Virus record (IMG/VR): IMGVR_UViG_3300028571_000029
Span: 1-61,215 of that record
Length of the DNA: 61,215 bases
Strand: one strand, 5' to 3'
From: a virus
Of the stretch, positions 1 to 61,215 are shown in pieces. The notes beneath the pieces were generated by a model that did not search any database, was not told the DNA's origin, and was given only the letters and a program-made list of their open reading frames with translations. The number at the start of each line of letters is the position of its first letter. The first letter of the stretch is position 1. Position numbers and translations under genes: made by a program.

Positions 1-1
1 T

Positions 2-301
2 CCAACCCCAACACCAACACCAACACCTACAGAAACACCAACTCCAACACCAACCCCATCTTCATACACAATTGGATTAGTATATGATCCATCCAGTTCA
101 TCAACTGCTTGTTCAAATTGGAGTGATCCAGGATTAAGAGCTAATTATACAACTAACTGTTTTATATTTATTGATGGGTGTAACTTATATGAATATGGAA
201 CAAGTACAGTAGCAACGAACGGATATTATTCTGATGGATCTAATTCATGGTATGTAAGTAGTGGAGTAGCAGGATCACAAACATCATGTGGTGGAGGATA
301 A
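2..301 (+). CDS. C-terminal end of a PT-linker surface/tail protein (5' truncated)
   Basis: The reading frame is open from base 2 to the TAA at 299-301, so only the last 99 residues are present. It opens with about ten Pro-Thr repeats, then a Cys-containing, Gly/Ser/Asn-rich domain of about 80 residues ending in a CGGG tail. The next gene has the same plan (PT linker plus small Cys-rich domain). PT linkers of this kind join domains in secreted or virion adhesins of Bacteroidota and their phages; the tail-fibre/adhesin role is inferred. No enzymatic motif is seen. Confidence 0.7.
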   Translation, partial: PTPTPTPTPTETPTPTPTPSSYTIGLVYDPSSSSTACSNWSDPGLRANYTTNCFIFIDGCNLYEYGTSTVATNGYYSDGSNSWYVSSGVAGSQTSCGGG

Positions 302-314
302 ATAAAAAATAATT

Positions 315-851
315 ATGGCTAAAACATTTTTAATAACATTAGATCCAACAACTAGTCCTGGTCCTTTTAATATTTACTATAATACTACAAGTAGTGATAG
401 TCTTATTGCTGCCTCACCTAGTAATTCCAACAAATCATCTTTATTATCAGGGGTATATGTAATTGTTTCTGATGATGTTAAAAGTATTTTTTTAGAAAAT
501 ATAGCTACAGGTTGTGGAAATTTAAAAGAAATAAATGTAGAACCACCAACTCCAACACCAACACCAACTCCAACTCCAACACCAACACCAACAGCAACGC
601 CAACAGCAACTGCAACTAATTGCACTGAATATAGTGTAGTTCCTGATGCTGGAGAATTAGCAGCTTCAGATGATGGATTTATATATTTTTCATTTGATAA
701 TTGTTCTGGTACACCTACAACAACATCACTTAATAGTCCTGCTACTTTTTGTGTTCAAAATTTAAGTACATTATTTTTATTTTATTATGTTAGTGGAAAT
801 CCAACACAATGTGTAAATAGTACTTATTCAAATACAACAGTACCTTGTTAA
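315..851 (+). CDS. PT-linker surface/tail-associated protein
   Basis: 178 residues. An N-terminal beta-rich domain of about 75 residues (starting MAKTFLITLD) is followed by a PT/AT-repeat linker at about residues 76-100 and a C-terminal domain with four spread Cys residues ending in VPC. The linker is coded by near-identical CCAACA hexamers (about 541-617), a tract prone to slippage. It starts 13 nt after the previous stop and shares its architecture, which suggests tandem paralogues. A role as a fibre or capsid decoration is inferred, not shown. Confidence 0.72.
   Translation: MAKTFLITLDPTTSPGPFNIYYNTTSSDSLIAASPSNSNKSSLLSGVYVIVSDDVKSIFLENIATGCGNLKEINVEPPTPTPTPTPTPTPTPTATPTATATNCTEYSVVPDAGELAASDDGFIYFSFDNCSGTPTTTSLNSPATFCVQNLSTLFLFYYVSGNPTQCVNSTYSNTTVPC
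541..617 (+). repeat. CCAACA-type hexanucleotide tract coding a Pro-Thr linker
   Basis: Tandem hexamers (CCAACA/CCAACT, then CAGCAA variants) code for PTPTPT...ATPTAT. A sister tract lies at 2-50. Repeat-length changes would keep the frame and alter linker length. Confidence 0.75.
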
Positions 852-875
852 TAATATTAATATAAAATAAAAAAT

Positions 876-1103
876 ATGGTAAAATATTTAAAAAATCCAA
901 ATTCAGTAGTTAAAGTAGATACTGAGGCTAAAAGTTTAATTTTTTATATTCTTCAAGAAAATATAATTATGATAAGAAAAGATGATAGTGAGTATGGATA
1001 TAATCATGTAACAGTAATAAGTTATAATAACGGTAGATATTTAGACGCTACTGAAGAAGAATTTTTAGCATTTAAAGATTTATGTCTAAATAAATTTAAT
1101 TAA
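876..1103 (+). CDS. small hypothetical protein
   Basis: 75 residues, beginning MVKYLKNPNSVVKVDTEAKS. Mixed alpha/beta composition with no recognisable motif, signal peptide or membrane segment. It is the last gene before the RNA-gene cluster and is followed by a promoter at 1105. Not recognised. Confidence 0.6.
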   Translation: MVKYLKNPNSVVKVDTEAKSLIFYILQENIIMIRKDDSEYGYNHVTVISYNNGRYLDATEEEFLAFKDLCLNKFN

Positions 1104-1104
1104 A

Positions 1105-1135
1105 GTTGGATGTTTAGTATAAAGTAACTATATTT
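1105..1135 (+). promoter_or_regulatory. Bacteroidota-type promoter ahead of the RNA cluster
   Basis: AGTTGG with TTG at 1105-1107, a 21-nt spacer, then TATATTT at 1129-1135. It matches the TTG-N20-TAnnTTT pattern found many times at 39-50 kb. The start codon of the 45-codon ORF follows only 7 nt later, so the transcript would be nearly leaderless or start downstream. Confidence 0.5.
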
Positions 1136-1142
1136 ATATAAA

Positions 1143-1280
1143 ATGGAAATGCAATTAATACATACCCAAAATTGGCTTAACGGAAATCAAAGACCGTGCG
1201 GCTCGTTTAATGTCTATAGCTTAAGTAAGCAAGATACAGCGATTAGAGCAATAGGGCTAAATGATACAGTATTGATATAA
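1143..1280 (+). CDS. possible 45-residue protein or non-coding leader RNA
   Basis: ATG at 1143, TAA at 1278-1280, starting MEMQLIHTQNWLNG. It sits alone between a promoter (1105) and a strong terminator (1305), so this stretch is its own short transcription unit of about 190 nt. Composition is less AT-rich than neighbours. No family is recognised. Either a small protein or a small RNA is possible. Confidence 0.4.
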   Translation: MEMQLIHTQNWLNGNQRPCGSFNVYSLSKQDTAIRAIGLNDTVLI

Positions 1281-1304
1281 TTAGATAATTAAAAGATACA
1301 ATCG

Positions 1305-1337
1305 AAAGCCCTAACCAAAAATTAGGGCTTTTTTTAT
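1305..1337 (+). terminator. rho-independent terminator
   Basis: Perfect 10-bp stem AAAGCCCTAA (1305-1314) with TTAGGGCTTT (1322-1331), a 7-nt loop, and an uninterrupted T run that overlaps the 3' arm and continues to 1335. Confidence 0.88.
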
Positions 1338-1387
1338 TACAAAAAGTTGCATATACAAAAAAAAGATACTATATTTAGTTTAAATAA

Positions 1388-1458
1388 GGAAGAGTTGATC
1401 AAGGTGGTCGGTAGGTCTGCAAAACCTATATTAGTGGGTTCGATACCCATCTCTTCCT
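1388..1458 (+). tRNA. tRNA-Cys (anticodon GCA)
   Basis: Acceptor GGAAGAG (1388-1394) pairs with CTCTTCC (1451-1457). The anticodon stem is TAGGT/ACCTA with loop CTGCAAA, reading GCA. The T-arm GTGGG-TTCGATA-CCCAT has one G-U pair. CC follows the discriminator base, but the full CCA is not encoded (CCG). Confidence 0.88.
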
Positions 1459-1505
1459 CCGGTGAGTTTAAGTATTGTTCTCCGTGAGAAAAAAACGATA
1501 CAAAT

Positions 1506-1578
1506 GGTGCTTAAGCTAACTAGGTAGAAGCGAAAGACTGAAAATCTTTAGGATGAGGTTCGATACCTCAAAGTACCA
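1506..1578 (+). tRNA. tRNA-Phe (anticodon GAA)
   Basis: Acceptor GGTGCTT (1506-1512) pairs with AAGTACC (1571-1577), one G-U. Anticodon stem AAAGA/TCTTT with loop CTGAAAA, reading GAA. T-arm TGAGG-TTCGATA-CCTCA. CA follows the discriminator. Confidence 0.88.
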
Positions 1579-1663
1579 CAAACATATTAAATTATTATAT
1601 TAAAAATGAAAACAAAAAAGTATAAACAGTAATACCCTCTAAGTAAATGAGGGTTTTAAAAAC

Positions 1664-1736
1664 GCCTTCGTAGCTTAATTGGTAGAGCAATATGCTTTTA
1701 ACATATGTGGTGACAGTTCGATTCTATCCGGGGGTA
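1664..1736 (+). tRNA. tRNA-Lys (anticodon TTT)
   Basis: Acceptor GCCTTCG pairs with CGGGGGT (1729-1735) through several G-U pairs. D-arm GCTTAATTGGTAGAGC. Anticodon stem ATATG/CATAT with loop CTTTTAA, reading TTT. The T-stem GACAG/CTATC has one C-A mismatch, so it is slightly degenerate. A small hairpin (ACCCTC/GAGGGT) lies just upstream at about 1634-1654. Confidence 0.82.
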
Positions 1737-1744
1737 CAAAAAAT

Positions 1745-1813
1745 ACGGTATAGGCCATGGTGGCCAAATGGTCTCCAAAACCATAGGAGAGGGTTCGATT
1801 CCTTCATTCCGTG
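1745..1813 (+). tRNA. tRNA-Trp (anticodon CCA)
   Basis: Acceptor ACGGTAT (1745-1751) pairs with ATTCCGT (1806-1812) with one T-T mismatch. Anticodon stem ATGGT/ACCAT with loop CTCCAAA, reading CCA. T-arm GAGGG-TTCGATT-CCTTC. Only 8 nt separate it from tRNA-Lys, so the two are probably co-transcribed and processed. Confidence 0.82.
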
Positions 1814-1822
1814 CAAAAGAAA

Positions 1823-1833
1823 TTGTTCTTTGA
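1823..1833 (+). promoter_or_regulatory. boxA-like motif before tmRNA
   Basis: TTGTTCTTTGA resembles the boxA antitermination element of rRNA leaders (E. coli TGCTCTTTAACA). A second copy, TGTTCTTTGA, is at 2614-2623. Both are inside the stable-RNA cluster and immediately 5' of a gene, as expected for boxA. The function is inferred from similarity only. Confidence 0.4.
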
Positions 1834-1838
1834 TTTAT

Positions 1839-2332
1839 GGGGGTGACATGGAATTGACTAGTCGATTAAAGTGTAACACAACAAGCAGTGCGATGAATGG
1901 TATAGCACTATAAAATGTACGTTCGAACAATAAATGACAATAAGTCAACTTTCTCTTTCGAAGATGCAATGTCTTTCGTAGGAGCGGATTTCGCAGTAGC
2001 TGCTTAATTCATTCAGGTTGTAATGAACCTAGGAACATAATCATTACAAACAGAGCCACGTTCAGAATACTGCTCTAATAAAAGTGAATTCGACACAGTT
2101 GCTGGTAACGATGTTAAAATAGGAACCAGATAGTGGAATAGATCGTTTGAAAAATCGGTCGGCCCTTTACTGATCAATATAAGTTAGTAGAATAACGCTG
2201 CTGCTAGTATTCTTTAAATTACGTGGGAAGATGCAGCTCTCCCAATGTAGCTAACCATTATAGATCTAAGCTTGTAATAAATTGTGAGATAACTGCCGAA
2301 ATAGGACCTGGGTTCGAAACCCAGCACCTCCA
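1839..2332 (+). ncRNA. ssrA: tmRNA (transfer-messenger RNA)
   Basis: The 5' end GGGGGTGACATGGAATTGAC matches the tmRNA 5' signature. Its first seven bases pair with CACCTCC at 2325-2331, and the T-arm CTGGG-TTCGAAA-CCCAG (2308-2324) precedes it. There is no anticodon arm; as in tmRNA, a long helix joins the halves (ACAAGC in the 5' part with GCTTGT near 2270). A tag reading frame ends ...FAVAA-TAA at 2005-2007, the AVAA end being a typical protease-targeting tag. The best candidate resume codon, GAC at 1936, gives a 23-residue tag beginning DNKST, longer than the usual 10 or so. At 494 nt it is longer than E. coli ssrA. The downstream 2010-2270 part should hold the pseudoknots. tmRNA tags and releases stalled ribosomes with SmpB; no smpB is seen here, so the host protein would be used. 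Confidence 0.9.
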
Positions 2333-2336
2333 CTAT

Positions 2337-2408
2337 AGTTCCTTAGGTTAAAGGATAGACCACTCGGCTACGAACCGGGAAATACAAGTTCGAGTCTTGT
2401 AGGAACTA
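2337..2408 (+). tRNA. tRNA-Arg (anticodon ACG)
   Basis: Acceptor AGTTCCT (2337-2343) pairs perfectly with AGGAACT (2401-2407). Anticodon stem CTCGG/CCGGG with loop CTACGAA, reading ACG (read as ICG after editing). T-arm ACAAG-TTCGAGT-CTTGT. It starts 4 nt after the tmRNA ends. Confidence 0.87.
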
Positions 2409-2410
2409 CA

Positions 2411-2449
2411 GAATGCCGTGGGTTGAGGGTTCGAATCCCTCCCCGGGTA
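2411..2449 (+). pseudogene. tRNA 3'-half remnant
   Basis: A perfect T-arm (GAGGG-TTCGAAT-CCCTC, 2425-2441) is followed by an acceptor-like strand CCCGGGTA. No matching 5' acceptor strand or anticodon arm lies upstream, because tRNA-Arg ends at 2408. It looks like the leftover 3' half of a lost tRNA. A trans-acting half is possible but unsupported. Confidence 0.5.
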
Positions 2450-2460
2450 CTGTAATAAAT

Positions 2461-2604
2461 TGTAGTGTGATGAAACTGGCAGACATGCCCTCCTGTCTCG
2501 AGGGTGAGGAGCAACTGATAAACGTAGGATAGATGGGTTGACCACAAGCTAGCAATGTCCTACAGCTAAAGTCCTCGTGAGTGGTTCGAATCCCTCCGCT
2601 ACAG
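2461..2604 (+). tRNA. oversized tRNA-like RNA (class II D-arm, about 144 nt)
   Basis: Acceptor TGTAGTG (2461-2467) pairs with CGCTACA (2597-2603). The D-arm resembles tRNA-Leu (TGATGAAACTGGCAGACATG). A perfect anticodon-like stem CCCTC/GAGGG holds loop CTGTCTC (would read GTC). Between it and the T-arm there are about 75 nt instead of at most 20, containing nested stems GAGGA/TCCTC and GTAGGA/TCCTAC. The T-stem has a bulge. Isotype is uncertain because GTC (Asp) conflicts with the Leu-like D-arm. It could carry an intron or be a tRNA-derived RNA with another role. Confidence 0.55.
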
Positions 2605-2605
2605 C

Positions 2606-2621
2606 AAAATTGCTGTTCTTT
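2606..2621 (+). repeat. 16-nt inverted repeat, left copy
   Basis: AAAATTGCTGTTCTTT at 2606-2621 is the exact reverse complement of 2980-2995. The two copies flank the single gene 2644-2964. The left copy overlaps the boxA-like TGTTCTTTGA and a local hairpin ACAGCA/TGCTGT (2601-2616). Confidence 0.8.
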
Positions 2622-2643
2622 GACATATAGGAGAAAAATAAAA

Positions 2644-2964
2644 ATGGATATAATATCATTTGGTTTAGGGATTAGTAGTGTAGTGGTTATTATTTTAATA
2701 CTAGTTACCGTACGTACAATCGTTAAGTTAGAAAAATTAAAAGAAAAAGTAAGTTCATTAGAAACAGAGTATGTATTCAGAGTTGGGGATATCCAACGAA
2801 TGATTGACCAAAATTCTGAATTACATAATCGAATAATTGATGAAGAAATTCACAGAACTGATAAAATAGCCGATGATATATATCGAACTATTGATTCAAG
2901 ATTAGATAAGTTAGAAGCAAAGCTAACTGATTTATATAAAGGTAAAAAATTAATTAACGGATAA
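2644..2964 (+). CDS. membrane-anchored coiled-coil protein
   Basis: 106 residues from the ATG at 2644 (AT-rich leader; an upstream in-frame ATG at 2581 lies inside the tRNA-like RNA and is rejected). Residues about 5-25 form one hydrophobic segment rich in V/I/L. The rest is charged and heptad-like (KLEKLKEKVSSLE...), a probable coiled coil facing the cytoplasm. It is the only protein gene inside the RNA cluster and is bracketed by a 16-nt inverted repeat. Function unknown. Confidence 0.7.
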   Translation: MDIISFGLGISSVVVIILILVTVRTIVKLEKLKEKVSSLETEYVFRVGDIQRMIDQNSELHNRIIDEEIHRTDKIADDIYRTIDSRLDKLEAKLTDLYKGKKLING

Positions 2965-2979
2965 ATTTAAAAAATAGTT

Positions 2980-2995
2980 AAAGAACAGCAATTTT
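2980..2995 (+). repeat. 16-nt inverted repeat, right copy
   Basis: AAAGAACAGCAATTTT, the exact reverse complement of 2606-2621. It lies just before the tRNA-like RNA at 3000. Confidence 0.8.
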
Positions 2996-2999
2996 AAAT

Positions 3000-3088
3000 A
3001 GTCAGGTGGCGAAATGGGTAGACGCACCGAGTGAGCGGCGGAGGTAATAGTTAATAACTCCTAACAGGTTCGAATCCTGTCCTGAATA
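3000..3088 (+). tRNA. degenerate class II tRNA, Leu-like (possible anticodon GAG)
   Basis: Acceptor AGTCAGG (3000-3006) pairs with CCTGAAT (3081-3087) with one G-A mismatch. The D-arm GCG...CGC is Leu-like. The variable arm GGAG/CTCC and the T-arm ACAGG-TTCGAAT-CCTGT are intact. The anticodon arm is weak: only CCG/CGG pairs if the loop is GTGAGCG, which would place GAG (Leu) correctly after U33. CC follows the discriminator. It is either a decaying tRNA-Leu or a tRNA-like RNA. Confidence 0.55.
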
Positions 3089-3169
3089 CCTTGGGCTCAG
3101 TCAAGCCTCTTATCGCAAGATAACGTAACTGAAGTGGATAATCTAGAAATAGATGACGCTCCACTATTT
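3089..3169 (+). ncRNA. structured spacer RNA with two GNRA-capped hairpins
   Basis: TTATC-GCAA-GATAA (3110-3123) and ATCTA-GAAA-TAGAT (3141-3154) are perfect stems with GNRA tetraloops. The second sits inside an outer stem AGTGGA (3133-3138)/TCCACT (3160-3165). A third hairpin pairs CTTG/CAAG near 3090-3105. It fills the whole gap between two near-identical tRNA-like genes. The class is not recognised; it is too short for a group I intron core. Confidence 0.45.
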
Positions 3170-3298
3170 AGTCAGGTGGCGGAATGGTAGACGCTAAAGG
3201 TAATACAGAGTTGAGGTGATGCACGCCAACCGAGTACGTATTACAATAGAGGGATGTAGTGTATCTCCTTCATACAGGTTCGAATCCTGTCCTGACTA
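3170..3298 (+). tRNA. oversized tRNA-like RNA (class II, 129 nt)
   Basis: Acceptor AGTCAGG (3170-3176) pairs perfectly with CCTGACT (3291-3297), and CA follows. D-arm GCG...CGC is Leu-like. A variable-arm hairpin (AGGGAT with ATCTCCT) and the T-arm ACAGG-TTCGAAT-CCTGT are intact. The anticodon region is about 55 nt instead of 17, with a 7-bp stem GTAATAC/GTATTAC enclosing about 31 nt. An expanded anticodon loop, a small intron or a non-decoding tRNA-like RNA would all fit. Acceptor and T-arm are near-copies of those at 3000-3088. Confidence 0.55.
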
Positions 3299-3322
3299 CA
3301 ACAATTTAAAAACAAGAATGTT

Positions 3323-3829
3323 ATGGAATTTAAAATTCTATCTTCTGGACAAAAAATAGGAAATATAGTAGACTATATTAAAGCCTATCTTAAAGAATTT
3401 GAAAATACTCACTATATAGAAGTGATTGTAGGATCGGATTCACAAAATAGAAAACGTAAAACTCAATACGCTACGGTTATACTACTTCACAAAACTGATT
3501 ATGAATCAAGTATTGGAAAAGGTGGACACGTTCTATACAAAATTGAATCATCAGATAGACCATTCACCACAACAGAATCTGAACGTAGAGACCACAGATC
3601 AAAACGTTTATTAAATGAAGCCTGGAAGTCAATCGAGGTAGCTGAAATGATACGTTCCAATGGAATTAACGTTGATGTTATTGATTTAGATATGAATCCT
3701 GATCCAAAATATAGATCAAATGACGTATTAGCTCAAGCAACAGGCTGGGCAGAAGGAATGGGTTATAGAGTAAGATGTAAACCTGATGCTATGTCAGCAT
3801 CATATGCAGCAGATACATTAGTAAAATAA
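3323..3829 (+). CDS. RNase H-like protein (DUF458/YkuK type)
   Basis: 168 residues. The N-terminal IEVIVGSDSQ (residues about 32-41) carries the first acidic residue of the RNase H-like fold. It is followed by an ATVILLH strand, a GKGG motif and a late acidic IDLDMNPD, as in the DUF458 family of predicted nucleases. Catalytic activity is inferred from the fold, not proven for the family. The next gene starts 1 nt after its stop, so both are probably translated together. Confidence 0.72.
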   Translation: MEFKILSSGQKIGNIVDYIKAYLKEFENTHYIEVIVGSDSQNRKRKTQYATVILLHKTDYESSIGKGGHVLYKIESSDRPFTTTESERRDHRSKRLLNEAWKSIEVAEMIRSNGINVDVIDLDMNPDPKYRSNDVLAQATGWAEGMGYRVRCKPDAMSASYAADTLVK

Positions 3830-3830
3830 A

Positions 3831-4241
3831 ATGGAAAAATTATATTTATCATGGGAGGATATTGAAAACGATATCAACATACTCTGTAATAGAATAAAAG
3901 AAAGAAAATTTCAGTTTATAACTGGTTTACCTAGAGGTGGATTAATTCCTGCAGTACTAATATCACATAAATTAGATATAACATATAAATCCCTTAATCT
4001 CTCTAAGGCAATTACAGAAGGTAAGTACTTATTAATAGATGATATTGCCGATAGCGGAGAGACGTTAATAGATAAGAGATACGAAGGATATATTAAAGCA
4101 ACATTACATTATAAAAAACATTCTCTTATTAAGCCGGATTATTATGCAAGAGAAATACCTAATGATATGTGGTTAGTATATCCTTGGGAGAATGAAAAAT
4201 CAAAAACTATACAAGATTATAAAACAAAATCAAATGATTAA
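3831..4241 (+). CDS. phosphoribosyltransferase-like protein
   Basis: 136 residues. GLPRGGLIPA (32-41) and the PRPP-binding loop YLLIDDIADSGETL (66-79) are the hallmarks of type I phosphoribosyltransferases, which move ribose-5-phosphate from PRPP to a base. It is shorter than typical nucleobase PRTases (about 170-180 residues), and the base-specific hood is not recognisable, so the substrate is unknown. Its stop overlaps the start of the bS21 gene (ATG at 4234, TAA at 4239-4241). Confidence 0.8.
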   Translation: MEKLYLSWEDIENDINILCNRIKERKFQFITGLPRGGLIPAVLISHKLDITYKSLNLSKAITEGKYLLIDDIADSGETLIDKRYEGYIKATLHYKKHSLIKPDYYAREIPNDMWLVYPWENEKSKTIQDYKTKSND

Positions 4242-4422
4242 AATTGTCGTATCAAAATTTAAATCTTTAGATCATGCATTAAAGATTTATAAACAAAAAA
4301 GAAATGCTAGTCAATTAGATAAGCAATTAAGAGCAAATCAAGAATATCTTAAACCCTCTGTAAAAAGACGTAAAGAAATTAAAAAAGCAGAATATATTCA
4401 AAAAACTTATAAAAATAGTTGA
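4234..4422 (+). CDS. rpsU: ribosomal protein bS21, phage copy
   Basis: 62 residues from the ATG at 4234 (an upstream in-frame ATG at 4192 would add 14 unrelated residues inside the PRTase). The sequence follows the bS21 pattern through its length: F-x-x-x-D-x-ALK-x-YK-x-K, QLRANQEYLKPSVKRR and KKAEYIQ. Length and wording match the Bacteroidota form (about 64 residues) rather than the longer E. coli form. bS21 sits on the 30S platform beside the anti-Shine-Dalgarno end of 16S rRNA. A phage copy could replace host bS21 and bias initiation toward phage mRNA; that is inference. Confidence 0.88.
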   Translation: MIKIVVSKFKSLDHALKIYKQKRNASQLDKQLRANQEYLKPSVKRRKEIKKAEYIQKTYKNS

Positions 4423-4475
4423 TAATATGTAATAATATTATTATATTAAATAAAACAAAAACAAAATAACAATTT

Positions 4476-4673
4476 ATGAAAAAAGTATCATTTTTATTAC
4501 TAGCTATTGCAGCTATCACAATGTCTTGTACAACAAGTCAATCAACAAACACTACTCAAGATTCAACATCCGTTGACAGCACTGCAGTAGATTCAATCTC
4601 TAAATCTACAGATTCACTACATGCAGAATCAGCTAAAATTGAACTACCAATACATCCAGTATACGTTCAATAA
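4476..4673 (+). CDS. small lipoprotein
   Basis: 65 residues. MKK followed by a hydrophobic stretch and a lipobox ITMSC (Cys18) give a lipoprotein signal. The mature part is Ser/Thr/Asp-rich (TTSQSTNTTQDSTSVDSTAV), low-complexity and without a folded domain. It would be anchored at an envelope membrane. A superinfection-exclusion or envelope role is possible but unsupported. A terminator follows. Confidence 0.75.
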   Translation: MKKVSFLLLAIAAITMSCTTSQSTNTTQDSTSVDSTAVDSISKSTDSLHAESAKIELPIHPVYVQ

Positions 4674-4697
4674 TTTTTTTTAATTAATTTATTAATC

Positions 4698-4726
4698 AAA
4701 GTGAAGAGAAATCTTCACTTTTTTTA
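4698..4726 (+). terminator. rho-independent terminator
   Basis: Perfect 10-bp stem AAAGTGAAGA/TCTTCACTTT with a GAAA tetraloop (4698-4721), followed by a T run. It ends the unit that contains bS21 and the lipoprotein. Confidence 0.9.
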
Positions 4727-4732
4727 TTTTAG

Positions 4733-4762
4733 TTGGAATATTAAAATATTATTCTTAAATTA
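4733..4762 (+). promoter_or_regulatory. promoter for the clamp-loader operon
   Basis: TTG at 4733-4735, a 20-nt spacer, TAAATTA at 4756-4762, five bases before the gp44 start at 4768. It sits directly behind a terminator. Confidence 0.5.
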
Positions 4763-4767
4763 AGGAT

Positions 4768-5658
4768 ATGATAAAACATAAATTATGGACAGAAAAATAC
4801 CGTCCCGATGTATTAGATAATTATTTAGGTAATGAGTCATTTCTATTATCTTTAAAAGAATGGATTGATACCAATGAGTTTCCTAATCTATTACTACACG
4901 GAGGACCAGGTACAGGAAAAACCACAGCAGCTAAGTTAATAGTTAAAAATATTAAATGTGATTACATTTACATTAACTGTTCTGATGAAAACGGGATTGA
5001 TACTATTAGAGATAAAGTAAAGGGTTTTGCTTCAGCAGCATCATTTCAACCAGTAAAAGTTATTATAATGGATGAAAGTGATTACCTGACAATAAATAGC
5101 CAAGCTGCACTTCGTAATATAATTGAAACGTTTTCTATTACTACTAGATTTATATTTACATGTAATTATGTAGAGAGAATTATTGAACCGTTACAATCAA
5201 GATTAGCTTCATATGAATTACACCCGCCTACATTAAAGGAAGTAGGAATGCATATGCTAAATATTCTTAATACTGAGGGTATTAAATATGAAAAAACTGA
5301 TTTAGTTAATATTATCAAGAAGTTTTATCCTGATATTAGAAAGATATTAAATATATCTCAGTCATGTGTTCGAAATGGTGAGTTAGTATTAGATAATAAA
5401 TTAATAAATCAAAGCAATATAGGAAATATTATATTAGATGAATTAAAGAACAGCTCTAAAGATTCATTTAATAAAATAAGACAGATATTAGCTGATAACA
5501 ACGTAAGAGACTTCACAGAATATTATAAAACATTATTTGATAATCTATCATCAGCTGTAGATATTATTAATATAGGTGAAAGTCAGTATCAATCTGTAAG
5601 TCATCCAGATAAAGAAATATGTTTTATGACATGCATTGCTAAACTATTAAATAAATAA
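4768..5658 (+). CDS. 44: sliding-clamp loader large subunit (gp44-like AAA+ ATPase)
   Basis: 296 residues. Walker A HGGPGTGKTT at 44-53, Walker B VIIMDESD at 98-105, sensor-1 TCN at about 131-133, and the arginine-finger motif QSRL at 143-146. The N-terminal W-x-EKYRP is the RFC/gp44 signature. It loads the phage sliding clamp on primer-template DNA with ATP, together with gp62 two genes downstream. First gene after a promoter. Confidence 0.93.
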   Translation: MIKHKLWTEKYRPDVLDNYLGNESFLLSLKEWIDTNEFPNLLLHGGPGTGKTTAAKLIVKNIKCDYIYINCSDENGIDTIRDKVKGFASAASFQPVKVIIMDESDYLTINSQAALRNIIETFSITTRFIFTCNYVERIIEPLQSRLASYELHPPTLKEVGMHMLNILNTEGIKYEKTDLVNIIKKFYPDIRKILNISQSCVRNGELVLDNKLINQSNIGNIILDELKNSSKDSFNKIRQILADNNVRDFTEYYKTLFDNLSSAVDIINIGESQYQSVSHPDKEICFMTCIAKLLNK

Positions 5659-5659
5659 T

Positions 5660-5872
5660 ATGAATCAACCAAAACTAAACATCACATTAGATAAAACAAC
5701 TCCAGTTATATGTGAAGAATGTCAGAATGAAGTATTTCATGAAGGAGTAATGCTAAGAAAAGCATCTAAATTCTTAACAGGAACTGCACAAGATGCATTA
5801 ATACCTATCCCGGTATTTTCTTGTGATAAATGCGGTAATGTTAATAAAGAATTTTTACCATCATTATCATAA
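5660..5872 (+). CDS. small zinc-ribbon protein
   Basis: 70 residues with CEEC at 18-21 and CDKC near 55-58, a zinc-ribbon pair, and a hydrophobic/Pro middle. It lies between the two clamp-loader genes, starts 2 nt after gp44 and ends overlapping the next ATG by one base. Function unknown; the position suggests a replication-linked role. Confidence 0.68.
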   Translation: MNQPKLNITLDKTTPVICEECQNEVFHEGVMLRKASKFLTGTAQDALIPIPVFSCDKCGNVNKEFLPSLS

Positions 5873-6288
5873 TGACTGTAAATATATTTACTATATTAAA
5901 TTATATAACATGGGATAAAAAACCGTGGGATAAATTAACTAACGAAGAGAAAAGCTGTATTCAGCCCTTTATGATTAATCGTTACATATCCATGAATAAA
6001 AATTATATTGAAGTAGTAAACGCTGCTCAGAAATATAATTTAAGTCCCAAATCTTTATATGAATTCTATTTAGAAATAATACCTAAAAGAAAAACATTTT
6101 TAAAATATACTAAAGGTATTAAAAAATCAGATAGTAATGTAATAGAATTACTAAGCAATCACTTAGAGTGCTCTCAGAGAGAAGTTAAAGATTTTATAGA
6201 ATTAATTGATAAAAAAGATATAGAAGAATTATCTAATCAAATATATGGTAATGTTAGTAAAAAGAAACAAAAAAAATTAAAATTATGA
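5872..6288 (+). CDS. 62: clamp-loader small subunit (gp62-like)
   Basis: 138 residues. The pattern W-x-x-LTNEEKSCIQPFMINRYISM followed by VVNAAQKY and a later KRKTFLKYTKG matches gp62 of T4-like phages, which completes the gp44(4)-gp62(1) loader. It is smaller than T4 gp62 (187 residues), as in marine relatives. Lys-rich C-terminus. It overlaps the next gene by 4 nt (ATGA). Confidence 0.82.
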   Translation: MTVNIFTILNYITWDKKPWDKLTNEEKSCIQPFMINRYISMNKNYIEVVNAAQKYNLSPKSLYEFYLEIIPKRKTFLKYTKGIKKSDSNVIELLSNHLECSQREVKDFIELIDKKDIEELSNQIYGNVSKKKQKKLKL

Positions 6289-6917
6289 AAATAAAATATG
6301 AAGATTCAGTACTTGAAAAGATTGTGGATTTTTACTGGTACGATTGTAAATTGTGGAAAGTGAAAGATGCTATAAAGATAGGCATACCTAACTTCTTTAA
6401 AAACATTTGGCGCTTTCGTAGAGAATTATATAGTCACCAATGGTGGGACTATCATTTTACTTTAGAAATGCTTCATCGCTCATTAGTTATTATGGCTGAT
6501 AAATTAGAAGTGGATGGCATTGAGGTAGATTCATCTCGATTAAAGAAAGTAGCTAAAATTCGTAGAGCAATTCAAATACTTAAATCCCAAATAGATGGAG
6601 ATTATATTGGTAGAGTAGAAGAAGAATTAGGAAAATTACATAATAGACCGCTAGTATGGGAAAAAATAGAAAATAGTGAGATGCACAGACTAGTGGATGA
6701 TTATACTCCTGAAGAAAAGAAACATTTTAATAAAGTGTGTGAGAAAGCAAGAATTATAGAAGAAATTGAATGGAAGGAACTTTGGCAAATATTTGAAGGT
6801 CAAGATAATAAAGAATATTCTAAATTGTTAAAATCAAAAACTAAAGAAGAACAAAAAGAGAAAGACATATGGACTGAATGGTTTGATGGATCAGGAATGA
6901 GAAGTTGGTGGGACTAA
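6285..6917 (+). CDS. conserved phage hypothetical protein
   Basis: 210 residues, rich in Trp and charged residues (FFKNIWRFRRELYSHQWWDYHFTLEM near residues 37-62, cut here at key words; ends SWWD). Predicted mostly alpha-helical. Proteins with the RRELY-x-HQWWDYHF core occur in many T4-like environmental phages without a known function. It is translationally coupled to gp62 and may be replication associated. Confidence 0.7.
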   Translation: MKIKYEDSVLEKIVDFYWYDCKLWKVKDAIKIGIPNFFKNIWRFRRELYSHQWWDYHFTLEMLHRSLVIMADKLEVDGIEVDSSRLKKVAKIRRAIQILKSQIDGDYIGRVEEELGKLHNRPLVWEKIENSEMHRLVDDYTPEEKKHFNKVCEKARIIEEIEWKELWQIFEGQDNKEYSKLLKSKTKEEQKEKDIWTEWFDGSGMRSWWD

Positions 6918-6935
6918 CAATTAAAAATTAAAAAC

Positions 6936-7196
6936 ATGCTAATATCAATAATAGTAATATCAATAATATTACTAATAGTAATAACATACTTAATATCAGT
7001 TATAATTAACATTAATAAAATAGTCACACAAATAATACAGCATAATAATTATATAATTAAATATAATCAATTTCAAACAGATCAATATAATATTAATAAA
7101 GAAATAATATCTAAAATTAAGGAATTAGAAAATAATGATAATATTATTAGTTATATAGATTATTTAAAATTTATCGGAAAAACAGGTCAAGCATAA
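6936..7196 (+). CDS. single-pass membrane protein with coiled coil
   Basis: 86 residues. The N-terminal 25 residues are almost only I/L/V/S (a membrane anchor), followed by an Asn/Ile-rich helical tail (ININKIVTQIIQHNN). Extreme AT bias. No family recognised. Confidence 0.6.
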   Translation: MLISIIVISIILLIVITYLISVIININKIVTQIIQHNNYIIKYNQFQTDQYNINKEIISKIKELENNDNIISYIDYLKFIGKTGQA

Positions 7197-7246
7197 TATT
7201 ATAAATAAACCTTTGGAATTATAAATCTTTTTTCATATATTTAGGT

Positions 7247-7456
7247 ATGAAAATTAAAAGAGATAAAGAAATATATATTCATCCTAACCAATATGCTGCA
7301 TTCGACCAAAATATGATGGTATTTTCAGGATATAAAGATGGTTATCCATTATGGTCTCATGATGCAAATGAGTTTAAGTATATAAACGGTACATCACATC
7401 CTAAAGCACTTAGAGATTGGTTTCCAGAAAAACAAATTGAATTAATTAAAATATAG
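7247..7456 (+). CDS. small hypothetical protein
   Basis: 69 residues starting MKIKRDKEIYIHPNQYAAFD. Aromatic-rich, with no motif, no signal and no membrane part. Followed 3 nt later by the next small gene. Not recognised. Confidence 0.6.
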   Translation: MKIKRDKEIYIHPNQYAAFDQNMMVFSGYKDGYPLWSHDANEFKYINGTSHPKALRDWFPEKQIELIKI

Positions 7457-7459
7457 ATT

Positions 7460-7642
7460 ATGGCAGCAAAAAGCAAAAACAAGTATGACGTCTTTAATTG
7501 GATTAAAGATGAAGTTATTCCATCATGTACTAATTTTAAGCAATATCAAACAGCAAGTAACTTGATATGGCAGTTTGAAAAACAATATGGTGATTTTGAT
7601 TTAACAAGAGAATTAATGAATGTAGATTATGAAACCTTATAA
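7460..7642 (+). CDS. small hypothetical protein
   Basis: 60 residues starting MAAKSKNKYDVFNWIKDEVI, probably helical with a central NFKQYQTASNLIWQFEKQY segment. It overlaps the start of the next gene by 14 nt, which supports co-translation. Not recognised. Confidence 0.58.
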   Translation: MAAKSKNKYDVFNWIKDEVIPSCTNFKQYQTASNLIWQFEKQYGDFDLTRELMNVDYETL

Positions 7643-8036
7643 ATACATAAATAGATACAATGATATCTTTACATTTACCCCATTAGATGAAAATACTATT
7701 CTTATGGAAGGAGATTTTAGATGGGGGAGAGTAGGATGGCCAAATAATTATTCAGTGGCATATGAAAAATATTTGGAAATGCGTGGAGGTGATTTATCAT
7801 TTGAGGAATTCAAAGCAACAGTTCATGAATACGATAATGATAAAGGTGAATTTAAATTTCCAGAATACATCCCATTAATTACTTCTGACACTACTAAAAT
7901 TCAGATGGTAGATCCATCAGGTGGACCTTATGTTAGTGTTGGAATGCCAAGCAATTTATTCCATCCAGAAATTAAAGATAAAGTAATTGAGAATATTATT
8001 AATGATGAAAAAGGATATAAATTAATTTTAAAATAG
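7629..8036 (+). CDS. hypothetical protein
   Basis: 135 residues starting MKPYKYINRYNDIFTFTPLD. Acidic, mixed alpha/beta, with FRWGRVGWPNNYS near the middle. No recognised domain. Overlaps the preceding gene. Confidence 0.6.
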   Translation: MKPYKYINRYNDIFTFTPLDENTILMEGDFRWGRVGWPNNYSVAYEKYLEMRGGDLSFEEFKATVHEYDNDKGEFKFPEYIPLITSDTTKIQMVDPSGGPYVSVGMPSNLFHPEIKDKVIENIINDEKGYKLILK

Positions 8037-8046
8037 AAATTAAATA

Positions 8047-8340
8047 ATGAAAAGATTACACGTAAAATTTATCAAATGGGTATCCAATAAATTTGGATAT
8101 AAAATTGTAATGCTTAAAGCATCCAATGGAACAACTACAATTGAAGGTGATAAAGAATTACTTCGTTATGTAGATATAACAGGTTACTTCTTTAAGAAAG
8201 AACCATTATCTCGAATAAAACCAAGCCAACCTCCTACAACTGCTAAGGAAATGTTTTTAAGCGAACCATATCCTGATGTTACAAATATATTTCCAATCAA
8301 AAAATTGACACGAGAACAACTTAACGAGTTAGGATTATAA
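8047..8340 (+). CDS. small basic hypothetical protein
   Basis: 97 residues starting MKRLHVKFIKWVSNKFGYKI, with a basic N-terminus and a Pro-rich middle (KPSQPPTTAKEMF). No family recognised. Confidence 0.6.
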   Translation: MKRLHVKFIKWVSNKFGYKIVMLKASNGTTTIEGDKELLRYVDITGYFFKKEPLSRIKPSQPPTTAKEMFLSEPYPDVTNIFPIKKLTREQLNELGL

Positions 8341-8376
8341 AAAATACTTTAATAAATTAATTTTAAAATAGAAAAC

Positions 8377-8640
8377 ATGGCATTATTTAAATTTATTAAA
8401 CGTGTTAAACCAATATTCGTTGTTGGTTTCCCATCATCATTGAAAGAAGAAGCCATTGGAAAACAATTTTATGCTTTAGAAAAGCAACTAAAAGGATATT
8501 ACGTTATAGCTTATAAAGATAGTACTTTAAAAGCTGTTAAATTTGAATGCTTTAACTGTGAACTTAACGAGATTGAATATCAAGAATTAAAAGATAAATT
8601 ATTTAAAACAATAAAAAATGGAAGCAATATTAAAATTTAA
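8377..8640 (+). CDS. small hypothetical protein
   Basis: 87 residues starting MALFKFIKRVKPIFVVGFPS. Alpha/beta pattern with a single CFNC. Overlaps the next gene by 23 nt. Not recognised. Confidence 0.6.
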   Translation: MALFKFIKRVKPIFVVGFPSSLKEEAIGKQFYALEKQLKGYYVIAYKDSTLKAVKFECFNCELNEIEYQELKDKLFKTIKNGSNIKI

Positions 8641-8842
8641 TTTACCAGAAGACAATATAGAATATGAATTAATAAATAATGCAGGAAAAATGCATTCAGT
8701 TTTATGGGAATTAGATCAGTGGTTACGAGGACAGACAAAACATGCACCTGATAGTATGAGTGAATATACATATAATGCTTATCAAAAATGTAGAGAACAG
8801 TTACGTGAATTAATGTATGAACATAATCTAAGTCTTAATTAG
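8618..8842 (+). CDS. small acidic hypothetical protein
   Basis: 74 residues starting MEAILKFNLPEDNIEYELIN. The segment SVLWELDQWLRGQTKHAPD resembles a short helical protein seen in many T4-like phages. Function unknown. The next gene follows after one base. Confidence 0.62.
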   Translation: MEAILKFNLPEDNIEYELINNAGKMHSVLWELDQWLRGQTKHAPDSMSEYTYNAYQKCREQLRELMYEHNLSLN

Positions 8843-8843
8843 T

Positions 8844-9017
8844 ATGAACAATTTAGATAAACAATACACAGACCTACTTGGTGATGCTTATAAAAATTAT
8901 GCATCTAAAACATCAATGGATGTAGATGGACAATATACTAAAGAAGAATTCATCAACGAAATCAAAACAGATGATGAGTTTGCTAAGAAGTGGGGTGTTA
9001 GAAGATCATGGATATGA
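8844..9017 (+). CDS. 57-residue hypothetical protein
   Basis: ATG at 8844 directly after the preceding stop; ends ...KKWGVRRSWI-TGA at 9015-9017. Helical, acidic, starting MNNLDKQYTDLLGDAYKN. The coupling and coding-like composition support it. Function unknown. Confidence 0.55.
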   Translation: MNNLDKQYTDLLGDAYKNYASKTSMDVDGQYTKEEFINEIKTDDEFAKKWGVRRSWI

Positions 9018-9102
9018 ATGTAAGTTATATGTTGTAAAGTAATCACATCCATCAATTAAAGCACCTTTAAGTAATTAGTATTTATATAAGAAATTATTGA
9101 TT

Positions 9103-9804
9103 ATGAAAATAAAAGCATTATTTATATCTGATATTCATTTAGGAAGTAGAGGATCTAATGCAGAACAATTATTGCAAACATTAAAACAATACGAACCTGA
9201 AGTTTTATTTATAGTTGGAGATTTTATTGATGGTTGGTTACTTAAAAAAAGACATTATTGGAATCAAAATTTTACTAATATAATTAGGAAAATACTTTCA
9301 TATTCAAAAAAAGGTACTAAAATTGTATATATAACAGGAAATCATGATGAATTTTTAAGACATTATACACCAAATGATTTTGGAGAAAATATATTAATAT
9401 GTGATGAGTTTATTTGGAATGAATATTATATAACTCATGGTGATAAATATGATGGTATTATGAATATGAAATGGTTAGCACATCTTGGATCTACTGGGTA
9501 TGAGTTAGCAATAAACATAGATCGTTTTATTAAAAAATTTGGATATAAAAAATCAATAAGTAAATGGGCTAAAGATAATGTAAAGAATGCTGTTAAATTT
9601 ATAACATCTTTTGAAGATCAATTAGTATATCAAGCTAAAAAAAGAAAATGTATAGGGGTTATATGTGGTCATATCCACAAACCTGAAGATAAAATAATAG
9701 ATAATATACATTATTTGAATTGTGGCGATTGGATTGAAAATAATAGCTATATAATTTATAATGAGAATAAATTTAAGATCCTCACTTATTCAGAATTAAA
9801 ATAA
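9103..9804 (+). CDS. calcineurin-like metallophosphoesterase (LpxH-like)
   Basis: 233 residues from ATG 9103 (a TTG two codons upstream is less likely). All five metallophosphatase motifs are present: DIH at 10-12, GDFIDGW at about 39-45, GNHDE at 79-83, a later HGD, and GHIHKPE. The layout is that of UDP-2,3-diacylglucosamine hydrolase-like enzymes, which act in lipid A synthesis. A different phosphodiester substrate is equally possible in a phage. A TATTTATAT box lies 20 nt upstream. Confidence 0.83.
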   Translation: MKIKALFISDIHLGSRGSNAEQLLQTLKQYEPEVLFIVGDFIDGWLLKKRHYWNQNFTNIIRKILSYSKKGTKIVYITGNHDEFLRHYTPNDFGENILICDEFIWNEYYITHGDKYDGIMNMKWLAHLGSTGYELAINIDRFIKKFGYKKSISKWAKDNVKNAVKFITSFEDQLVYQAKKRKCIGVICGHIHKPEDKIIDNIHYLNCGDWIENNSYIIYNENKFKILTYSELK

Positions 9805-9828
9805 TATATTACATCAATATTTATTGAT

Positions 9829-10488
9829 ATGAATACAAATGAAATAATAAAATTTTATAAAGCATATAAAACTCAAATCATTAATGAAGTTCAGGAATAT
9901 TTAGATCAACCTCTAAAGAATATGGAAAAAACATCAGATACACATTATAAAGTATCTGAAGATAATATATCGGCTTCTATACGTTTTAGAAGAAACTTTC
10001 ATGATATGCCAAATCAATACTTTGATATTGACGATGTAAGAGATACATATTCATTATCCTGGGGATGGGGTTGGGAGATGGAGGATTTAAATCAACGCAC
10101 TCCTAAAAACTTCTTAAGAGTATTAGCATCATGTTATAAAGTATTAGACGATTTTATAAAAAATAAAGATCCAGAAGTAATATCTTTTTCAGGAATGTCT
10201 AAAGGTCATAATTCTTTATATTTTGGAGATACATTTCAAAAAAGATTAAAAACTTTATTTAGAGACAAATATGATATTATACTTGATAAAGATAAATCAG
10301 TAATATATATTATAAATAAAGAAGTATCTAATGTTAAAAGTGAATCTATAAATAAAAGATCACAAACAACATCACTACAAGAAGCAACTACATATTGGAA
10401 ATACAATCATGTGCATCCTGATACCCCCTTAAATGTTAAAATAAAAGCTAAAATAAAAAAAAGAGTATTAGAAAAAATATACTTTTAA
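9829..10488 (+). CDS. conserved phage hypothetical protein
   Basis: 219 residues starting MNTNEIIKFYKAYKTQIINE. A central SWGWGWEMED and ISFSGMSKGHNSLYFGDTF are recognisable wording of an uncharacterised family in T4-like phages. Basic C-terminus. An ATATTTATT box sits immediately 5'. Possibly a virion or prohead component; not certain. Confidence 0.62.
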   Translation: MNTNEIIKFYKAYKTQIINEVQEYLDQPLKNMEKTSDTHYKVSEDNISASIRFRRNFHDMPNQYFDIDDVRDTYSLSWGWGWEMEDLNQRTPKNFLRVLASCYKVLDDFIKNKDPEVISFSGMSKGHNSLYFGDTFQKRLKTLFRDKYDIILDKDKSVIYIINKEVSNVKSESINKRSQTTSLQEATTYWKYNHVHPDTPLNVKIKAKIKKRVLEKIYF

Positions 10489-10512
10489 ACTTAAATTGTC
10501 AAAATAAAGTTT

Positions 10513-10833
10513 ATGAGAAAACAAAAAGCTCAAATACAAAAAATAGTAAAAGAATATAAAGATGCTACTACTAAAGAGATATGGGAAGGTATAAGAGATA
10601 ACTTTATATTTGGATTCCTAGGAGCAATGATGGTTGTATTTATTGCAACTAGAGCAGATATAGCTGTATTAATAGGATATATAACTTATTATGCTTATAT
10701 GGGTAGAATAGTAAATCGTCCTAAATATGTTACTGATCTAGGTAAGTTAATAGTATTCCCTGTTCCATCAGCAATAGGAGCTTTTGCTGGATATAAATTA
10801 AGTTATTTAATACATCAATATTTATTATCATGA
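10513..10833 (+). CDS. small multi-pass membrane protein
   Basis: 106 residues. A charged N-terminal helix (about 25 residues) is followed by two or three hydrophobic segments (about 30-65 and 80-103). It overlaps the next start by 4 nt. No family recognised. Confidence 0.62.
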   Translation: MRKQKAQIQKIVKEYKDATTKEIWEGIRDNFIFGFLGAMMVVFIATRADIAVLIGYITYYAYMGRIVNRPKYVTDLGKLIVFPVPSAIGAFAGYKLSYLIHQYLLS

Positions 10834-11273
10834 TACGATTAATAGATTTATTAAAGGAAAATCAATCCACACCTCCTGATATATTATATCATTTTACAAC
10901 ACCTGAAAACTTTGTAAAGATATTTAATTCAGATAAAATTAAGGCAGATCCTAAATTTAATCAAATATCATTCACTGAAGATCCAGATTTATGGGCATTC
11001 CAAGAACATCCTGATTCAAATCAAGAAATAGGAATTAGATTAAAATTTGAAACAGACTCATTACCTCCGGTGAAATCATTTAAATATAGCGGAGCACCTG
11101 GAGAAGAATATACTTATGAACAAGAATGGACAACCAATTCTGGAGATATAGAGGATATAGAAGGTATAATAACGGGGTCTGGTACTCTAGAATTAACAGC
11201 ATTAAAGTATTGGAAAGATTATTTGAAAGATAATTTATCTTCAAATATATTCAGGGTGATAGAATTTATTTAA
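10830..11273 (+). CDS. possible ADP-ribosyltransferase-fold protein
   Basis: 147 residues. ILYHFTTPENFVKIFNSDKI (about residues 19-38) followed by ISFTEDPDLWAF is the N-terminal arrangement (H-F-T, helix, SFT-D) found in ART/DarT-like folds that bind NAD. The N-terminal MIRLIDLLKE is a tag often seen in T4-like phage proteins. A catalytic Glu (GSGTLELTALKYWK) could lie near residue 123. Fold assignment is tentative and no target is implied. Confidence 0.4.
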   Translation: MIRLIDLLKENQSTPPDILYHFTTPENFVKIFNSDKIKADPKFNQISFTEDPDLWAFQEHPDSNQEIGIRLKFETDSLPPVKSFKYSGAPGEEYTYEQEWTTNSGDIEDIEGIITGSGTLELTALKYWKDYLKDNLSSNIFRVIEFI

Positions 11274-11283
11274 AATATTAATT

Positions 11284-11922
11284 ATGTTCTTTAAAAAATT
11301 ATTATTAGCATTAATATTATTTACCGGCATTACAGTTAATGCTCAAACAGTAGTATTAAAACACAAAACATACACATCAACATACGATACAACAAAAAAC
11401 TATCCAGTATTAGTTGAGTATTGGTTGACTAAAGCAATGTTGGTGTGTCCTACTAGAATACCTAGAGGAACAAAATTCATGCCTGACCCTTTATTAAAGA
11501 AAGAAACAGATCTACAATCAAGTTACGATAAGTCTGGTTACGATAGAGGACATAATATGAATGCTGAAGATAATAGATGCGATCAAATAGGAATGAACGA
11601 ATCATTTTACTTTAGTAACATGACTCCACAAGATTCAAGATTAAATAGAGGTGTTTGGAAGTCACTTGAAACTAAAGTAAGAGAGACGGCAGCATTAGAT
11701 GACAGCGTTAAAGTATGGATGGGTTCAGTTGGTGAAATTAAAAAAATAGGTAAATTATCAATTCCTACACATTGTTGGAAAGTTATTTATAATAATAAAA
11801 CTAAACAATATTATGCCTGGATATTTCCAAATGTATCTCCAAAAATCATGGAAGTATATAATTATAAATCAACAGTTGAGGATGTTGAAAAAATTTCTTA
11901 TCTTAAATTTATAATTAAATAA
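11284..11922 (+). CDS. secreted DNA/RNA non-specific endonuclease (NUC family)
   Basis: 212 residues. A signal peptide at 1-20 (ends VNA-QT) predicts export. The ββα-metal nuclease core shows SGYDRGHNMNAED (DRGH 87-90, catalytic His90) and FSNMTPQD-x-x-LNRGVWKSLE (metal-binding Asn121). Such enzymes cut DNA and RNA non-specifically. In a phage this suggests periplasmic or extracellular DNA clearance, or entry exclusion. It follows the ART-like gene by 10 nt. Confidence 0.87.
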   Translation: MFFKKLLLALILFTGITVNAQTVVLKHKTYTSTYDTTKNYPVLVEYWLTKAMLVCPTRIPRGTKFMPDPLLKKETDLQSSYDKSGYDRGHNMNAEDNRCDQIGMNESFYFSNMTPQDSRLNRGVWKSLETKVRETAALDDSVKVWMGSVGEIKKIGKLSIPTHCWKVIYNNKTKQYYAWIFPNVSPKIMEVYNYKSTVEDVEKISYLKFIIK

Positions 11923-11941
11923 AATATATTTAAAAATCGTT

Positions 11942-12286
11942 ATGAAAGAAGAGACCGCAATTGAGTTCTGTGAAAGAACATATCCTGAAACATGTAAAGA
12001 GTTTAAACTTATCCTAGATGAGATGTATGAAACATTCTGTAAGAAGCAAAGGAACTACGGTCCTGGTAATATTTCAGTAGGAACATCATTAGAAACAAAA
12101 GATGATATTAAATTATCATTAACCGGTCTTTGGTTTAGGAAAAATGACAAGATAAATCGATTAAAACAATTAGTAGCATTAGGCCAGCCAGATGAAGTAG
12201 GGGAGAATATATCAGATACTTATGAAGACTTATCTATATATGGAATTATATCTCAGCTAGTCCAGAGAGGTAAATGGGGTAAGTAA
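11942..12286 (+). CDS. nucleotide-modification-associated domain protein (DUF1599-like)
   Basis: 114 residues. K-x-RNYGPGNIS, then LWFRKNDKINRLKQL and a final ENISDTYEDLSIYGII follow the DUF1599/Nmad1 pattern (KNYGxxN...RMxDKxxRL...ENxxDTxxDLxxY). The family is all-helical and related to nucleotide pyrophosphohydrolases, and is common in phages. Exact activity is not established. Confidence 0.72.
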   Translation: MKEETAIEFCERTYPETCKEFKLILDEMYETFCKKQRNYGPGNISVGTSLETKDDIKLSLTGLWFRKNDKINRLKQLVALGQPDEVGENISDTYEDLSIYGIISQLVQRGKWGK

Positions 12287-12310
12287 TATATTTATTAAAA
12301 AGGAAATAAA

Positions 12311-12661
12311 ATGAATTATAATAATATTAAAAAAGTAATATTATATTTAGTACCATTATTTATTACAGGTGCAGTATGTTATTATTTATTTGTAAAAACA
12401 ACCCCTAACTACATTGAACAGTATCAACAAACAATTGACTCTGCACAAAATAATATTGATTCACTTAAAGGAGAAATATTAAAATCAGATATTGTTATAG
12501 ATTCTTTACATAAAGAAATAGTTGTTCTAGATAGTACAAATACAGTATTAAAGGATAAAATAATTTATATTAAACAACAGTTAAATGAAAAAATTGATGG
12601 TGTTGATCTTCTTACTAACGATGAGCTTGGTAAGTTTTTCACAGACAGATACAAACAATAA
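12311..12661 (+). CDS. membrane-anchored coiled-coil protein, inner-spanin-like
   Basis: 116 residues. One transmembrane helix at about 9-28, then a long periplasmic coiled coil (SLKGEILKSDIVIDSLHKE). The next gene begins inside it in another frame and encodes an exported partner, an arrangement typical of i-spanin/o-spanin pairs that fuse the membranes at lysis. The spanin role is inferred from topology and overlap. Confidence 0.6.
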   Translation: MNYNNIKKVILYLVPLFITGAVCYYLFVKTTPNYIEQYQQTIDSAQNNIDSLKGEILKSDIVIDSLHKEIVVLDSTNTVLKDKIIYIKQQLNEKIDGVDLLTNDELGKFFTDRYKQ

Positions 12662-13001
12662 AGATAGTGTTGTTGTACTTCCTAGTAATATTGCTAGATT
12701 AGTAATTAAAGATTTACTAAGATATGATGCTACTAAGATAGAATTAAAAGTAACACAAGAGTTATTATTGAATACTGAAAATAAAGTTGCTAATCAATCT
12801 TTAATTATTAAACAATATGAAATTAAAGATGGTCAATGGAAGCAAATGGTTACTAACTATGATGCTCAAGTATTAGCATATAAAAATATGACTAATGATT
12901 TACAAAATGATTTAAGAAAATCTAAACTTAAAACATTCTACAATAAATTTGGATTAAGTGTTATTATTGGAGGACTAACATATTTGTATATAACGAAATA
13001 A
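12585..13001 (+). CDS. exported coiled-coil protein, outer-spanin-like partner
   Basis: 138 residues, overlapping the preceding gene by 77 nt. Signal peptide at 1-19 (ends VSFSQ), a coiled coil in the middle, and a C-terminal hydrophobic segment (SVIIGGLTYLYITK). No lipobox, so it is not a classical o-spanin lipoprotein; the C-terminal segment could anchor it instead. A terminator follows. Confidence 0.6.
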   Translation: MKKLMVLIFLLTMSLVSFSQTDTNNKDSVVVLPSNIARLVIKDLLRYDATKIELKVTQELLLNTENKVANQSLIIKQYEIKDGQWKQMVTNYDAQVLAYKNMTNDLQNDLRKSKLKTFYNKFGLSVIIGGLTYLYITK

Positions 13002-13036
13002 AAACATTCTCTTCTCCCGAGGATACAGTGCCCCCT

Positions 13037-13095
13037 CCCATGATACAATCATGGGATCAACGCTCCAACTAATAATTGGGGCGTTTACTTTTTTA
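13037..13095 (+). terminator. double-hairpin terminator
   Basis: Two hairpins: CCCATGAT-ACA-ATCATGGG (13037-13055, perfect) and AACGCTCCAA/TTGGGGCGTT (13059-13068 with 13076-13085, one T-G pair), the second followed by TTTACTTTTTT. A TATTTATA box follows at 13110. Confidence 0.82.
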
Positions 13096-13185
13096 AATTA
13101 GTTTCGGGGATATTTATATTAGGAAAAGAAATTAGTGCGGTTTTATAATAGTTTTGCTGTTTTGCAATTTAACAATAAAATTAAT

Positions 13186-13677
13186 ATGAAACAAATATTA
13201 CTAATATTAATAATAACATGTATACCATATCTAGGGTATAAACAATCCACTCCAAGTATATTTATATTTCCAGTTAAAAATAGTATTAAGATGGGTTCTC
13301 TATCTGGTAATGTTAATTTAACATTAGGTGTTAAAAATATTCTAGAAGAAGCATTACTAGATAAAGAATTTAACATATCAGGCAATATTGAAAACTCAGA
13401 TTATACATTACAAGCTGAATTAGTATATTTCGATATATTAAAAACAAATTCTAATATTAGTGTATTTCATAAAAATAATAGCGAAACATTAATTAGAATG
13501 AAGGGTACTCTATATAAAGGAGATAAAAAAGTAAAAGAAATTGTTGTTGAAGAATCTTCATCTGAAATTTCATCTTCAACATTAGCTATTAGTTATGATG
13601 GTTCATTCAATCAACAAACAGCAAGAAATGCTGTAAAGAAAACATGTATTAAATTAATAGAAGGAATAATTAAATGA
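13186..13677 (+). CDS. exported protein of the envelope block
   Basis: 163 residues from ATG 13186 (an upstream in-frame GTG at 13135 would place 17 polar residues before the signal peptide). Hydrophobic signal segment at 2-16. The mature part has SDYTLQAELVYFDIL, a phrase like those of periplasmic or outer-membrane assembly proteins. A relation to the CsgG-like protein at 18172 is possible but unproven. Overlaps the next gene by 4 nt. Confidence 0.55.
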   Translation: MKQILLILIITCIPYLGYKQSTPSIFIFPVKNSIKMGSLSGNVNLTLGVKNILEEALLDKEFNISGNIENSDYTLQAELVYFDILKTNSNISVFHKNNSETLIRMKGTLYKGDKKVKEIVVEESSSEISSSTLAISYDGSFNQQTARNAVKKTCIKLIEGIIK

Positions 13678-15806
13678 AATTAAAATTATTAATATTAGCA
13701 TTATTTATATCAATCCAATCATTTGGACAATCACCAATTAAATTTAAATTAAGACAATCTTCTATTACTAGTAATATTAATGGTGGAACTATAAATCGTG
13801 GAGATGAATTTGAATTATGGGTAGATGCTAATGGAAATGGGAATACTACTACTCGTCAATTATTATTTGACCTACAATATGATTATTTAAATTTTGATTT
13901 AATATCAATAAACCATACAGGAACTGGAGGAAATGGAGGAGTATTACCTGGAGGTTCTAATATTCAATTGTCTCACCAAACATACCCAGGATATACATTT
14001 ACCAACAATCAGCAAAATACAACCTCAAATGGTACTACAAATTACCAATATGCTAATTATCAATATACACAAAACAGTAATCAATCCATTATTAGAGCTA
14101 CATTAACGTGGGCTACTACAAATGGAATGCCTTATGGGGGATATGATAGATTATTAATATTAAAATTTAGATTAAAACAATCTTCAACCTCAACATCATT
14201 TAATCCTATTAAATTGAATTTTATAGCTGGTTGGAATGCTAATGGAACATCAGATGTAACATTTCAAGAAAATCCATTATCATCTACAGTTTTAATGAAT
14301 CAAAATGCAAATAAATTAGTAACTGCTAAAGTAGATATTAATTCAAATCTATTAGCATTATCAAATATTAAAGTATCATTTAGAGACACATTATCTAATA
14401 TAGGCCAATTATTTAATGTATTATCAGATGGTAATGTAGATATAAATCAATCACTATTATCTGAAAATAAAGTATATCAAGTAAGTGTGATGCATGAGAT
14501 GGATAAAATGTATCAAACATATAACGGTGCAATCACTATTTCAGATTTTACAACAGCACAAAGTGAATTTACAAATACTGGATTAGATGGGTCTAGTGGT
14601 CAAATTTTAAAAACAGGACAATCATTATATGCTGCAGATATAAATAAAAATAAATCAATTGATGGTGGAGATTTACCTCAACTATTAGCTCAAGCTGTTG
14701 GCTTAGATACATTATTTACTTTACCCAATGGGTATAATGTTGGAACAGGTGGGTGGATGAGCTTACCAACTTGGAGATCAACAAATATAACATCAATATC
14801 AGGTCAAGTAGAGTGGGCTTATGTTACACCTAATATGTTTGGAAATGGGATTAGTAGATTAATGCTTGATGTGAAAGAATTTAATGGAACAAACATAGAT
14901 CATAATCAAATAAAAAGTATTCAAATATTTGATATATACTCTGGACCTGTTGAATTTATAAGTTCAGATGGGACATGGGTACAATATAAAATACCTTCAT
15001 CATTAAGTAAAGTAAATAATGGAACATCCTTATATCAACCATTTATTCGAAATGTAAATAATCAAAATGCAGATTATTCACTAAAATCAGAATGGGAATT
15101 TAATATTTCACCTAATAATACTTGGGGATCTATTACTCCAACAAACTGGAATACAATTACATCCCCTAAAACATTTATCAAAACAGGATTAATAGGAACA
15201 AATATAGTGGTGGAATTAAAATATTTACTTTGGGGTGATGTAAATCGTTCACATTCCTCACAAGTAGTAGGTATAAACAATACTGGTGGTAATTATGTTC
15301 AAACTAATGCTATAAATAGTTTAAAAAGTAATAGTGCTTTTAAATTAATGTCATCTGATCCTGCATTATTTATCAATACACCATATGATGTTAATTCAAT
15401 AAATGTAACATTATCAAATTTAACTGTAGTATCTAATAATATTGAAATACCAATAAAGATAGACACTAAAGGTGCTAATTTAAGTGGATTACAATTTGAA
15501 TTTGAATTTGATCCTAATAAAATCAAATTTGAAGAAATATCATCTAATGTTCCTAACACATGGTATGTATTCGCAAAGACAAAATCAGGTAAAGTTAAAT
15601 TTGGAGCATTAGATCAAGGTAAAAATTCAATAAATGGAGATAATATTCCATTTAAGCTTAAATTCTCAACTATAGGAAATGGAGTAGATATATTAACATC
15701 AATAAAAGTTTCACCTACAATGGATGTTAGTGATTCTAAAGGAAATCAACTAGGAATAGTTTTAAATACATCTCAAATTAAATTAACAGGATATAAAAAC
15801 TTTTAA
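13674..15806 (+). CDS. large secreted protein with cohesin-like and dockerin-like segments
   Basis: 710 residues with a signal peptide ending SFGQ (about residue 19). The N-terminal part (about 20-210) and C-terminal part (about 590-700, with GLQFEFEFDPNKIKFEEIS and a final KLKFS) look like cohesin-type beta sandwiches. The segment YAADINKNKSIDGGDLPQLL near 323-342 and LWGDVNRS near 520 look like dockerin calcium-binding loops. In Bacteroidota these modules mediate cell-surface assembly. Surface exposure is predicted; the role in phage biology is unknown. Overlaps the upstream gene and is 2 nt from the next. Confidence 0.62.
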   Translation: MKLKLLILALFISIQSFGQSPIKFKLRQSSITSNINGGTINRGDEFELWVDANGNGNTTTRQLLFDLQYDYLNFDLISINHTGTGGNGGVLPGGSNIQLSHQTYPGYTFTNNQQNTTSNGTTNYQYANYQYTQNSNQSIIRATLTWATTNGMPYGGYDRLLILKFRLKQSSTSTSFNPIKLNFIAGWNANGTSDVTFQENPLSSTVLMNQNANKLVTAKVDINSNLLALSNIKVSFRDTLSNIGQLFNVLSDGNVDINQSLLSENKVYQVSVMHEMDKMYQTYNGAITISDFTTAQSEFTNTGLDGSSGQILKTGQSLYAADINKNKSIDGGDLPQLLAQAVGLDTLFTLPNGYNVGTGGWMSLPTWRSTNITSISGQVEWAYVTPNMFGNGISRLMLDVKEFNGTNIDHNQIKSIQIFDIYSGPVEFISSDGTWVQYKIPSSLSKVNNGTSLYQPFIRNVNNQNADYSLKSEWEFNISPNNTWGSITPTNWNTITSPKTFIKTGLIGTNIVVELKYLLWGDVNRSHSSQVVGINNTGGNYVQTNAINSLKSNSAFKLMSSDPALFINTPYDVNSINVTLSNLTVVSNNIEIPIKIDTKGANLSGLQFEFEFDPNKIKFEEISSNVPNTWYVFAKTKSGKVKFGALDQGKNSINGDNIPFKLKFSTIGNGVDILTSIKVSPTMDVSDSKGNQLGIVLNTSQIKLTGYKNF

Positions 15807-15808
15807 AA

Positions 15809-16177
15809 ATGAGTAAAAAATTAATAACAATAATAATAATATTAGGATTTGTAATAGGATGTACAAAGTATGAAGAAAAATACTATGAAACTCCTCAAAT
15901 AAATTTAGGTAAAAAATCTGAATTAACTGCTATTAAATACGTAAAACAAGATAGTAATATTGTAACGGCTGTATTTACAACTACACCTGGAGCAAAATAC
16001 TCTACCCAAATAATACCATTTGATAGCGAAATTCCAGTAATAAAAGAAGGATTTACAGCAAATAATACACAAGCATCTAGAATATTCGATCTATCTAATC
16101 TACCTAAAAAAGATTATGATTTAGTATTTATAGATATAAATGGTAATGAAGTTAAATATCCAATTATAATTAAATAA
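15809..16177 (+). CDS. lipoprotein of the envelope block
   Basis: 122 residues. Lipobox FVIGC (Cys18) after a very hydrophobic stretch. The mature domain is beta-rich (TAVFTTTPGAKYSTQIIPFD). It starts 2 nt after the cohesin-like gene, so it may anchor that complex in the outer membrane. Family not recognised. Confidence 0.68.
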   Translation: MSKKLITIIIILGFVIGCTKYEEKYYETPQINLGKKSELTAIKYVKQDSNIVTAVFTTTPGAKYSTQIIPFDSEIPVIKEGFTANNTQASRIFDLSNLPKKDYDLVFIDINGNEVKYPIIIK

Positions 16178-16185
16178 ATAATAAT

Positions 16186-16509
16186 ATGTCAGAAGAACAA
16201 GAACAAGAAGGAACATGGTCTAATGTAAAAAAAACTGTGTTAGGTACCTTAGCTACAATCATCACAGCAGGTGGTGCATGGTTAGGATCAACATTATTTG
16301 GTGGTGGAAATGAAGAAACAACACCTGCTACACCAGCAGCACCAGTAATTAATATTACAAACTCAAACCAACAACAACAATCTAATAATGGTGGTTCAAC
16401 AACTATCATTAAAGAAAGAGTTATTGAAAAACAAGCTCCTGCTCCTAAAAAAGAAGTAGTTAAGAAAAAAGAAGGTGATGAATTTAAAGAAGAAACACCT
16501 AAATGGTAA
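16186..16509 (+). CDS. small membrane protein with polar low-complexity tail
   Basis: 107 residues. One hydrophobic segment at about 17-38 (TVLGTLATIITAGGAWLGST), then Pro/Ala, Gln/Asn and Lys/Glu-rich tracts (ITNSNQQQQSNNGGST; KKEVVKKKEGDEF). It lies directly before the holin candidate and endolysin, so a lysis-accessory role is possible. Confidence 0.58.
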   Translation: MSEEQEQEGTWSNVKKTVLGTLATIITAGGAWLGSTLFGGGNEETTPATPAAPVINITNSNQQQQSNNGGSTTIIKERVIEKQAPAPKKEVVKKKEGDEFKEETPKW

Positions 16510-16540
16510 GGAATAATTAAACATTTAAAAATTAAAAGAT

Positions 16541-16789
16541 ATGGCATTTAAAGACATTTTCAAAGACAGTAATGATTATAACGAAAAATCAATCGTTGGT
16601 TTTGCATCATTTGCAGTAATGGTAATATTCGCAGCATCGGATATTATTACAGGATTCTTAGGTAACCCATTAATAATTGAACCTATCATCTTTAATTCAT
16701 TCGTTTATATCACATTAGGTGCATTTGGTATTGCTGAAGTAGGTAAAATATTTGGAAGTAAGAAAAAAGAAGAAGAAGAAATAAATTAA
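16541..16789 (+). CDS. holin candidate (two membrane segments)
   Basis: 82 residues. Hydrophobic segments at about 19-38 and 48-68, and a highly charged C-terminus (KKKEEEEIN). Size, topology and position 5 nt before the GH19 endolysin fit a class II holin. No sequence family is certain. Confidence 0.6.
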   Translation: MAFKDIFKDSNDYNEKSIVGFASFAVMVIFAASDIITGFLGNPLIIEPIIFNSFVYITLGAFGIAEVGKIFGSKKKEEEEIN

Positions 16790-16794
16790 AAAAT

Positions 16795-17400
16795 ATGTTA
16801 TTAAATTTAGATAAATTAAAAGGACACATACCTGATGCAGTAATTGCCCAAATCCCGGACACAGCAACAAAGTTTGAATTAAATACTCCATTACGATTAG
16901 CTCACTTCCTAGCTCAAGCAGGTCATGAATCAGGAGGATTTAAAGCAGTAAACGAAAATTTAAATTATGGTGCTAAGGGATTATTAGGAATATTTAAAAA
17001 ATATTTCCCTACAGAACAAAAAGCACTACTATATGAACGCAAACCTGAAAAAATAGCTAATCTAGTATATGGTGGTAGAATGGGAAATGGACCTGAAGTA
17101 TCTGGTGAAGGATATAAATTCCGTGGACGTGGATATATTCAATTAACTGGAAAAGATAATTATACGGCATTTGATGCTGTAGTAGCAGAAAATATTATCG
17201 AAACTCCAGATCTAGTTGCAACTAAATATCCACTAATGTCTGCTGCATGGTTTTTCCATAAGAATGGACTACATAAAATAGCCGATGAAGGTGCTACTGA
17301 TGAAGTAGTAACTAAAGTAACAAAGCGAGTAAATGGTGGAACAATAGGACTTCCAGATAGAATTAAACATTTTAAAGAATATTATAACTTATTAAAATAA
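16795..17400 (+). CDS. GH19 chitinase-like endolysin
   Basis: 201 residues spanning one GH19 lysozyme domain: FLAQAGHESGGF with catalytic Glu45, then GEGYKFRGRGYIQLTGKDNY with the substrate-cleft residues, and a C-terminal VTKRVNGG. Phage GH19 enzymes cut peptidoglycan glycan strands. No signal peptide, so a holin is needed for export; the gene just upstream is the candidate. Its TAA shares a base with the next ATG. Confidence 0.9.
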   Translation: MLLNLDKLKGHIPDAVIAQIPDTATKFELNTPLRLAHFLAQAGHESGGFKAVNENLNYGAKGLLGIFKKYFPTEQKALLYERKPEKIANLVYGGRMGNGPEVSGEGYKFRGRGYIQLTGKDNYTAFDAVVAENIIETPDLVATKYPLMSAAWFFHKNGLHKIADEGATDEVVTKVTKRVNGGTIGLPDRIKHFKEYYNLLK

Positions 17401-17993
17401 TGGCAAAATATACTAAAGATCAAATAGAAAAAGCAATTAAAGCTAAAGGATATGCTTGGTTTGAAGGAACTCTTAATTACGATTTAAATATCGTGGGAGT
17501 ACGTAACTCAGCAACAGGAAATATAGTAACAAATGCATTTGATGACGTTATAACAGTTTCATTTAAGGAAAATGGAGCATGGATTTATAAAGAATGGGCT
17601 AACACAACAGACCCAGGCACTAAAGGCGTTAAAGAATTTCATAATGCTGCTGGTGTAGCTAGATTAGTAGAAGGTCAATATAGAGGATCCCACACAATTG
17701 GATTACATCAAGGAAAATATGAAGCATTAAAACAACAAAAACCAGTTAAAGTATATCGTGATGCTAATAAAGATATGACTTATGATGAATCTAAAATTCA
17801 AGAAGGAATATTCGGTATTAATATTCATAAGGCAGGTGTTGATTCAACATATGTAGAAAATTGGTCTGAAGGATGTCAAGTATTTAAACGTGCTGCTGAT
17901 TTTGAAGAATTTATGACAATATGCAGAAAATCAGCAAAAATACACGGTACTTCATTTACATATACATTAATCGAATCTAAAGATATAATATAA
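17400..17993 (+). CDS. YkuD/L,D-transpeptidase-like cell-wall protein
   Basis: 197 residues. GINIHKAG (His143) and WSEGCQVF (Ser156-Cys159) reproduce the H...S-x-G-C catalytic motif of YkuD-type enzymes. In phages this fold may act as a hydrolase or crosslink-editing enzyme rather than a transpeptidase. Abuts the endolysin gene, so both are probably co-expressed at lysis. The start overlaps the preceding stop. Confidence 0.75.
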   Translation: MAKYTKDQIEKAIKAKGYAWFEGTLNYDLNIVGVRNSATGNIVTNAFDDVITVSFKENGAWIYKEWANTTDPGTKGVKEFHNAAGVARLVEGQYRGSHTIGLHQGKYEALKQQKPVKVYRDANKDMTYDESKIQEGIFGINIHKAGVDSTYVENWSEGCQVFKRAADFEEFMTICRKSAKIHGTSFTYTLIESKDII

Positions 17994-18187
17994 TGGAAAA
18001 ATTAAAACAATTTTACTTAAAAAATGAACAAACACTATTATTTAGTAGTGTAATTATTTATCTATTTAGTTTATTATTAATACTTAATAATTCAGAATGG
18101 AAAGAAATACTATGGATAATACAATTCATAGGATTAGGATTATTATTAGTTTCTAAAGGTAAACAAAAAGGATGGAAATGGTCGTAA
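17993..18187 (+). CDS. small two-segment membrane protein
   Basis: 64 residues with hydrophobic segments at about 14-30 and 38-53 and a basic C-terminus (KGKQKGWKWS). Overlaps both neighbours (1 nt and 16 nt). Possibly a second holin or a holin regulator; unproven. Confidence 0.55.
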   Translation: MEKLKQFYLKNEQTLLFSSVIIYLFSLLLILNNSEWKEILWIIQFIGLGLLLVSKGKQKGWKWS

Positions 18188-18918
18188 ATACTACAATTAT
18201 AAAAAAGTTCATATTATTAGTTATTATTTGTTTAGTTGGGAATTTATCTATGGCTCAAACCATAGGTAAAACCCAAACTGAACAATTTAAGGCATCTTTT
18301 GAGACTGCTATTAATATTGAAAAATATAAGGATTATAATGGTCCTCAAATTCCAATTCAAATTCTTAAAGCAGGTATATCTGATGAAATATATGAGATGT
18401 ATCCTGAATTAAAGGAAAAACGTGTAGGATTAGGTGTTGCAAATATTTCTATGGAATATTTAGAAAACTTAAATCGTTTTAAATTTACCGAAGATAAAAC
18501 AGAAATTAAAAATCGTATGGTTAAACAATTCCAAGCATCTCAAGCTGGAATTTCTGAAAATAAATTAGATGGACGTGGTAAAATTAATTTAGCTGAATAC
18601 TTTGTAACTATTGAATGCTATGATTATTCAGTATCTGAAGATGAGACTATCAATTTAAAAGATGGAGTAAAGAATCTAATGATTACTCGATTAGGTTTAC
18701 AGGTTAGATTTACTAATGCTGAAACTGGTGTAGTATTTGGAGCATCAGGCCTAGGTGAAGCAAAAACTACTAGAGAATTAACACTACTTTCAGATGCAAC
18801 TGTTGATGAAATGAAATTCAATCAATCAACTATCTCAATAGCAACTAAAAAGGCATTGGATATAGCTTGTGCTCGCATATTAGATAGAATGATTAAAAAA
18901 GGTATATTTCCAAATTAA
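18172..18918 (+). CDS. CsgG-like curli-secretion family protein
   Basis: 248 residues. Signal peptide to about residue 28 (ends LSMAQ). The mature part follows the CsgG layout: VGLGVANISME, then KNRMVKQFQASQAGISEN (the Gln-Ser-Gly element), AEYFVTIECYDYS, TRLGLQVRFTNAETG and a final helix. CsgG forms the outer-membrane channel that exports curli subunits. No lipobox is seen, unlike E. coli CsgG. A start at 18178 is also possible. With the cohesin-like and barrel-like proteins it suggests an export or surface assembly. Confidence 0.72.
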   Translation: MEMVVNTTIIKKFILLVIICLVGNLSMAQTIGKTQTEQFKASFETAINIEKYKDYNGPQIPIQILKAGISDEIYEMYPELKEKRVGLGVANISMEYLENLNRFKFTEDKTEIKNRMVKQFQASQAGISENKLDGRGKINLAEYFVTIECYDYSVSEDETINLKDGVKNLMITRLGLQVRFTNAETGVVFGASGLGEAKTTRELTLLSDATVDEMKFNQSTISIATKKALDIACARILDRMIKKGIFPN

Positions 18919-18979
18919 AATATAAATAATATTTAATAACAGAAGGTTATGATTCAAAATTATTGTTTGAATTATTATA

Positions 18980-20218
18980 ATGAAAAAATGGATTGTATTA
19001 GTATTAATTATATTAGGTTATATTTTAAATGCTCAATCTCAAATATTAGTTCAAACTTATGTTGATCCATGTGATGGAAAAACGTATGTAGTATCATTTC
19101 CATTACCTACATCCGTAATTAGTGTATCTGTTAGGAATAAAATTAAAACATTTACATACGCTGAGGCACAATCTGGAGCAATAGCAATTTGGGTAAATAG
19201 TATATTATCAACACCGTGCCCTGTACCAGTTGCTGCTGCTGTAACTCAAACTCAAGTAGCAACATCTGTAGCTAGATCAGCAGCAACAGTTGCTGCTACA
19301 GCAGCTGCAACACCACCTCCTGTAGTAGTACCAGTAGCAGCACCTGCTCCTGCTCCAGCTGCTGCTCCTGCTGCTCCTGCATCAAGTAGTAGTTCAAATT
19401 CATCTTCTTCAAGTAGCAGCTCTGAATCATCTTCAAGTAGTAGTAGTTCTTCCGAATCAAAATCTGAATCAAGTAGTTCTGAAGAATCATCTTCCGAAGA
19501 ATCATCTTCTGAAGAATCTAAATCTGAAGAAGAAAAAGAAGAGAAAAAAGATGGAAAAAGCAAAGGAAATAAACAGCAAAGAGTAAATCCATTACTTATA
19601 GCATCTGACTTAACAACAGCTCAAAATCCGGACAATACATTTTCAGCTATAATGAATGTTGGGGTATCTAAAAATTCAATGGCTGGAGATAAATCATATG
19701 GAGTAACAGGAATGGTATGGTCTAATTTAAATCAATTTGCTGTATCAAGTAGATATACTAAAATTACATTTAATGATCAACAAGCAACAACCGTAGCAAA
19801 TACAAGTTTAACTACAGCATACGCTATAGGAAACGTATTTGTGTTTTTAGGATATAGTGAAGTATTAGCAAAACCTAAACTTGGAGTACTAGGGTATAAT
19901 CTTAACTTAGGAGCAATGTTCCTAACTGGTGGTATTCAAAGTTATCTATATTCAATGACAATGTTCTATATGAAACCATTAGTATTAACTAAAAAAATAT
20001 CTATTACACCTTCTATGTTTGCTAGCGGGGCTCCTTTATTATATTCCCAACGTCAAGCATCAGTAGATGCTAATTTAAACATGATGGCTGGTTCAACATT
20101 TGATTATGCTATTACTAAAAAATTTAAATTTGGTTTTGATTATAAAATTAGTTTCGGAACAGTATCTAATGCACCCATATTAAATATGATTATGATTGGA
20201 TCTAAAATCCAACTTTAA
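18980..20218 (+). CDS. exported protein with low-complexity linker and outer-membrane barrel-like domain
   Basis: 412 residues. Signal peptide to about residue 20, a small N-terminal domain (DPCDGKTYVVSFPL), an Ala/Pro/Val tract (about 80-133), a Ser run (about 134-165) and an acidic-basic SEE/KEEKKE stretch (about 165-200). A C-terminal region of about 200 residues has alternating strands (FSAIMNVGVSKNS to IMIGSKIQL) typical of an outer-membrane beta barrel. The linker DNA is highly repetitive. It follows the CsgG-like gene and probably works with it. Role inferred. Confidence 0.6.
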   Translation: MKKWIVLVLIILGYILNAQSQILVQTYVDPCDGKTYVVSFPLPTSVISVSVRNKIKTFTYAEAQSGAIAIWVNSILSTPCPVPVAAAVTQTQVATSVARSAATVAATAAATPPPVVVPVAAPAPAPAAAPAAPASSSSSNSSSSSSSSESSSSSSSSSESKSESSSSEESSSEESSSEESKSEEEKEEKKDGKSKGNKQQRVNPLLIASDLTTAQNPDNTFSAIMNVGVSKNSMAGDKSYGVTGMVWSNLNQFAVSSRYTKITFNDQQATTVANTSLTTAYAIGNVFVFLGYSEVLAKPKLGVLGYNLNLGAMFLTGGIQSYLYSMTMFYMKPLVLTKKISITPSMFASGAPLLYSQRQASVDANLNMMAGSTFDYAITKKFKFGFDYKISFGTVSNAPILNMIMIGSKIQL

Positions 20219-20291
20219 ATATTATATAATATATTATAATAATTTTGTAAATACAGTTTGATATCTAAATTTTTATTTATATATTAAAAGT

Positions 20292-21209
20292 ATGATGGAA
20301 ATAAACTATGCATATCAAAAAACAGTATCGTTCTCTCAATATTCTTTATTTAATCAATGCCCTCATCAATGGTATCTTAAATATGTAAAGAAATTAAAAG
20401 ACGATTCACCATCTATACATTTAATTTTTGGAACTAGCATGCATGAAACTCTACAGCTATTCTTTGAAACAATGTATAAAAAGACATTAAAGAAAGCTGA
20501 AGAACTAGATCTTATAAGTGATTTTAAAGAACGTTTCCTATCAGAATATAAAAAATCACTATCAAAGAATAAAGGTCAGCATTTCTCTTCATCAGAAGAA
20601 ATGAGAGAGTTTTATGAAGATGGAATAGCTATATTAGAATGGTTTAGAAAGAAGAGATCAAAGTATTTTTCTAAAAAGGGTACAGAGTTAATAGGGATAG
20701 AGATCCCTTTGCAGACATTAGCTAATAAGGAAATAAAGAATGTTTACTTTAATGGCTTTGTTGATTTTTTATTATATGATAAAGTATTAAATAGATATAC
20801 TATCTATGATATAAAAACCTCTACAAGAGGGTGGAGCGATAAAGAAAAGAAAGATCAAATTAAAATAAACCAAATATTATTATATAAAAAATTTGTATCA
20901 CAATTAAAGGGAATACCTGAGGAAAATATTGATGTAATATTCTTTATTGTAAAGAGAAAGATAATTGAAACAGATGAGTTTATAATTCCTCGCATACAAC
21001 AATTTAAACCAGCTCATGGTAAAAATAAAGTAAATCAAGCATATGAATCTTTTAATTCCTTTGTAAAAGAATGCTTTAATTTAGATGGATCTTATAAAGA
21101 GAATGAATATCCTAAAAAGGTATCAAGGCTATGTGAATGGTGTCCATTTAATAATAAACCAACATTATGTGATAAAAACGGAGAAATTAAAAATAAATTC
21201 TTTGTTTAG
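20292..21209 (+). CDS. PD-(D/E)XK nuclease, RecB/Cas4-like
   Basis: 305 residues. The RecB-nuclease core is visible: YSLFNQCPHQWYLKY at 17-31, GTSMHETLQ near 47-55, GFVDFLL with Asp158, and YDIKTS with Asp173/Lys175, then a Q-x-x-x-Y-like helix. Cys23 together with CEWC and a further Cys near the C-terminus could bind an Fe-S cluster, as in Cas4/AddB. No helicase domain. It is likely a phage recombination or end-processing nuclease. A promoter-like TTTG-N19-TATATTA lies upstream. Confidence 0.82.
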   Translation: MMEINYAYQKTVSFSQYSLFNQCPHQWYLKYVKKLKDDSPSIHLIFGTSMHETLQLFFETMYKKTLKKAEELDLISDFKERFLSEYKKSLSKNKGQHFSSSEEMREFYEDGIAILEWFRKKRSKYFSKKGTELIGIEIPLQTLANKEIKNVYFNGFVDFLLYDKVLNRYTIYDIKTSTRGWSDKEKKDQIKINQILLYKKFVSQLKGIPEENIDVIFFIVKRKIIETDEFIIPRIQQFKPAHGKNKVNQAYESFNSFVKECFNLDGSYKENEYPKKVSRLCEWCPFNNKPTLCDKNGEIKNKFFV

Positions 21210-21247
21210 AAATATTTTGATATATTTATATATAAATGTATTAAAGT

Positions 21248-21439
21248 ATGGGAAAACAACAATTAACATCGGTTAAAGTAGATGGGAATCTATTTGACGA
21301 ATTCAAAGTATTATGTGTAAGAACTAAATTTAGCTTACAAAAATTAACAGATAGATGTATGCATAGATATGTGGTTGACGAGGAGTTTAGAAAAGTAATG
21401 CATAATTACCTAGATATAAATCTACCAGAAAGTAAGTAA
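21248..21439 (+). CDS. small ribbon-helix-helix-like DNA-binding protein
   Basis: 63 residues. TSVKVDGNLFDEFKVLCVRTKFSLQ reads as a beta strand followed by two helices, the ribbon-helix-helix layout of small phage repressors. Own promoter-like TATTTATAT sequence upstream. Regulator role inferred. Confidence 0.55.
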   Translation: MGKQQLTSVKVDGNLFDEFKVLCVRTKFSLQKLTDRCMHRYVVDEEFRKVMHNYLDINLPESK

Positions 21440-21455
21440 AAACAAAAATAACGTT

Positions 21456-22901
21456 ATGAATAAAGAAGGTTACATTCCAAAAGATCAACGAAAGAAAATC
21501 CTACTACTATCAGATGATATTCGAATGAATTCTGGTATTGCTACAATGGCAAGAGAAATGGTAGTAGGAACATCTCATGTCTATAATTGGATAAATTTAG
21601 GTGCAGGTATTAATCACCCTGATCAGGGTAAGAAATTCGATATATCTCAAGATAATGATAGAGTAACCGGTTTAACTGATTCTAGTATATATCTATACCC
21701 ATGGAATGGATACGGTGATACTACCATCATCAGACAATTAATTAATACAGAAAAACCGGACGCTATTATATTCTTTACTGATCCTAGATATTGGATATGG
21801 TTATTTCAAATAGAAAATGAAATAAGAAGAAATGTGCCTATGATTTATTTAAATATTTGGGATGAATATCCTGCACCAATATATAATAAATCATATTATG
21901 AATCATGTGATGGCTTAATGGCAATTTCTAAGCAGACATTAAATATTAATAAAATTGTATTAGGTGATAAGGCTAAAGATAAGGTTATTAACTATGTACC
22001 ACATGGTATTAACGAGGACTACTTCTTTCCAATCACAAAAGATAATAAAGAACAATGGCTATTACTTCAGCAATTTAAAAAGAAAGTATTTGGAGAAAAA
22101 GAATATGAATATGTAATTCTATATAACGCACGTAATATTAGAAGAAAATCAGTACCGGATCTAATGCTTGCATACTCTAACTTTTGTGAAAGAATAGGTA
22201 AAGAGAAGGCAGATAAATGTGTATTATTAATGCACACACAACCAGTAGATGAAAATGGAACAGATCTATATGCTATTAGAGACCTGACCTGTAATCCAGA
22301 ATTATGTAATATTATATTTTCAACATCTAAATTAGGAGTTCAAGAAATGAACTACCTCTATAATATATCAGATGTAACTACACTAGTATCATCTAATGAA
22401 GGGTGGGGGTTATCTTTAACAGAATCAATGATGGCTGGTAGAATGATTATTGCTAACACTACTGGAGGTATGCAGGATCAAATGAGATTCGTAGATGCAA
22501 ATGGAACTTGGATTAATTTTAATAAAGAATTTCCTAGTAATAATTTAGGGACTTATAAAGATCACGGAGAGTGGGCAATGCCTGTATATCCATCTAATCT
22601 AAGTATAGTAGGTTCATTACCAACACCTTATATATTTGATAGTAGAGCTGATATAAGTGATATATCTAAAGCAATAGAAGATGTATATAACCTTTCTAAA
22701 GAAGAAAGATTAGAAAGAGGATTAAAAGGTAGAGAATGGGTGACGTCTGATGAATCAATGATGTCTGCCAAGAATATGTCTAAGAATGTTATTAATACTG
22801 TTGAAGAAGTATTAACTACTTGGAAACCTAGAAAGAGATTTGAATTAATTAAAACCGAAAAAATACAAATTAAAAAAGCAGAACATAAATTAATATATTA
22901 G
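21456..22901 (+). CDS. glycosyltransferase (GT4-like, GT-B fold)
   Basis: 481 residues. The N-terminal domain begins KKILLLSDDIRMNSGIATMA. The C-terminal Rossmann domain has ILYNARNIRRKSVPDLMLAY, SSNEGWGLSLTESMMAGRM (the E-x7-E donor-binding motif of GT4) and later helices. It opens a run of 13 sugar genes with short spacers or overlaps, transcribed together. Substrate unknown; likely decorates the virion or alters host surface glycans. Confidence 0.82.
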   Translation: MNKEGYIPKDQRKKILLLSDDIRMNSGIATMAREMVVGTSHVYNWINLGAGINHPDQGKKFDISQDNDRVTGLTDSSIYLYPWNGYGDTTIIRQLINTEKPDAIIFFTDPRYWIWLFQIENEIRRNVPMIYLNIWDEYPAPIYNKSYYESCDGLMAISKQTLNINKIVLGDKAKDKVINYVPHGINEDYFFPITKDNKEQWLLLQQFKKKVFGEKEYEYVILYNARNIRRKSVPDLMLAYSNFCERIGKEKADKCVLLMHTQPVDENGTDLYAIRDLTCNPELCNIIFSTSKLGVQEMNYLYNISDVTTLVSSNEGWGLSLTESMMAGRMIIANTTGGMQDQMRFVDANGTWINFNKEFPSNNLGTYKDHGEWAMPVYPSNLSIVGSLPTPYIFDSRADISDISKAIEDVYNLSKEERLERGLKGREWVTSDESMMSAKNMSKNVINTVEEVLTTWKPRKRFELIKTEKIQIKKAEHKLIY

Positions 22902-22903
22902 TT

Positions 22904-24202
22904 ATGAATAAACCGCTATGCATAGTTTCAGCGCCTGTAGAAACATATTCCGGATATGGCAGTAGGGCGAGAGACTTCGTTAAAGCATTAATAATATCAA
23001 AACCAGATTGGGATATTAAAATATTATCTCAAAGATGGGGTAATACTAGATTTGGATTCTTAGAAGATCATAAGGAGCATGATTTACAATCCAAAATAAT
23101 ACCTCAAATGACACAGCAACCAGACTACTGGTTTCAAATTACAGTACCTAATGAATTTCAGAGAGTAGGTAAGGTTTATAACTGCGGAGTAACAGCAGGT
23201 ATTGAAACTACTGTGTGTGATCCTTCCTGGATTGAAGGAGTAAATAGAATGGATTTAACATTAGTATCATCTAATCATGCTAAAAAAGTATTTACAGATT
23301 CTAAATTCCAAGTAAAAAACAATAATGATCAAGTATCGGGTTTAATTGAATTAACTAAACCTGTTGAAGTATTATTTGAAGGTGTTGATCTTAATAAATA
23401 CTTTCATATTTCTGCTGAAGAATATCCATTAACTGACTTTACAGAAGAATTAAATGAGATTAAAGAAAGCTTTTGCTTTTTATTTGTAGGCCATTGGCTT
23501 CAAGGAGTTATAGGTGAAGATAGAAAGAATGTAGGATTATTAATTAAATCATTTTTACACGCTTATAAGAATAAAGCAAACAAACCAGCATTAATATTAA
23601 AGATATCATCAGCTACTAACTGTATAATGGATAGAGATGAAATGCTTAATAAGATAGATGCAATTAGACAGACTATAGGATCAGATAATTTACCTAACAT
23701 ATATCTTTTACATGGTGATTTAGATGATATTGATATAAATTTATTATATAATCATCCTAAAGTTAAAGCGATGATTAGTTTAACTAAAGGAGAAGGATTT
23801 GGTAGACCACTATTAGAATTTACTACATCTAAAAAACTAGTTATTGCATCAAATTGGTCTGGTCATATAGATTTTCTTAACAGTAAATTTAACTATCTTA
23901 TATCAGGAGAAATAAAACAAATACATCCATCAGCAGTAGTGGATAAAATGCTATTAAAAGAATCAGGATGGTTTAATGTAGATGAAGGAGATGTAGGTAG
24001 GATGTGGATTGAAGTGTTTAGTAATTATAAAAAATATATTGATGCAGGAAAGAGACAAGGACATTTATCTAGAACAGAATTTAGCTTTGATAAAATGACG
24101 CATAAATTAAAAGAGATAATCAATAATAAGTTTGATAAACCTAAAGTACTACAATTACCAACACTTAAGAAATTAGAACTGCCAAAAATCAATAAAATAT
24201 GA
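22904..24202 (+). CDS. glycosyltransferase (GT4-like)
   Basis: 432 residues. GYGSRARDFVKAL near the N-terminus is the acceptor-side loop. SLTKGEGFGRPLLEFTTSKKLVIASNWSGHIDFL is the donor-binding E-x7-E type region of GT-B enzymes (quoted in part: GEGFGRPLLE). Starts 2 nt after the preceding gene and overlaps the next by 4 nt. Confidence 0.8.
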   Translation: MNKPLCIVSAPVETYSGYGSRARDFVKALIISKPDWDIKILSQRWGNTRFGFLEDHKEHDLQSKIIPQMTQQPDYWFQITVPNEFQRVGKVYNCGVTAGIETTVCDPSWIEGVNRMDLTLVSSNHAKKVFTDSKFQVKNNNDQVSGLIELTKPVEVLFEGVDLNKYFHISAEEYPLTDFTEELNEIKESFCFLFVGHWLQGVIGEDRKNVGLLIKSFLHAYKNKANKPALILKISSATNCIMDRDEMLNKIDAIRQTIGSDNLPNIYLLHGDLDDIDINLLYNHPKVKAMISLTKGEGFGRPLLEFTTSKKLVIASNWSGHIDFLNSKFNYLISGEIKQIHPSAVVDKMLLKESGWFNVDEGDVGRMWIEVFSNYKKYIDAGKRQGHLSRTEFSFDKMTHKLKEIINNKFDKPKVLQLPTLKKLELPKINKI

Positions 24203-24639
24203 TAGAAGAATTAATAATATGCCCTGTATGTAAATCTGATGCATGCCTTAAAATGCATATTAATGAATCTCATTTTAGCTACATGTGTTTAGGAGGAGGT
24301 CATCAAACAAATGATCTAATGAAAGTAGGAGAATTTAACTTTGAAGAGTATGAACAAACAATTCCAGAATTATATAAAGATTTAGCTCTTGTAGATTCTG
24401 AGAATAGAGTATGGTATCCTGCAGTAGTTAGTATTCCTGAAAAAGGAACTGTGTTTATAAATGGAAATTCTAAAGATAACTGGCAATGGTCAGCAATTAA
24501 GACAAGACCGATTACAGAAGAAGAAGCTGAATCATTATCAAATAAAGGAATTAAATATAAGTCAGATGCTAAATCTATGAAATACTTTGATAGAGATTTT
24601 ATAACTGCATTAGAATATGTTGGCTTTTTTGAAAAATAA
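24199..24639 (+). CDS. zinc-finger-like hypothetical protein in the glycan island
   Basis: 146 residues. CPVCKSDACLKMHINESHFSYMC places a four-Cys metal site at the N-terminus (quoted key: CPVC, C, C). The remainder (TVFINGNSKDNWQWSAIKTRP) matches an uncharacterised protein family of T4-like environmental phages. Not an obvious glycosyltransferase. Confidence 0.6.
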   Translation: MIEELIICPVCKSDACLKMHINESHFSYMCLGGGHQTNDLMKVGEFNFEEYEQTIPELYKDLALVDSENRVWYPAVVSIPEKGTVFINGNSKDNWQWSAIKTRPITEEEAESLSNKGIKYKSDAKSMKYFDRDFITALEYVGFFEK

Positions 24640-24654
24640 TTATTATATTATTAT

Positions 24655-25284
24655 ATGGTAAAAATTAGTTATGCAATCACAGTAAGTTCTGAATTAGAAG
24701 AACCTATTAATCTAATAAAATTATTAACAATGTATAAACAGTCTCAAGATGAGATATGTGTATTATTAGATAAACCTAAAGTTAATCATAGAGTATTAGA
24801 TAAGCTATATAAGTTTTCTTCATCTAATTGGATAACATTAAAAGAATCAGCATTCAATAATAATTTTGCTGATTGGAAAAACGAATTAAATAGAATGTGT
24901 TCAGGCGATTATATTTTTAATATTGATGCTGATGAAATGCCTTCTGAACAATTATTATTAAGTATTCATGAATTAATTGAATTAAATCCATTAGCAAAAG
25001 TATTTGCTGTTCCTAGAGTAAATACAGTAGAAGGACTTACTCAAGAGGATATTGAAAGATGGGGCTGGAGAGTTGATGATAAGAATAAAATTAACTATCC
25101 TGATTTTCAAACAAGAATATATAAGAACGATCAGGAAATATACTGGGAAGGTAAAGTTCATGAAAGAATTAATATATGGCAAGATTCTTGGCCTTTACCT
25201 ATAGATAGTGAAGATTTTGTATTATACCATCATAAACAAATAGATAAACAAAGAAAACAGAATGATTTTTATAACAACATTTAA
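24655..25284 (+). CDS. glycosyltransferase family 2-like
   Basis: 209 residues. A short GT-A domain: CSGDYIFNIDADEMP gives the D-x-D metal motif, and FQTRIYKNDQEIYWEGKVHE is the GT2 acceptor-side strand with conserved His. Shorter than a full GT2, so a minimal enzyme. Overlaps the next gene by 23 nt. Confidence 0.78.
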   Translation: MVKISYAITVSSELEEPINLIKLLTMYKQSQDEICVLLDKPKVNHRVLDKLYKFSSSNWITLKESAFNNNFADWKNELNRMCSGDYIFNIDADEMPSEQLLLSIHELIELNPLAKVFAVPRVNTVEGLTQEDIERWGWRVDDKNKINYPDFQTRIYKNDQEIYWEGKVHERINIWQDSWPLPIDSEDFVLYHHKQIDKQRKQNDFYNNI

Positions 25285-26092
25285 TAAAGACATATATAAT
25301 ATTTGCGGAAAAGATTTATTATATTCATTTATCGATACAAATAATAATAAAGATCATAAGCTTGTTGTATTTTTTGAAGATAAAGATAATCAATTTGGAC
25401 ATTGCCCTGAATGGTTAAGTGAGTGGATAGATGTTGATGGTATTATCTTAATTGATATACTCTATGATAATAATATTATTAAACTAGATAAAGATTTATC
25501 TCCTAAAATTAATCACACAGATGAATACTCCAGTCCTAGAAGCGTAAAATGGTTCAGACCAGTGTCAGCTATTAAGCAGGCCAGTGAAATGGCAGATAGT
25601 GCTTTTTGTTCTATAGATGCTGACTGTTTATTTATCACTAAAGTTGAAGAGTCATTCTTTGAATCTTTATTAGAATATAATATTTCTTTTCTTGGAAGAG
25701 AAAACTTTAAGCTAATGAGGCATGGAGGGTATGATAGAGAAGGTAATTATGTTCATACTAAAACTCAAGAAGCTACTAAAAAAGATACTCATACAGAAAC
25801 AGGATTTATATTATTTAATATGAAATTAAAAGATACTCAGCATTTTATAAATAGAAATTATGAGTATTGGATTAACCAAGATATATTAAGTTTAGAATAT
25901 AAGACAGATTGTCATACATTTGATGCAACAAGAAAAGAATTAGTTAATTTAAAATATAATAATTTATGCGAACCAATGGGTGAAACATCACCAATAGGGA
26001 GCAGAGTTATTGAAGAATCTGTTTTAGGTTCGTTTCTAGTTCATCATAAAGGAACTATAGGTCCAACATTATATGCTAATAATTTATTATGA
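25262..26092 (+). CDS. glycosyltransferase-like (GT-A) protein
   Basis: 276 residues. MIFITTFNKDIYNICGKDLL at the N-terminus and SAFCSIDADCLFI (D-A-D) fit a GT-A fold acting with a metal. The C-terminal HHKGT is typical of related phage enzymes. Translationally overlapping on both sides. Confidence 0.68.
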   Translation: MIFITTFNKDIYNICGKDLLYSFIDTNNNKDHKLVVFFEDKDNQFGHCPEWLSEWIDVDGIILIDILYDNNIIKLDKDLSPKINHTDEYSSPRSVKWFRPVSAIKQASEMADSAFCSIDADCLFITKVEESFFESLLEYNISFLGRENFKLMRHGGYDREGNYVHTKTQEATKKDTHTETGFILFNMKLKDTQHFINRNYEYWINQDILSLEYKTDCHTFDATRKELVNLKYNNLCEPMGETSPIGSRVIEESVLGSFLVHHKGTIGPTLYANNLL

Positions 26093-27168
26093 TCCCTATA
26101 TCAATACCGCATTTATATAAGGAAGATAAGCAATATGCCATCAAAGCAATTAAAGATGGAAATATTGGTCAAGGTGGTAATATAAAGATATTTGAAGAAG
26201 AGTTTTCTAATTATTGTGGTAGAACATATGGAGTTACATGCTCCAATGGTACTGTTGCATTATATCTAGCTATTAAAGCTTTAGATCTACCAAAAGGTTC
26301 AGAGGTAATTATTCCGTCAATGACGATAGTATCCTGTCTTACAGCAGTTTTAGAAAATGATCTGACACCAGTATTTTGCGATGTAGATCCTGATACATGG
26401 AATATAGATTTTAAATCGGCTCTTTATAAAATTAATAGTAAAACGTCAGCAATTATAGTTATAGACACTTATGGTTTAGTAGTTAGTGTTGATGATATAT
26501 TATCAATAAAATCACAATATCCAGATATAAAAATAATAGAAGATGCCTCTGAATCACACGGAGCTAGTTATTGGGATTATAAAGCAGGATCAATAGGAGA
26601 TATATCTACATTTTCTTTTTACTCTAATAAAATTATTACAACAGGTGAAGGCGGAATGATACTAACTGATGATATTAAGATATACGAAAGACTAATATCA
26701 CACCGCAATCTTAATTTTATCGAAAGAAATAAATATATTCATTCAGAAGCTGGTTGGAACTTTAGATTAAATAACATATCTTGTAGTATAGGATTAGGTC
26801 AGTTACATAATATAAATCAAACAATTAATCAAAGGATTAGAATAGCTAATAGATATAATCGGAACTTAAGTAAATGTTCATCTATACAATTACCGTTTGA
26901 AAGTTTTTTTCATGTAAATGTATACTGGTACTATTCTATAGTTATAAAGAAGAATTATAATAAAGTATTAGAAGCATTAAAAAATAATAATATTGATTAC
27001 AGACATTTCTTTCACCCACTACATAAACAGCCTTTTATTAATTCAGAAGAAAGTCTACCTGTATCAGAATATTTGTTTGATAATGGATTAATTTTACCTA
27101 CATTTACAAAGCTAAAAAATAGTGAAATAGATTTTATAAGTAAAGTAATAATAAAAGCAATCGAATGA
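26089..27168 (+). CDS. DegT/DnrJ/EryC1-type sugar aminotransferase
   Basis: 359 residues, full length for the family. GQGGNIKIFEEEFSNYCG, CSNGTVALYLAIKAL (PLP phosphate site), EDASESHGA, and catalytic Lys181 in FSFYSNKIITTGEGGM. It makes an amino sugar nucleotide from a 4-keto or 3-keto sugar using PLP and glutamate. With the epimerase and acyltransferase-like genes nearby it can build an N-acylated amino sugar. Confidence 0.9.
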   Translation: MIPISIPHLYKEDKQYAIKAIKDGNIGQGGNIKIFEEEFSNYCGRTYGVTCSNGTVALYLAIKALDLPKGSEVIIPSMTIVSCLTAVLENDLTPVFCDVDPDTWNIDFKSALYKINSKTSAIIVIDTYGLVVSVDDILSIKSQYPDIKIIEDASESHGASYWDYKAGSIGDISTFSFYSNKIITTGEGGMILTDDIKIYERLISHRNLNFIERNKYIHSEAGWNFRLNNISCSIGLGQLHNINQTINQRIRIANRYNRNLSKCSSIQLPFESFFHVNVYWYYSIVIKKNYNKVLEALKNNNIDYRHFFHPLHKQPFINSEESLPVSEYLFDNGLILPTFTKLKNSEIDFISKVIIKAIE

Positions 27169-27656
27169 AATTAAATTTAGCAAGTGGTCAAATGTACCTT
27201 GATGGGTATATTAATATTGACAACATGTCAATGTATAATGGAAGCATGAAAGTTGATAAGGAAGCTGACATATTTACACTAGAGTGGGAAGATAATACTG
27301 TTAATGAAATAATATTATCTCATTTTGCGATGTATATTGAATTAAATCAAATGAATCAACTATTAAAAAAATGGTATGGGTGGCTAAAAGATGGAGGTAA
27401 AATAATAATAGAAACAGGAGATGTTAAAGCTATATCAAAATATATTTCAGAAACCGACGATCCAGACTTAATAAACGGATCGAATGGAGTAATGCAGCTA
27501 TTCGGGTGGGAGTCAACAAAAGGACATAAATGGGCTTGGTGTGAACAGACTTTAGGTTTATCATTATTTCAAGCAGGATTTAGAAATATTGAAACAGGAA
27601 GAGGATACTTCCATAATAATCCAATAAGAGATTTTTTAATAGTAGGAATAAAATAA
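27165..27656 (+). CDS. SAM-dependent methyltransferase-like protein
   Basis: 163 residues. LNLASGQMYLDGYINIDN is the class I motif I region with a following acidic residue, and WLKDGGKIIIETGD is the post-motif strand. Short for the family. Target probably a sugar, judging from context. Confidence 0.72.
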   Translation: MKLNLASGQMYLDGYINIDNMSMYNGSMKVDKEADIFTLEWEDNTVNEIILSHFAMYIELNQMNQLLKKWYGWLKDGGKIIIETGDVKAISKYISETDDPDLINGSNGVMQLFGWESTKGHKWAWCEQTLGLSLFQAGFRNIETGRGYFHNNPIRDFLIVGIK

Positions 27657-27661
27657 ATAAT

Positions 27662-28621
27662 ATGAGACAGATAGTAAATCAAAACGTATGCGTTATCGGA
27701 GGAGCCGGATTTTTAGGCTCGCACCTTGTAGATTATCTAGTAGAAGAAAGAGGATGTAAAGTCCTAGTATTAGATAATTTAATTACAGGAGTATTATCCT
27801 ATGTTAACCCTAAAGCTAAATTTGAATGGTTTGATATTAGAGGAGATGAGAATGAGTTAGCTAAAATCTTTAAAAAGAATAATATTAAATATGTATTTAA
27901 CTATGCTGCTGAGCCATATATTCCTGAATGTTTTGAACGCCCTATGCACTTCTTTGACATTAATGCCACATCAGTATTAAGAGTATTAAATGCATGTCAA
28001 CAAGCTGATGTAGAGGCAATACTTCAAGTATCAAGTGCTGAAATATATGGTAATATGGTAGGTAAAATTAAAGAAAGTGATCCGGTAGAACCACATTCAA
28101 CATACGGTGTATCTAAAGCAGCAGCAGATGGTTTAGTTCAAGTAAGATGGAAGGAAGCTAAAGTACCTGTAATTGCTATGCGTCAATTTAATTGCGTAGG
28201 TGAAAGAGAAACTCACGAATACGTTATACCAGAAATTATCTCTCAGTTAACAGTATCAAATAATGTAAAGTTAGGTAATAACTCTTTCCGAGATTTTCAA
28301 TATGCAGGCGATGCTGTAAGAATGGCAGTAGAGTTATTAGAGAAGGGAGAATTCGGAGAAGTATATAATATGGGAAGTGAAGGCGGAATTAAGATTTATG
28401 AATTAGCTAAATTAATAGGTAAGTTAATTGGTCACTCCTCAATTAATATAGATATTGACCAATCTAGAGTACGACCTTGGGAGATATGGCATTTACAATC
28501 AGACAATACTAAATTATATACTGTAATCGATAAAAGACCAGAAGTAGAATTAGAAGAAGCGCTAAATAAAACAATTACATTTTACTTTAAAAACGGCAAC
28601 AAATGGGATTGGAAAAAATAA
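27662..28621 (+). CDS. NAD-dependent sugar epimerase/dehydratase (extended SDR)
   Basis: 319 residues. Rossmann motif VIGGAGFLGSHLVDYL (11-26), active site Y-x3-K as STYGVSKAAADG (Tyr148, Lys152), preceded by VSSAEIYG with the catalytic Ser. Converts NDP-sugars (4-epimerisation or 4,6-dehydration); which one cannot be told. Overlaps the next gene by 19 nt. Confidence 0.9.
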   Translation: MRQIVNQNVCVIGGAGFLGSHLVDYLVEERGCKVLVLDNLITGVLSYVNPKAKFEWFDIRGDENELAKIFKKNNIKYVFNYAAEPYIPECFERPMHFFDINATSVLRVLNACQQADVEAILQVSSAEIYGNMVGKIKESDPVEPHSTYGVSKAAADGLVQVRWKEAKVPVIAMRQFNCVGERETHEYVIPEIISQLTVSNNVKLGNNSFRDFQYAGDAVRMAVELLEKGEFGEVYNMGSEGGIKIYELAKLIGKLIGHSSINIDIDQSRVRPWEIWHLQSDNTKLYTVIDKRPEVELEEALNKTITFYFKNGNKWDWKK

Positions 28622-29232
28622 ATACAATTCACTCTACATCAATAATTGGATCCGATGTTAAATTAGGAACCGGTAATTATATAGGACCGTATTGTATTAT
28701 AGTTGGAGATACAATAATCGGAGATAATAATAGATTTGAAGCATATTGCTCAATAGGCAGTCCCAGTGAAACGATAGGATACTTTGACAGATATGACGGT
28801 AAAACTATAATCGGAAATAATAATATATTTAGAGAATACACATCAGTTCACCAAGGATCAACAAAGCAAACTATTATTGGAAATAAAGTTATTATGCTGA
28901 GAGGTAGTCATATTAGTCATGATTGCGTTATAGAAGATAAAGTATTGTTATCATGCAATTCACTGCTAGGAGGATATACATATGTTATGGAAGGATGTAA
29001 TCTGGGTCTAGGAACTACAACTCATCAGTTTAGTAAGATAGGAGCTTATTGCATGTTAGGAATGGGGACAATAGTTACAAAAACAACTAATATATTACCT
29101 GGCGGAGTGTATATAGGTTCTCCTGCTAGGAGAATAAAACAAAATGCAGTTAGCTTTACTAAAAATCAAATAACAGATACTATGCTGGAAGAGCTTATTA
29201 TAAAGTATAATAGTATTATAATAGAAAGATAA
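28603..29232 (+). CDS. LpxA-like left-handed beta-helix acyltransferase
   Basis: 209 residues. Hexapeptide repeats run through the N-terminal 140 residues (IIGSDVKLGTGNYIGPYCII; IIGDNNRFEAYCSIG). HISHDC (with the catalytic-type His) and the later GCNLGLGTTTHQFSKIGAYCMLG follow LpxA/acyl-ACP-dependent UDP-GlcNAc acyltransferases. In the glycan island it more likely N-acylates the amino sugar made by the aminotransferase. Stop and next start share one base. Confidence 0.82.
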   Translation: MGLEKINTIHSTSIIGSDVKLGTGNYIGPYCIIVGDTIIGDNNRFEAYCSIGSPSETIGYFDRYDGKTIIGNNNIFREYTSVHQGSTKQTIIGNKVIMLRGSHISHDCVIEDKVLLSCNSLLGGYTYVMEGCNLGLGTTTHQFSKIGAYCMLGMGTIVTKTTNILPGGVYIGSPARRIKQNAVSFTKNQITDTMLEELIIKYNSIIIER

Positions 29233-30116
29233 TGAAAATAAGTTACATTCAAGGTCACGATACAACAAGTACAGAAACTAGAATTACTTTTAACTTAATA
29301 TCTAAATTTATAGAAAAAGGAATTACTATATTAATAAATGACTGTGATGATACATGTGACTATATATTATGTATGAACGGGCTAAGTCAGAATAGCAGGT
29401 TTAAAAGCATATCAGAAAGATATCCAAATATTAAATCAATAATGTATGTGTGGGATTTATACCCCTGGACCGAGTATGCCAGAGGCTTTGAATCAGTAAA
29501 TAATTATACAGAAATATGGACTCCTTCCAATGAAGTTATATTAAGATTAAAAGAAATATATAATGTTGATTCTAATAAATGTAGAGTTATAAGAGCATAT
29601 ATTAATTTCTTTGAAGATCTAGATAATAAATTAGACAATAAAGGATATGCCTATCATTTTGCAAGACCATATATAGATCCCAATTTAGGATTTTGTGAAA
29701 GAGCTTCAGAGATAACTAATATACCATTAGTTAAAAGCACTCATGACTTCTCTCCTGAAAAATATAAAACAACAATATTACAATGCTCATTTCTCGTAAC
29801 AGACTATATGGAAGCATCAACCGGAGGATTGACATTACTAGAAGGATACTACCATGGAAAAGATATACTAATATCAGATTCTATATATCAAGGAGCTAAA
29901 GATTATTTTGGTGATCGAGCCTTTTATTTTAAAGATGGTAATATAGATGATTATATCAAGAACTTTAAAATATTACAAGAAAGATCTTATAACTATTCAT
30001 TAAGTGAATATGAGCTAAAAGAAAGAAAAACATATTGTAATACAAATTTTAGTATTGATGTCATATCAGATAATATATTATCAAGATTACATAATTTGAA
30101 ATATAATGTTAACTAG
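29232..30116 (+). CDS. glycosyltransferase-like protein (GT-B type)
   Basis: 294 residues. MKISYIQGHDTTSTETRITF start, YVWDLYPWTEYARGF in the first domain, and EASTGGLTLLEGYYHGKDIL, a donor-site motif of GT4-like enzymes, in the second. Shorter than its relatives. Coupled to its neighbours. Confidence 0.7.
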   Translation: MKISYIQGHDTTSTETRITFNLISKFIEKGITILINDCDDTCDYILCMNGLSQNSRFKSISERYPNIKSIMYVWDLYPWTEYARGFESVNNYTEIWTPSNEVILRLKEIYNVDSNKCRVIRAYINFFEDLDNKLDNKGYAYHFARPYIDPNLGFCERASEITNIPLVKSTHDFSPEKYKTTILQCSFLVTDYMEASTGGLTLLEGYYHGKDILISDSIYQGAKDYFGDRAFYFKDGNIDDYIKNFKILQERSYNYSLSEYELKERKTYCNTNFSIDVISDNILSRLHNLKYNVN

Positions 30117-30118
30117 TT

Positions 30119-31081
30119 ATGAATAAAATATACTACATAAATGATCTAGGGTACTCAAACGGATATCACAATTTTGATAATCATAGATTACCTCAAGCTT
30201 ATATGGATATTTTTCCTTGGTATTCTGTTAGATGGGATTCTGTATATCAAGAAATAAAAGGAGATAATAACATTATTATAATACAAACTCCTACTAATAA
30301 TGAGCTTCAATGTCTTAATATTATAGATCATTTATGTAATAATAATAAAGTATTTATTAATCAGGAGAGCAGTATCTTTGATTGGTTTGATTGGCCAGCA
30401 GAAGAACAACAACTATATATTAAAATACTAACTAAAGCTAAAGCATTTTTATATCATAGCGAACACGATAAAGATGTAATGAAAGTATTTATAGATACCT
30501 TTATTAGATACCCTGGATGCATTAATTTCTCTGTGTCTGCCGGTAGATCTTTTAATCAAGGTGAATATGTACTTATACCTAATCCGATAAAGAGATATCA
30601 AAGAGGAATGATTACCCACAAGATTGTTAGTGATACTATTCCTGATATTAAAACCTATTCAATGTATTACCGTTATCCGGAACAGAAGTATAACCTATCC
30701 TTCCCTGACAAATATGAGATAGGAAATATAGAAGTATTACCTCGAATGATGTTTGATGAATGGATTGGAGTAATAAGCGGAACAAAATTTGGAGTAGATA
30801 TTCATAGAGAATTCTCTGGAGGTAATGTATCGTTAGAGTTTGGAGCATTAGGTGTGCCCTTAGTAGGAAACATTCTACTTGATACTCAAAGAGATATATT
30901 TCCAGACCTATCTTTTGAATATAAAGATTATGATAATATAAAAAATAGTATTAAATTGTTATGCAATGATAGGGACTTTTATAAAGAAGTAAGTAATAAA
31001 GCAATAGACAATATTAATCATCTGTATCGTAGCAATAAAGTGGTTGAAGATTTTAAAAAAGAGTTTATAAAATTAATATAA
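30119..31081 (+). CDS. glycosyltransferase-like protein
   Basis: 320 residues. HREFSGGNVSLEFGALGVPL reads as the donor-binding region of a GT-B enzyme (E in LEFGALG), and YHSEHDKDVM sits at the interdomain position. Family less certain than its neighbours. Two nt after the previous stop. Confidence 0.6.
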   Translation: MNKIYYINDLGYSNGYHNFDNHRLPQAYMDIFPWYSVRWDSVYQEIKGDNNIIIIQTPTNNELQCLNIIDHLCNNNKVFINQESSIFDWFDWPAEEQQLYIKILTKAKAFLYHSEHDKDVMKVFIDTFIRYPGCINFSVSAGRSFNQGEYVLIPNPIKRYQRGMITHKIVSDTIPDIKTYSMYYRYPEQKYNLSFPDKYEIGNIEVLPRMMFDEWIGVISGTKFGVDIHREFSGGNVSLEFGALGVPLVGNILLDTQRDIFPDLSFEYKDYDNIKNSIKLLCNDRDFYKEVSNKAIDNINHLYRSNKVVEDFKKEFIKLI

Positions 31082-31082
31082 T

Positions 31083-31808
31083 ATGGATAACAGAGAAGGT
31101 AAAAATATGGTTGTATTTAGAACTGAGGGTGAGAAATCGTGCGAAGTTCTATCAACTGGAATATTATCTCCTGATGAATGGGCAACAGAAGAATCATTGC
31201 AAAGAATATATGAACAGTCTTGGGATAAAAGATATACATTCGAAGCAGTAACAATTAATAATATAATATTAGGTAATAATTATAAAAGAGTATTAGAACT
31301 AGGACCAGGACCAGGAATATTATGTATTAAATTATTAAAATTAAATCCTGAGTTAGATTATCATTTAGTAGATATTGAAGCGGCTAAACAGGCTAATATA
31401 AAAAATAATATAGGCGGTACATTTCACGTTCAAGATCTTAATAATGATTTAGATATAGTTAATCTTCCTAAAGATATAGACATACTTATTGCTAATGATT
31501 TTTTAGAACATATACAAAATCCTGCTAAAATATTATTAAAAGCTAAATCTATTCTTAAACCAAACGGAAGAGTTTTTATATCTGTACCTAACTGGCGAAT
31601 GGGTCATGCATGGATATATAGAGGATTATTTGATTGGGATAACTTTATTCACTTTATGTGGCAGCATGGATTTGCAATCGAAGGATATCAAGACTCACCA
31701 TTAAAGACACCATACATGCCTAAATTACAATCAGAATCAACAATGCCAGACGAAATGATACAGAGCTGGAATTTTTATATACTATTTAAAAGAAGCGATA
31801 ATGAATAA
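31083..31808 (+). CDS. SAM-dependent methyltransferase
   Basis: 241 residues. Motif I VLELGPGPGILCIKLL, acidic post-I HLVDIE, motif II/III DILIANDFLEHIQNPAKILL and LKPNGRVFISVPNW: a complete class I methyltransferase of the UbiE/Methyltransf_11 type. Acts probably on the glycan product. Overlaps the next gene by 8 nt. Confidence 0.88.
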   Translation: MDNREGKNMVVFRTEGEKSCEVLSTGILSPDEWATEESLQRIYEQSWDKRYTFEAVTINNIILGNNYKRVLELGPGPGILCIKLLKLNPELDYHLVDIEAAKQANIKNNIGGTFHVQDLNNDLDIVNLPKDIDILIANDFLEHIQNPAKILLKAKSILKPNGRVFISVPNWRMGHAWIYRGLFDWDNFIHFMWQHGFAIEGYQDSPLKTPYMPKLQSESTMPDEMIQSWNFYILFKRSDNE

Positions 31809-32994
31809 GATAACATTTGTATTACCAAGTAGAAACAATTTAGAATTTTTAAAACTTGCTTATAATAATTTAAAGAAACTATCCAATGGATATCATAATA
31901 TATTGGTATTAGATGATGCTAGTGAAGATGGAACTAATGAATGGCTAAGATCTTTACAGGATGATAAATTAATTATATATCAAAACCCTGGACCTGAAAG
32001 AATAGGTATTGTAGGTATGTTCGATAAAGGAATAGAGTTATCAGACAGTGAGGTCATAATGGCATTCCATGCCGATATGGTTCCCTCTCCTAATATGGAT
32101 ATAAACATATTAAAATACTTAAAGCCTTTAACTGTAGTATCAGCAACAAGAGTCGAACCACCACTACATCCTGCAGGCCCTGAAAAGATGGTTATTGATT
32201 TTGGAGATGAAGCTGAAACGTTTAGAGAAAAAGATTGGAATAGTTGGTCATTAGAAAATGAAAAAATAAATAAAGATAAAACTACTGAAGGTATATTTGC
32301 ACCATGGTGTATGTATAGAGAAGATTATCTATCAATAGGTGGACATGATTCATTATTTGCACCACAATCTAAAGAAGATTCAGACTTATTTAATAGATTT
32401 ATTTTAAATGGATATTCAGTAGTTCAGTCATGGGATGCTTTAGTATATCATTTTACATCTAGAGGAAGTAGGTTTAATAAATTCGCCGGAGGATCACCTG
32501 GAGTTAATAGTCCTGAATGGATTAATACTAACAATAAGAACTTAAAGAACTTTATTAGAAAATGGGGTAGTTTTGTTAAACATGATTCTATGATGAAGCC
32601 TGTAATTACTCCTAAATTTGATTTAGGATTTAGAGTTAGAAATATAGATATTCAGAAGCTAGCAGTATTGGAACCGCTATGTTCTAGTATAGGAATAGAA
32701 AATAGATTCGAAATACAAAGTGAATATATTAAAGTAGAACAGCAACACACTCCATTTAATCTAGCAGATAAAATAAAAGATTATGAACCAAACGGATTTA
32801 ATCCATTAACTAATAATATTATAATAGAGTTCGATGTTAATAAAATGAATGAACAATCGTTTAATATATTATTACAAATCCCGGATATTATTAAACAGTC
32901 AGGATCAGTAGGTGAATTTGAATTAGATATTTTTAAGGTAAATATTAAAAGTATGGAAACGTATGAGCATACCTTTATTAAAGTATATAAATAA
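31801..32994 (+). CDS. glycosyltransferase family 2 with extra C-terminal domain
   Basis: 397 residues. GT2 core: ITFVLPSRNNLEFLKLAYNN, LDDASEDGTNEWL, FHADMVPSPN (D-x-D region) and a later QSKEDSDLFNRFIL. Residues about 270-397 form an additional domain of unknown role. Last gene of the glycan island. Confidence 0.86.
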   Translation: MNKITFVLPSRNNLEFLKLAYNNLKKLSNGYHNILVLDDASEDGTNEWLRSLQDDKLIIYQNPGPERIGIVGMFDKGIELSDSEVIMAFHADMVPSPNMDINILKYLKPLTVVSATRVEPPLHPAGPEKMVIDFGDEAETFREKDWNSWSLENEKINKDKTTEGIFAPWCMYREDYLSIGGHDSLFAPQSKEDSDLFNRFILNGYSVVQSWDALVYHFTSRGSRFNKFAGGSPGVNSPEWINTNNKNLKNFIRKWGSFVKHDSMMKPVITPKFDLGFRVRNIDIQKLAVLEPLCSSIGIENRFEIQSEYIKVEQQHTPFNLADKIKDYEPNGFNPLTNNIIIEFDVNKMNEQSFNILLQIPDIIKQSGSVGEFELDIFKVNIKSMETYEHTFIKVYK

Positions 32995-33011
32995 GATATT
33001 TATTATAGATC

Positions 33012-33353
33012 ATGGCAGAAAATAAAATATTAAAAGAAGCAAGCATAATACCTAAACCAACTTATAGAGTAACTCTAGAAGGGCAGGAATTTAATGTTGT
33101 ATTTGATACAAACATATCAGAGACTAAAAGAGGTATTAAAATAAGATTTATTCCTGTAAACCAAGAGGTAGATATAAGAGAACTTAGTAACGTTGCTACT
33201 AAAATTGCAATTATATTGCAGAAGAAATTTGCTAATACTATGATTCAAATAGATAGAGATTTACAGCCTAGGGATCCATTAATAATTGGGTTTACTATAC
33301 CCTTAGTATCTATATCTGATTTTATAATGAATAGGGTAATTAGAGGAAAATAA
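33012..33353 (+). CDS. hypothetical protein, possibly virion-related
   Basis: 113 residues. The N-terminal ILKEASIIPKPTYRVTLEGQ, then a beta-rich centre and ILQKKFANTMIQIDRDLQPR. Proteins with this layout recur in environmental T4-like phages; function unknown. An ATATTTATTATA box lies directly upstream. Confidence 0.6.
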   Translation: MAENKILKEASIIPKPTYRVTLEGQEFNVVFDTNISETKRGIKIRFIPVNQEVDIRELSNVATKIAIILQKKFANTMIQIDRDLQPRDPLIIGFTIPLVSISDFIMNRVIRGK

Positions 33354-33373
33354 TACATTTATATTCTAAAGTT

Positions 33374-33700
33374 ATGGATAAAAAAACAAACAAGAGGAAA
33401 CAAACCCCCTCCTTGCATGTATTTCCACTAAATGAAGATGCAACTGAATATATCATTAATTCAGATGAAATAAAAAATTATATATATAAAAATACTTATG
33501 AATGTTTAATATATTCATCCTTAAGAAGAAAGAAATCTGCACAAATATTTAGATTAAATAATACGGAGTTTTATTTAGAAATACCTGAAAATCAATGGAA
33601 TCAGGCAATTAATAGTTGTATTTGTTATTTCGAAAAAGAACAAGAGTTTGAAAAGTGTGCTGTTCTTACTAAATTAAAGTCTAAAACAAAAAATAGTTAG
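33374..33700 (+). CDS. basic hypothetical protein
   Basis: 108 residues, Lys-rich at both ends (MDKKTNKRKQTPSLHVFPLN). No motif recognised. An ACATTTATAT box lies upstream. Followed 4 nt later by the next gene. Confidence 0.55.
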   Translation: MDKKTNKRKQTPSLHVFPLNEDATEYIINSDEIKNYIYKNTYECLIYSSLRRKKSAQIFRLNNTEFYLEIPENQWNQAINSCICYFEKEQEFEKCAVLTKLKSKTKNS

Positions 33701-33704
33701 TTAT

Positions 33705-34112
33705 ATGAGCGAAGATTTTAATCCAATAAAAAAAGCAGTAGATCAGATATTAAATATAGATGCATCTATTAAAAGAAGAAAACATACAAAACAACAACAA
33801 TCAAAAGAATTATTCATAGATGCAATATCATCATTACAACAGGTTATTAACCGATCTGAAATAGTATTTGCAGATCTTAATATTGATTACTCAACATATG
33901 ATGAGCCTTTCTTTCAAATTATTGATAAGCTAATGATGATATTATTAGGAGAAGAAGTCTATTTAATAGTTTCATTTTATCTATGGGAAAGAACAAACTC
34001 AGATGGTACGCAAAATATTATTAATGACTCAGAAGGAAATGTAATTCCACTAGATAATCCACACGATTTATGGTCTCTAATTGTTAAATTAAATCCAAAA
34101 CTAGAGAAATAA
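33705..34112 (+). CDS. conserved phage hypothetical protein
   Basis: 135 residues, helical, with SLQQVINRSEIVFADLNID and LLGEEVYLIVSFYLWER. Directly followed (1 nt) by the zinc-finger/HNH-like gene, suggesting a shared role. Not recognised further. Confidence 0.6.
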   Translation: MSEDFNPIKKAVDQILNIDASIKRRKHTKQQQSKELFIDAISSLQQVINRSEIVFADLNIDYSTYDEPFFQIIDKLMMILLGEEVYLIVSFYLWERTNSDGTQNIINDSEGNVIPLDNPHDLWSLIVKLNPKLEK

Positions 34113-34113
34113 T

Positions 34114-34758
34114 ATGACAGGAAGACCAGCTGCAATGCTAACAGAACAGCAAATACGAGGAGCAATGAAAAGTACATTAAGTAATAAAGCTGCAGCTAGA
34201 TACTTAAATGTAGCATATCCTACATACAAAATGTATTCTAAAATGTATATTGATAAGGAAACATCTAAAACATTATTCGATATACATCTTAACCCAGCAG
34301 GAAGAGGTATAATTAAAATAACAGAGTCAGGTAGTAAAGAACCGAGACTTCAAGATTTGCTAAATAAAGGCATGACTGTTGAATCATATAGTGTTGATAA
34401 ATTAAAGAATAGATTATTACACGAAGGATTATTAAAACATGAATGTAATAAATGCTCCTTCTCTGAAAAAAGAGTGGTTGACTTAAGAGTACCTTTACTG
34501 TTAAATTTTAAAAATAATAATAAATCAGATTGGACATTAGATAATTTAGAAATGATATGTTATAATTGTTATTTTTTATATATTGGAGATATATTTAATA
34601 AAAAACAATTAAAACACATAGAAGATTACTCCGCATCTATATCGGAAGATAGTAAAGTAGATTGGGAGTTAGATGAATTTTATACAAAACACTTCCAGGA
34701 ATTAGGTCTAACAGACTTACCTAACGATAATGGAAGTGAATACATATCTAAACTATGA
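34114..34758 (+). CDS. HNH-like zinc-finger protein with N-terminal helix-turn-helix
   Basis: 214 residues. ALS-type N-terminus with AAARYLNVAYPTYKMYSKMY (HTH-like). CNKCSFSEKR and ICYNCYFLYIGD form a CxxC...CxxC zinc site flanking LRVPLLLNFKNNNKSDW and LDNLEMICYNC, wording typical of HNH endonucleases. No clear catalytic H-N-H triad is seen, so it may only bind DNA. Confidence 0.6.
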   Translation: MTGRPAAMLTEQQIRGAMKSTLSNKAAARYLNVAYPTYKMYSKMYIDKETSKTLFDIHLNPAGRGIIKITESGSKEPRLQDLLNKGMTVESYSVDKLKNRLLHEGLLKHECNKCSFSEKRVVDLRVPLLLNFKNNNKSDWTLDNLEMICYNCYFLYIGDIFNKKQLKHIEDYSASISEDSKVDWELDEFYTKHFQELGLTDLPNDNGSEYISKL

Positions 34759-34811
34759 TAACTTAATTAAATAAAAGTTGTTTACTAAAATTAATAATCA
34801 TATATTTAAGC

Positions 34812-35066
34812 ATGAAAACATTATATTATTTTACATCACCAACATGTGGCCCCTGCAAAACGTTCAGACCAATCGTTGATAATACAGTCTCAGAATTAGG
34901 TATTCCGATAAAATATATTGATATATCTAGAACAATGGATATGGCTAATAAATACGATATTAGGTCGGTACCGACTTGTATTATTATAAAAGACAACCAG
35001 GTCTTAAATAGACATACTGGTATTATGAGTAAGGATCAATTTAAACAATTTATTAATAACGAATAA
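34812..35066 (+). CDS. thioredoxin-like protein
   Basis: 84 residues. Active site TCGPC at 11-15 and cis-Pro motif SVPTCI near 53-58, with the full minimal thioredoxin fold. Donates electrons, for example to a ribonucleotide reductase as in T4. Probable ATATATTTA promoter box immediately upstream. Confidence 0.87.
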   Translation: MKTLYYFTSPTCGPCKTFRPIVDNTVSELGIPIKYIDISRTMDMANKYDIRSVPTCIIIKDNQVLNRHTGIMSKDQFKQFINNE

Positions 35067-35078
35067 AAATAAATTAAA

Positions 35079-35474
35079 ATGGTTATGAGAAAGTTAAAAA
35101 TTAAATTAACAAAATTATGGAGAAAGTTTTACTATATTGAAGATAATAAAGCGAACGATACTCAGAACACAGCAAGTTCTATCTTTAGGAAAGCCCTTAG
35201 GAATCGAAGTGCAGAACTAAGTATAATACCTACTGCTAATAAAAGAGTAATTAAAATAGAAAGAGAAGGATTATATATATTATTACAACATACTTTACTT
35301 GAAATAACAAATCATAAATATAGTTATCATTTAGAGATAAATTATAATATGTATTTAAACTTAAGTAGAATGTTTGACCAAAAGTTAGAATATATATGCA
35401 AGATTGAAGAAGAAGCAATTAACAATCAACTTAATGAAAGATTAAAAAAAGTATTAAAATTAATTAATGAATAA
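35079..35474 (+). CDS. basic hypothetical protein
   Basis: 131 residues (or 129 from ATG 35085, which has the usual GGTT-ATG context). Begins RKLKIKLTKLWRKFYYIED, later HLEINYNMYLNLSRMFDQKL. Probably helical. Not recognised. Confidence 0.58.
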   Translation: MVMRKLKIKLTKLWRKFYYIEDNKANDTQNTASSIFRKALRNRSAELSIIPTANKRVIKIEREGLYILLQHTLLEITNHKYSYHLEINYNMYLNLSRMFDQKLEYICKIEEEAINNQLNERLKKVLKLINE

Positions 35475-35738
35475 GTGGCAGTTAAAAACTTTAAAAATAA
35501 ATTACTAATACTTCAGAAAATGCTTGCTGAAGTAGAAAATATAAGAGATGATATGAATACATCTTTCCTAGAATTAGAATGCACTTCATCAGAAGAATCA
35601 GATTATAATATATTAATAGATACCCCGGTCTGCGAATTAATATCTAGTATTGAACAATTCATAGAAAATATCGAACATGATATATATGTTGATGAAGTTG
35701 AAGAATCATATGATGATTTTGAATATGAAGATAATTAA
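35475..35738 (+). CDS. acidic hypothetical protein (GTG start)
   Basis: 87 residues. The GTG follows the previous TAA with no gap, so re-initiation is likely. Coiled-coil-like N-terminus (NFKNKLLILQKMLAEVENIR) and strongly acidic C-terminus ending EESYDDFEYEDN, like a DNA mimic or a partner-binding tail. A terminator follows. Confidence 0.58.
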   Translation: MAVKNFKNKLLILQKMLAEVENIRDDMNTSFLELECTSSEESDYNILIDTPVCELISSIEQFIENIEHDIYVDEVEESYDDFEYEDN

Positions 35739-35748
35739 AATAAACTAA

Positions 35749-35787
35749 AGAGCAGTTGAAAAATTGCTCTTTTTTTTATATCTTTAG
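35749..35787 (+). terminator. terminator overlapping a promoter
   Basis: Stem AGAGCA (35749-35754)/TGCTCT (35765-35770) and then seven T. The same bases hold a promoter: TTG in the loop, a 20-nt spacer, and TATCTTTAG (35779-35787), followed by an ATG at 35790. A compact terminator-promoter module. Confidence 0.75.
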
Positions 35788-35789
35788 TT

Positions 35790-35960
35790 ATGACAATAGT
35801 AATGCAGCGTACATTAGAGTATGTAGTTAAATTAACTAGTACTCCAGGTATTGATCCTAAATTAACAGAATCGATTGTTGAATTATGGAAAAATGTTAGT
35901 CCTGATAATATGAGAGATACTAATGATGGGATTAGATATGTTAAAATAGAAACAAAATGA
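35790..35960 (+). CDS. 56-residue hypothetical protein
   Basis: ATG three bases after the -7 box, so probably near-leaderless. Starts MTIVMQRTLEYVVKLTSTPG and ends RYVKIETK, overlapping the next ATG by 4 nt (ATGA). Coding is supported by the overlap and by the dedicated promoter. Unknown function. Confidence 0.58.
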   Translation: MTIVMQRTLEYVVKLTSTPGIDPKLTESIVELWKNVSPDNMRDTNDGIRYVKIETK

Positions 35961-36298
35961 GTAAATTAATAATAGGTATATTATTATCTGCATTAGCCTC
36001 AATCATAGCATTCTTTCAATTTCAAGGGCAATTTAAAATTGAATGGATGAAGAATAATCTATTAATAGTATCATTTTTAGGAATACCAATTGCTTATTTA
36101 TTTCTACTATCTGTAAAATATATGGTTGAATATTATGATGGGCAATTATGGCCCAGTAGATTAATTGGATTTGGGATTGGAATGATAATATTCATTATAA
36201 TGTCTAAAGCATGGTTTAATGAAGATTTATCAGTTAAAACATTAGTATGCTTGGTATTATCATTAATGATTATATCAATACAAATATTCTGGAAGTAA
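35957..36298 (+). CDS. multi-pass membrane protein
   Basis: 113 residues with four hydrophobic segments (about 3-21, 33-53, 67-86, 94-111) and a short conserved-looking loop YYDGQLWPSRLIGFG. No family named with confidence. ATGA-coupled to the previous gene. Confidence 0.65.
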   Translation: MSKLIIGILLSALASIIAFFQFQGQFKIEWMKNNLLIVSFLGIPIAYLFLLSVKYMVEYYDGQLWPSRLIGFGIGMIIFIIMSKAWFNEDLSVKTLVCLVLSLMIISIQIFWK

Positions 36299-36303
36299 TA
36301 AAT

Positions 36304-36627
36304 ATGAAAAAACAAAAATGCCACTATTGTGGATTAGAGAAAGAAAATTGCTTTAATGGACACATGTCTATGACACTCCCAGATGAGGGAATGGAAGCAA
36401 AAATCAATAAATGGGGTAAAATGAATTGGTGGGAAAATCTAGAACGTGATGATTTGACTGATGAGGAATTTAAAGAACTTGATCTAATTTGTATATATGA
36501 CCAGGCTCTTAATACAATAGGAAAAGGAGTAATGTGTAATGATTGTATTATATTAGAAGACGAGTTATATTCAAAATACTATCCATCACCATTAAATAAT
36601 GAAAAAACGAAGCAAAACACCTTATAG
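36304..36627 (+). CDS. zinc-finger-like hypothetical protein
   Basis: 107 residues from ATG 36304 (a longer in-frame start at 36247 lies inside the preceding gene). CHYCGLEKENC near the N-terminus and MCNDC near residue 85 form a probable zinc site around an acidic middle. Function unknown. Confidence 0.6.
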   Translation: MKKQKCHYCGLEKENCFNGHMSMTLPDEGMEAKINKWGKMNWWENLERDDLTDEEFKELDLICIYDQALNTIGKGVMCNDCIILEDELYSKYYPSPLNNEKTKQNTL

Positions 36628-36746
36628 TTAAAGTATTACATTAATATTATATTAATATGATATTTTACCTAATATCTTTAATATATATATGTATCACCAA
36701 TTAAATCCTACTTGCTATTTAATATTAAATTTAGCATTAGGTATAT

Positions 36747-37268
36747 ATGATGATTAATAAATGCATAGTAATTCTACTTATTCTGCTTCCTAGTCTAGGA
36801 CTAGCACAGAAACCACCCCAGACTAATCAGTCAAAAGAACAACAAACCAAAATTGAATATTTAAATCAAATGATAGGAATAGCATTAGACTATACCCCAG
36901 CATCATTAAGATTACATGATTTTATATTTGATTGGATTGGTAAACCCTATCGATTTGGAGGAGAATCAAAAAAAGGAATTGATTGCTCAGCTTTAGTTAG
37001 AGAATTATATAATAAAGTATTTGAAATATCTTTACCTAGAAGTTCAAAACAACAATTTAAATATGTTGAATTAGTTAATAAAAATGAATTACAAACAGGA
37101 GACTTAGTATTCTTTAAAATTAAAACCAAACAAATCAGTCATGTTGGGGTGTATTTGGGAGAAGATAAATTCTTTCAAGTAAGTAATAGTGGAGTAAATA
37201 TTTCATCATTACAACACCCATATTGGAAAAAATATTACTATAAGGGCGGTAGAATAAATAAAATATAG
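36747..37268 (+). CDS. exported NlpC/P60 cell-wall peptidase
   Basis: 173 residues. Signal peptide to about residue 20 (ends LGLAQ). C40 peptidase motifs: GIDCSALVRELY with Cys80, ISHVGVYLG with His132, and a following polar residue near FFQVSNSG. Cuts peptide stems of peptidoglycan. Its own signal peptide means it can reach the wall without a holin. Pairs with the glucosaminidase just downstream. Confidence 0.87.
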   Translation: MMINKCIVILLILLPSLGLAQKPPQTNQSKEQQTKIEYLNQMIGIALDYTPASLRLHDFIFDWIGKPYRFGGESKKGIDCSALVRELYNKVFEISLPRSSKQQFKYVELVNKNELQTGDLVFFKIKTKQISHVGVYLGEDKFFQVSNSGVNISSLQHPYWKKYYYKGGRINKI

Positions 37269-37318
37269 TTGTTTATACAGAATATAATAACTATATTTAG
37301 TTATATAAATTATAAATC

Positions 37319-37813
37319 ATGAAAAAAATATCAATAGTAATATTAATATTAATATTATTAATATTAAATCCATTCTCATTAAGATCAGGCAATAATATTT
37401 TAAAAGTAAAAAATGATATAAACTATAAAATATTATATAATCAATTATTAAAGACAAGCATAATGTATCCTGATATAGCATTTGCTCAAGCAGTATTAGA
37501 AAGTGCACATTTTAAATCACCACTATTTATTAGAGCAAATAATTTATTTGGTATGAAGATACCTACTAAAAGACCAACAACAGCAATAGGAAGTACAAAT
37601 GGATATTCTAAATACAGTAACTGGAATAGCAGTGTATTAGATTATAAATTATGGCAAGAATTTCTCTTTAAAAGAAAAGGAGTAATGACTAGAAAGGAAT
37701 ACATATTATATATTAAAAAATGGTACGCTACAGATCCTAATTATATTATTAAGATTAAAAACAGTATTAATAAGTATTCATTTATATTAAAAATTAACAA
37801 TGAATCAATATAA
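37319..37813 (+). CDS. glucosaminidase (FlgJ/LytD-like) with membrane anchor
   Basis: 164 residues. Hydrophobic N-terminus (about 4-18). AQAVLESAHFKSPLFIRANNLFGMK carries the catalytic Glu and the NLFG motif of GH73-type N-acetylglucosaminidases (quoted key: QAVLES, NLFGMK). Cuts glycan strands of peptidoglycan; complementary to the NlpC/P60 peptidase. Confidence 0.82.
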   Translation: MKKISIVILILILLILNPFSLRSGNNILKVKNDINYKILYNQLLKTSIMYPDIAFAQAVLESAHFKSPLFIRANNLFGMKIPTKRPTTAIGSTNGYSKYSNWNSSVLDYKLWQEFLFKRKGVMTRKEYILYIKKWYATDPNYIIKIKNSINKYSFILKINNESI

Positions 37814-37895
37814 GAATTTACTTATATTATTAGTTATAATGATAACAATGACTATTATAGTTAAACTATTTAAATATTTAATAGGTAAAGGATAA
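37800..37895 (+). CDS. 31-residue membrane peptide
   Basis: ATG overlaps the end of the glucosaminidase gene. MNQYKNLLILLVIMITMTII is a single membrane helix with a short basic tail (ends GKG-TAA). Location next to wall-lysis genes fits a small holin-like or accessory peptide. Low certainty because it is short. Confidence 0.4.
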   Translation: MNQYKNLLILLVIMITMTIIVKLFKYLIGKG

Positions 37896-37898
37896 GAT

Positions 37899-37946
37899 AT
37901 GTATCGATGGCATTTTGATAAATGTAAAAATAAAGAAATAATATGA
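37899..37946 (+). CDS. possible 15-residue leader peptide
   Basis: ATG 37899 to TGA 37944-37946, sequence MYRWHFDKCKNKEII, overlapping the next ATG by 4 nt. It may only couple translation to the YDSNG-repeat gene. Confidence 0.25.
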   Translation: MYRWHFDKCKNKEII

Positions 37947-38239
37947 AAAACATTTTAGGAAAAACAGAGAATTTACAACTCTTTAATAAAGAGGGTAAAC
38001 TGGTTTATGAGTTTTATAAAAATTCCAATGGATTTAGTTATGAACGCACTTATGATTCCGATGGTAAGAAACTAACCTTTAAAGACTCCAATAGATATAG
38101 TTATGAATTAACCTATGATTCCAATGGTAAGGAACTAACTTACAAAGACTCCAATGGTATAACAAGAGGCTTCGACATTCCTGAATACACAATGGAACAA
38201 CTTGTAGAAAAATTAGGAAATTTTAAGATAAAGAAATAA
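37943..38239 (+). CDS. YDSNG-repeat protein (copy 1)
   Basis: 98 residues. N-terminal NILGKTENLQLFNKEGK, then three repeats of about 20 residues of the form YSYE-x-TYDSNGKELTYKDSN, and a tail GITRGFDIPEYT. Relatives are at 45316, 45724 and the 3' part of 46721. The pattern resembles short tandem-repeat (RHS/MORN-like) modules. Function unknown; probably early. Confidence 0.65.
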   Translation: MKNILGKTENLQLFNKEGKLVYEFYKNSNGFSYERTYDSDGKKLTFKDSNRYSYELTYDSNGKELTYKDSNGITRGFDIPEYTMEQLVEKLGNFKIKK

Positions 38240-38297
38240 AATAGTTGCTTTATCAAAATTAAATCCGTACATTCCGGTATATTAAGAAATAAAGATT

Positions 38298-38525
38298 ATG
38301 AAATTAGATTTAAAATTATTACTTATTTATATCAAAGAAGATGATTACGAAGGAATGCTAAAATTTATTCCTGAAGGAATAGAACATAGAGCTTTCAAGT
38401 ATAATACTGCAGAGGATTTCGAATTATCAGGATCATATGATGAAGATGCTAGATACATTTATCCTGCTAGAGATAAAATGAAAGAAGCTTGTTTAGATAT
38501 CTGTATAAAAAATATAAAAAATTGA
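38298..38525 (+). CDS. small acidic hypothetical protein
   Basis: 75 residues starting MKLDLKLLLIYIKEDDYEGM. Helical and acidic, no motif. A promoter-like sequence and structured RNA follow. Confidence 0.58.
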   Translation: MKLDLKLLLIYIKEDDYEGMLKFIPEGIEHRAFKYNTAEDFELSGSYDEDARYIYPARDKMKEACLDICIKNIKN

Positions 38526-38540
38526 TATTTATATATGTAT

Positions 38541-38630
38541 AGAGTCGGACCTATATGTATAACGAAAATATTAATTTAAAGCTTATGGTGAGTAGAGTGT
38601 CCGACCTCGAAAACCTAAGCTTTTTTTATT
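38541..38630 (+). ncRNA. pseudoknot-capable structured RNA ending in a terminator
   Basis: A terminator-like stem AAAGCTTA-t-GGT (38578-38589) pairs with ACCTAAGCTTT (38613-38623), followed by seven T. Its loop contains GTCCGAC (38599-38605), exactly complementary to GTCGGAC upstream at 38544-38550. The two helices interleave as in an H-type pseudoknot. A TATTTATAT box precedes it. The T run ends 3 bases before the ATG of the endonuclease gene, so it could be an attenuator or an sRNA. Confidence 0.55.
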
Positions 38631-39569
38631 ATGAAAAGATTAACAGAACAAGAAGTTATTCAACGATTTACTGAAGTTCATAAAGGTAAGTATAATTATT
38701 CAAAAGTATTATATAATAATAGTCAAATAAAAGTAGAAATAATTTGTCCAATTCATGGAAGTTGGATGCAGACACCATCTGATCATTTTAGAAGACATGG
38801 ATGTTTAAAATGTGATATAGAAACTCGTAAAGAACTTAAATATTCATTACAAGAGCTCTTACAAAAGTGTAAAAATAAATACGGAGAAATATATGATTAT
38901 ACAAATATACCAAAATACTCAGGAATAACTTCTGAAATTTATATTAAATGTAATATACATAATAATATAATTAATACGACTTTTAGCAGACACCTACAAG
39001 GAAAAGGAGGGTGTAAAGAATGTCAATATAAAGGTAACGCTAATAGTTTAAAATTAGGAGCTAATATTTTTATAGAAGAATCAAAAAAGATTCATGGGAA
39101 TAAATATGATTATTCAAAAGTAGTTTATAAAAATAATTCAACTAAAATAGAAATAATATGTAAAAAACATGGAGCTTTTTTTCAAACTCCAAATGCTCAT
39201 AAAGATAATAAACAAGGGTGCCCTAGTTGTAAAGAATCAAAAGGAGAATCTAGAATAAGGGTTTTTTTAGAATCAAATAATATACAGTTTATAAATCAAC
39301 ATTCTTACGAAGATTGTAAATATAAAAACAAATTATTGTTTGATTTTTATTTACCTAAATATAATCTAATAATAGAATTTGATGGAATGCAACATTATGA
39401 ACCAATACCATGGTTACATGGAAGGCCTGATTATAATTTTGAATATCAGCAATTAAAAGATAAAATAAAAAATGAGTACTGTATTAAAAATAATATTTCT
39501 TTATTGAGAATTAAATATACTGATATTAATAATATTGAAAGAATTATTACAAATTATTTGGGAATATAA
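38631..39569 (+). CDS. putative homing endonuclease with zinc-ribbon repeats and Vsr-like domain
   Basis: 312 residues. Three zinc-ribbon-like repeats of about 65 residues, with wording like KYNYSKVLYNNSQIKVEIIC-PIHG and a closing GCLKC/GCKEC/GCPSC. The C-terminal Vsr-/EDxHD-like fold includes LLFDFYLPKYNLIIEFDGMQHY and LLRI. Such free-standing endonucleases are mobile in T4-like phages and sit next to the genes they invade. It is directly upstream of the interrupted phosphatase gene. Start is the first ATG after the T run. Confidence 0.72.
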   Translation: MKRLTEQEVIQRFTEVHKGKYNYSKVLYNNSQIKVEIICPIHGSWMQTPSDHFRRHGCLKCDIETRKELKYSLQELLQKCKNKYGEIYDYTNIPKYSGITSEIYIKCNIHNNIINTTFSRHLQGKGGCKECQYKGNANSLKLGANIFIEESKKIHGNKYDYSKVVYKNNSTKIEIICKKHGAFFQTPNAHKDNKQGCPSCKESKGESRIRVFLESNNIQFINQHSYEDCKYKNKLLFDFYLPKYNLIIEFDGMQHYEPIPWLHGRPDYNFEYQQLKDKIKNEYCIKNNISLLRIKYTDINNIERIITNYLGI

Positions 39570-39590
39570 AAAATATTTCATACATTTAAG
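39558..39590 (+). promoter_or_regulatory. promoter for the RNA-repair cassette
   Basis: TTG at 39558-39560, 20-nt spacer, TACATTTAAG at 39581-39590, overlapping the end of the endonuclease gene. Same pattern as the early promoters at 45-50 kb. Confidence 0.6.
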
Positions 39591-39617
39591 ATTATATAAT
39601 ATAAAAATAAAAAAAAT

Positions 39618-40285
39618 ATGTCAACGATTAAAATTAATTTATCCGCGGGTACCAGATTATGGTTCACCGCGGACACGTAACACATTACAATCACGCTAAC
39701 ATCTGTTCTGCCACAACTCAGTGGACCGATCCTGTAACTTGTAGAGAATTTAAATCATTGGAACGTATGAATGCTCACCTAGTTGGTAATATCAACGAAG
39801 TGGTTGGACAAGATGATATATTATTCCATTTAGGAGATTGGAGTTTTGGAGGATTCGAACAAATCGAACTATTCAGAAATCAAATCGTATGCCGAAATAT
39901 TCACCTCATTACAGGTAATCATGATCACCATATTGAGCGAAATAAAGATAATATTCAATCAATATTCAGTTCAGTAAATAAATACTTAGAACTAAATGTT
40001 AAATTTAACCAGGATACGATGTTAGCTGGTTCTGCTGATTTTGTTTTAATGCATTACCCTATTGCTAGTTGGAATAATATGGCTAGAAATTCAATTCATT
40101 TACATGGACATGTTCACTTACCTTCAAATCAAAGGATTGGTAAAGGTAAAATGATGGATGTTGGGGTGGATGGTAATGGATTAAATCCAATTAGTTTGAG
40201 TGAGGTTTTAAAGCTAATGAAGAACCAACCAGTTAAATCATTATTAACATTTGACCATCACGAGATGGTTGAGAATTATAAATAA
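39618..40285 (+). CDS. calcineurin-like phosphatase, interrupted in its first catalytic motif
   Basis: The frame from ATG 39618 reads MSTIKINLSAGTRLWFTADT and stops at TAA 39678. The rest of the enzyme continues in another frame from 39680: THYNHANIC, then HLGDWSFGG, GNHDHH, MHYPI and HGHVH, all calcineurin-like motifs. Skipping 5 nt after the ACG at 39675-39677 (landing on ACA, both Thr) restores exactly FTADTHYNH, with the metal-binding D-x-H. A GC-rich hairpin TCCGCGG/CCGCGGA (39642-39648 with 39667-39673, inner stem ACCA/TGGT) ends one base before the ACG. This suggests programmed bypassing. An insertion pseudogene, or a start at 39659 (lacking the first motif), are alternatives. Confidence 0.65.
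39642..39673 (+). promoter_or_regulatory. hairpin at the phosphatase interruption
   Basis: Stem TCCGCGG/CCGCGGA (7 bp) plus inner ACCA/TGGT, loop GATTA. Its 3' edge is 4 nt before the TAA. Very GC-rich for this genome. It occupies codons for conserved residues, so a coding function plus a structural function is likely. Confidence 0.7.
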
Positions 40286-40297
40286 AAAATAAAAATT

Positions 40298-40681
40298 ATG
40301 GTAGAATTTAAAGATTTATTAGGTAAAATACTTACAAAAATAGATATAAATCGTGGTGCTGATACAATCACCTTCCATTGTGAAGACGGTACTAGTTACC
40401 AACAATATCACTGCCAAGATTGCTACGAAACCGTAATAATCGATGATATTGTTGGTGATTTAGAGGATTTAATTGGAAATCCAATTTTATTAGCTGAAGA
40501 AGTCTCAAACTACGAACCAATTACAGAAGAAGATATTAAAAGAACAAAAGAAATGAATGAATGGGGTTCATGTACCTGGACATTCTATAAATTAGCAACT
40601 GTAAAAGGATATGTTGATATTAAATGGTTTAGTGAATCGAATGGATGTTATAGTGAATCTGTAGATTTTAAACAATTGTAA
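40298..40681 (+). CDS. conserved phage hypothetical protein (DUF7448-like)
   Basis: 127 residues. ITFHCEDGTSYQQYHCQDCYETV, EVSNYEPITEEDIK and GSCTWTFYKLATVKGYVDIKWFSESNGCYSESV match an uncharacterised family that is frequent in phages (quoted in part: GSCTWTFYKLAT). Its place between the phosphatase and the RNA ligase suggests a role in RNA handling. Confidence 0.66.
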   Translation: MVEFKDLLGKILTKIDINRGADTITFHCEDGTSYQQYHCQDCYETVIIDDIVGDLEDLIGNPILLAEEVSNYEPITEEDIKRTKEMNEWGSCTWTFYKLATVKGYVDIKWFSESNGCYSESVDFKQL

Positions 40682-40688
40682 ATTTAAA

Positions 40689-41837
40689 ATGGAAAATAAT
40701 AACTCAGTTTGCTTTGTAGCTCGAATTAATGAAATAAAACCAATTGAAGGAGCAGACAATATCGAACAAGCAATTGTTGGTGGATGGAGATGTATTGTTA
40801 AAAAAGGAGCACATATTGTAGATGATTTAGTAGTATGTACTACTACAGACGCTGTTATACCCCAAAAACTATCAGATGCTCTAAACGTAACCAATTACTT
40901 ACGTAAAGATGGACGTGTACGTACTGTTAAATTGAAAGGAGTATATAGTGAATGTTTAATCATATCTTTAGATAGCTTACCTCAAATGAAGAAGCAATTC
41001 GCTAAAGGTATAGGTTACTATTGGGATGAAGGTGAAGATTTAATGGAATTCTTAAAAATATTTAAATACGAACCTCCAGTTAAAATGGTTCAACTGGCTT
41101 CAGGACGTAAAATTAAATATAAAGATAATCCTAACTTTCATATTTACTATAAATTTCCAAACCTAAAGAACGTACCTGGAATGTTTACTGAAAATGATAT
41201 AGTAGAGATTACTCGTAAGATACACGGAACAAATGCTCGTTATGGTATTGTTAGAAAAACTAAATTATCATTCTTAGATAAGATTAAAAAATTCTTCGGT
41301 AATAAATGGATTGAATACGAATTTATAGTTGGATCTCACAATGTTGAGAAAGGATCTGAATCACAAGGTTTCTATGACACTAATGTTTGGTATGATATTG
41401 AGAAAAAATATGACATCAAAACCAAGCTTTGGAACTATATTAAGATATACAATCCTGAAATTATTGGTGATGGAGTTATTCTTTATGGAGAAATATATGG
41501 AGCCGGTATTCAAAAAGGATATGATTATGGTTTAAAAGAAATCAAATTTGCTGGTTTTGATGTAAAAGCTGATGGGGAGTATTTAGATACATACTATACA
41601 TATCTTACTATTATGGATGAATTAGAATTACCATATGTTGAAATATTATATCAAGGATATTGGTCTCAAGAAATTCAAGATAAATTTACCTTTAATAATT
41701 TCATTCCAGGAACTAAAGTACCAGAAGAAGGTATTGTAATTAAACATGTATCAGGAGATCGTTCTTTAATTGCTAAGGTTATTAATCCCGACTATAGTAT
41801 TTACAGTGAAAAACACAATGTTGGAGACAGCCACTAA
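40689..41837 (+). CDS. RNA ligase, DRB0094/Rnl5-like
   Basis: 382 residues. The N-terminal domain begins ARINEIKPIEGADNIEQAIV, as in the DRB0094 family. The ligase domain shows motif I KIHGTNAR with nucleotidyl Lys177, and later EGIVIK and LIAKVIN for motifs IV and V. These ligases seal 3'-OH/5'-phosphate nicks in RNA; end healing is provided by a phosphatase and a kinase, the two neighbours here. Its stop codon lies in the loop of a strong hairpin (41824-41851). Unlike its neighbours it is uninterrupted. Confidence 0.85.
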   Translation: MENNNSVCFVARINEIKPIEGADNIEQAIVGGWRCIVKKGAHIVDDLVVCTTTDAVIPQKLSDALNVTNYLRKDGRVRTVKLKGVYSECLIISLDSLPQMKKQFAKGIGYYWDEGEDLMEFLKIFKYEPPVKMVQLASGRKIKYKDNPNFHIYYKFPNLKNVPGMFTENDIVEITRKIHGTNARYGIVRKTKLSFLDKIKKFFGNKWIEYEFIVGSHNVEKGSESQGFYDTNVWYDIEKKYDIKTKLWNYIKIYNPEIIGDGVILYGEIYGAGIQKGYDYGLKEIKFAGFDVKADGEYLDTYYTYLTIMDELELPYVEILYQGYWSQEIQDKFTFNNFIPGTKVPEEGIVIKHVSGDRSLIAKVINPDYSIYSEKHNVGDSH

Positions 41838-41851
41838 ATGTGGCTTGTCTC
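41824..41851 (+). terminator. hairpin spanning the RNA-ligase stop codon
   Basis: GAGACAGCCAC (41824-41834) pairs with GTGGC and TGTCTC (41840-41844 and 41846-41851), one bulged T. The loop TAAAT contains the stop codon. No T run follows, so it may attenuate, protect the mRNA end or time termination instead of acting as a classical terminator. Confidence 0.55.
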
Positions 41852-41891
41852 TATACATTGCGTATATTGAATATATAAGATAAGAAAAGTT

Positions 41892-42311
41892 ATGGATAAT
41901 TTAAAACAAGATAGAAGCCCTCTAAAGGAATTGTTCCTTCTAAGAGGGCTTCCGTAGCTAGGAGCAGGTAAATCAACATTAGCTAAATCATTAAATGAAG
42001 TATATTTTGAAGCTGATCAATACTTTATTGAGTTTCATGAATATAAATTTGATTCTGCTGGATTAAAAACAGCACACAAGTGGTGTCAGTTAAGAACTGA
42101 ACACGCTATGGAGGATGAATGGCCTCGTATTGTGGTTTCAAATACCTTCACTCAAGAATGGGAAATGAAAAATTACTATGAATTAGCTGAAAAATATGGA
42201 TATAGAGTATATTCATTAATTGTAGAGAATAGACACAATGGAGTAAATCAGCATAATGTTCCAGCTGACAAAATAGAACAAATGCGTAATCGATTTGAAG
42301 TTAAAATATGA
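41892..42311 (+). CDS. P-loop kinase (polynucleotide-kinase-like), interrupted at the P-loop
   Basis: The frame from ATG 41892 reads MDNLKQDRSPLKELFLLRGL-P, then TAG at 41955-41957 and CTA, then continues in the same frame GAGKSTLAKSLNEVYFEADQYF to TGA 42311. Removing the 6 nt TAGCTA gives RGLPGAGKST, a perfect Walker A; with readthrough two extra residues split the motif. The remainder has KWCQLRTEH and VSNTFTQEWE, as in phage zeta/Pnk-like kinases. A 16-bp hairpin lies just before the stop (41914-41952). Next to phosphatase and RNA ligase it would be the 5'-kinase of RNA repair. A nonsense-mutant allele is the alternative. Confidence 0.65.
41914..41952 (+). promoter_or_regulatory. hairpin at the kinase interruption
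   Basis: GAAGCCCTCT (41914-41923) pairs with AGAGGGCTTC (41943-41952), and AAGGAA with TTCCTT inside, loop TTG. Its 3' edge is 2 nt before the TAG. The same arrangement as in the phosphatase gene: hairpin, NCG codon, TAR stop, C. Confidence 0.75.
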
Positions 42312-42487
42312 AAGGAATACAAGAAGATATCATCAAACATCAAGATGAGATTATTGAGATATTAAAAGCTCAATTAAAAAATGCAAATGATATGATTGAA
42401 AAACAAGATAAATTAATCAATATGCAGGTAGCATTTATCAAGGATCAAAGTCAAATGTTTGAAAATTTATTAAAAATAAAATTTTAA
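42308..42487 (+). CDS. 59-residue coiled-coil protein
   Basis: ATG 42308 overlaps the kinase stop (ATGA). MKGIQEDIIKHQDEIIEILK and following heptads (LKNANDMIEKQDKLI) predict one long helix. Function unknown. Confidence 0.55.
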   Translation: MKGIQEDIIKHQDEIIEILKAQLKNANDMIEKQDKLINMQVAFIKDQSQMFENLLKIKF

Positions 42488-42490
42488 TAT

Positions 42491-42679
42491 ATGAAAAATA
42501 CTAAATATTTTTTCCAAATTTCCACAAATAAAAAACACACCAAATACCAAAACATTGCCCAAATCAAATTCAAATCTAAATATAATGAATTAGATGTAGA
42601 TGATAAAATAGAAATATTAGAAGAAATAATGAGATGGAGTAGAGAAGAAATAAATAATATCCATCCAGAACAAGAATAA
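42491..42679 (+). CDS. small hypothetical protein
   Basis: 62 residues starting MKNTKYFFQISTNKKHTKYQ; helical second half (DDKIEILEEIMRWSREEINN). Not recognised. Confidence 0.55.
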   Translation: MKNTKYFFQISTNKKHTKYQNIAQIKFKSKYNELDVDDKIEILEEIMRWSREEINNIHPEQE

Positions 42680-42702
42680 TAAGGATAATAAATAAGAATA
42701 AT

Positions 42703-42963
42703 ATGAAATTCAGAAAAAAATCAATAGAGATAGAAGCGATAGAATTCACAAGACTAAATTGGGAGGAAATAAAGCAATTCACGAATAATACAGCTCATAC
42801 ATTAATGATTGAGAGACGAATTAATGGAAAATGTACGTGTGTGATTCCAACGTTGGAGGGAGAATATATAGCAAATGAGAATGATTGGATAATTAAAGGT
42901 GTTAAAGGTGAATTTTATTCGTGTAAGCCTGATGTGTTTGGATTAACTTATGAAAAAATATAA
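42703..42963 (+). CDS. conserved small phage protein
   Basis: 86 residues. KFRKKSIEIEAIEFTRLNWE at the start and NDWIIKGVKGEFYSCKPDVF at the end are the wording of a widespread uncharacterised phage protein of about 80-100 residues (GDWIIKGVxGEFYPCKPDIF). Function unknown. Confidence 0.75.
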   Translation: MKFRKKSIEIEAIEFTRLNWEEIKQFTNNTAHTLMIERRINGKCTCVIPTLEGEYIANENDWIIKGVKGEFYSCKPDVFGLTYEKI

Positions 42964-42965
42964 TT

Positions 42966-43181
42966 ATGTTAACACCGGAAGAGAAAGCAAAAGAATTAGT
43001 AAATAAGTATTATCATTTATTTTCTGTTGAATTAGAAAATACGATTGACTATCGAGAAGCTAAACAATGTGCATTAATATTAGTAGATGAGATAATTAAT
43101 AACGTATTAATTGGAATTGACTTAGCATCAACATGGGGAAATTATTGGTTTAAAGTTAAACAAGAAATTAAAAAACTATAA
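42966..43181 (+). CDS. small helical phage protein
   Basis: 71 residues. MLTPEEKAKELVNKYYHLFS and REAKQCALILVDEIINNV follow a small family common in Bacteroidota phages (AKELVxKF...AKxCALIxVDEII). Function unknown. Confidence 0.7.
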   Translation: MLTPEEKAKELVNKYYHLFSVELENTIDYREAKQCALILVDEIINNVLIGIDLASTWGNYWFKVKQEIKKL

Positions 43182-43182
43182 A

Positions 43183-43365
43183 ATGAAAAAATATTATTTA
43201 GAAGTGATTGGTGGATCCAATCCAAATCAACTGTATGTTGTAAATGCTGATACATTAAATATAGGAACCTCGTATTATAAATTTGAGGTTAATGGTAATG
43301 TTGTAGCAATGTATCCAATTGAACGCACTATAATTAAATCCATTGAGACATCAAAAAAAGATTAA
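43183..43365 (+). CDS. small hypothetical protein
   Basis: 60 residues starting MKKYYLEVIGGSNPNQLYVV. Beta-rich. One nt after the previous stop. Not recognised; last gene before the 960-nt gene-free region. Confidence 0.55.
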   Translation: MKKYYLEVIGGSNPNQLYVVNADTLNIGTSYYKFEVNGNVVAMYPIERTIIKSIETSKKD

Positions 43366-44323
43366 AAAAGTAAAGCATCAGAATATAACTAAACCAGTAG
43401 GCAATATATATTCAGGAATGCATTAATGAGAGATAATAACATCATGTATAATGTATATTGCTTTTAAATTAAACGAATGGATGAATGGAGAGAACGAATG
43501 AAAAGATTAAAGATATATAATCTACCAAGAAGGAAACTGAATAGGAGAGCGGTAAGCTAATAGAGGGAGATAAAAGATTAAGAACGGGGTATGATAATAG
43601 GTTAAAGGGTGAGATAGATGAAGTATAAAAAAAATGATGAAGGATGGAGTAAACATATGTGAGGGTAAAGCAGAAGGTATAGAAAGAGCATAAGATGTAT
43701 AGAGAAATAGTAATATAAGGATGGCAAGGAAAGGACAGGATTTAGTAGTTTTTGTGTGCCCTGCCAAATATAATTTGGATAAACAAATATATAACCATAT
43801 ATCGACTCGATCGAATCGAATAAAACAATATATAATTTGGTTAAACCTGTCCTAACAGGGTACTTACATAGGTCCTTTAAAGGATAAGGCCAAATATAAT
43901 TTGGTTTAAAAGGGCTAGACAATATAATATACTGTATGTACAATTGAATTGTATATAGAGAGTGGCACTAGGATCGTGTTTAACAAAATATAATTTGGTT
44001 TAAACCTGCCAAAGAGGGTAGATAGCAACAGCCTCTATAGAGGTACGCCAAATATAATTTGGTTAGACCATGGATGTACAATTGAATTGTATATAGAGAG
44101 TGGCACTAGGATCGTGTTTAACAAAATATAATTTGGTTTAAAAGGGCTAGACAATATAATATACTGTATGTACAATTGAATTGTATATAGTGGATGCCTG
44201 CCCTAGGGCAGTAAATACTTAAGCTAGGAGCATTCTAAAGAGAGAAGAGAGTTTAAATATATTAAGGAAAGGCGTATTCGAGGTATATTTATATAGACAT
44301 ACAATTGAATTGTAATATAGTAT
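43366..44323 (+). other. gene-free region with purine-rich tract and palindromic repeat array
   Basis: No convincing ORF on either strand. The left part (about 43490-43740) is mostly A and G on the + strand. The right part (43764-44313) contains two families of short palindromes and interleaved direct repeats. Possible roles are a replication origin, a regulator-binding array or a long structured RNA. Confidence 0.7.
43764..44313 (+). repeat. array of two palindromic repeat families (iteron-like)
   Basis: Family A, CCAAATATAATTTGG: perfect copies at 43764-43778, 43890-43904 and 44048-44062, with variants ending TATAATTTGG at 43826-43840, 43985-43998 and 44123-44136. Family B, ACAATTGAATTGT: perfect copies at 43940-43952, 44078-44090, 44172-44184 and 44301-44313. 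Larger direct repeats are interleaved: about 43903-43958 recurs at 44135-44190, and about 43936-44004 recurs at 44074-44142. Confidence 0.85.
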
Positions 44324-44683
44324 ATGGCAAAAGCATACATCATCAGGGAAGCATCAGGAGCTAAGTATAATGTTTACTCAGTAGAGAACGTTAATCAGAA
44401 GTCTAAGAACTGGAAAAAGAAAATATACATAGTGTCCGCTCACGACAATCATAGTACCCTTTTATCTATGATGAGATCAATGGCTAAGTCTAAGACTGCA
44501 GGAGGGGCTACTAAGGTAATAGGTCAGGACATGCAGGCATCAGGTAAGGACTATAAAGATAAGTTTCTAGTTAAGAAGATATCAACAGGGATTACAAAGG
44601 ATAAGGCTGAGGATATTAAATCTAAACAGATAGATAGGACAGGTCATGCCAAGGTGTACAATCAGCTTAATCCTATTAACTAA
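44324..44683 (+). CDS. basic hypothetical protein
   Basis: 119 residues starting MAKAYIIREASGAKYNVYSV; about 20% Lys. Less AT-rich codons than its neighbours. Preceded by the repeat array, the last palindrome (44301-44313) lying 11 nt before the ATG, which could make it autoregulated. Converges with the minus-strand gene (4-nt overlap). Not recognised. Confidence 0.62.
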   Translation: MAKAYIIREASGAKYNVYSVENVNQKSKNWKKKIYIVSAHDNHSTLLSMMRSMAKSKTAGGATKVIGQDMQASGKDYKDKFLVKKISTGITKDKAEDIKSKQIDRTGHAKVYNQLNPIN

Positions 44684-44931
44684 AATACTGAATAGTTCAC
44701 ATCAATAGTTTCCTCATCATCGGTATCCATATTTTTGTAAATACAAGTGTTTAAAGTCAAATCATCAATTCTTGCAAATTCTGTAAATACATTTCCACAC
44801 TTGCTCAATTGCTCACGTTTAGTTCGTGCTTCAATTTCGTTTAAATGAGCCTTCATTGTTTCTAAATCACCACTCCAAACTATTCTGTTTTTGTGTGGTT
44901 CTGCTGGGTAACTTTTTATTAATTGTGCCAT
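44680..44931 (-). CDS. only minus-strand gene: small hypothetical protein
   Basis: 83 residues starting MAQLIKSYPAEPHKNRIVWS. It has its own promoter of the early type on the minus strand (44979-45010) and an AT-rich leader. Coding is supported by that promoter. Not recognised. Confidence 0.62.
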   Translation of the reverse strand: MAQLIKSYPAEPHKNRIVWSGDLETMKAHLNEIEARTKREQLSKCGNVFTEFARIDDLTLNTCIYKNMDTDDEETIDVNYSVF

Positions 44932-44978
44932 CTTGTTTTTGTTTTAATTATTTAATACTGTTTGTTTAATTATTATAC

Positions 44979-45010
44979 CTAAAGATACGTATTAGAGATC
45001 AGACGAGCAA
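44979..45010 (-). promoter_or_regulatory. early-type promoter, minus strand
   Basis: On the minus strand AAAGTTGCTC with TTG at 45010-45008, 20-nt spacer, TATCTTTAGG ending at 44979. Divergent to the promoter at 45054. Confidence 0.7.
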
Positions 45011-45053
45011 CTTTATTTTAAAATATATTTTTAGGAAAAAAATTTTATTTTAG

Positions 45054-45085
45054 TTGGAATATTGCTCCATAGTACTTATCTTTAG
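45054..45085 (+). promoter_or_regulatory. early-type promoter
   Basis: TTG 45054-45056, spacer 20, TATCTTTAG 45077-45085, then the shared leader TATATTAATTAAACAAACAA. Drives the 40-residue gene. Confidence 0.7.
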
Positions 45086-45116
45086 TTATATTAATTAAAC
45101 AAACAAAATAAAGGTT

Positions 45117-45239
45117 ATGAAAAAGAAATTATTTGAAAAAATTATTAAAGGAAATTTTAAAATTATTATGGATGGAGGAGAACCCAGATCGTATTTTAGT
45201 AAGAAAACATTTTCAGAATTCTTTTTAATTGAAGAATAA
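45117..45239 (+). CDS. 40-residue basic protein
   Basis: MKKKLFEKIIKGNFKIIMDG... ending FFLIEE. Own promoter and the usual GGTT-ATG start context. Probably an early host-takeover peptide; no homology recognised. Confidence 0.5.
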   Translation: MKKKLFEKIIKGNFKIIMDGGEPRSYFSKKTFSEFFLIEE

Positions 45240-45251
45240 TTTAAAATAAAG

Positions 45252-45283
45252 TTGCTCATCTCAGAGTTAAATCGTACATTTAG
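45252..45283 (+). promoter_or_regulatory. early-type promoter
   Basis: TTG 45252-45254, spacer 20, TACATTTAG 45275-45283; leader identical to the neighbouring ones. Confidence 0.7.
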
Positions 45284-45315
45284 GTATATTAATTAAACAA
45301 ACAAAATAAAAGGTT

Positions 45316-45651
45316 ATGACAAATTTAGAAAAAAACATTTTAGGAAAAACAGAAGATTTAGAACTCTTTAATAAAAAGGGTAAAAAGGTTTATAAGTTTT
45401 ATAAATATTCCGATGGATTTAGTTATGAATACACCTATGATTCCAATGGTAATATATTAACCTTTAAAAACTCCAATGGATATAGTTATGAATATACCAG
45501 AGATTCCAATGGTAACGAACTAACTTTTAAAGATTCCAATGGATATAGTCGTGAATATACCAGAGATTCCAATGGTAATCAATTAGCCTATAAAGATTCC
45601 AGTGGATATAGTTATGATTCTAATGGTAATTTATTAACTCTTAAAAATTAA
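45316..45651 (+). CDS. YDSNG-repeat protein (copy 2)
   Basis: 111 residues: NILGKTEDLELFNKKGKKVY, then about four repeats YSYEYTYDSNGNILTFKNSN. DNA of the repeats is also tandem. More than 85% like copy 3 just downstream, including the leader, so this is a recent tandem duplication. Confidence 0.68.
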   Translation: MTNLEKNILGKTEDLELFNKKGKKVYKFYKYSDGFSYEYTYDSNGNILTFKNSNGYSYEYTRDSNGNELTFKDSNGYSREYTRDSNGNQLAYKDSSGYSYDSNGNLLTLKN

Positions 45652-45659
45652 TAAAAGAG

Positions 45660-45691
45660 TTGCTCCTTCGGGAGCTTCTTCTTATATTTAG
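45660..45691 (+). promoter_or_regulatory. early promoter with UUCG hairpin in the spacer
   Basis: TTG 45660-45662, then GCTCC-TTCG-GGAGC within the 20-nt spacer, then TATATTTAG 45683-45691. The hairpin followed by TTCTTCTT may end the upstream transcript, so one short module terminates and initiates. Confidence 0.72.
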
Positions 45692-45723
45692 GTATATTAA
45701 TTAAACAAACAAAATAAAAGGTT

Positions 45724-46071
45724 ATGACAAATTTAGAAAAAAACATTTTAGGAAAAACAGAAGATTTAGAACTCTTTAATAAAAAGGGTAAAAAGGTTTA
45801 TGAGTTTTACAAAAATTCCAATGGATTTAGTTATGAATGCACTTATGATTCTAATGGTAAGGAATTAACCTTTAAAAACTCCAATGGATATAGTTCTGAA
45901 TATACCAGAGATTCCAATGGTAACGAACTAACTTTTAAAGATTCCAATGGATATAGTCGTGAATATACCAGAGATTCCAATGGTAATCAATTAGCCTATA
46001 AAGATTCCAATGGATATAGTTCTGAATGCACTTATGATTCTAATGGTAATTTATTAACTCTTAAAAATTAA
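45724..46071 (+). CDS. YDSNG-repeat protein (copy 3)
   Basis: 115 residues with one more complete repeat than copy 2 (SSECTYDSNGNLLTLKN at the end). Upstream and downstream promoter modules are duplicated with the gene. Function unknown. Confidence 0.68.
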   Translation: MTNLEKNILGKTEDLELFNKKGKKVYEFYKNSNGFSYECTYDSNGKELTFKNSNGYSSEYTRDSNGNELTFKDSNGYSREYTRDSNGNQLAYKDSNGYSSECTYDSNGNLLTLKN

Positions 46072-46079
46072 TAAAAGAG

Positions 46080-46111
46080 TTGCTCCTTCGGGAGCTTCTT
46101 CTTATATTTAG
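46080..46111 (+). promoter_or_regulatory. early promoter with UUCG hairpin in the spacer
   Basis: Copy of the 45660 module: TTG 46080-46082, UUCG hairpin, TATATTTAG 46103-46111. Confidence 0.72.
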
Positions 46112-46143
46112 GTATATTAATTAAACAAACAAAATAAAAGGTT

Positions 46144-46419
46144 ATGAACATTCAAGAAATTCAATTAAATCAAATCTCTCAAATTTACATTGGTAAGGAT
46201 CGCGTTTGCAGATGCGGGTGTGCAGGGGAGTATGTTTCAACTTCTTACATGGAGGATCCAAGAAGCGATGTTGATGATAAATTAGCAGGGTCAAGACTTA
46301 AGCGTGCTAAGAAGCTGGCTTTAAATACTACCTCTGAAGTTGATTATCAAGATACGTATATTAACGTCAGTTATGGAAAGGATAGGGTGATTACTATTTA
46401 TTTAGATGAAGTCAAATAA
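46144..46419 (+). CDS. small hypothetical protein with CRCGC motif
   Basis: 91 residues. GKDRVCRCGCAGEYVSTSYM near residue 16-35, then SRLKRAKKLAL and a repeat GKDRVITIYLDEV. Similar short proteins with a CxCGC core occur in phages. Function unknown. Confidence 0.65.
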   Translation: MNIQEIQLNQISQIYIGKDRVCRCGCAGEYVSTSYMEDPRSDVDDKLAGSRLKRAKKLALNTTSEVDYQDTYINVSYGKDRVITIYLDEVK

Positions 46420-46422
46420 AAG

Positions 46423-46454
46423 TTGCTCCTTCGGGAGCTTCTTCTTATCTTTAG
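46423..46454 (+). promoter_or_regulatory. early promoter with UUCG hairpin in the spacer
   Basis: TTG 46423-46425, UUCG hairpin, spacer 20, TATCTTTAG 46446-46454. Confidence 0.72.
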
Positions 46455-46486
46455 TTATATTAATTAAACAAATAAAATAAAAGGTT

Positions 46487-46666
46487 ATGGCAAATTTAAA
46501 GTATGAAACAATTGAAAGAATTGAAGGTTTAATAGATTTAGGAGATTTAGGTTTATTTAAAAACGCTTTAGAAAATATTACAAACGATTTAGAAATGGAA
46601 GGTTTTGAATTAAGTGATATAAGAAAATACCTACAAATGGAGTTGACTGAATTTTTAGGAGAATAA
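46487..46666 (+). CDS. 59-residue hypothetical protein
   Basis: MANLKYETIERIEGLIDLGD... ending TEFLGE. Acidic, helical. Own promoter and standard leader. Not recognised. Confidence 0.58.
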   Translation: MANLKYETIERIEGLIDLGDLGLFKNALENITNDLEMEGFELSDIRKYLQMELTEFLGE

Positions 46667-46668
46667 AG

Positions 46669-46700
46669 TTTCTCCTCTGAAAAGTAAATCGTATATTTAA
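46669..46700 (+). promoter_or_regulatory. early-type promoter
   Basis: TTT in place of TTG at 46669-46671, spacer 20, TATATTTAAG from 46692. Confidence 0.55.
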
Positions 46701-46720
46701 GTAAGATAAAAAAAAAAGAT

Positions 46721-47148
46721 ATGAAAAAACAAAAAAATCAGCAAAAGGAACATCATTCCATAGAGTAACGATCAATACAACAGTTAATGAATTAACCAGA
46801 GTATTAGGTGAACCAACATATCAGACCAATGATGGTGAAGATAAAGTATATTTTGAATGGGTTTGTGAAACTATTGATGGTGATGTTGTGACAATCTATA
46901 ATTGGGAAGAATATAGATCGATAAGTGAAAATGAAAGAATTGAATTTCATTTGGGTGGTCACAAACAAATTCATACATTAGATGGTAAGGATGAATTATT
47001 AAGATTTAATAAAGAGGGTAAAAAGGTTTATAAGTTTTATAAATATTCCGATGGATTTAGTTATGAATACACCTATGATTCCAATGGTAATATATTAACC
47101 TATAAAAATTCTAATGATATAACACGAGGTTTCGACATTCCTGAATAA
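46721..47148 (+). pseudogene. two-domain protein (unknown N-domain plus YDSNG repeat) with a frameshift in an A run
   Basis: From ATG 46721 the frame reads MKKQKNQQKEHHSIE and stops. Adding one A in the A6/A7 runs at 46724-46737 gives a continuous protein: KSAKGTSFHRVTINTTVNEL, LGEPTYQTNDGEDKVYFEWV, YNWEEYR, then FNKEGKKVYKFYKYSDG and a YDSNG repeat, ending FDIPE at 47148. The N-domain resembles a small protein common in marine phages. Sequencing error, a real frameshift, or slippage on the A run are all possible. Confidence 0.6.
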
Positions 47149-47160
47149 ACGATAAAGGAG

Positions 47161-47192
47161 TTGGTAATATAAAATATTAATACCATCTTTAG
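47161..47192 (+). promoter_or_regulatory. early-type promoter
   Basis: TTG 47161-47163, spacer 20, CATCTTTAG 47184-47192. Confidence 0.5.
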
Positions 47193-47211
47193 ATATAAAG
47201 AAATAAAGGTT

Positions 47212-47475
47212 ATGGATAAACGAGCATCAAAGCTATTAAAAGCAGACACTAATGCTATCTTTGAATATGTAAATCAATCTCTAGGTATTCAACTATCAGA
47301 AAAAGGCAAGAAGGTTATCCAGAGCGACATCACCAGGAGAATGCTCTATCATGATAATAATGTTGATCAAGTAAAGAAATACTTTAAAGATTATGATGGT
47401 GAGATGCGAAAGATATATTTAGCCTGGGATGGATATGATGGAGTGTCGTTAAAGTATTATTTAACTAGAAAATAA
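47212..47475 (+). CDS. small hypothetical protein
   Basis: 87 residues starting MDKRASKLLKADTNAIFEYV. Basic and helical; Tyr-rich end (LAWDGYDGVSLKYYLTRK). Not recognised. Confidence 0.58.
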   Translation: MDKRASKLLKADTNAIFEYVNQSLGIQLSEKGKKVIQSDITRRMLYHDNNVDQVKKYFKDYDGEMRKIYLAWDGYDGVSLKYYLTRK

Positions 47476-47477
47476 AG

Positions 47478-47509
47478 TTGCTCATATGAGAACTTACTCG
47501 TATATTTAG
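47478..47509 (+). promoter_or_regulatory. early-type promoter
   Basis: TTG 47478-47480, spacer 20 starting with palindrome CTCATATGAG, TATATTTAG 47501-47509. Confidence 0.7.
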
Positions 47510-47543
47510 GTATATTAATTAAACAAACAAAGAAATAAAAATT

Positions 47544-48350
47544 ATGAAAGCATTAACAAAACAAGAAATCGCAGAAAAGGCTCCAGCAGTATACACTACT
47601 CAGCCTCATCCGAAAGTATCAGACAAGTATTCATTCTTACCTACCTATCAGCTAATTGATGATATGGAGAAGCTAGGATGGTCTGTATCAGATGCAAAGA
47701 TGGCTCTTACTAAGAGCAATGTCCAGAGAACGTACGGTAAGCATCTTATTACGTTCTTTAATCCTGATATTGTTATTAAGGATGAAAAAGGAGAAGTAGA
47801 AGCTTATCCTCAAGTAGTAGTATTAAACAATCATAGAGGATATGGTAAGCTAAGATTTGAGCTAGGAGTATTCAGACTAGTATGCTCGAATGGATTAATC
47901 GTTAAGGAGAAGGATATGGGATCGTTTGTATTACGCCACATGGGATACTCATTCGAAGAGTTAAGAGTATTAGTTAATACGGCAGTAGAAGCTCTTCCGA
48001 ACGTAGTATCAAAGATCAATCAGTTCACAGAGCGTATCATGACTCAAGAGGAGCAGAATGCTTTTGCAACCAAGGCATTGCAGATTAGGTTTGGAGAGGA
48101 AAGAAAAGCTACAAGTATCGAGATAGAAGCTATCTTAAATGTATCTAGACCTGAAGATGAAGGTAACGATCTTTACAAAGTATTCAATAGAGTACAGGAA
48201 GGTATTATCAGAGGAGGATTTAATATCAATGCAACGACTAAGTCAGGAACTAAGAAGGTAAGAAAGATAAGCAATATGCTTAAAGACCTAGACATAAATG
48301 GCCAGCTGTGGGTTCTTGCAGAAGAGTTCGCAGAGCCTGCTCTAGTATAA
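47544..48350 (+). CDS. DUF932 family protein
   Basis: 268 residues. YSFLPTYQLIDDMEKLGW, FFNPDIVI, VVLNNHRGYGKLRFELGVFRLVCSNGLIV (quoted key: RLVCSNGL) follow the phage/plasmid-type DUF932 family. Often found on plasmids and phages beside replication genes. Function not established. Codon use is less AT-rich than its neighbours. A terminator-like hairpin follows. Confidence 0.82.
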   Translation: MKALTKQEIAEKAPAVYTTQPHPKVSDKYSFLPTYQLIDDMEKLGWSVSDAKMALTKSNVQRTYGKHLITFFNPDIVIKDEKGEVEAYPQVVVLNNHRGYGKLRFELGVFRLVCSNGLIVKEKDMGSFVLRHMGYSFEELRVLVNTAVEALPNVVSKINQFTERIMTQEEQNAFATKALQIRFGEERKATSIEIEAILNVSRPEDEGNDLYKVFNRVQEGIIRGGFNINATTKSGTKKVRKISNMLKDLDINGQLWVLAEEFAEPALV

Positions 48351-48374
48351 AGATCGTTTGTTTAGTTAAAGGGT

Positions 48375-48400
48375 AGGAGGGTAATACCTCCTTCCTTATT
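48375..48400 (+). terminator. probable terminator
   Basis: AGGAGG (48375-48380)/CCTCCT (48387-48392) with loop GTAATA, followed by TCCTTATTATTT. Short stem and weak T run. Confidence 0.55.
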
Positions 48401-48413
48401 ATTTAAATTAAAG

Positions 48414-48446
48414 TTGCTCGTATGAGAACTTAATCGTATATTTAAG
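48414..48446 (+). promoter_or_regulatory. early-type promoter
   Basis: TTG 48414-48416, spacer 20, TATATTTAAG from 48437. Confidence 0.7.
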
Positions 48447-48467
48447 TAAGATAAAAAAATAAAGGTT

Positions 48468-48548
48468 ATGAAAGCAAACAATAATATCATCACTAAGAAT
48501 ATTACCGATACTGTTCAGACAATAAAGTACGCCTGGAAGGTAAAATAA
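48468..48548 (+). CDS. 26-residue peptide with its own promoter
   Basis: MKANNNIITKNITDTVQTIK then YAWKVK and TAA 48546-48548. It has a standard promoter and leader before it and another promoter right behind, so it is a single-gene unit. Very short; a deleted gene remnant is also possible. Confidence 0.42.
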   Translation: MKANNNIITKNITDTVQTIKYAWKVK

Positions 48549-48550
48549 AG

Positions 48551-48582
48551 TTGCTCGTCTGGATACTAAATCGTATATTTAG
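48551..48582 (+). promoter_or_regulatory. early-type promoter
   Basis: TTG 48551-48553, spacer 20, TATATTTAG 48574-48582. Confidence 0.7.
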
Positions 48583-48616
48583 TTATATTAATTAAACAAA
48601 CAAAGAAATAAAGGTT

Positions 48617-49375
48617 ATGGAAAATTTAGAAAACGTAAATCAGAATCAGTTAACATTATTTGAATTGTTAACTCCTTCGCAAGAAGCTCAAAAAGCAAAA
48701 GTAATTAATTACAGAGCAGAACAGGCTAAAAGGATACTTGATAGAGATGCTCGTACTGTGAACTTATTATTAGAGAACGGCTTTGTTGAAGGTGTTCATT
48801 TTAAATCTAATACTAAGATTGTAAAAAATGTTACCAAGATTAATGTAGGTTTTCATTATGGTGAAAAAATGATCGATATTGAAGTTGAGGATGCTCAAGG
48901 TTGTGTTTCTATTATATATGATAGATTAAACAATAATGTTATAGAGAAGAATAATGCATATATAATGAAGACCTCAGAAGGTAAGTTAGAGTGTTCTCCA
49001 ATAACAGGTACTAATAGAGCATATAAGCCAAAATCATTACTTGAGAAATTATTATTAAAAAATAAACAAGCTGTTAGAGACTTTGAAGCTGCTAATAGGG
49101 ATAGATCAGTAAAAGAATATACTATTGAAAAGTATAAAGCTTTATTCCCTGAAGCTGAGATTATTTTAGATATAGATTATACTAACTATTCTTTCGGTTA
49201 TAATAAAATTAAATATGATCACTTTGATATACTGACTATTAAGTTCAAGAGCGGAAGTTACATTACATTAAGATTAGATTCGGAGATTGATAAAGAATAT
49301 ATCTATAAAAAATATAATGTTATAGAAGCAAAAGCATCAATTATTGATTTATTAAATGTTTATAACAACCAGTAA
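48617..49375 (+). CDS. hypothetical protein of the early region
   Basis: 252 residues starting MENLENVNQNQLTLFELLTP. SLLEKLLLKNKQAVRDFEAANRD in the middle is helical, and the ends are beta-rich. Not recognised. Size and promoter strength suggest an early effector. Confidence 0.65.
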   Translation: MENLENVNQNQLTLFELLTPSQEAQKAKVINYRAEQAKRILDRDARTVNLLLENGFVEGVHFKSNTKIVKNVTKINVGFHYGEKMIDIEVEDAQGCVSIIYDRLNNNVIEKNNAYIMKTSEGKLECSPITGTNRAYKPKSLLEKLLLKNKQAVRDFEAANRDRSVKEYTIEKYKALFPEAEIILDIDYTNYSFGYNKIKYDHFDILTIKFKSGSYITLRLDSEIDKEYIYKKYNVIEAKASIIDLLNVYNNQ

Positions 49376-49392
49376 TTATTTTAAAATAGTAG

Positions 49393-49425
49393 TTGCTCCT
49401 TCGGGGGCTTCTACTTATCTTTAAG
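49393..49425 (+). promoter_or_regulatory. early promoter with UUCG hairpin in the spacer
   Basis: TTG 49393-49395, GCTCC-TTCG-GGGGC hairpin (one G-T pair), TATCTTTAAG 49416-49425. Confidence 0.7.
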
Positions 49426-49446
49426 TAAGATAAAAAAATAAAGGAT

Positions 49447-49623
49447 ATGGAAAATTCAAAACAACAATCGGTAATAAATCTAATCGAAAAAGTTCTATCA
49501 GAAAGCGATAGGATGTGGAATGAAAAAGGTAAATCAGATGCTTATATTATAGGCTATCTTGAAGGAGCACTTAAAATGGTTAAACGTGATTTAGAATCTA
49601 ATCTAGAAGCAGAAAGCAGATGA
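49447..49623 (+). CDS. 58-residue hypothetical protein
   Basis: MENSKQQSVINLIEKVLSES... ending LEAESR-TGA 49621-49623. Helical and acidic; GGATATGG start context. Own promoter. Not recognised. Confidence 0.58.
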   Translation: MENSKQQSVINLIEKVLSESDRMWNEKGKSDAYIIGYLEGALKMVKRDLESNLEAESR

Positions 49624-49661
49624 GTATAGATTGCAAGAGGCAATCGATGAGAATAAAAGAG

Positions 49662-49758
49662 TTGCTCCTTCGGGAGTTTCTTCTTATATTCTATAGAGTA
49701 TGCCTGGAACGCCTACTTCTACTAAAACACATAGAGACTCTAAGGAGTCTTTTTTTTT
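49662..49758 (+). ncRNA. short transcription unit: UUCG promoter followed by terminator
   Basis: TTG 49662-49664, UUCG hairpin, spacer 20, TATATTC 49685-49691. About 45 nt later AGACTC-TAAG-GAGTCT (49735-49750) is followed by eight T: a strong terminator. Predicted RNA of about 60 nt. It also holds a 20-codon ORF (MPGTPTSTKTHRDSKESFFL, start 49700) that runs into the T run, so a tiny peptide cannot be excluded. Confidence 0.5.
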
Positions 49759-49960
49759 GTAAGAAATTCCGAGACCAGTCCGACACCCGACTGACGGCAG
49801 TGTGACACCGGTATTCCACCAACGTAGTATCAGCCCATAGGCGGTATGGTATCAGAAAGAAAGCCTTAATCGCTGCATGACTCGAATCAAAAATTCTCAC
49901 CTTACCTCAATATATATTCATATATTAAGCATTCCCGTACGATATATCATTTAAAATAAA
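49759..49960 (+). other. gene-free stretch with a GC-richer island
   Basis: About 49768-49890 is clearly richer in G and C than its surroundings, with hairpin CAGTC/GACTG near 49775-49793. No gene or known RNA is recognised; a minus-strand ORF here is not convincing. It may be a foreign fragment or an uncharacterised RNA. Confidence 0.4.
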
Positions 49961-49961
49961 G

Positions 49962-49994
49962 TTGCTTTATTAATATATTAATCGTATATTTAAG
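49962..49994 (+). promoter_or_regulatory. early-type promoter
   Basis: TTG 49962-49964, spacer 20, TATATTTAAG 49985-49994. Confidence 0.7.
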
Positions 49995-50013
49995 TATTAA
50001 ACAAATAAAGGTT

Positions 50014-50301
50014 ATGAACTACTATAAGAAAAAACAAGAAGAAGCTATAAATCTTCGCAAGTTCACAAAGGAATTCACGTCCTCAGACGGAACTAAATCA
50101 ATATGGAAATATAATTTAGATAAACAGCCTAACGGTCCTTACGAAGTTGAGCAGGTTTATTCTAAAGATTACCAGACTGTTGAGCAGAAAATTAAAAAAG
50201 AAAACAAAAAAGTATCGAAATACGATCAAAAGTTTGTCAATCCAGCTAACGGAAGACTAATTTCATATTATAGAGCTAAATCATTAGGTATAACTAAATA
50301 A
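50014..50301 (+). CDS. basic hypothetical protein
   Basis: 95 residues starting MNYYKKKQEEAINLRKFTKE. TKSIWKYNLDKQPNGPYEVE reads as a beta domain. Basic. Not recognised. Last gene of the early promoter array. Confidence 0.58.
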   Translation: MNYYKKKQEEAINLRKFTKEFTSSDGTKSIWKYNLDKQPNGPYEVEQVYSKDYQTVEQKIKKENKKVSKYDQKFVNPANGRLISYYRAKSLGITK

Positions 50302-50310
50302 ATTTCAATC

Positions 50311-50688
50311 ATGTTAATATACGCAGCAATATATTGGTCGATAATCCTTCTTATAGGAATTTTTTACTTCGTAAAATCACTTAACGGAATATATAAATAT
50401 ATAATAACGTTAGGTAGAAAATACATAATTACACGAATACTAATCACTCTTCCGTTAAGATTAGCGGTTAGCTTCATAGCATCTTTAGGATACGGCATAT
50501 TGATATTTTTTCACGGCGTATTTTTTGCATGCATTCTTGTATTTATATATTCTATAATGGGTGGTCACTCGAAACTTATTATAGAATGGGTCGGACATAT
50601 GTGTATAGTATTACTCTTTATTCCGGTATTAATAACAATCACCGGCACATTATTAGATGAAATACACGATTTCAAACAGACTAATTAA
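50311..50688 (+). CDS. multi-pass membrane protein
   Basis: 125 residues with about four hydrophobic segments (5-24, 38-60, 62-85, 95-113). No family recognised. It may alter the host membrane. Confidence 0.6.
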   Translation: MLIYAAIYWSIILLIGIFYFVKSLNGIYKYIITLGRKYIITRILITLPLRLAVSFIASLGYGILIFFHGVFFACILVFIYSIMGGHSKLIIEWVGHMCIVLLFIPVLITITGTLLDEIHDFKQTN

Positions 50689-50762
50689 AGCAAAAACCAA
50701 GATTCCTAGATTTCCCGAGAAGTAACCTTTATTCAAGAAATCAAAATATATATTTATATCAG

Positions 50763-51245
50763 ATGAAAAGAATAACCATACAGCAATCCCAGTTTTATAT
50801 ACCGTTACAAACAGAAAATATAAAACCTTGGACAAAGATATGTGCATTCACATTAACACCACAAGAAGATAACTGGGAGAAGGTGCATTATTATGGTGAA
50901 TCTATACTGGATGAAAAAGGTAACATTCGACCTACTGAATGGATATATATTTTAGTAAATAAATTAATGCCTGGAATATTAAAGATAGGCAGAACTACTA
51001 CATCTGTTAATCAAAGAGTCAAGGAAATTAATTCTGCAACTGGTGTGATCGAGAAATGGCATTGTGTTTATAAATACAAATGCGTTAATTCTCAATACCT
51101 TGAACAGGAAATTCATAGTTACCTCCAAGAAAGGAGCCTTAGAATTAATCCTCATAGGGAAGGATTCGAACTTGATGTACAGCAGGCTATAGATATTATC
51201 ACTGATTTAGGTGAAAAATATCAAATCCCTTTCTCTCCTCAATAA
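50763..51245 (+). CDS. GIY-YIG-like nuclease (T5orf172 type)
   Basis: 160 residues. WIYILVNKLMPGILKIGRTT with following VNQRVKEIN and EQEIHSYL matches the T5orf172 branch of GIY-YIG: Y-I-x-x-N, K-I-G-x-T, R, and E/H later. The domain occupies residues 58-150 after a 55-residue N-terminal part. Probably a free-standing (possibly mobile) nuclease; DNA target unknown. Confidence 0.76.
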   Translation: MKRITIQQSQFYIPLQTENIKPWTKICAFTLTPQEDNWEKVHYYGESILDEKGNIRPTEWIYILVNKLMPGILKIGRTTTSVNQRVKEINSATGVIEKWHCVYKYKCVNSQYLEQEIHSYLQERSLRINPHREGFELDVQQAIDIITDLGEKYQIPFSPQ

Positions 51246-51408
51246 TATTTTATATGTAATATAAGATATCACCCTGCAATAGATACGTTGGCATTCATGG
51301 GGTTTTTAAGTCTCTGTAAGGGTTATGTTATATAATATACATATTATTTAATTTTATACAGCACTGATATTTATTATAGCTATATTTATAATATATCAAT
51401 ATATAACT

Positions 51409-51681
51409 ATGAGTAGTCTAGTATATTCTGAGATGATTTTCTCGGAGCAATTTAATGAACTATCCTATGAAGAACAGATAATTTATGCTGGAGTTATTTA
51501 CAGTATTGTTGTTGACAATTTTAAAAATATAGATTATGTTGATTTAATTAATAATATTGATGATATTATTATAGGATTGGATGAAATAGTAAATACTTTT
51601 ATAGGATTAGAACTAGTTGATTATCTAGAAGATATACTTGAGATAAGAGAGAGTATAAAAAAAAGTATTAAAAAATTATAG
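51409..51681 (+). CDS. acidic hypothetical protein
   Basis: 90 residues starting MSSLVYSEMIFSEQFNELSY. Asp/Ile-rich and helical (DLINNIDDIIIGLDEIVN). Upstream 51246-51408 has TATTTAT boxes but no gene. Not recognised. Confidence 0.55.
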   Translation: MSSLVYSEMIFSEQFNELSYEEQIIYAGVIYSIVVDNFKNIDYVDLINNIDDIIIGLDEIVNTFIGLELVDYLEDILEIRESIKKSIKKL

Positions 51682-51762
51682 GTATTAGTTGCCTTTCTGC
51701 TAAAAAAACATTAACTTATTGTTCAACACATTGCAAACATAGCAATTTTTAAAAACATAACA

Positions 51763-52068
51763 GTGATTACGGTATTCGCAATACAAGGATGTAGTAAGTG
51801 TAAGGAATTAATAAAGATATTAAATATTGAAAACATAGATTATAAAGTAATATATGACGATGAACATGAAAGTTTATTTGATAATATAGAAGAGATAGTA
51901 GAAAGTAGTACATATCCTATTATAGGGATTCAATTCTCTTATGATTTATCAGGAAGGATAGGTAATGATATATATATAGTTAATATAGATAGTGAATCTA
52001 ATGAACCGTATGTACTAAAATATAATAATATAAATGAAGCAGTTAAACTAATAAAACAAAATATATGA
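51763..52068 (+). CDS. glutaredoxin-like protein (GTG start)
   Basis: 101 residues. VFAIQGCSKCKELIKILNIE carries the CxxC active site of glutaredoxins (CSKC), and TYPIIGIQF is the cis-Pro element. GTG is the only start that keeps the first beta strand. It overlaps the next gene by 4 nt. Complements the thioredoxin at 34812 for redox supply. Confidence 0.7.
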   Translation: MITVFAIQGCSKCKELIKILNIENIDYKVIYDDEHESLFDNIEEIVESSTYPIIGIQFSYDLSGRIGNDIYIVNIDSESNEPYVLKYNNINEAVKLIKQNI

Positions 52069-52247
52069 AACACAAACAATTAATACTCACTAAGCTAGAA
52101 AAGATAGATGGTGAATTAACTAATCTTTCTTCCTTACTAAACTATACTAAAAGTATCAGGGAAGTTAAAGATAGGATATTCGAAATTAAAGAAAGAATAT
52201 CTGATGCTAGGACTATTATTAATAATGAAAACGAGTCAATGAATTAA
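52065..52247 (+). CDS. small coiled-coil protein
   Basis: 60 residues: MKHKQLILTKLEKIDGELTN and following heptads. ATGA-coupled to the glutaredoxin-like gene. Function unknown. Confidence 0.55.
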   Translation: MKHKQLILTKLEKIDGELTNLSSLLNYTKSIREVKDRIFEIKERISDARTIINNENESMN

Positions 52248-52267
52248 TATACCTTTAAATTAAGATT

Positions 52268-53053
52268 ATGAAATTAACAGCAGAACAAATCCAGGAGAAT
52301 TATGAATTGTTTATAAAGAATATTAACGATTATATTTCTTCACCTAGAAAAGAACAGTTATTAGAGTACTATAAAACTATCGAAGATATACTTATATTAG
52401 CTCCAGCATCTCATAAAGAAGGGTATCATAATGCTTTCCCAGGAGGATATATAGATCATGTAAATAGAGTAGTTGAAGCTAGTCTATATTGCTGGGAGAC
52501 TTGGAATCACTTTAGAGAGATAAGCTCATTTACTAAAGAAGAGCTAGTATTCTCGGCTATTAATCACGACCTCGGTAAATTAGGTGAAGGTAATATTCCG
52601 GGATACATACCTAATGAAAGTGAATGGCATGTAAAAAATCAAGGAGCGATATATAAAAACAATAATAAGCTACCATTTATGTTAATTCCTGATAGGTCTA
52701 TCTTTAATTTAATTAAAGCAGGAATCAATATATCTGAGAATGAATTTCTAGCAATTAAACTACACGACGGATTATATGAAGATGCTAACAAGCCTTACCT
52801 AATATCATTCAGTCCAGAATCTAGACTAAGAACATCATTACCGCTTGTAATACATCAAGCTGACATGATTGCATCTAGAGTAGAGTGGGAGAATCATTGG
52901 ATCCCTAAGTTAAATAATTCTCCAGACAGTGATATGCTTCAGAAAAAAAACACAGTTAAATCATATAATAATCAGAAAAATCCTTCAGCAGAGGCATATA
53001 AGCAACTAGCAGGTAAAAATAATTCATTAATGGATGCTTTTAATAATTTATAA
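52268..53053 (+). CDS. HD-domain hydrolase
   Basis: 261 residues. YHNAFPGGYIDHVNRVVEAS (His64) and FSAINHDLGKLGEG (His100, Asp101) give the metal-binding HD motif; a later KLHDGLYEDANKPYL supplies further ligands. Members hydrolyse nucleotides or RNA phosphodiesters (YhaM-like order is possible). Substrate unknown. Confidence 0.83.
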   Translation: MKLTAEQIQENYELFIKNINDYISSPRKEQLLEYYKTIEDILILAPASHKEGYHNAFPGGYIDHVNRVVEASLYCWETWNHFREISSFTKEELVFSAINHDLGKLGEGNIPGYIPNESEWHVKNQGAIYKNNNKLPFMLIPDRSIFNLIKAGINISENEFLAIKLHDGLYEDANKPYLISFSPESRLRTSLPLVIHQADMIASRVEWENHWIPKLNNSPDSDMLQKKNTVKSYNNQKNPSAEAYKQLAGKNNSLMDAFNNL

Positions 53054-53054
53054 T

Positions 53055-53336
53055 ATGGAATCAATAATAATAAACATATTAATATGGGTACTTACCATTA
53101 TAGGATATGTAATATATAATTTATATAATAAAAATATAAAACTAGAGCGCATGGTTATAGAGCGTGAACAAACATTACAGTTACTAAGTAATATAATAAA
53201 TGAATCCGATAAAATACTATTAGATCTAGACAGAATCGGCGCATTTAAAAGTGATGATGAAATAGGATATTTCTTTAATACAGTAAAAGCTATTCAGACC
53301 ACACTTAATGAATTCGCTGTGAAAAATAAATCATGA
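53055..53336 (+). CDS. single-pass membrane protein with coiled coil
   Basis: 93 residues from ATG 53055 (the upstream in-frame ATG lies inside the HD gene). Membrane helix at about 3-24, then a helical domain (LSNIINESDKILLDLDRIG). Overlaps the sigma gene by 4 nt. Confidence 0.6.
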   Translation: MESIIINILIWVLTIIGYVIYNLYNKNIKLERMVIEREQTLQLLSNIINESDKILLDLDRIGAFKSDDEIGYFFNTVKAIQTTLNEFAVKNKS

Positions 53337-54097
53337 CAGAAAATATACAGGAAAATAAAATATTACTTACTCAAAAAGGTAAACTTAGAAAAAGAAAACC
53401 GAAACAATCGATTCAGTATTTTACACAGGAAACAGAAGATGCTATAATAGAGTATCTATTAACTAATAATGAATCAGAAAGAAATAAAATATTTAATGAA
53501 AGAATAAATTATGCATTTAATAAACTAGCTGAAAACATAATACATACATTTAAGTTCTATTATACAGAGGTAAATACTATAAATGAATTAAAACATGAGG
53601 TAGTATGTGTACTACTAGAAAAATTATCTAAATATAAACAAGGAAAGGGTAAGGCATATTCTTATTTTGGTACAATAGCTAAAAGATATCTTATAGTATA
53701 TAATACTAATAACTATAAGAAAATGAAAGGCAAAGCTACTTTATTAGAAGTAGATGAAGATAAATATATTACTGAAGGACTTGTTCAAGAACATAATAAT
53801 AATATTCATTCTGAAGAACCTCTATTAATTAATTATTATATTAAATATATTGATGATAATTTATTTAGATTATTTCCTAAAAATAAAGAAGCTAAAGTAG
53901 CAGACGCCATAATGGAATTATTTAGAAAAAGAGAAAATATCGATATACTATCTAAAAAAGCAATATACATATACATAAGAGAAATTACAGATTCCCCTAC
54001 TCCTACCATCACTAAAGTAATAAAAACACTGAAAGATATATATATTAAGGTTAATAACCAATATCAAGATAAAGGATATATATCAAAAAATATATAA
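53333..54097 (+). CDS. 55: late-transcription sigma factor (gp55-like)
   Basis: 254 residues. TQETEDAIIEYLLTNNESER, then LAENIIHTFKFYYTE and KYKQGKGKAYSYFGTIAKRYLI, correspond to the reduced sigma-2 region of T4-type gp55 (KG-x-A-x-SYF-x-x-x-AK). It redirects host RNA polymerase to late promoters. It stands directly before the virion genes it is expected to turn on. Lys-rich N-terminus. Confidence 0.8.
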   Translation: MTENIQENKILLTQKGKLRKRKPKQSIQYFTQETEDAIIEYLLTNNESERNKIFNERINYAFNKLAENIIHTFKFYYTEVNTINELKHEVVCVLLEKLSKYKQGKGKAYSYFGTIAKRYLIVYNTNNYKKMKGKATLLEVDEDKYITEGLVQEHNNNIHSEEPLLINYYIKYIDDNLFRLFPKNKEAKVADAIMELFRKRENIDILSKKAIYIYIREITDSPTPTITKVIKTLKDIYIKVNNQYQDKGYISKNI

Positions 54098-54123
54098 TAC
54101 GTAATATTTATTTAAAAAATAAT

Positions 54124-54468
54124 ATGGAATTTGATAATATAATATTCGGTAAAAAATCCTTCTCATCATTGCTTGAGGATATATATAATAATAGTAAGAA
54201 CAAAGAAAAGCAAATCCGTGATATGATCATTCAATTAAAAGAAATGATAAGCGATCCAGGATCAGCAATATTAATGGTACCATTACTACAAGGATATATT
54301 GAAGCAGGAATTAAGAATGATGAAGCACTAATTAAAATGGCGGGAATAGTTCAAAAAGCTATGAGTGCCAATCCTGGTGCTGAAGGTACTGACTTCCTAA
54401 CAGATAAAGATAAGGAGTTATTATTTGAAGAGATAAAGAAGTTTGAACCGGTAAAACAACTTAATTAA
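54124..54468 (+). CDS. conserved phage hypothetical, near structural genes
   Basis: 114 residues, helical. ILMVPLLQGYIEAGIKNDEALIKMAGIVQKA and TDKDKELLFEEIK match a protein regularly found near baseplate genes in T4-like marine phages (quoted key: FLTDKDKELLFEEI). Function unknown. An ATATTTATTT box sits 5'. Confidence 0.68.
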   Translation: MEFDNIIFGKKSFSSLLEDIYNNSKNKEKQIRDMIIQLKEMISDPGSAILMVPLLQGYIEAGIKNDEALIKMAGIVQKAMSANPGAEGTDFLTDKDKELLFEEIKKFEPVKQLN

Positions 54469-54472
54469 TATA

Positions 54473-55429
54473 ATGAGTTTTGAAAGTTCATTATATGGTT
54501 TAAATAATATTAAAGCTGAATATTCACCTTTAATAATTGCTAGAGTAAAACAAATTATTCTAGATAGGATTGATATAAACGATTCTTTATATAAAGATTT
54601 TGCTGAATTAGGGGAATGGGGAGCAGTAGGCTATATAACATTCAGTATATTATATTCAGATAGAAGCTCTAATAATGCAAACTACTCTAATTTAATAGCT
54701 AAACCTTTCTTTTCTAATCTAAAACAATATCCTTTAATAGGTGAGGTAGTTCAAATAATACCAGGTCCGTCGTATAAATTAAACGATTCAAAAAGCAGAC
54801 AAGATTTTTATTACTATCCACCATTTAATACTTGGAACTCATCACATCATAATGCATTTCCTGATTTAAAGGAATATTCTAATTTTGTTATAGATAATAA
54901 AGTGACCTATAATAATGTCGGAGAAGGAAATAATCAAGGAAATAATAGCGGATATGAAGATTTTCCTTTAGGTAAAACATTTAAAGAAAGAAGTAATATT
55001 AAAGATTTATTACCTTTTGAAGGAGATATTATACTAGAAGGAAGATGGGGTCAATCTATTAGATTTGGAAGTACTGTTACTGGTAAAGGTATTGTTAATT
55101 CATGGAGCAAGAACGGAAGAGATGGAGATCCTATAACTATAATAAGAAATAATCAAGGGATTCAGTCTATACAGGAAGGATATATACCAACAGTAGAAAA
55201 TATAAATATAGACGGGTCATCTATATACTTAACATATAATCAAGTAATCAATATTCAAGATATATCAAAATATCCACTCGATACATTTGGTGTTAAATTA
55301 CAACTAACTCCTGATGAAGTAATACCTTTACAGACTAATCCATCAATATATAGCAGTACATCACCTTTCAATCAAGATATATCAGAACTAGAACAGGCTC
55401 AGAATTCATCAATAATAAATAAATCATAA
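54473..55429 (+). CDS. virion structural protein
   Basis: 318 residues. FEGDIILEGRWGQSIRFGST in the middle is a signature of a structural protein of T4-like environmental phages; the N-terminal part is beta-rich with PLIGEVVQIIPGPS, like an OB-type hub or baseplate protein. Overlaps the next gene by one base. Confidence 0.7.
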   Translation: MSFESSLYGLNNIKAEYSPLIIARVKQIILDRIDINDSLYKDFAELGEWGAVGYITFSILYSDRSSNNANYSNLIAKPFFSNLKQYPLIGEVVQIIPGPSYKLNDSKSRQDFYYYPPFNTWNSSHHNAFPDLKEYSNFVIDNKVTYNNVGEGNNQGNNSGYEDFPLGKTFKERSNIKDLLPFEGDIILEGRWGQSIRFGSTVTGKGIVNSWSKNGRDGDPITIIRNNQGIQSIQEGYIPTVENINIDGSSIYLTYNQVINIQDISKYPLDTFGVKLQLTPDEVIPLQTNPSIYSSTSPFNQDISELEQAQNSSIINKS

Positions 55430-55872
55430 TGGCAATCAAAGAATATACGCCAGTATTTCCATATAAAGGCAATCAAGCAATTATATCATCTGGAAGAATA
55501 TTGTTTCACGCTAAAGAAGATTCTGTATTAATATTTGGAAAAAAAGCAGTCGGTATATCAAGCATAGGTCCTGTTAATATTGATACATACCAAGGAGTAA
55601 CTATAAGTTCTCCTAAGATAGAATTAGGACTAAAAGCTAAAGACGAAGGTGAAAATCTAATGCTAGGAATAACTACCAATCAAATGTTAGTAGAATTACT
55701 TGATGAATTAGAAAGAGTAGGATCCGCACTAACACAACTATCAACAACAGGATTACCAGCTGCAAGTATTGCTATATTATCTGCAGGGGAAGCGCTATTA
55801 AGTAAGTCACAGATCCTGAAAAGTAATTTAATAGATTTATCTAATCTTTCTAAAACATCATATACTATATAA
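55429..55872 (+). CDS. virion structural protein (hub/spike-associated)
   Basis: 147 residues. IISSGRILFHAKEDSVLIFG and AVGISSIGPVNIDTYQGVTI have the short-strand pattern of spike beta-helices; the C-terminal half is helical. Placed between two structural genes with shared stop/start bases. Confidence 0.6.
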   Translation: MAIKEYTPVFPYKGNQAIISSGRILFHAKEDSVLIFGKKAVGISSIGPVNIDTYQGVTISSPKIELGLKAKDEGENLMLGITTNQMLVELLDELERVGSALTQLSTTGLPAASIAILSAGEALLSKSQILKSNLIDLSNLSKTSYTI

Positions 55873-58028
55873 TGTCAACAAACCCTGTTAGAAATATTAG
55901 CTCACTAGAATCGAAATCTCTTACAAAGAAAGTTCAATCAATTCCTTTTACGCCATTTCTTTTCAGAAGTATAAAAGCAACAGGATCAGAAGCAGGTATA
56001 ATAAATCTAGCTAAAGATATTAGTAAGATTCAATCTAAAATAAATTTAATATATTACGGCGATAAAACCAATCCTAACAAAGGAATAAAATTTCCTTTTA
56101 AGAAAGAGAAAATAGACGGAATATTACCATTATTAAACGAAATTAATAAAATAGATTTTTGCAACCTAGTATCATATGTACTAAATAACTTACAACTAGA
56201 TAATAATAAAGGCCCTTTAAATATAGTAGGAACAGTTAAAGTTAAAGCTAAAGAACTAATACCAATTATAGATGAAATAATACTAGGATCAGTAAATTAC
56301 AATAGTAATGCATTAACAATTAATGATATTGTTATTATAACACAGGATATTGCACTTTCTAATAATATTGACACTAAAGGAAATGTAGTTACATTTAACG
56401 TTAATGATAAAATAACAATAGAGGATAATAACATATTAAATACTTTAAGAAAGAATCCTACATCATATGTAAAAACAAATAATAAAATTAAACAAGTTTT
56501 AATTAAAGTTAGAAATCAAGTGCAAGAATTATCTAGCTTAACAGAAGATCCTGATGTTATTTCATTAGTATCCCAATTAACTCAAAGTAATAATTTTATA
56601 AAGGATTTTAATAGAAAACTAGATAAAAATATTTCTGCAGAATCTATACCTAATAGTGAAGTCAGAATTATTCTTAATCAAATTAAACAACTAAGAACGA
56701 TATTATCATTGATATCAGGAATAAACAGCTACAGAGATTCACTAGGATTAGTTCAAACCGTAACAAATCTTAATATCGGAGAACAAGAACAAAGAATTCA
56801 AAAATATTTAAGTATTGATAAATTATTACCCACAATCAGGACACTACTAAATAGTGTTAATACGATTAATCAAATGGGTTTAAAGATTCTTAAATTTGTA
56901 AAACTTATATTAATATACATAAAAATACAGACAGTAATATTAAAAGTATTAAAAAAAGTAGTAAAAATCTTTAATAAATTACCGCTACCCTTAGCCTTCC
57001 TAATGTTCGGCATAACCTCCACTATTGAAGGAGGTAAAGACGCTATCTTAAAACAAATAGATGAAAGATTAAAAAGACTATCACAGTTAAATACAACAGT
57101 CGAATTAATATACCTGACAGTACAAAACATAACAGTTAAGATACAGTATATTAATAAACAGTTACAAATTCTCCAAAACAACATACAATTATGTAATCAA
57201 ACAGATAACTCACCAATAATTAATGAATTAGATAATACCAGAAAAAGATTAATTAATACTTTAGAAGATCTAGATAAATTTAGTTCAAAATATACTCAAG
57301 CAGGTCAATTAAATGAAAATATATTTGGAGGGTTTATATTACGTATACAAGAAGAAGTGTTAGTAGATGAAGGAATAAAATATAAAAGAAGAAGAGGAAT
57401 TGCAATAGATTCTAACGGAATATTAGTAGAACAGACAGATCTTACCTTTGCTACAGATATCTCTATAATAATTGAAGAGTTAAAATTAAAATTACAGAAT
57501 AAAGGCCTGATTCAAGGAATAGGAGATACAGGGTCACAATATCCTGATCTAGATATTTTAGTTAATGAAATATTAACAGACTCAGACATCCCTGATTTAG
57601 ATCAAGATAATTTATCTGATGAAGAATCAACATCAGAATACATTGCTATTCAATCTGAATTAAACACCGTAATTAATGGAATCAAAGGCGCATCCAAGCT
57701 TAAGAAGAGAGTTAAAAAAAATATAGAAGGAACTATATCAGATACAAAACTAAATATACAAAATCAAAACAACATACCATCCGCAAACGGATCAATTAAT
57801 AGTATCCTATCAAATACTACACAAATAATCAATACAGGCGTTGAATCAGCAACTGCTAATGCAAATATATTATCTGATGAAGAAAGGATTAAGCTTGAAC
57901 AGGATCTGGTAAAGTTAAAGCAATTAATATTAACCGCAGGTCCTTTATCAATAGATAATATTAATATTAAAATTAAGGTAATTCAAGATAAATTAGAAAA
58001 GGATAAAATAGCTAGGGGAAATATATAG
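55872..58028 (+). CDS. large virion protein
   Basis: 718 residues, Asn/Ile/Leu-rich and mainly helical, with a hydrophobic segment near 367-380 (NKLPLPLAFLMFGITSTIEG). C-terminal VKLKQLILTAGPLSIDNINI. Its place before gp25/gp6 suggests a baseplate or tail-tip component, or a phage injection protein. Family not recognised. Confidence 0.62.
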   Translation: MSTNPVRNISSLESKSLTKKVQSIPFTPFLFRSIKATGSEAGIINLAKDISKIQSKINLIYYGDKTNPNKGIKFPFKKEKIDGILPLLNEINKIDFCNLVSYVLNNLQLDNNKGPLNIVGTVKVKAKELIPIIDEIILGSVNYNSNALTINDIVIITQDIALSNNIDTKGNVVTFNVNDKITIEDNNILNTLRKNPTSYVKTNNKIKQVLIKVRNQVQELSSLTEDPDVISLVSQLTQSNNFIKDFNRKLDKNISAESIPNSEVRIILNQIKQLRTILSLISGINSYRDSLGLVQTVTNLNIGEQEQRIQKYLSIDKLLPTIRTLLNSVNTINQMGLKILKFVKLILIYIKIQTVILKVLKKVVKIFNKLPLPLAFLMFGITSTIEGGKDAILKQIDERLKRLSQLNTTVELIYLTVQNITVKIQYINKQLQILQNNIQLCNQTDNSPIINELDNTRKRLINTLEDLDKFSSKYTQAGQLNENIFGGFILRIQEEVLVDEGIKYKRRRGIAIDSNGILVEQTDLTFATDISIIIEELKLKLQNKGLIQGIGDTGSQYPDLDILVNEILTDSDIPDLDQDNLSDEESTSEYIAIQSELNTVINGIKGASKLKKRVKKNIEGTISDTKLNIQNQNNIPSANGSINSILSNTTQIINTGVESATANANILSDEERIKLEQDLVKLKQLILTAGPLSIDNINIKIKVIQDKLEKDKIARGNI

Positions 58029-58073
58029 TAATATAATATTAACAAAATTTCATAATTAAAATATTTATAATAT

Positions 58074-58517
58074 ATGAGTAAATTAGATGTTCTAAGAAAA
58101 ATAATTAGAGAAGAAGTTCGAGGAGTTATAAGAGAGGAGTTATCACACCTGTTAAAAGAAACGGTAAGTAAAACTCCTGTACTTAAAAATAAGACTAGAC
58201 CTATATCACTAAAAGAGCAATTATCTACAGGTATTAGTTCAAAAATAAATAAATCATCAGATCCTATAATGGATTTATTGAATGAAACCAAAATGAACAT
58301 GACTGGTGAAGATTATAGAACTATTATAAATGCAGAGGCAAACATGGCACAAGGATTTGGACAATATTCTATGAATACTAATACCCCTGTAGTAGAAAGC
58401 GTGGATCAAATGCTTGCAAACTCAAGGCCTGCATTAGATGTATCACACGTACAAATTGACTCAGTTCCAGACTTTAGTGCATTAATGAAAACAATGAAAA
58501 ATAAAGGACAAATATAA
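58074..58517 (+). CDS. structural-region protein of unknown function
   Basis: 147 residues. LDVLRKIIREEVRGVIREEL is a helix seen at the N-terminus of several T4-like phage structural proteins, followed by an Asn/Met-rich tail. One-base overlap with the next gene. An ATATTTATAAT box sits 5'. Confidence 0.62.
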   Translation: MSKLDVLRKIIREEVRGVIREELSHLLKETVSKTPVLKNKTRPISLKEQLSTGISSKINKSSDPIMDLLNETKMNMTGEDYRTIINAEANMAQGFGQYSMNTNTPVVESVDQMLANSRPALDVSHVQIDSVPDFSALMKTMKNKGQI

Positions 58518-58930
58518 TGGCATATCAGGTAAGAAATATCAATCCATTAGACCTAAAAAAGAGTACTGGAATTGGTGTATCTATACCTTTTAGTTCTAAA
58601 TCTGTATTTACAACAGTATATACTACTCAAGAACAGTTAAAATATAATATTATCAATTATTTATTAACAGGAAGGAGAGAGAGGGTGTTTAATCCTAATT
58701 TCGGAGCAGGTTTAAGAGATTTATTATTTGAAAACATTACATCGGAAAATATACAAAATATAGAATTAAGCATTAAGAGTGGGTTAGAGATAAATTTTTC
58801 AAGCATTACAATTATAGAACTCTTTATTAAACCAGAACCTGATAATAACACTATCGTGGTTAAATTTAGTTATATTATTAATAATACAGGAATAGAAGAT
58901 GAAATTAATATAAACTTCCAAAATGGATAA
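58517..58930 (+). CDS. 25: baseplate wedge protein gp25
   Basis: 137 residues. GVSIPFSSKSVFTTVYTTQE, YLLTGRRERVFNPNFGAGLR and LLFENIT are the gp25/W-type signature of contractile-tail baseplates; the E-R-x-F-x-P-x-F-G core is complete. Forms the wedge next to the tube/sheath start with gp6. Overlaps gp6 by 8 nt. Confidence 0.92.
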   Translation: MAYQVRNINPLDLKKSTGIGVSIPFSSKSVFTTVYTTQEQLKYNIINYLLTGRRERVFNPNFGAGLRDLLFENITSENIQNIELSIKSGLEINFSSITIIELFIKPEPDNNTIVVKFSYIINNTGIEDEININFQNG

Positions 58931-60803
58931 TAATAAAGATATAAAATATATTAATAAGGATTATACTGATTTTAGATCAACCTTAATAGAGTATGCTAAG
59001 TCTTATTTCCCTACAGCATATAACGACTTTTCGTCTGCATCACCAGGTACGATGTTTATTGAAATGGCTGCATACGTAGGGGATGTATTATCTTTTTATG
59101 TAGACAATCAATTACAGGAGACATTTTTACAATATGCAAAACAAAAAGAGAATCTATACTCTCTTGCATATATGTTAGGGTATAAACCTAAAGTAACATC
59201 AGCTGCATCAGTCGATTTAGATGTATATCAAATTATTCCTTCTAAAGGTTCTAGCGGTAATAAAACCCCTGATTATAACTATGCATTAATTATAAATGAG
59301 AGTATGCAAGTAAACTCATCTATAATTAGAAACACTCCATTTATAGTACCAGAAAAGATTAACTTTGCTGTATCAAGCTCGGCAAATCCAACGGATATAT
59401 CTGTATATTCATTCGATGGAATAGGAGACCCGCTATTCTATTTACTTAAAAAAACTACAAAAGGTCTTTCCGGAGAGGTTAAAACAAAATCATTTACTTA
59501 CGGATCTGCTCAAAAATTCAATACTTCTTTAATAGAGGATACAGATATTATAGAAATAATTGATACAATAGATAGTGACGGGAATACATGGTATGAAGTA
59601 CCTTACCTAGCTCAGGATACAATACTAGATGATACATTAAATATTAATTATAAAGATCCAAACTACAGCTCAGAAAACGGAAACGTACCTTATATATTAA
59701 AACTTAAAAAAATACCTAGGAGATTTGTAACTAGAGTTAAGTCAAATAATTCCCTTGAATTACAGTTTGGATCTGGTATGAATCAAAATGCAGATGAATT
59801 AGTATTACCTAATAACGGCAACGTAGGATTAGGTATATTAGATAGCTTATCAAAAATAAACACTGCATTTGACCCTACCAATTTCACTACCACAGAAACG
59901 TACGGACTATCTCCATCCAATACAACACTAACAGTCAGGTACCTAGTGGGCGGAGGAGCACAGGCTAATATTCCTAGTAATCAACTTAATACCGTATCTA
60001 GCTTTACATCGGGATTTTTCGGAGGTAATGTTGATCCGACTATAGGTAATCAAGTACTACAGTCTGTTCAAGTAAATAACCCTTCTCAAGCAATAGGTGG
60101 CGGTGACGGAGACTCAATAGAGCAAATTAGATTAAACGCATTAAGTCAATTCCCGACTCAAATGAGAGGAGTAACTCAGCAAGATTATTTATCACTATCA
60201 TTAAGTATGCCTGGTAAATTCGGTCAAGTATCTAAAGCATTTATTACTAATGATTTAATAACATTTAATAATGAATTTATTGATAATCCGGAATTAAAAG
60301 ATCCATTATCGACCAGTTTATATATATTAGGATATAATCAAAACAGACAATTAATATCACCTCCGGATTCTTTAAAACAAAACTTAAAGACATACCTATC
60401 TCAATATAAAATGCTAACAGATAGTATTAATATAAAAAACGGATATATTATTAATATAAGTGTAGATTTTGATATAATACTAAGACCAAACTACTCAGGT
60501 AGAGACGTTTTATTAAAGTGTCTAGAAATATTAAAGGATTACTTTAACATAGATAGATGGGAAATAAATCAACCAATAATATTATCAGAGATATACACTG
60601 CATTAGATAACGTTTCAGGAGTACAAACTGTAAGCAACGTAATTATTAAAAATATATACGGAGAAGAAATAGGATATTCAAAATATTCTTACGATATTAA
60701 TTCAGCTACGCTTAATAATGTAATATATCCTTCATTAGATCCTAGTATCTTTGAAGTAAAAAATCCCGATACAGATATTCAAGGTAGAATAGTAACCTTT
60801 TAA
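58923..60803 (+). CDS. 6: baseplate wedge protein gp6
   Basis: 626 residues, the length of T4 gp6 (660). YTDFRSTLIEYAKSYFPTAY, FIEMAAYVGDVLSFYVDNQL and a central AIGGGDGDSIEQIRLNALSQ follow baseplate J/gp6 proteins. Forms the inner ring of the baseplate with gp25 and gp53. Confidence 0.92.
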   Translation: MDNNKDIKYINKDYTDFRSTLIEYAKSYFPTAYNDFSSASPGTMFIEMAAYVGDVLSFYVDNQLQETFLQYAKQKENLYSLAYMLGYKPKVTSAASVDLDVYQIIPSKGSSGNKTPDYNYALIINESMQVNSSIIRNTPFIVPEKINFAVSSSANPTDISVYSFDGIGDPLFYLLKKTTKGLSGEVKTKSFTYGSAQKFNTSLIEDTDIIEIIDTIDSDGNTWYEVPYLAQDTILDDTLNINYKDPNYSSENGNVPYILKLKKIPRRFVTRVKSNNSLELQFGSGMNQNADELVLPNNGNVGLGILDSLSKINTAFDPTNFTTTETYGLSPSNTTLTVRYLVGGGAQANIPSNQLNTVSSFTSGFFGGNVDPTIGNQVLQSVQVNNPSQAIGGGDGDSIEQIRLNALSQFPTQMRGVTQQDYLSLSLSMPGKFGQVSKAFITNDLITFNNEFIDNPELKDPLSTSLYILGYNQNRQLISPPDSLKQNLKTYLSQYKMLTDSINIKNGYIINISVDFDIILRPNYSGRDVLLKCLEILKDYFNIDRWEINQPIILSEIYTALDNVSGVQTVSNVIIKNIYGEEIGYSKYSYDINSATLNNVIYPSLDPSIFEVKNPDTDIQGRIVTF

Positions 60804-60813
60804 TTAAATAATA

Positions 60814-61215
60814 ATGGCAGTATACAAAATATTTCCTAATAAAGATTCTACAATATATTCTAGATACCCTATAACAAACGCGGGTAGAGATGAAATATTA
60901 GAAGTTGCTGTAAAAAATAACACCAGTATTACAGGCATATCTGATAATATAGGGTCAACTAATCTAGATGATATAAGGAGGTCGCTTATTTCATTTGCGC
61001 AGGATGATTTAAATATAATAAAATCATTTAATAGTCAATCATTTCAAGCTAATATAAGATTATTTTTAGCTAACGCAGAGAATCTATCTCAAAACTATAG
61101 TATTGAATGTTACCCCGTATCTCAAGACTGGGTAATGGGAACAGGTAAATTTCTAGATAACCCTATAACAGATAATGGAGTATGCTGGACAAACACAGGT
61201 CCAGGGGATGCATCA
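60814..61215 (+). CDS. DNRLRE-like tail/baseplate protein (3' truncated)
   Basis: 134 residues to the window edge, no stop. MAVYKIFPNKDSTIYSRYPI, RRSLISFAQDDL and AENLSQNYSIECYPVSQDWV fit the DNRLRE beta-sandwich domain used in phage tail and glycan-binding proteins. 10 nt after gp6. Probably a peripheral baseplate or fibre-linking protein. Confidence 0.65.
   Translation, partial: MAVYKIFPNKDSTIYSRYPITNAGRDEILEVAVKNNTSITGISDNIGSTNLDDIRRSLISFAQDDLNIIKSFNSQSFQANIRLFLANAENLSQNYSIECYPVSQDWVMGTGKFLDNPITDNGVCWTNTGPGDAS

Follow-up and report, generated by a model that had tools for sequence, protein, structure and literature searches.

Putative hairpin-assisted ribosomal bypassing of 5–11-nucleotide stop-codon inserts in phage kinase and phosphatase genes

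In a 61-kb virus record from IMG/VR (61,215 nucleotides, hereafter the window), a P-loop kinase gene and a metallophosphatase gene are each interrupted, within the active-site motif, by a few nucleotides that begin with a stop codon and follow a stable hairpin. Elements of this architecture recur in phage contigs, where we distinguish about 70, 60 of them in kinase genes and nine in phosphatase genes (those of the window included). From comparison of these sequences, we consider it very likely that the elements are natural sites of hairpin-assisted programmed ribosomal bypassing over +5 to +11 nucleotides ("stop-hopping").

The interrupted kinase gene of the window lies on the plus strand, as do the phosphatase, endonuclease and RNA ligase genes of the window described below, and extends from an ATG at 41892–41894 to a TGA at 42309–42311. 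Its 5' open reading frame of 21 codons (41892–41954; MDNLKQDRSPLKELFLLRGLP) encodes the first half of the Walker A motif and ends in the proposed take-off codon, CCG (Pro, 41952–41954). The 3' arm of a 39-nt stem-loop of 10 + 6 base-pairs (41914–41952; GAAGCCCTCT-A-AAGGAA-TTG-TTCCTT-CTA-AGAGGGCTTC) consists of the RGL(P) codons up to this take-off codon. The putatively bypassed 6-nt gap, TAGCTA (41955–41960), comprises the stop TAG (41955–41957) and the proposed landing triplet CTA (41958–41960), after which the unchanged frame continues as GGA GCA GGT AAA TCA ACA through a 3' open reading frame of 116 amino acids (41961–42311; GAGKST..., Pfam AAA_33). Folding predictions gave the hairpin a z-score of −3.65; none of 200 dinucleotide shuffles was equally stable, nor was any of 2000 synonymous variants of the first 21 codons, drawn with the codon usage of the phage. 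The initial annotation had described a Walker A motif split by TAGCTA behind a 16-bp hairpin, which the sequence, the folding and the intact relatives confirm; its proposal that removal of the 6 nt restores the motif holds as well, the result being RGLPGAGKST, as in intact relatives.

The interrupted phosphatase gene lies about 2 kb upstream of the kinase gene. Its 5' open reading frame of 20 codons (MSTIKINLSAGTRLWFTADT; 39618–39677, from the ATG at 39618) includes a stem-loop (TCCGCGG ... CCGCGGA, 39642–39673) and ends in the take-off codon ACG (Thr, 39675–39677), which together with the 5-nt gap TAACA occupies 39675–39682. Here the stop TAA (39678–39680) overlaps the proposed landing triplet ACA (Thr, 39680–39682), and decoding would resume with CAT TAC AAT at 39683, in a different frame from the 5' part, to read the 3' open reading frame (HYNHANIC..., Pfam Metallophos_2, 39683–40285). 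The nine distinct homologous phosphatase hairpins range from −17 to −24 kcal/mol, and the window's, taken alone, is less extreme than that of the kinase, as 30 of 2000 synonymous recodings were as stable. The initial annotation had regarded the geometries of the two genes as matching, which is correct for the layout of hairpin, NCG and stop, but the insert of the phosphatase is of 5 nt rather than 6. The rule "NCG, TAR, C" that it derived proved partly accidental: across the elements take-off codons are CCN or ACN, all three stop codons occur, and the C after the stop usually opens the landing codon. Just 5' of the phosphatase gene is a putative free-standing homing endonuclease gene (38631–39569; DUF723 + DUF4379), and an intact RNA ligase gene (40689–41837; Pfam RNA_ligase, PF09414) lies between the two interrupted genes. 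The window also contains two clusters of small open reading frames with SNGYSYEYTRDSNGN-type repeats (37943–38239 and 45316–46419).

Pattern scans of IMG/VR returned 62, 85 and 9 stretches, which were reduced to the 60 kinase and nine phosphatase elements. They sit only at these two sites, the P-loop of the kinase and the metal site of the phosphatase, and nearly all have a strong hairpin. The search pattern required a stop directly after the take-off codon; the same arrangement is found in loci retrieved by homology alone and in 7-nt elements reached via their endonuclease. Thus, kinase relatives obtained solely by homology (L016–L018) have the stop at the same P-loop position behind a different hairpin, and two phosphatase relatives obtained in the same way (L064, L065) have it at the same DT|H position. 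When 1.12 Mb were scanned without bias, on both strands, for an open frame, a hairpin, a stop, a synonymous landing codon and a further long open frame, phosphatase and kinase elements took the six top ranks (−18.7 to −18.1 kcal/mol; the next candidate reached −15.3). No convincing third target gene emerged when 2.45 Mb of loci, and two long contigs, were likewise scanned without bias. For comparison, we assembled 64–65 distinct intact kinases, in which RG(L/V)PG(A/S)GK(S/T) is present without an insert, and 62 phosphatases with an uninterrupted SDTHxxH.

The 6-nt kinase pattern had only 15 matches in bacterial and archaeal genomes totalling 257 Gb, none in a convincing P-loop kinase and rarely with a YY landing, and on the basis of this control a chance origin of the elements was rejected. 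Sequencing or assembly error was rejected as well, since identical elements recur in several independent metagenomes. Cultured phages contain kinase relatives of at most 52% identity, and no isolate with an element was found among them, inserts there not having been read record by record. On one short contig (L116:1519-2043) the kinase and phosphatase genes are both interrupted, 450 nt apart, and a NUMOD-type endonuclease is encoded upstream of the kinase.

The 60 distinct kinase inserts differ in length, being 5 nt (5), 6 nt (46), 7 nt (3), 8 nt (2), 9 nt (3) or 11 nt (1), and all end exactly at a GGN codon. Continuation into the 3' part accordingly requires no frame shift for inserts of 6 and 9 nt, a shift of +1 for 7 nt and of +2 for 5, 8 and 11 nt. 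This diversity bears on the possibility that the stop is simply decoded, or slipped past by ordinary frameshifting, so that the P-loop or metal-binding loop would contain one or two additional residues. The 6-nt insert of the window's kinase, which keeps the frame, is compatible with readthrough, and the sequence AGGGGG..CCT TGA C of some elements resembles the +1 site of prfB. However, insert lengths of 5, 7, 8 and 11 nt are not divisible by three, which means that neither readthrough nor any one frameshift could account for every element: readthrough predicts a 3' part in the zero frame, which homologues with these inserts do not have, and the +1 frame of a prfB-type shift fits only the 7-nt elements, while most inserts are of 6 nt. 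Moreover, GxxxxGK[ST] and DTHxxH would be disrupted by the added residues, neither process gives meaning to the landing rule described below, and all three stops are used. We therefore regard decoding or slippage at the stop as very improbable, and the initial annotation's doubt about readthrough is supported, since readthrough fails for the homologous inserts of 5, 7, 8 and 11 nt. Kinase elements use TAA (27), TGA (24) and TAG (9), for which reason stop-codon reassignment was rejected.

Some elements carry additional features. In L016:4120-4145 and its relatives, AGGGGGGTGCCTTGAC resembles the frameshift site of prfB, AGGGGGTATCTTTGAC, and a Shine–Dalgarno-like pull may add to the kinase elements. 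Three kinases (L127, L136, L138) have CCT TAG CCT with weak hairpins (−8 kcal/mol) and further stops close upstream, and may represent another mechanism or a recoded TAG.

What remains constant, at any insert length, is that the insert ends in a triplet able to re-pair with the take-off tRNA. The initial annotation had left open whether the product arises by bypass, by readthrough or not at all; that the last triplet fits the take-off tRNA regardless of length speaks for bypass. After a proline codon (CCT 31, CCG 25, CCA 3, CCC 1), the landing triplet is YYN in 54 of the 55 kinase inserts of at least 6 nt, and in 28 of 29 distinct combinations of take-off codon and insert. For 6-nt kinase inserts the landing triplet was unconstrained in the search pattern; the counts take in related sequences, and binomial p values are therefore nominal. 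Landings in these 55 are CCN (26), CTN (22), TCN (4), TTN (2) and ACN (1), with A (35), G (12) or T (8), and never C, as third base. This spectrum is as would be expected of a tRNA with anticodon UGG, which can form G-C or G.U pairs with landing bases one and two and has U34 for the third; the CTA of the window, which needs a middle G.U pair, belongs to the CTN class common among its homologues. Inserts outside the 6-nt class include TGAG|CTA, TGAG|TTA, TAATA|CCA, TAATA|CCT, TAAATA|TCA, TGAAGA|CCG, TAAGTG|CCG and TAAATGAA|TCA. The five 5-nt kinase inserts (L260, L262, L267, L269, L272) are all TGACA after CCG, a spacing related to that of the phosphatase, in which the stop provides the first landing base; overall, six kinase elements land on ACA, where one of the three positions would stay unpaired. 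In the phosphatases, take-off is from ACN, and the landing triplet is ACA, ACT, GCT or GCG. Their middle landing base was left free in one search, yet is always C, and the first base is A or G, the latter corresponding to a U36.G pair.

The matched codons are mostly synonymous rather than identical (ACG/ACA, ACC/ACT, CCT/CCG), which argues for pairing by a tRNA rather than for a direct repeat in the DNA. The same observation weighs against removal of the gap before translation, either as a mini-intron rejoined by RNA-repair enzymes or through precise deletion of the DNA, since such removal does not predict that the last triplet should match the take-off tRNA. An RNA ligase gene does lie beside both genes and the hairpins could direct a nuclease; nevertheless, Rfam contains no match for the elements, and we know of no splicing element of 5–11 nt. 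Excision at the RNA or DNA level thus appears highly unlikely to us, if not quite negligible.

The hairpin sets interrupted genes apart from intact ones. Within the 48 nt up to the take-off codon, predicted folding energies average −22.3 kcal/mol for interrupted kinases (n = 59; weakest −8.4) versus −2.9 kcal/mol for intact kinases (n = 64; strongest −7.5), with no overlap, and for phosphatases the corresponding values are −19.7 (n = 9) and −3.3 kcal/mol (n = 62). Furthermore, 23 distinct kinase hairpins of one register covary, with 34 two-sided pair-change cells compared with 11.2 in shuffles and 2–5 in slid structures. The 3' arm ends at the take-off codon or inside its first bases, so that, with this codon in the P site, the arm would lie in the exit channel, where re-formation of the stem would pull the mRNA backwards. 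The stretch from the ATG to the P-loop proline has a median of 21 codons in interrupted kinases versus 11 in intact ones, and these roughly ten additional codons make it just long enough for the 5' arm of the hairpin.

Sequence divergence indicates purifying selection on the interrupted genes: 3' frames in the short-kinase family are as long as those of intact kinases, with omega 0.17 for interrupted and 0.22 for intact genes. These values are difficult to reconcile with the notion that the inserts inactivate the enzymes, or that internal starts give rise to the 3' parts on their own, a notion for which one could cite an ATG inside the hairpin of the window's phosphatase (39659), in the downstream frame. 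The full-length open 3' frames and the low omega are found across dozens of lineages, and the hairpin covaries. In addition, the sequence 5' of the gap is the only source of the conserved strand and first Walker glycine of the kinase, and of the DT in the phosphatase metal site; an active enzyme thus requires exact joining of both parts. We therefore give hardly any credence to decaying or split genes, and the absence of a product, which the initial annotation had allowed for, is judged unlikely.

In the stop-hopping that we propose, a ribosome would read about 20 codons, unwinding the hairpin on its way, and halt with peptidyl-tRNA-Pro (kinase) or peptidyl-tRNA-Thr (phosphatase) in the P site and the A site occupied by the stop codon. 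In its inferred role as a motor, the 5' stem-loop would re-form while its 3' arm leaves the exit channel, pulling the mRNA backwards; the peptidyl-tRNA would release the take-off codon, and the ribosome would slide over 5–11 nt (6 in the window's kinase, 5 in its phosphatase). The tRNA could then re-pair with the last triplet of the gap (CTA after CCG, with the middle G.U pair, and ACA after ACG), and continued decoding would yield an uninterrupted P-loop or metal-binding motif. The hop itself and the identity of the tRNA are inferences, and neither a protein product nor the efficiency of the hop has been shown. Only about 20 residues are made before take-off, and no nascent peptide signal of the gene 60 type is evident, the N-termini of about 21 residues having no KKYK in common. 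Neither a Thr(UGU) nor a Pro(UGG) tRNA gene is present in the window. A contig with a phosphatase element hopping from ACT to ACA (L113/G001) encodes two tRNAs, one of them Thr(UGU), and one with a kinase element hopping from CCG to CCA (L259/G006) has Pro(UGG) among 23 tRNA genes. tRNA-Pro(UGG) is known to be shift-prone (PMC4519876).

Many elements adjoin genes for homing endonucleases. The kinase-linked endonuclease, which combines NUMOD3 repeats with a TnsA-like nuclease domain and has no close full-length relative in cultured phages, is encoded within about 1.2 kb upstream of 27 of 48 distinct interrupted kinases versus one of 63 intact kinases (Fisher p = 1e-11). This count includes only interrupted kinases with sufficient flanking sequence, and leaves out two weak matches 1.7–1.8 kb downstream of intact kinases. 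A search with this endonuclease recovered 12 close relatives. Every one of them adjoins an interrupted rather than an intact kinase, and two of these loci revealed new 7-nt inserts. The sole intact kinase with a NUMOD3 endonuclease directly upstream (L028:4054-4947) is either an exception to the immunity idea or an altered target. Other elements are accompanied by GIY-YIG (L131), HNH (L169), NUMOD1 or NUMOD3 (L160, L126, L282) or LAGLIDADG (L241) proteins; about half of the kinase elements, including that of the window, have no recognised endonuclease adjoining. For the window's phosphatase-type endonuclease, linkage to the interrupted allele is mixed: its close relatives in L236–L238 flank an intact phosphatase with the motif altered to HYCHS (HYCHSS), possibly a resistant allele without an insert. 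As a check on co-conversion, pairwise identity at the gap was no more than slightly raised just upstream, at 0.76 versus 0.69 downstream, in interrupted kinases, and 0.71 versus 0.70 in intact pairs. An insert as an endonuclease-resistant allele was proposed earlier for gene 60 and mobA. The present inserts are probably homing-resistant alleles as well, which spread with the endonucleases and would persist by destroying targets at conserved active-site codons; this is not proved, cleavage being inferred.

The closest known counterpart is gene 60 of phage T4, with its matched codons, a stop after take-off and a 5' stem-loop motor (PMC5009743; PMC11194080). As in gene 60, the stop directly follows the take-off codon, the landing codon would be read by the same tRNA, and a 5' stem-loop is expected to pull the mRNA; as in gene 60 and mobA, the insert lies in a conserved phage enzyme gene beside a homing endonuclease, against which it is proposed to protect. 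However, gene 60 has a gap of 50 nt, rather than 5–11 nt, and uses a Gly tRNA with an identical landing codon, rather than Pro or Thr tRNAs with synonymous or wobble-paired landings. The present elements, whose 5' stem directly abuts the take-off codon, also lack an evident take-off stem-loop or nascent-peptide signal, and occur in P-loop kinases and metallophosphatases as dozens of alleles with several unrelated endonuclease types. They are best explained as working like gene 60 while forming a distinct short class, and there is no evidence of common descent.

As is proposed for the phage elements, the peptidyl-tRNA in synthetic stop-hops of E. coli reporters (ref. 54 of the review PMC5009743) jumps a stop to a near or matched codon a few nucleotides downstream, but those were built constructs, whereas the present elements are natural and conserved and have a presumably stimulatory hairpin. 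The byp elements of Magnusiomyces mitochondria are, in a similar way, blocks of nucleotides within genes that are skipped in translation and spread over many sites. They are reported to act independently of mRNA context and place an unused codon in the A site, in contrast to the phage-borne elements, with two sites, a stop codon and a near-universal hairpin. Finally, the prfB frameshift is, like the proposed hop, recoding at a sense codon before a stop, and some kinase elements have an AGGGGG-like purine run just upstream, which phosphatase elements lack. However, prfB shifts by +1 on overlapping codons under a Shine–Dalgarno pull, whereas re-pairing in the present elements would be non-overlapping, over 5–11 nt.

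A 2016 recoding review considered natural in-frame stop hops to be unknown and noted a long-standing presumption that shorter gene 60 relatives with matched codons exist (PMC5009743). In the open-access literature (subscription papers and preprints were outside our scope), we found no earlier report of a natural short stop-hop; the bypassing described there comprises gene 60, the mitochondrial byps, synthetic stop-hops, and suggestions for Streptomyces phage Hau3 and mycobacteriophage Corndog. That hairpin-driven stop-hops are widespread in nature, and owe their spread among phages, as cleavage-proof alleles at conserved active-site codons, to several unrelated homing endonucleases, is a broader claim, which we think reasonably likely and hold with less assurance than the bypassing itself.

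If this is true, the elements are minimal translational "introns" of 5–11 nt, and show how little is needed for a gene to tolerate an insert. The longer interrupted kinases (about 277 amino acids past the gap; L143:3857-4687) have a tRNA ligase phosphodiesterase domain at the C terminus, suggesting a role in RNA repair, and use of the elements in RNA-repair enzymes might make expression respond to the state of tRNAs or release factors. With about 70 distinct natural examples and a readable grammar (hairpin, take-off codon, stop, 5–11 nt, landing codon), the elements are a compact system in which to study how a folding mRNA moves the ribosome. If the stop-hop reading is correct, standard annotation calls working phage genes broken.
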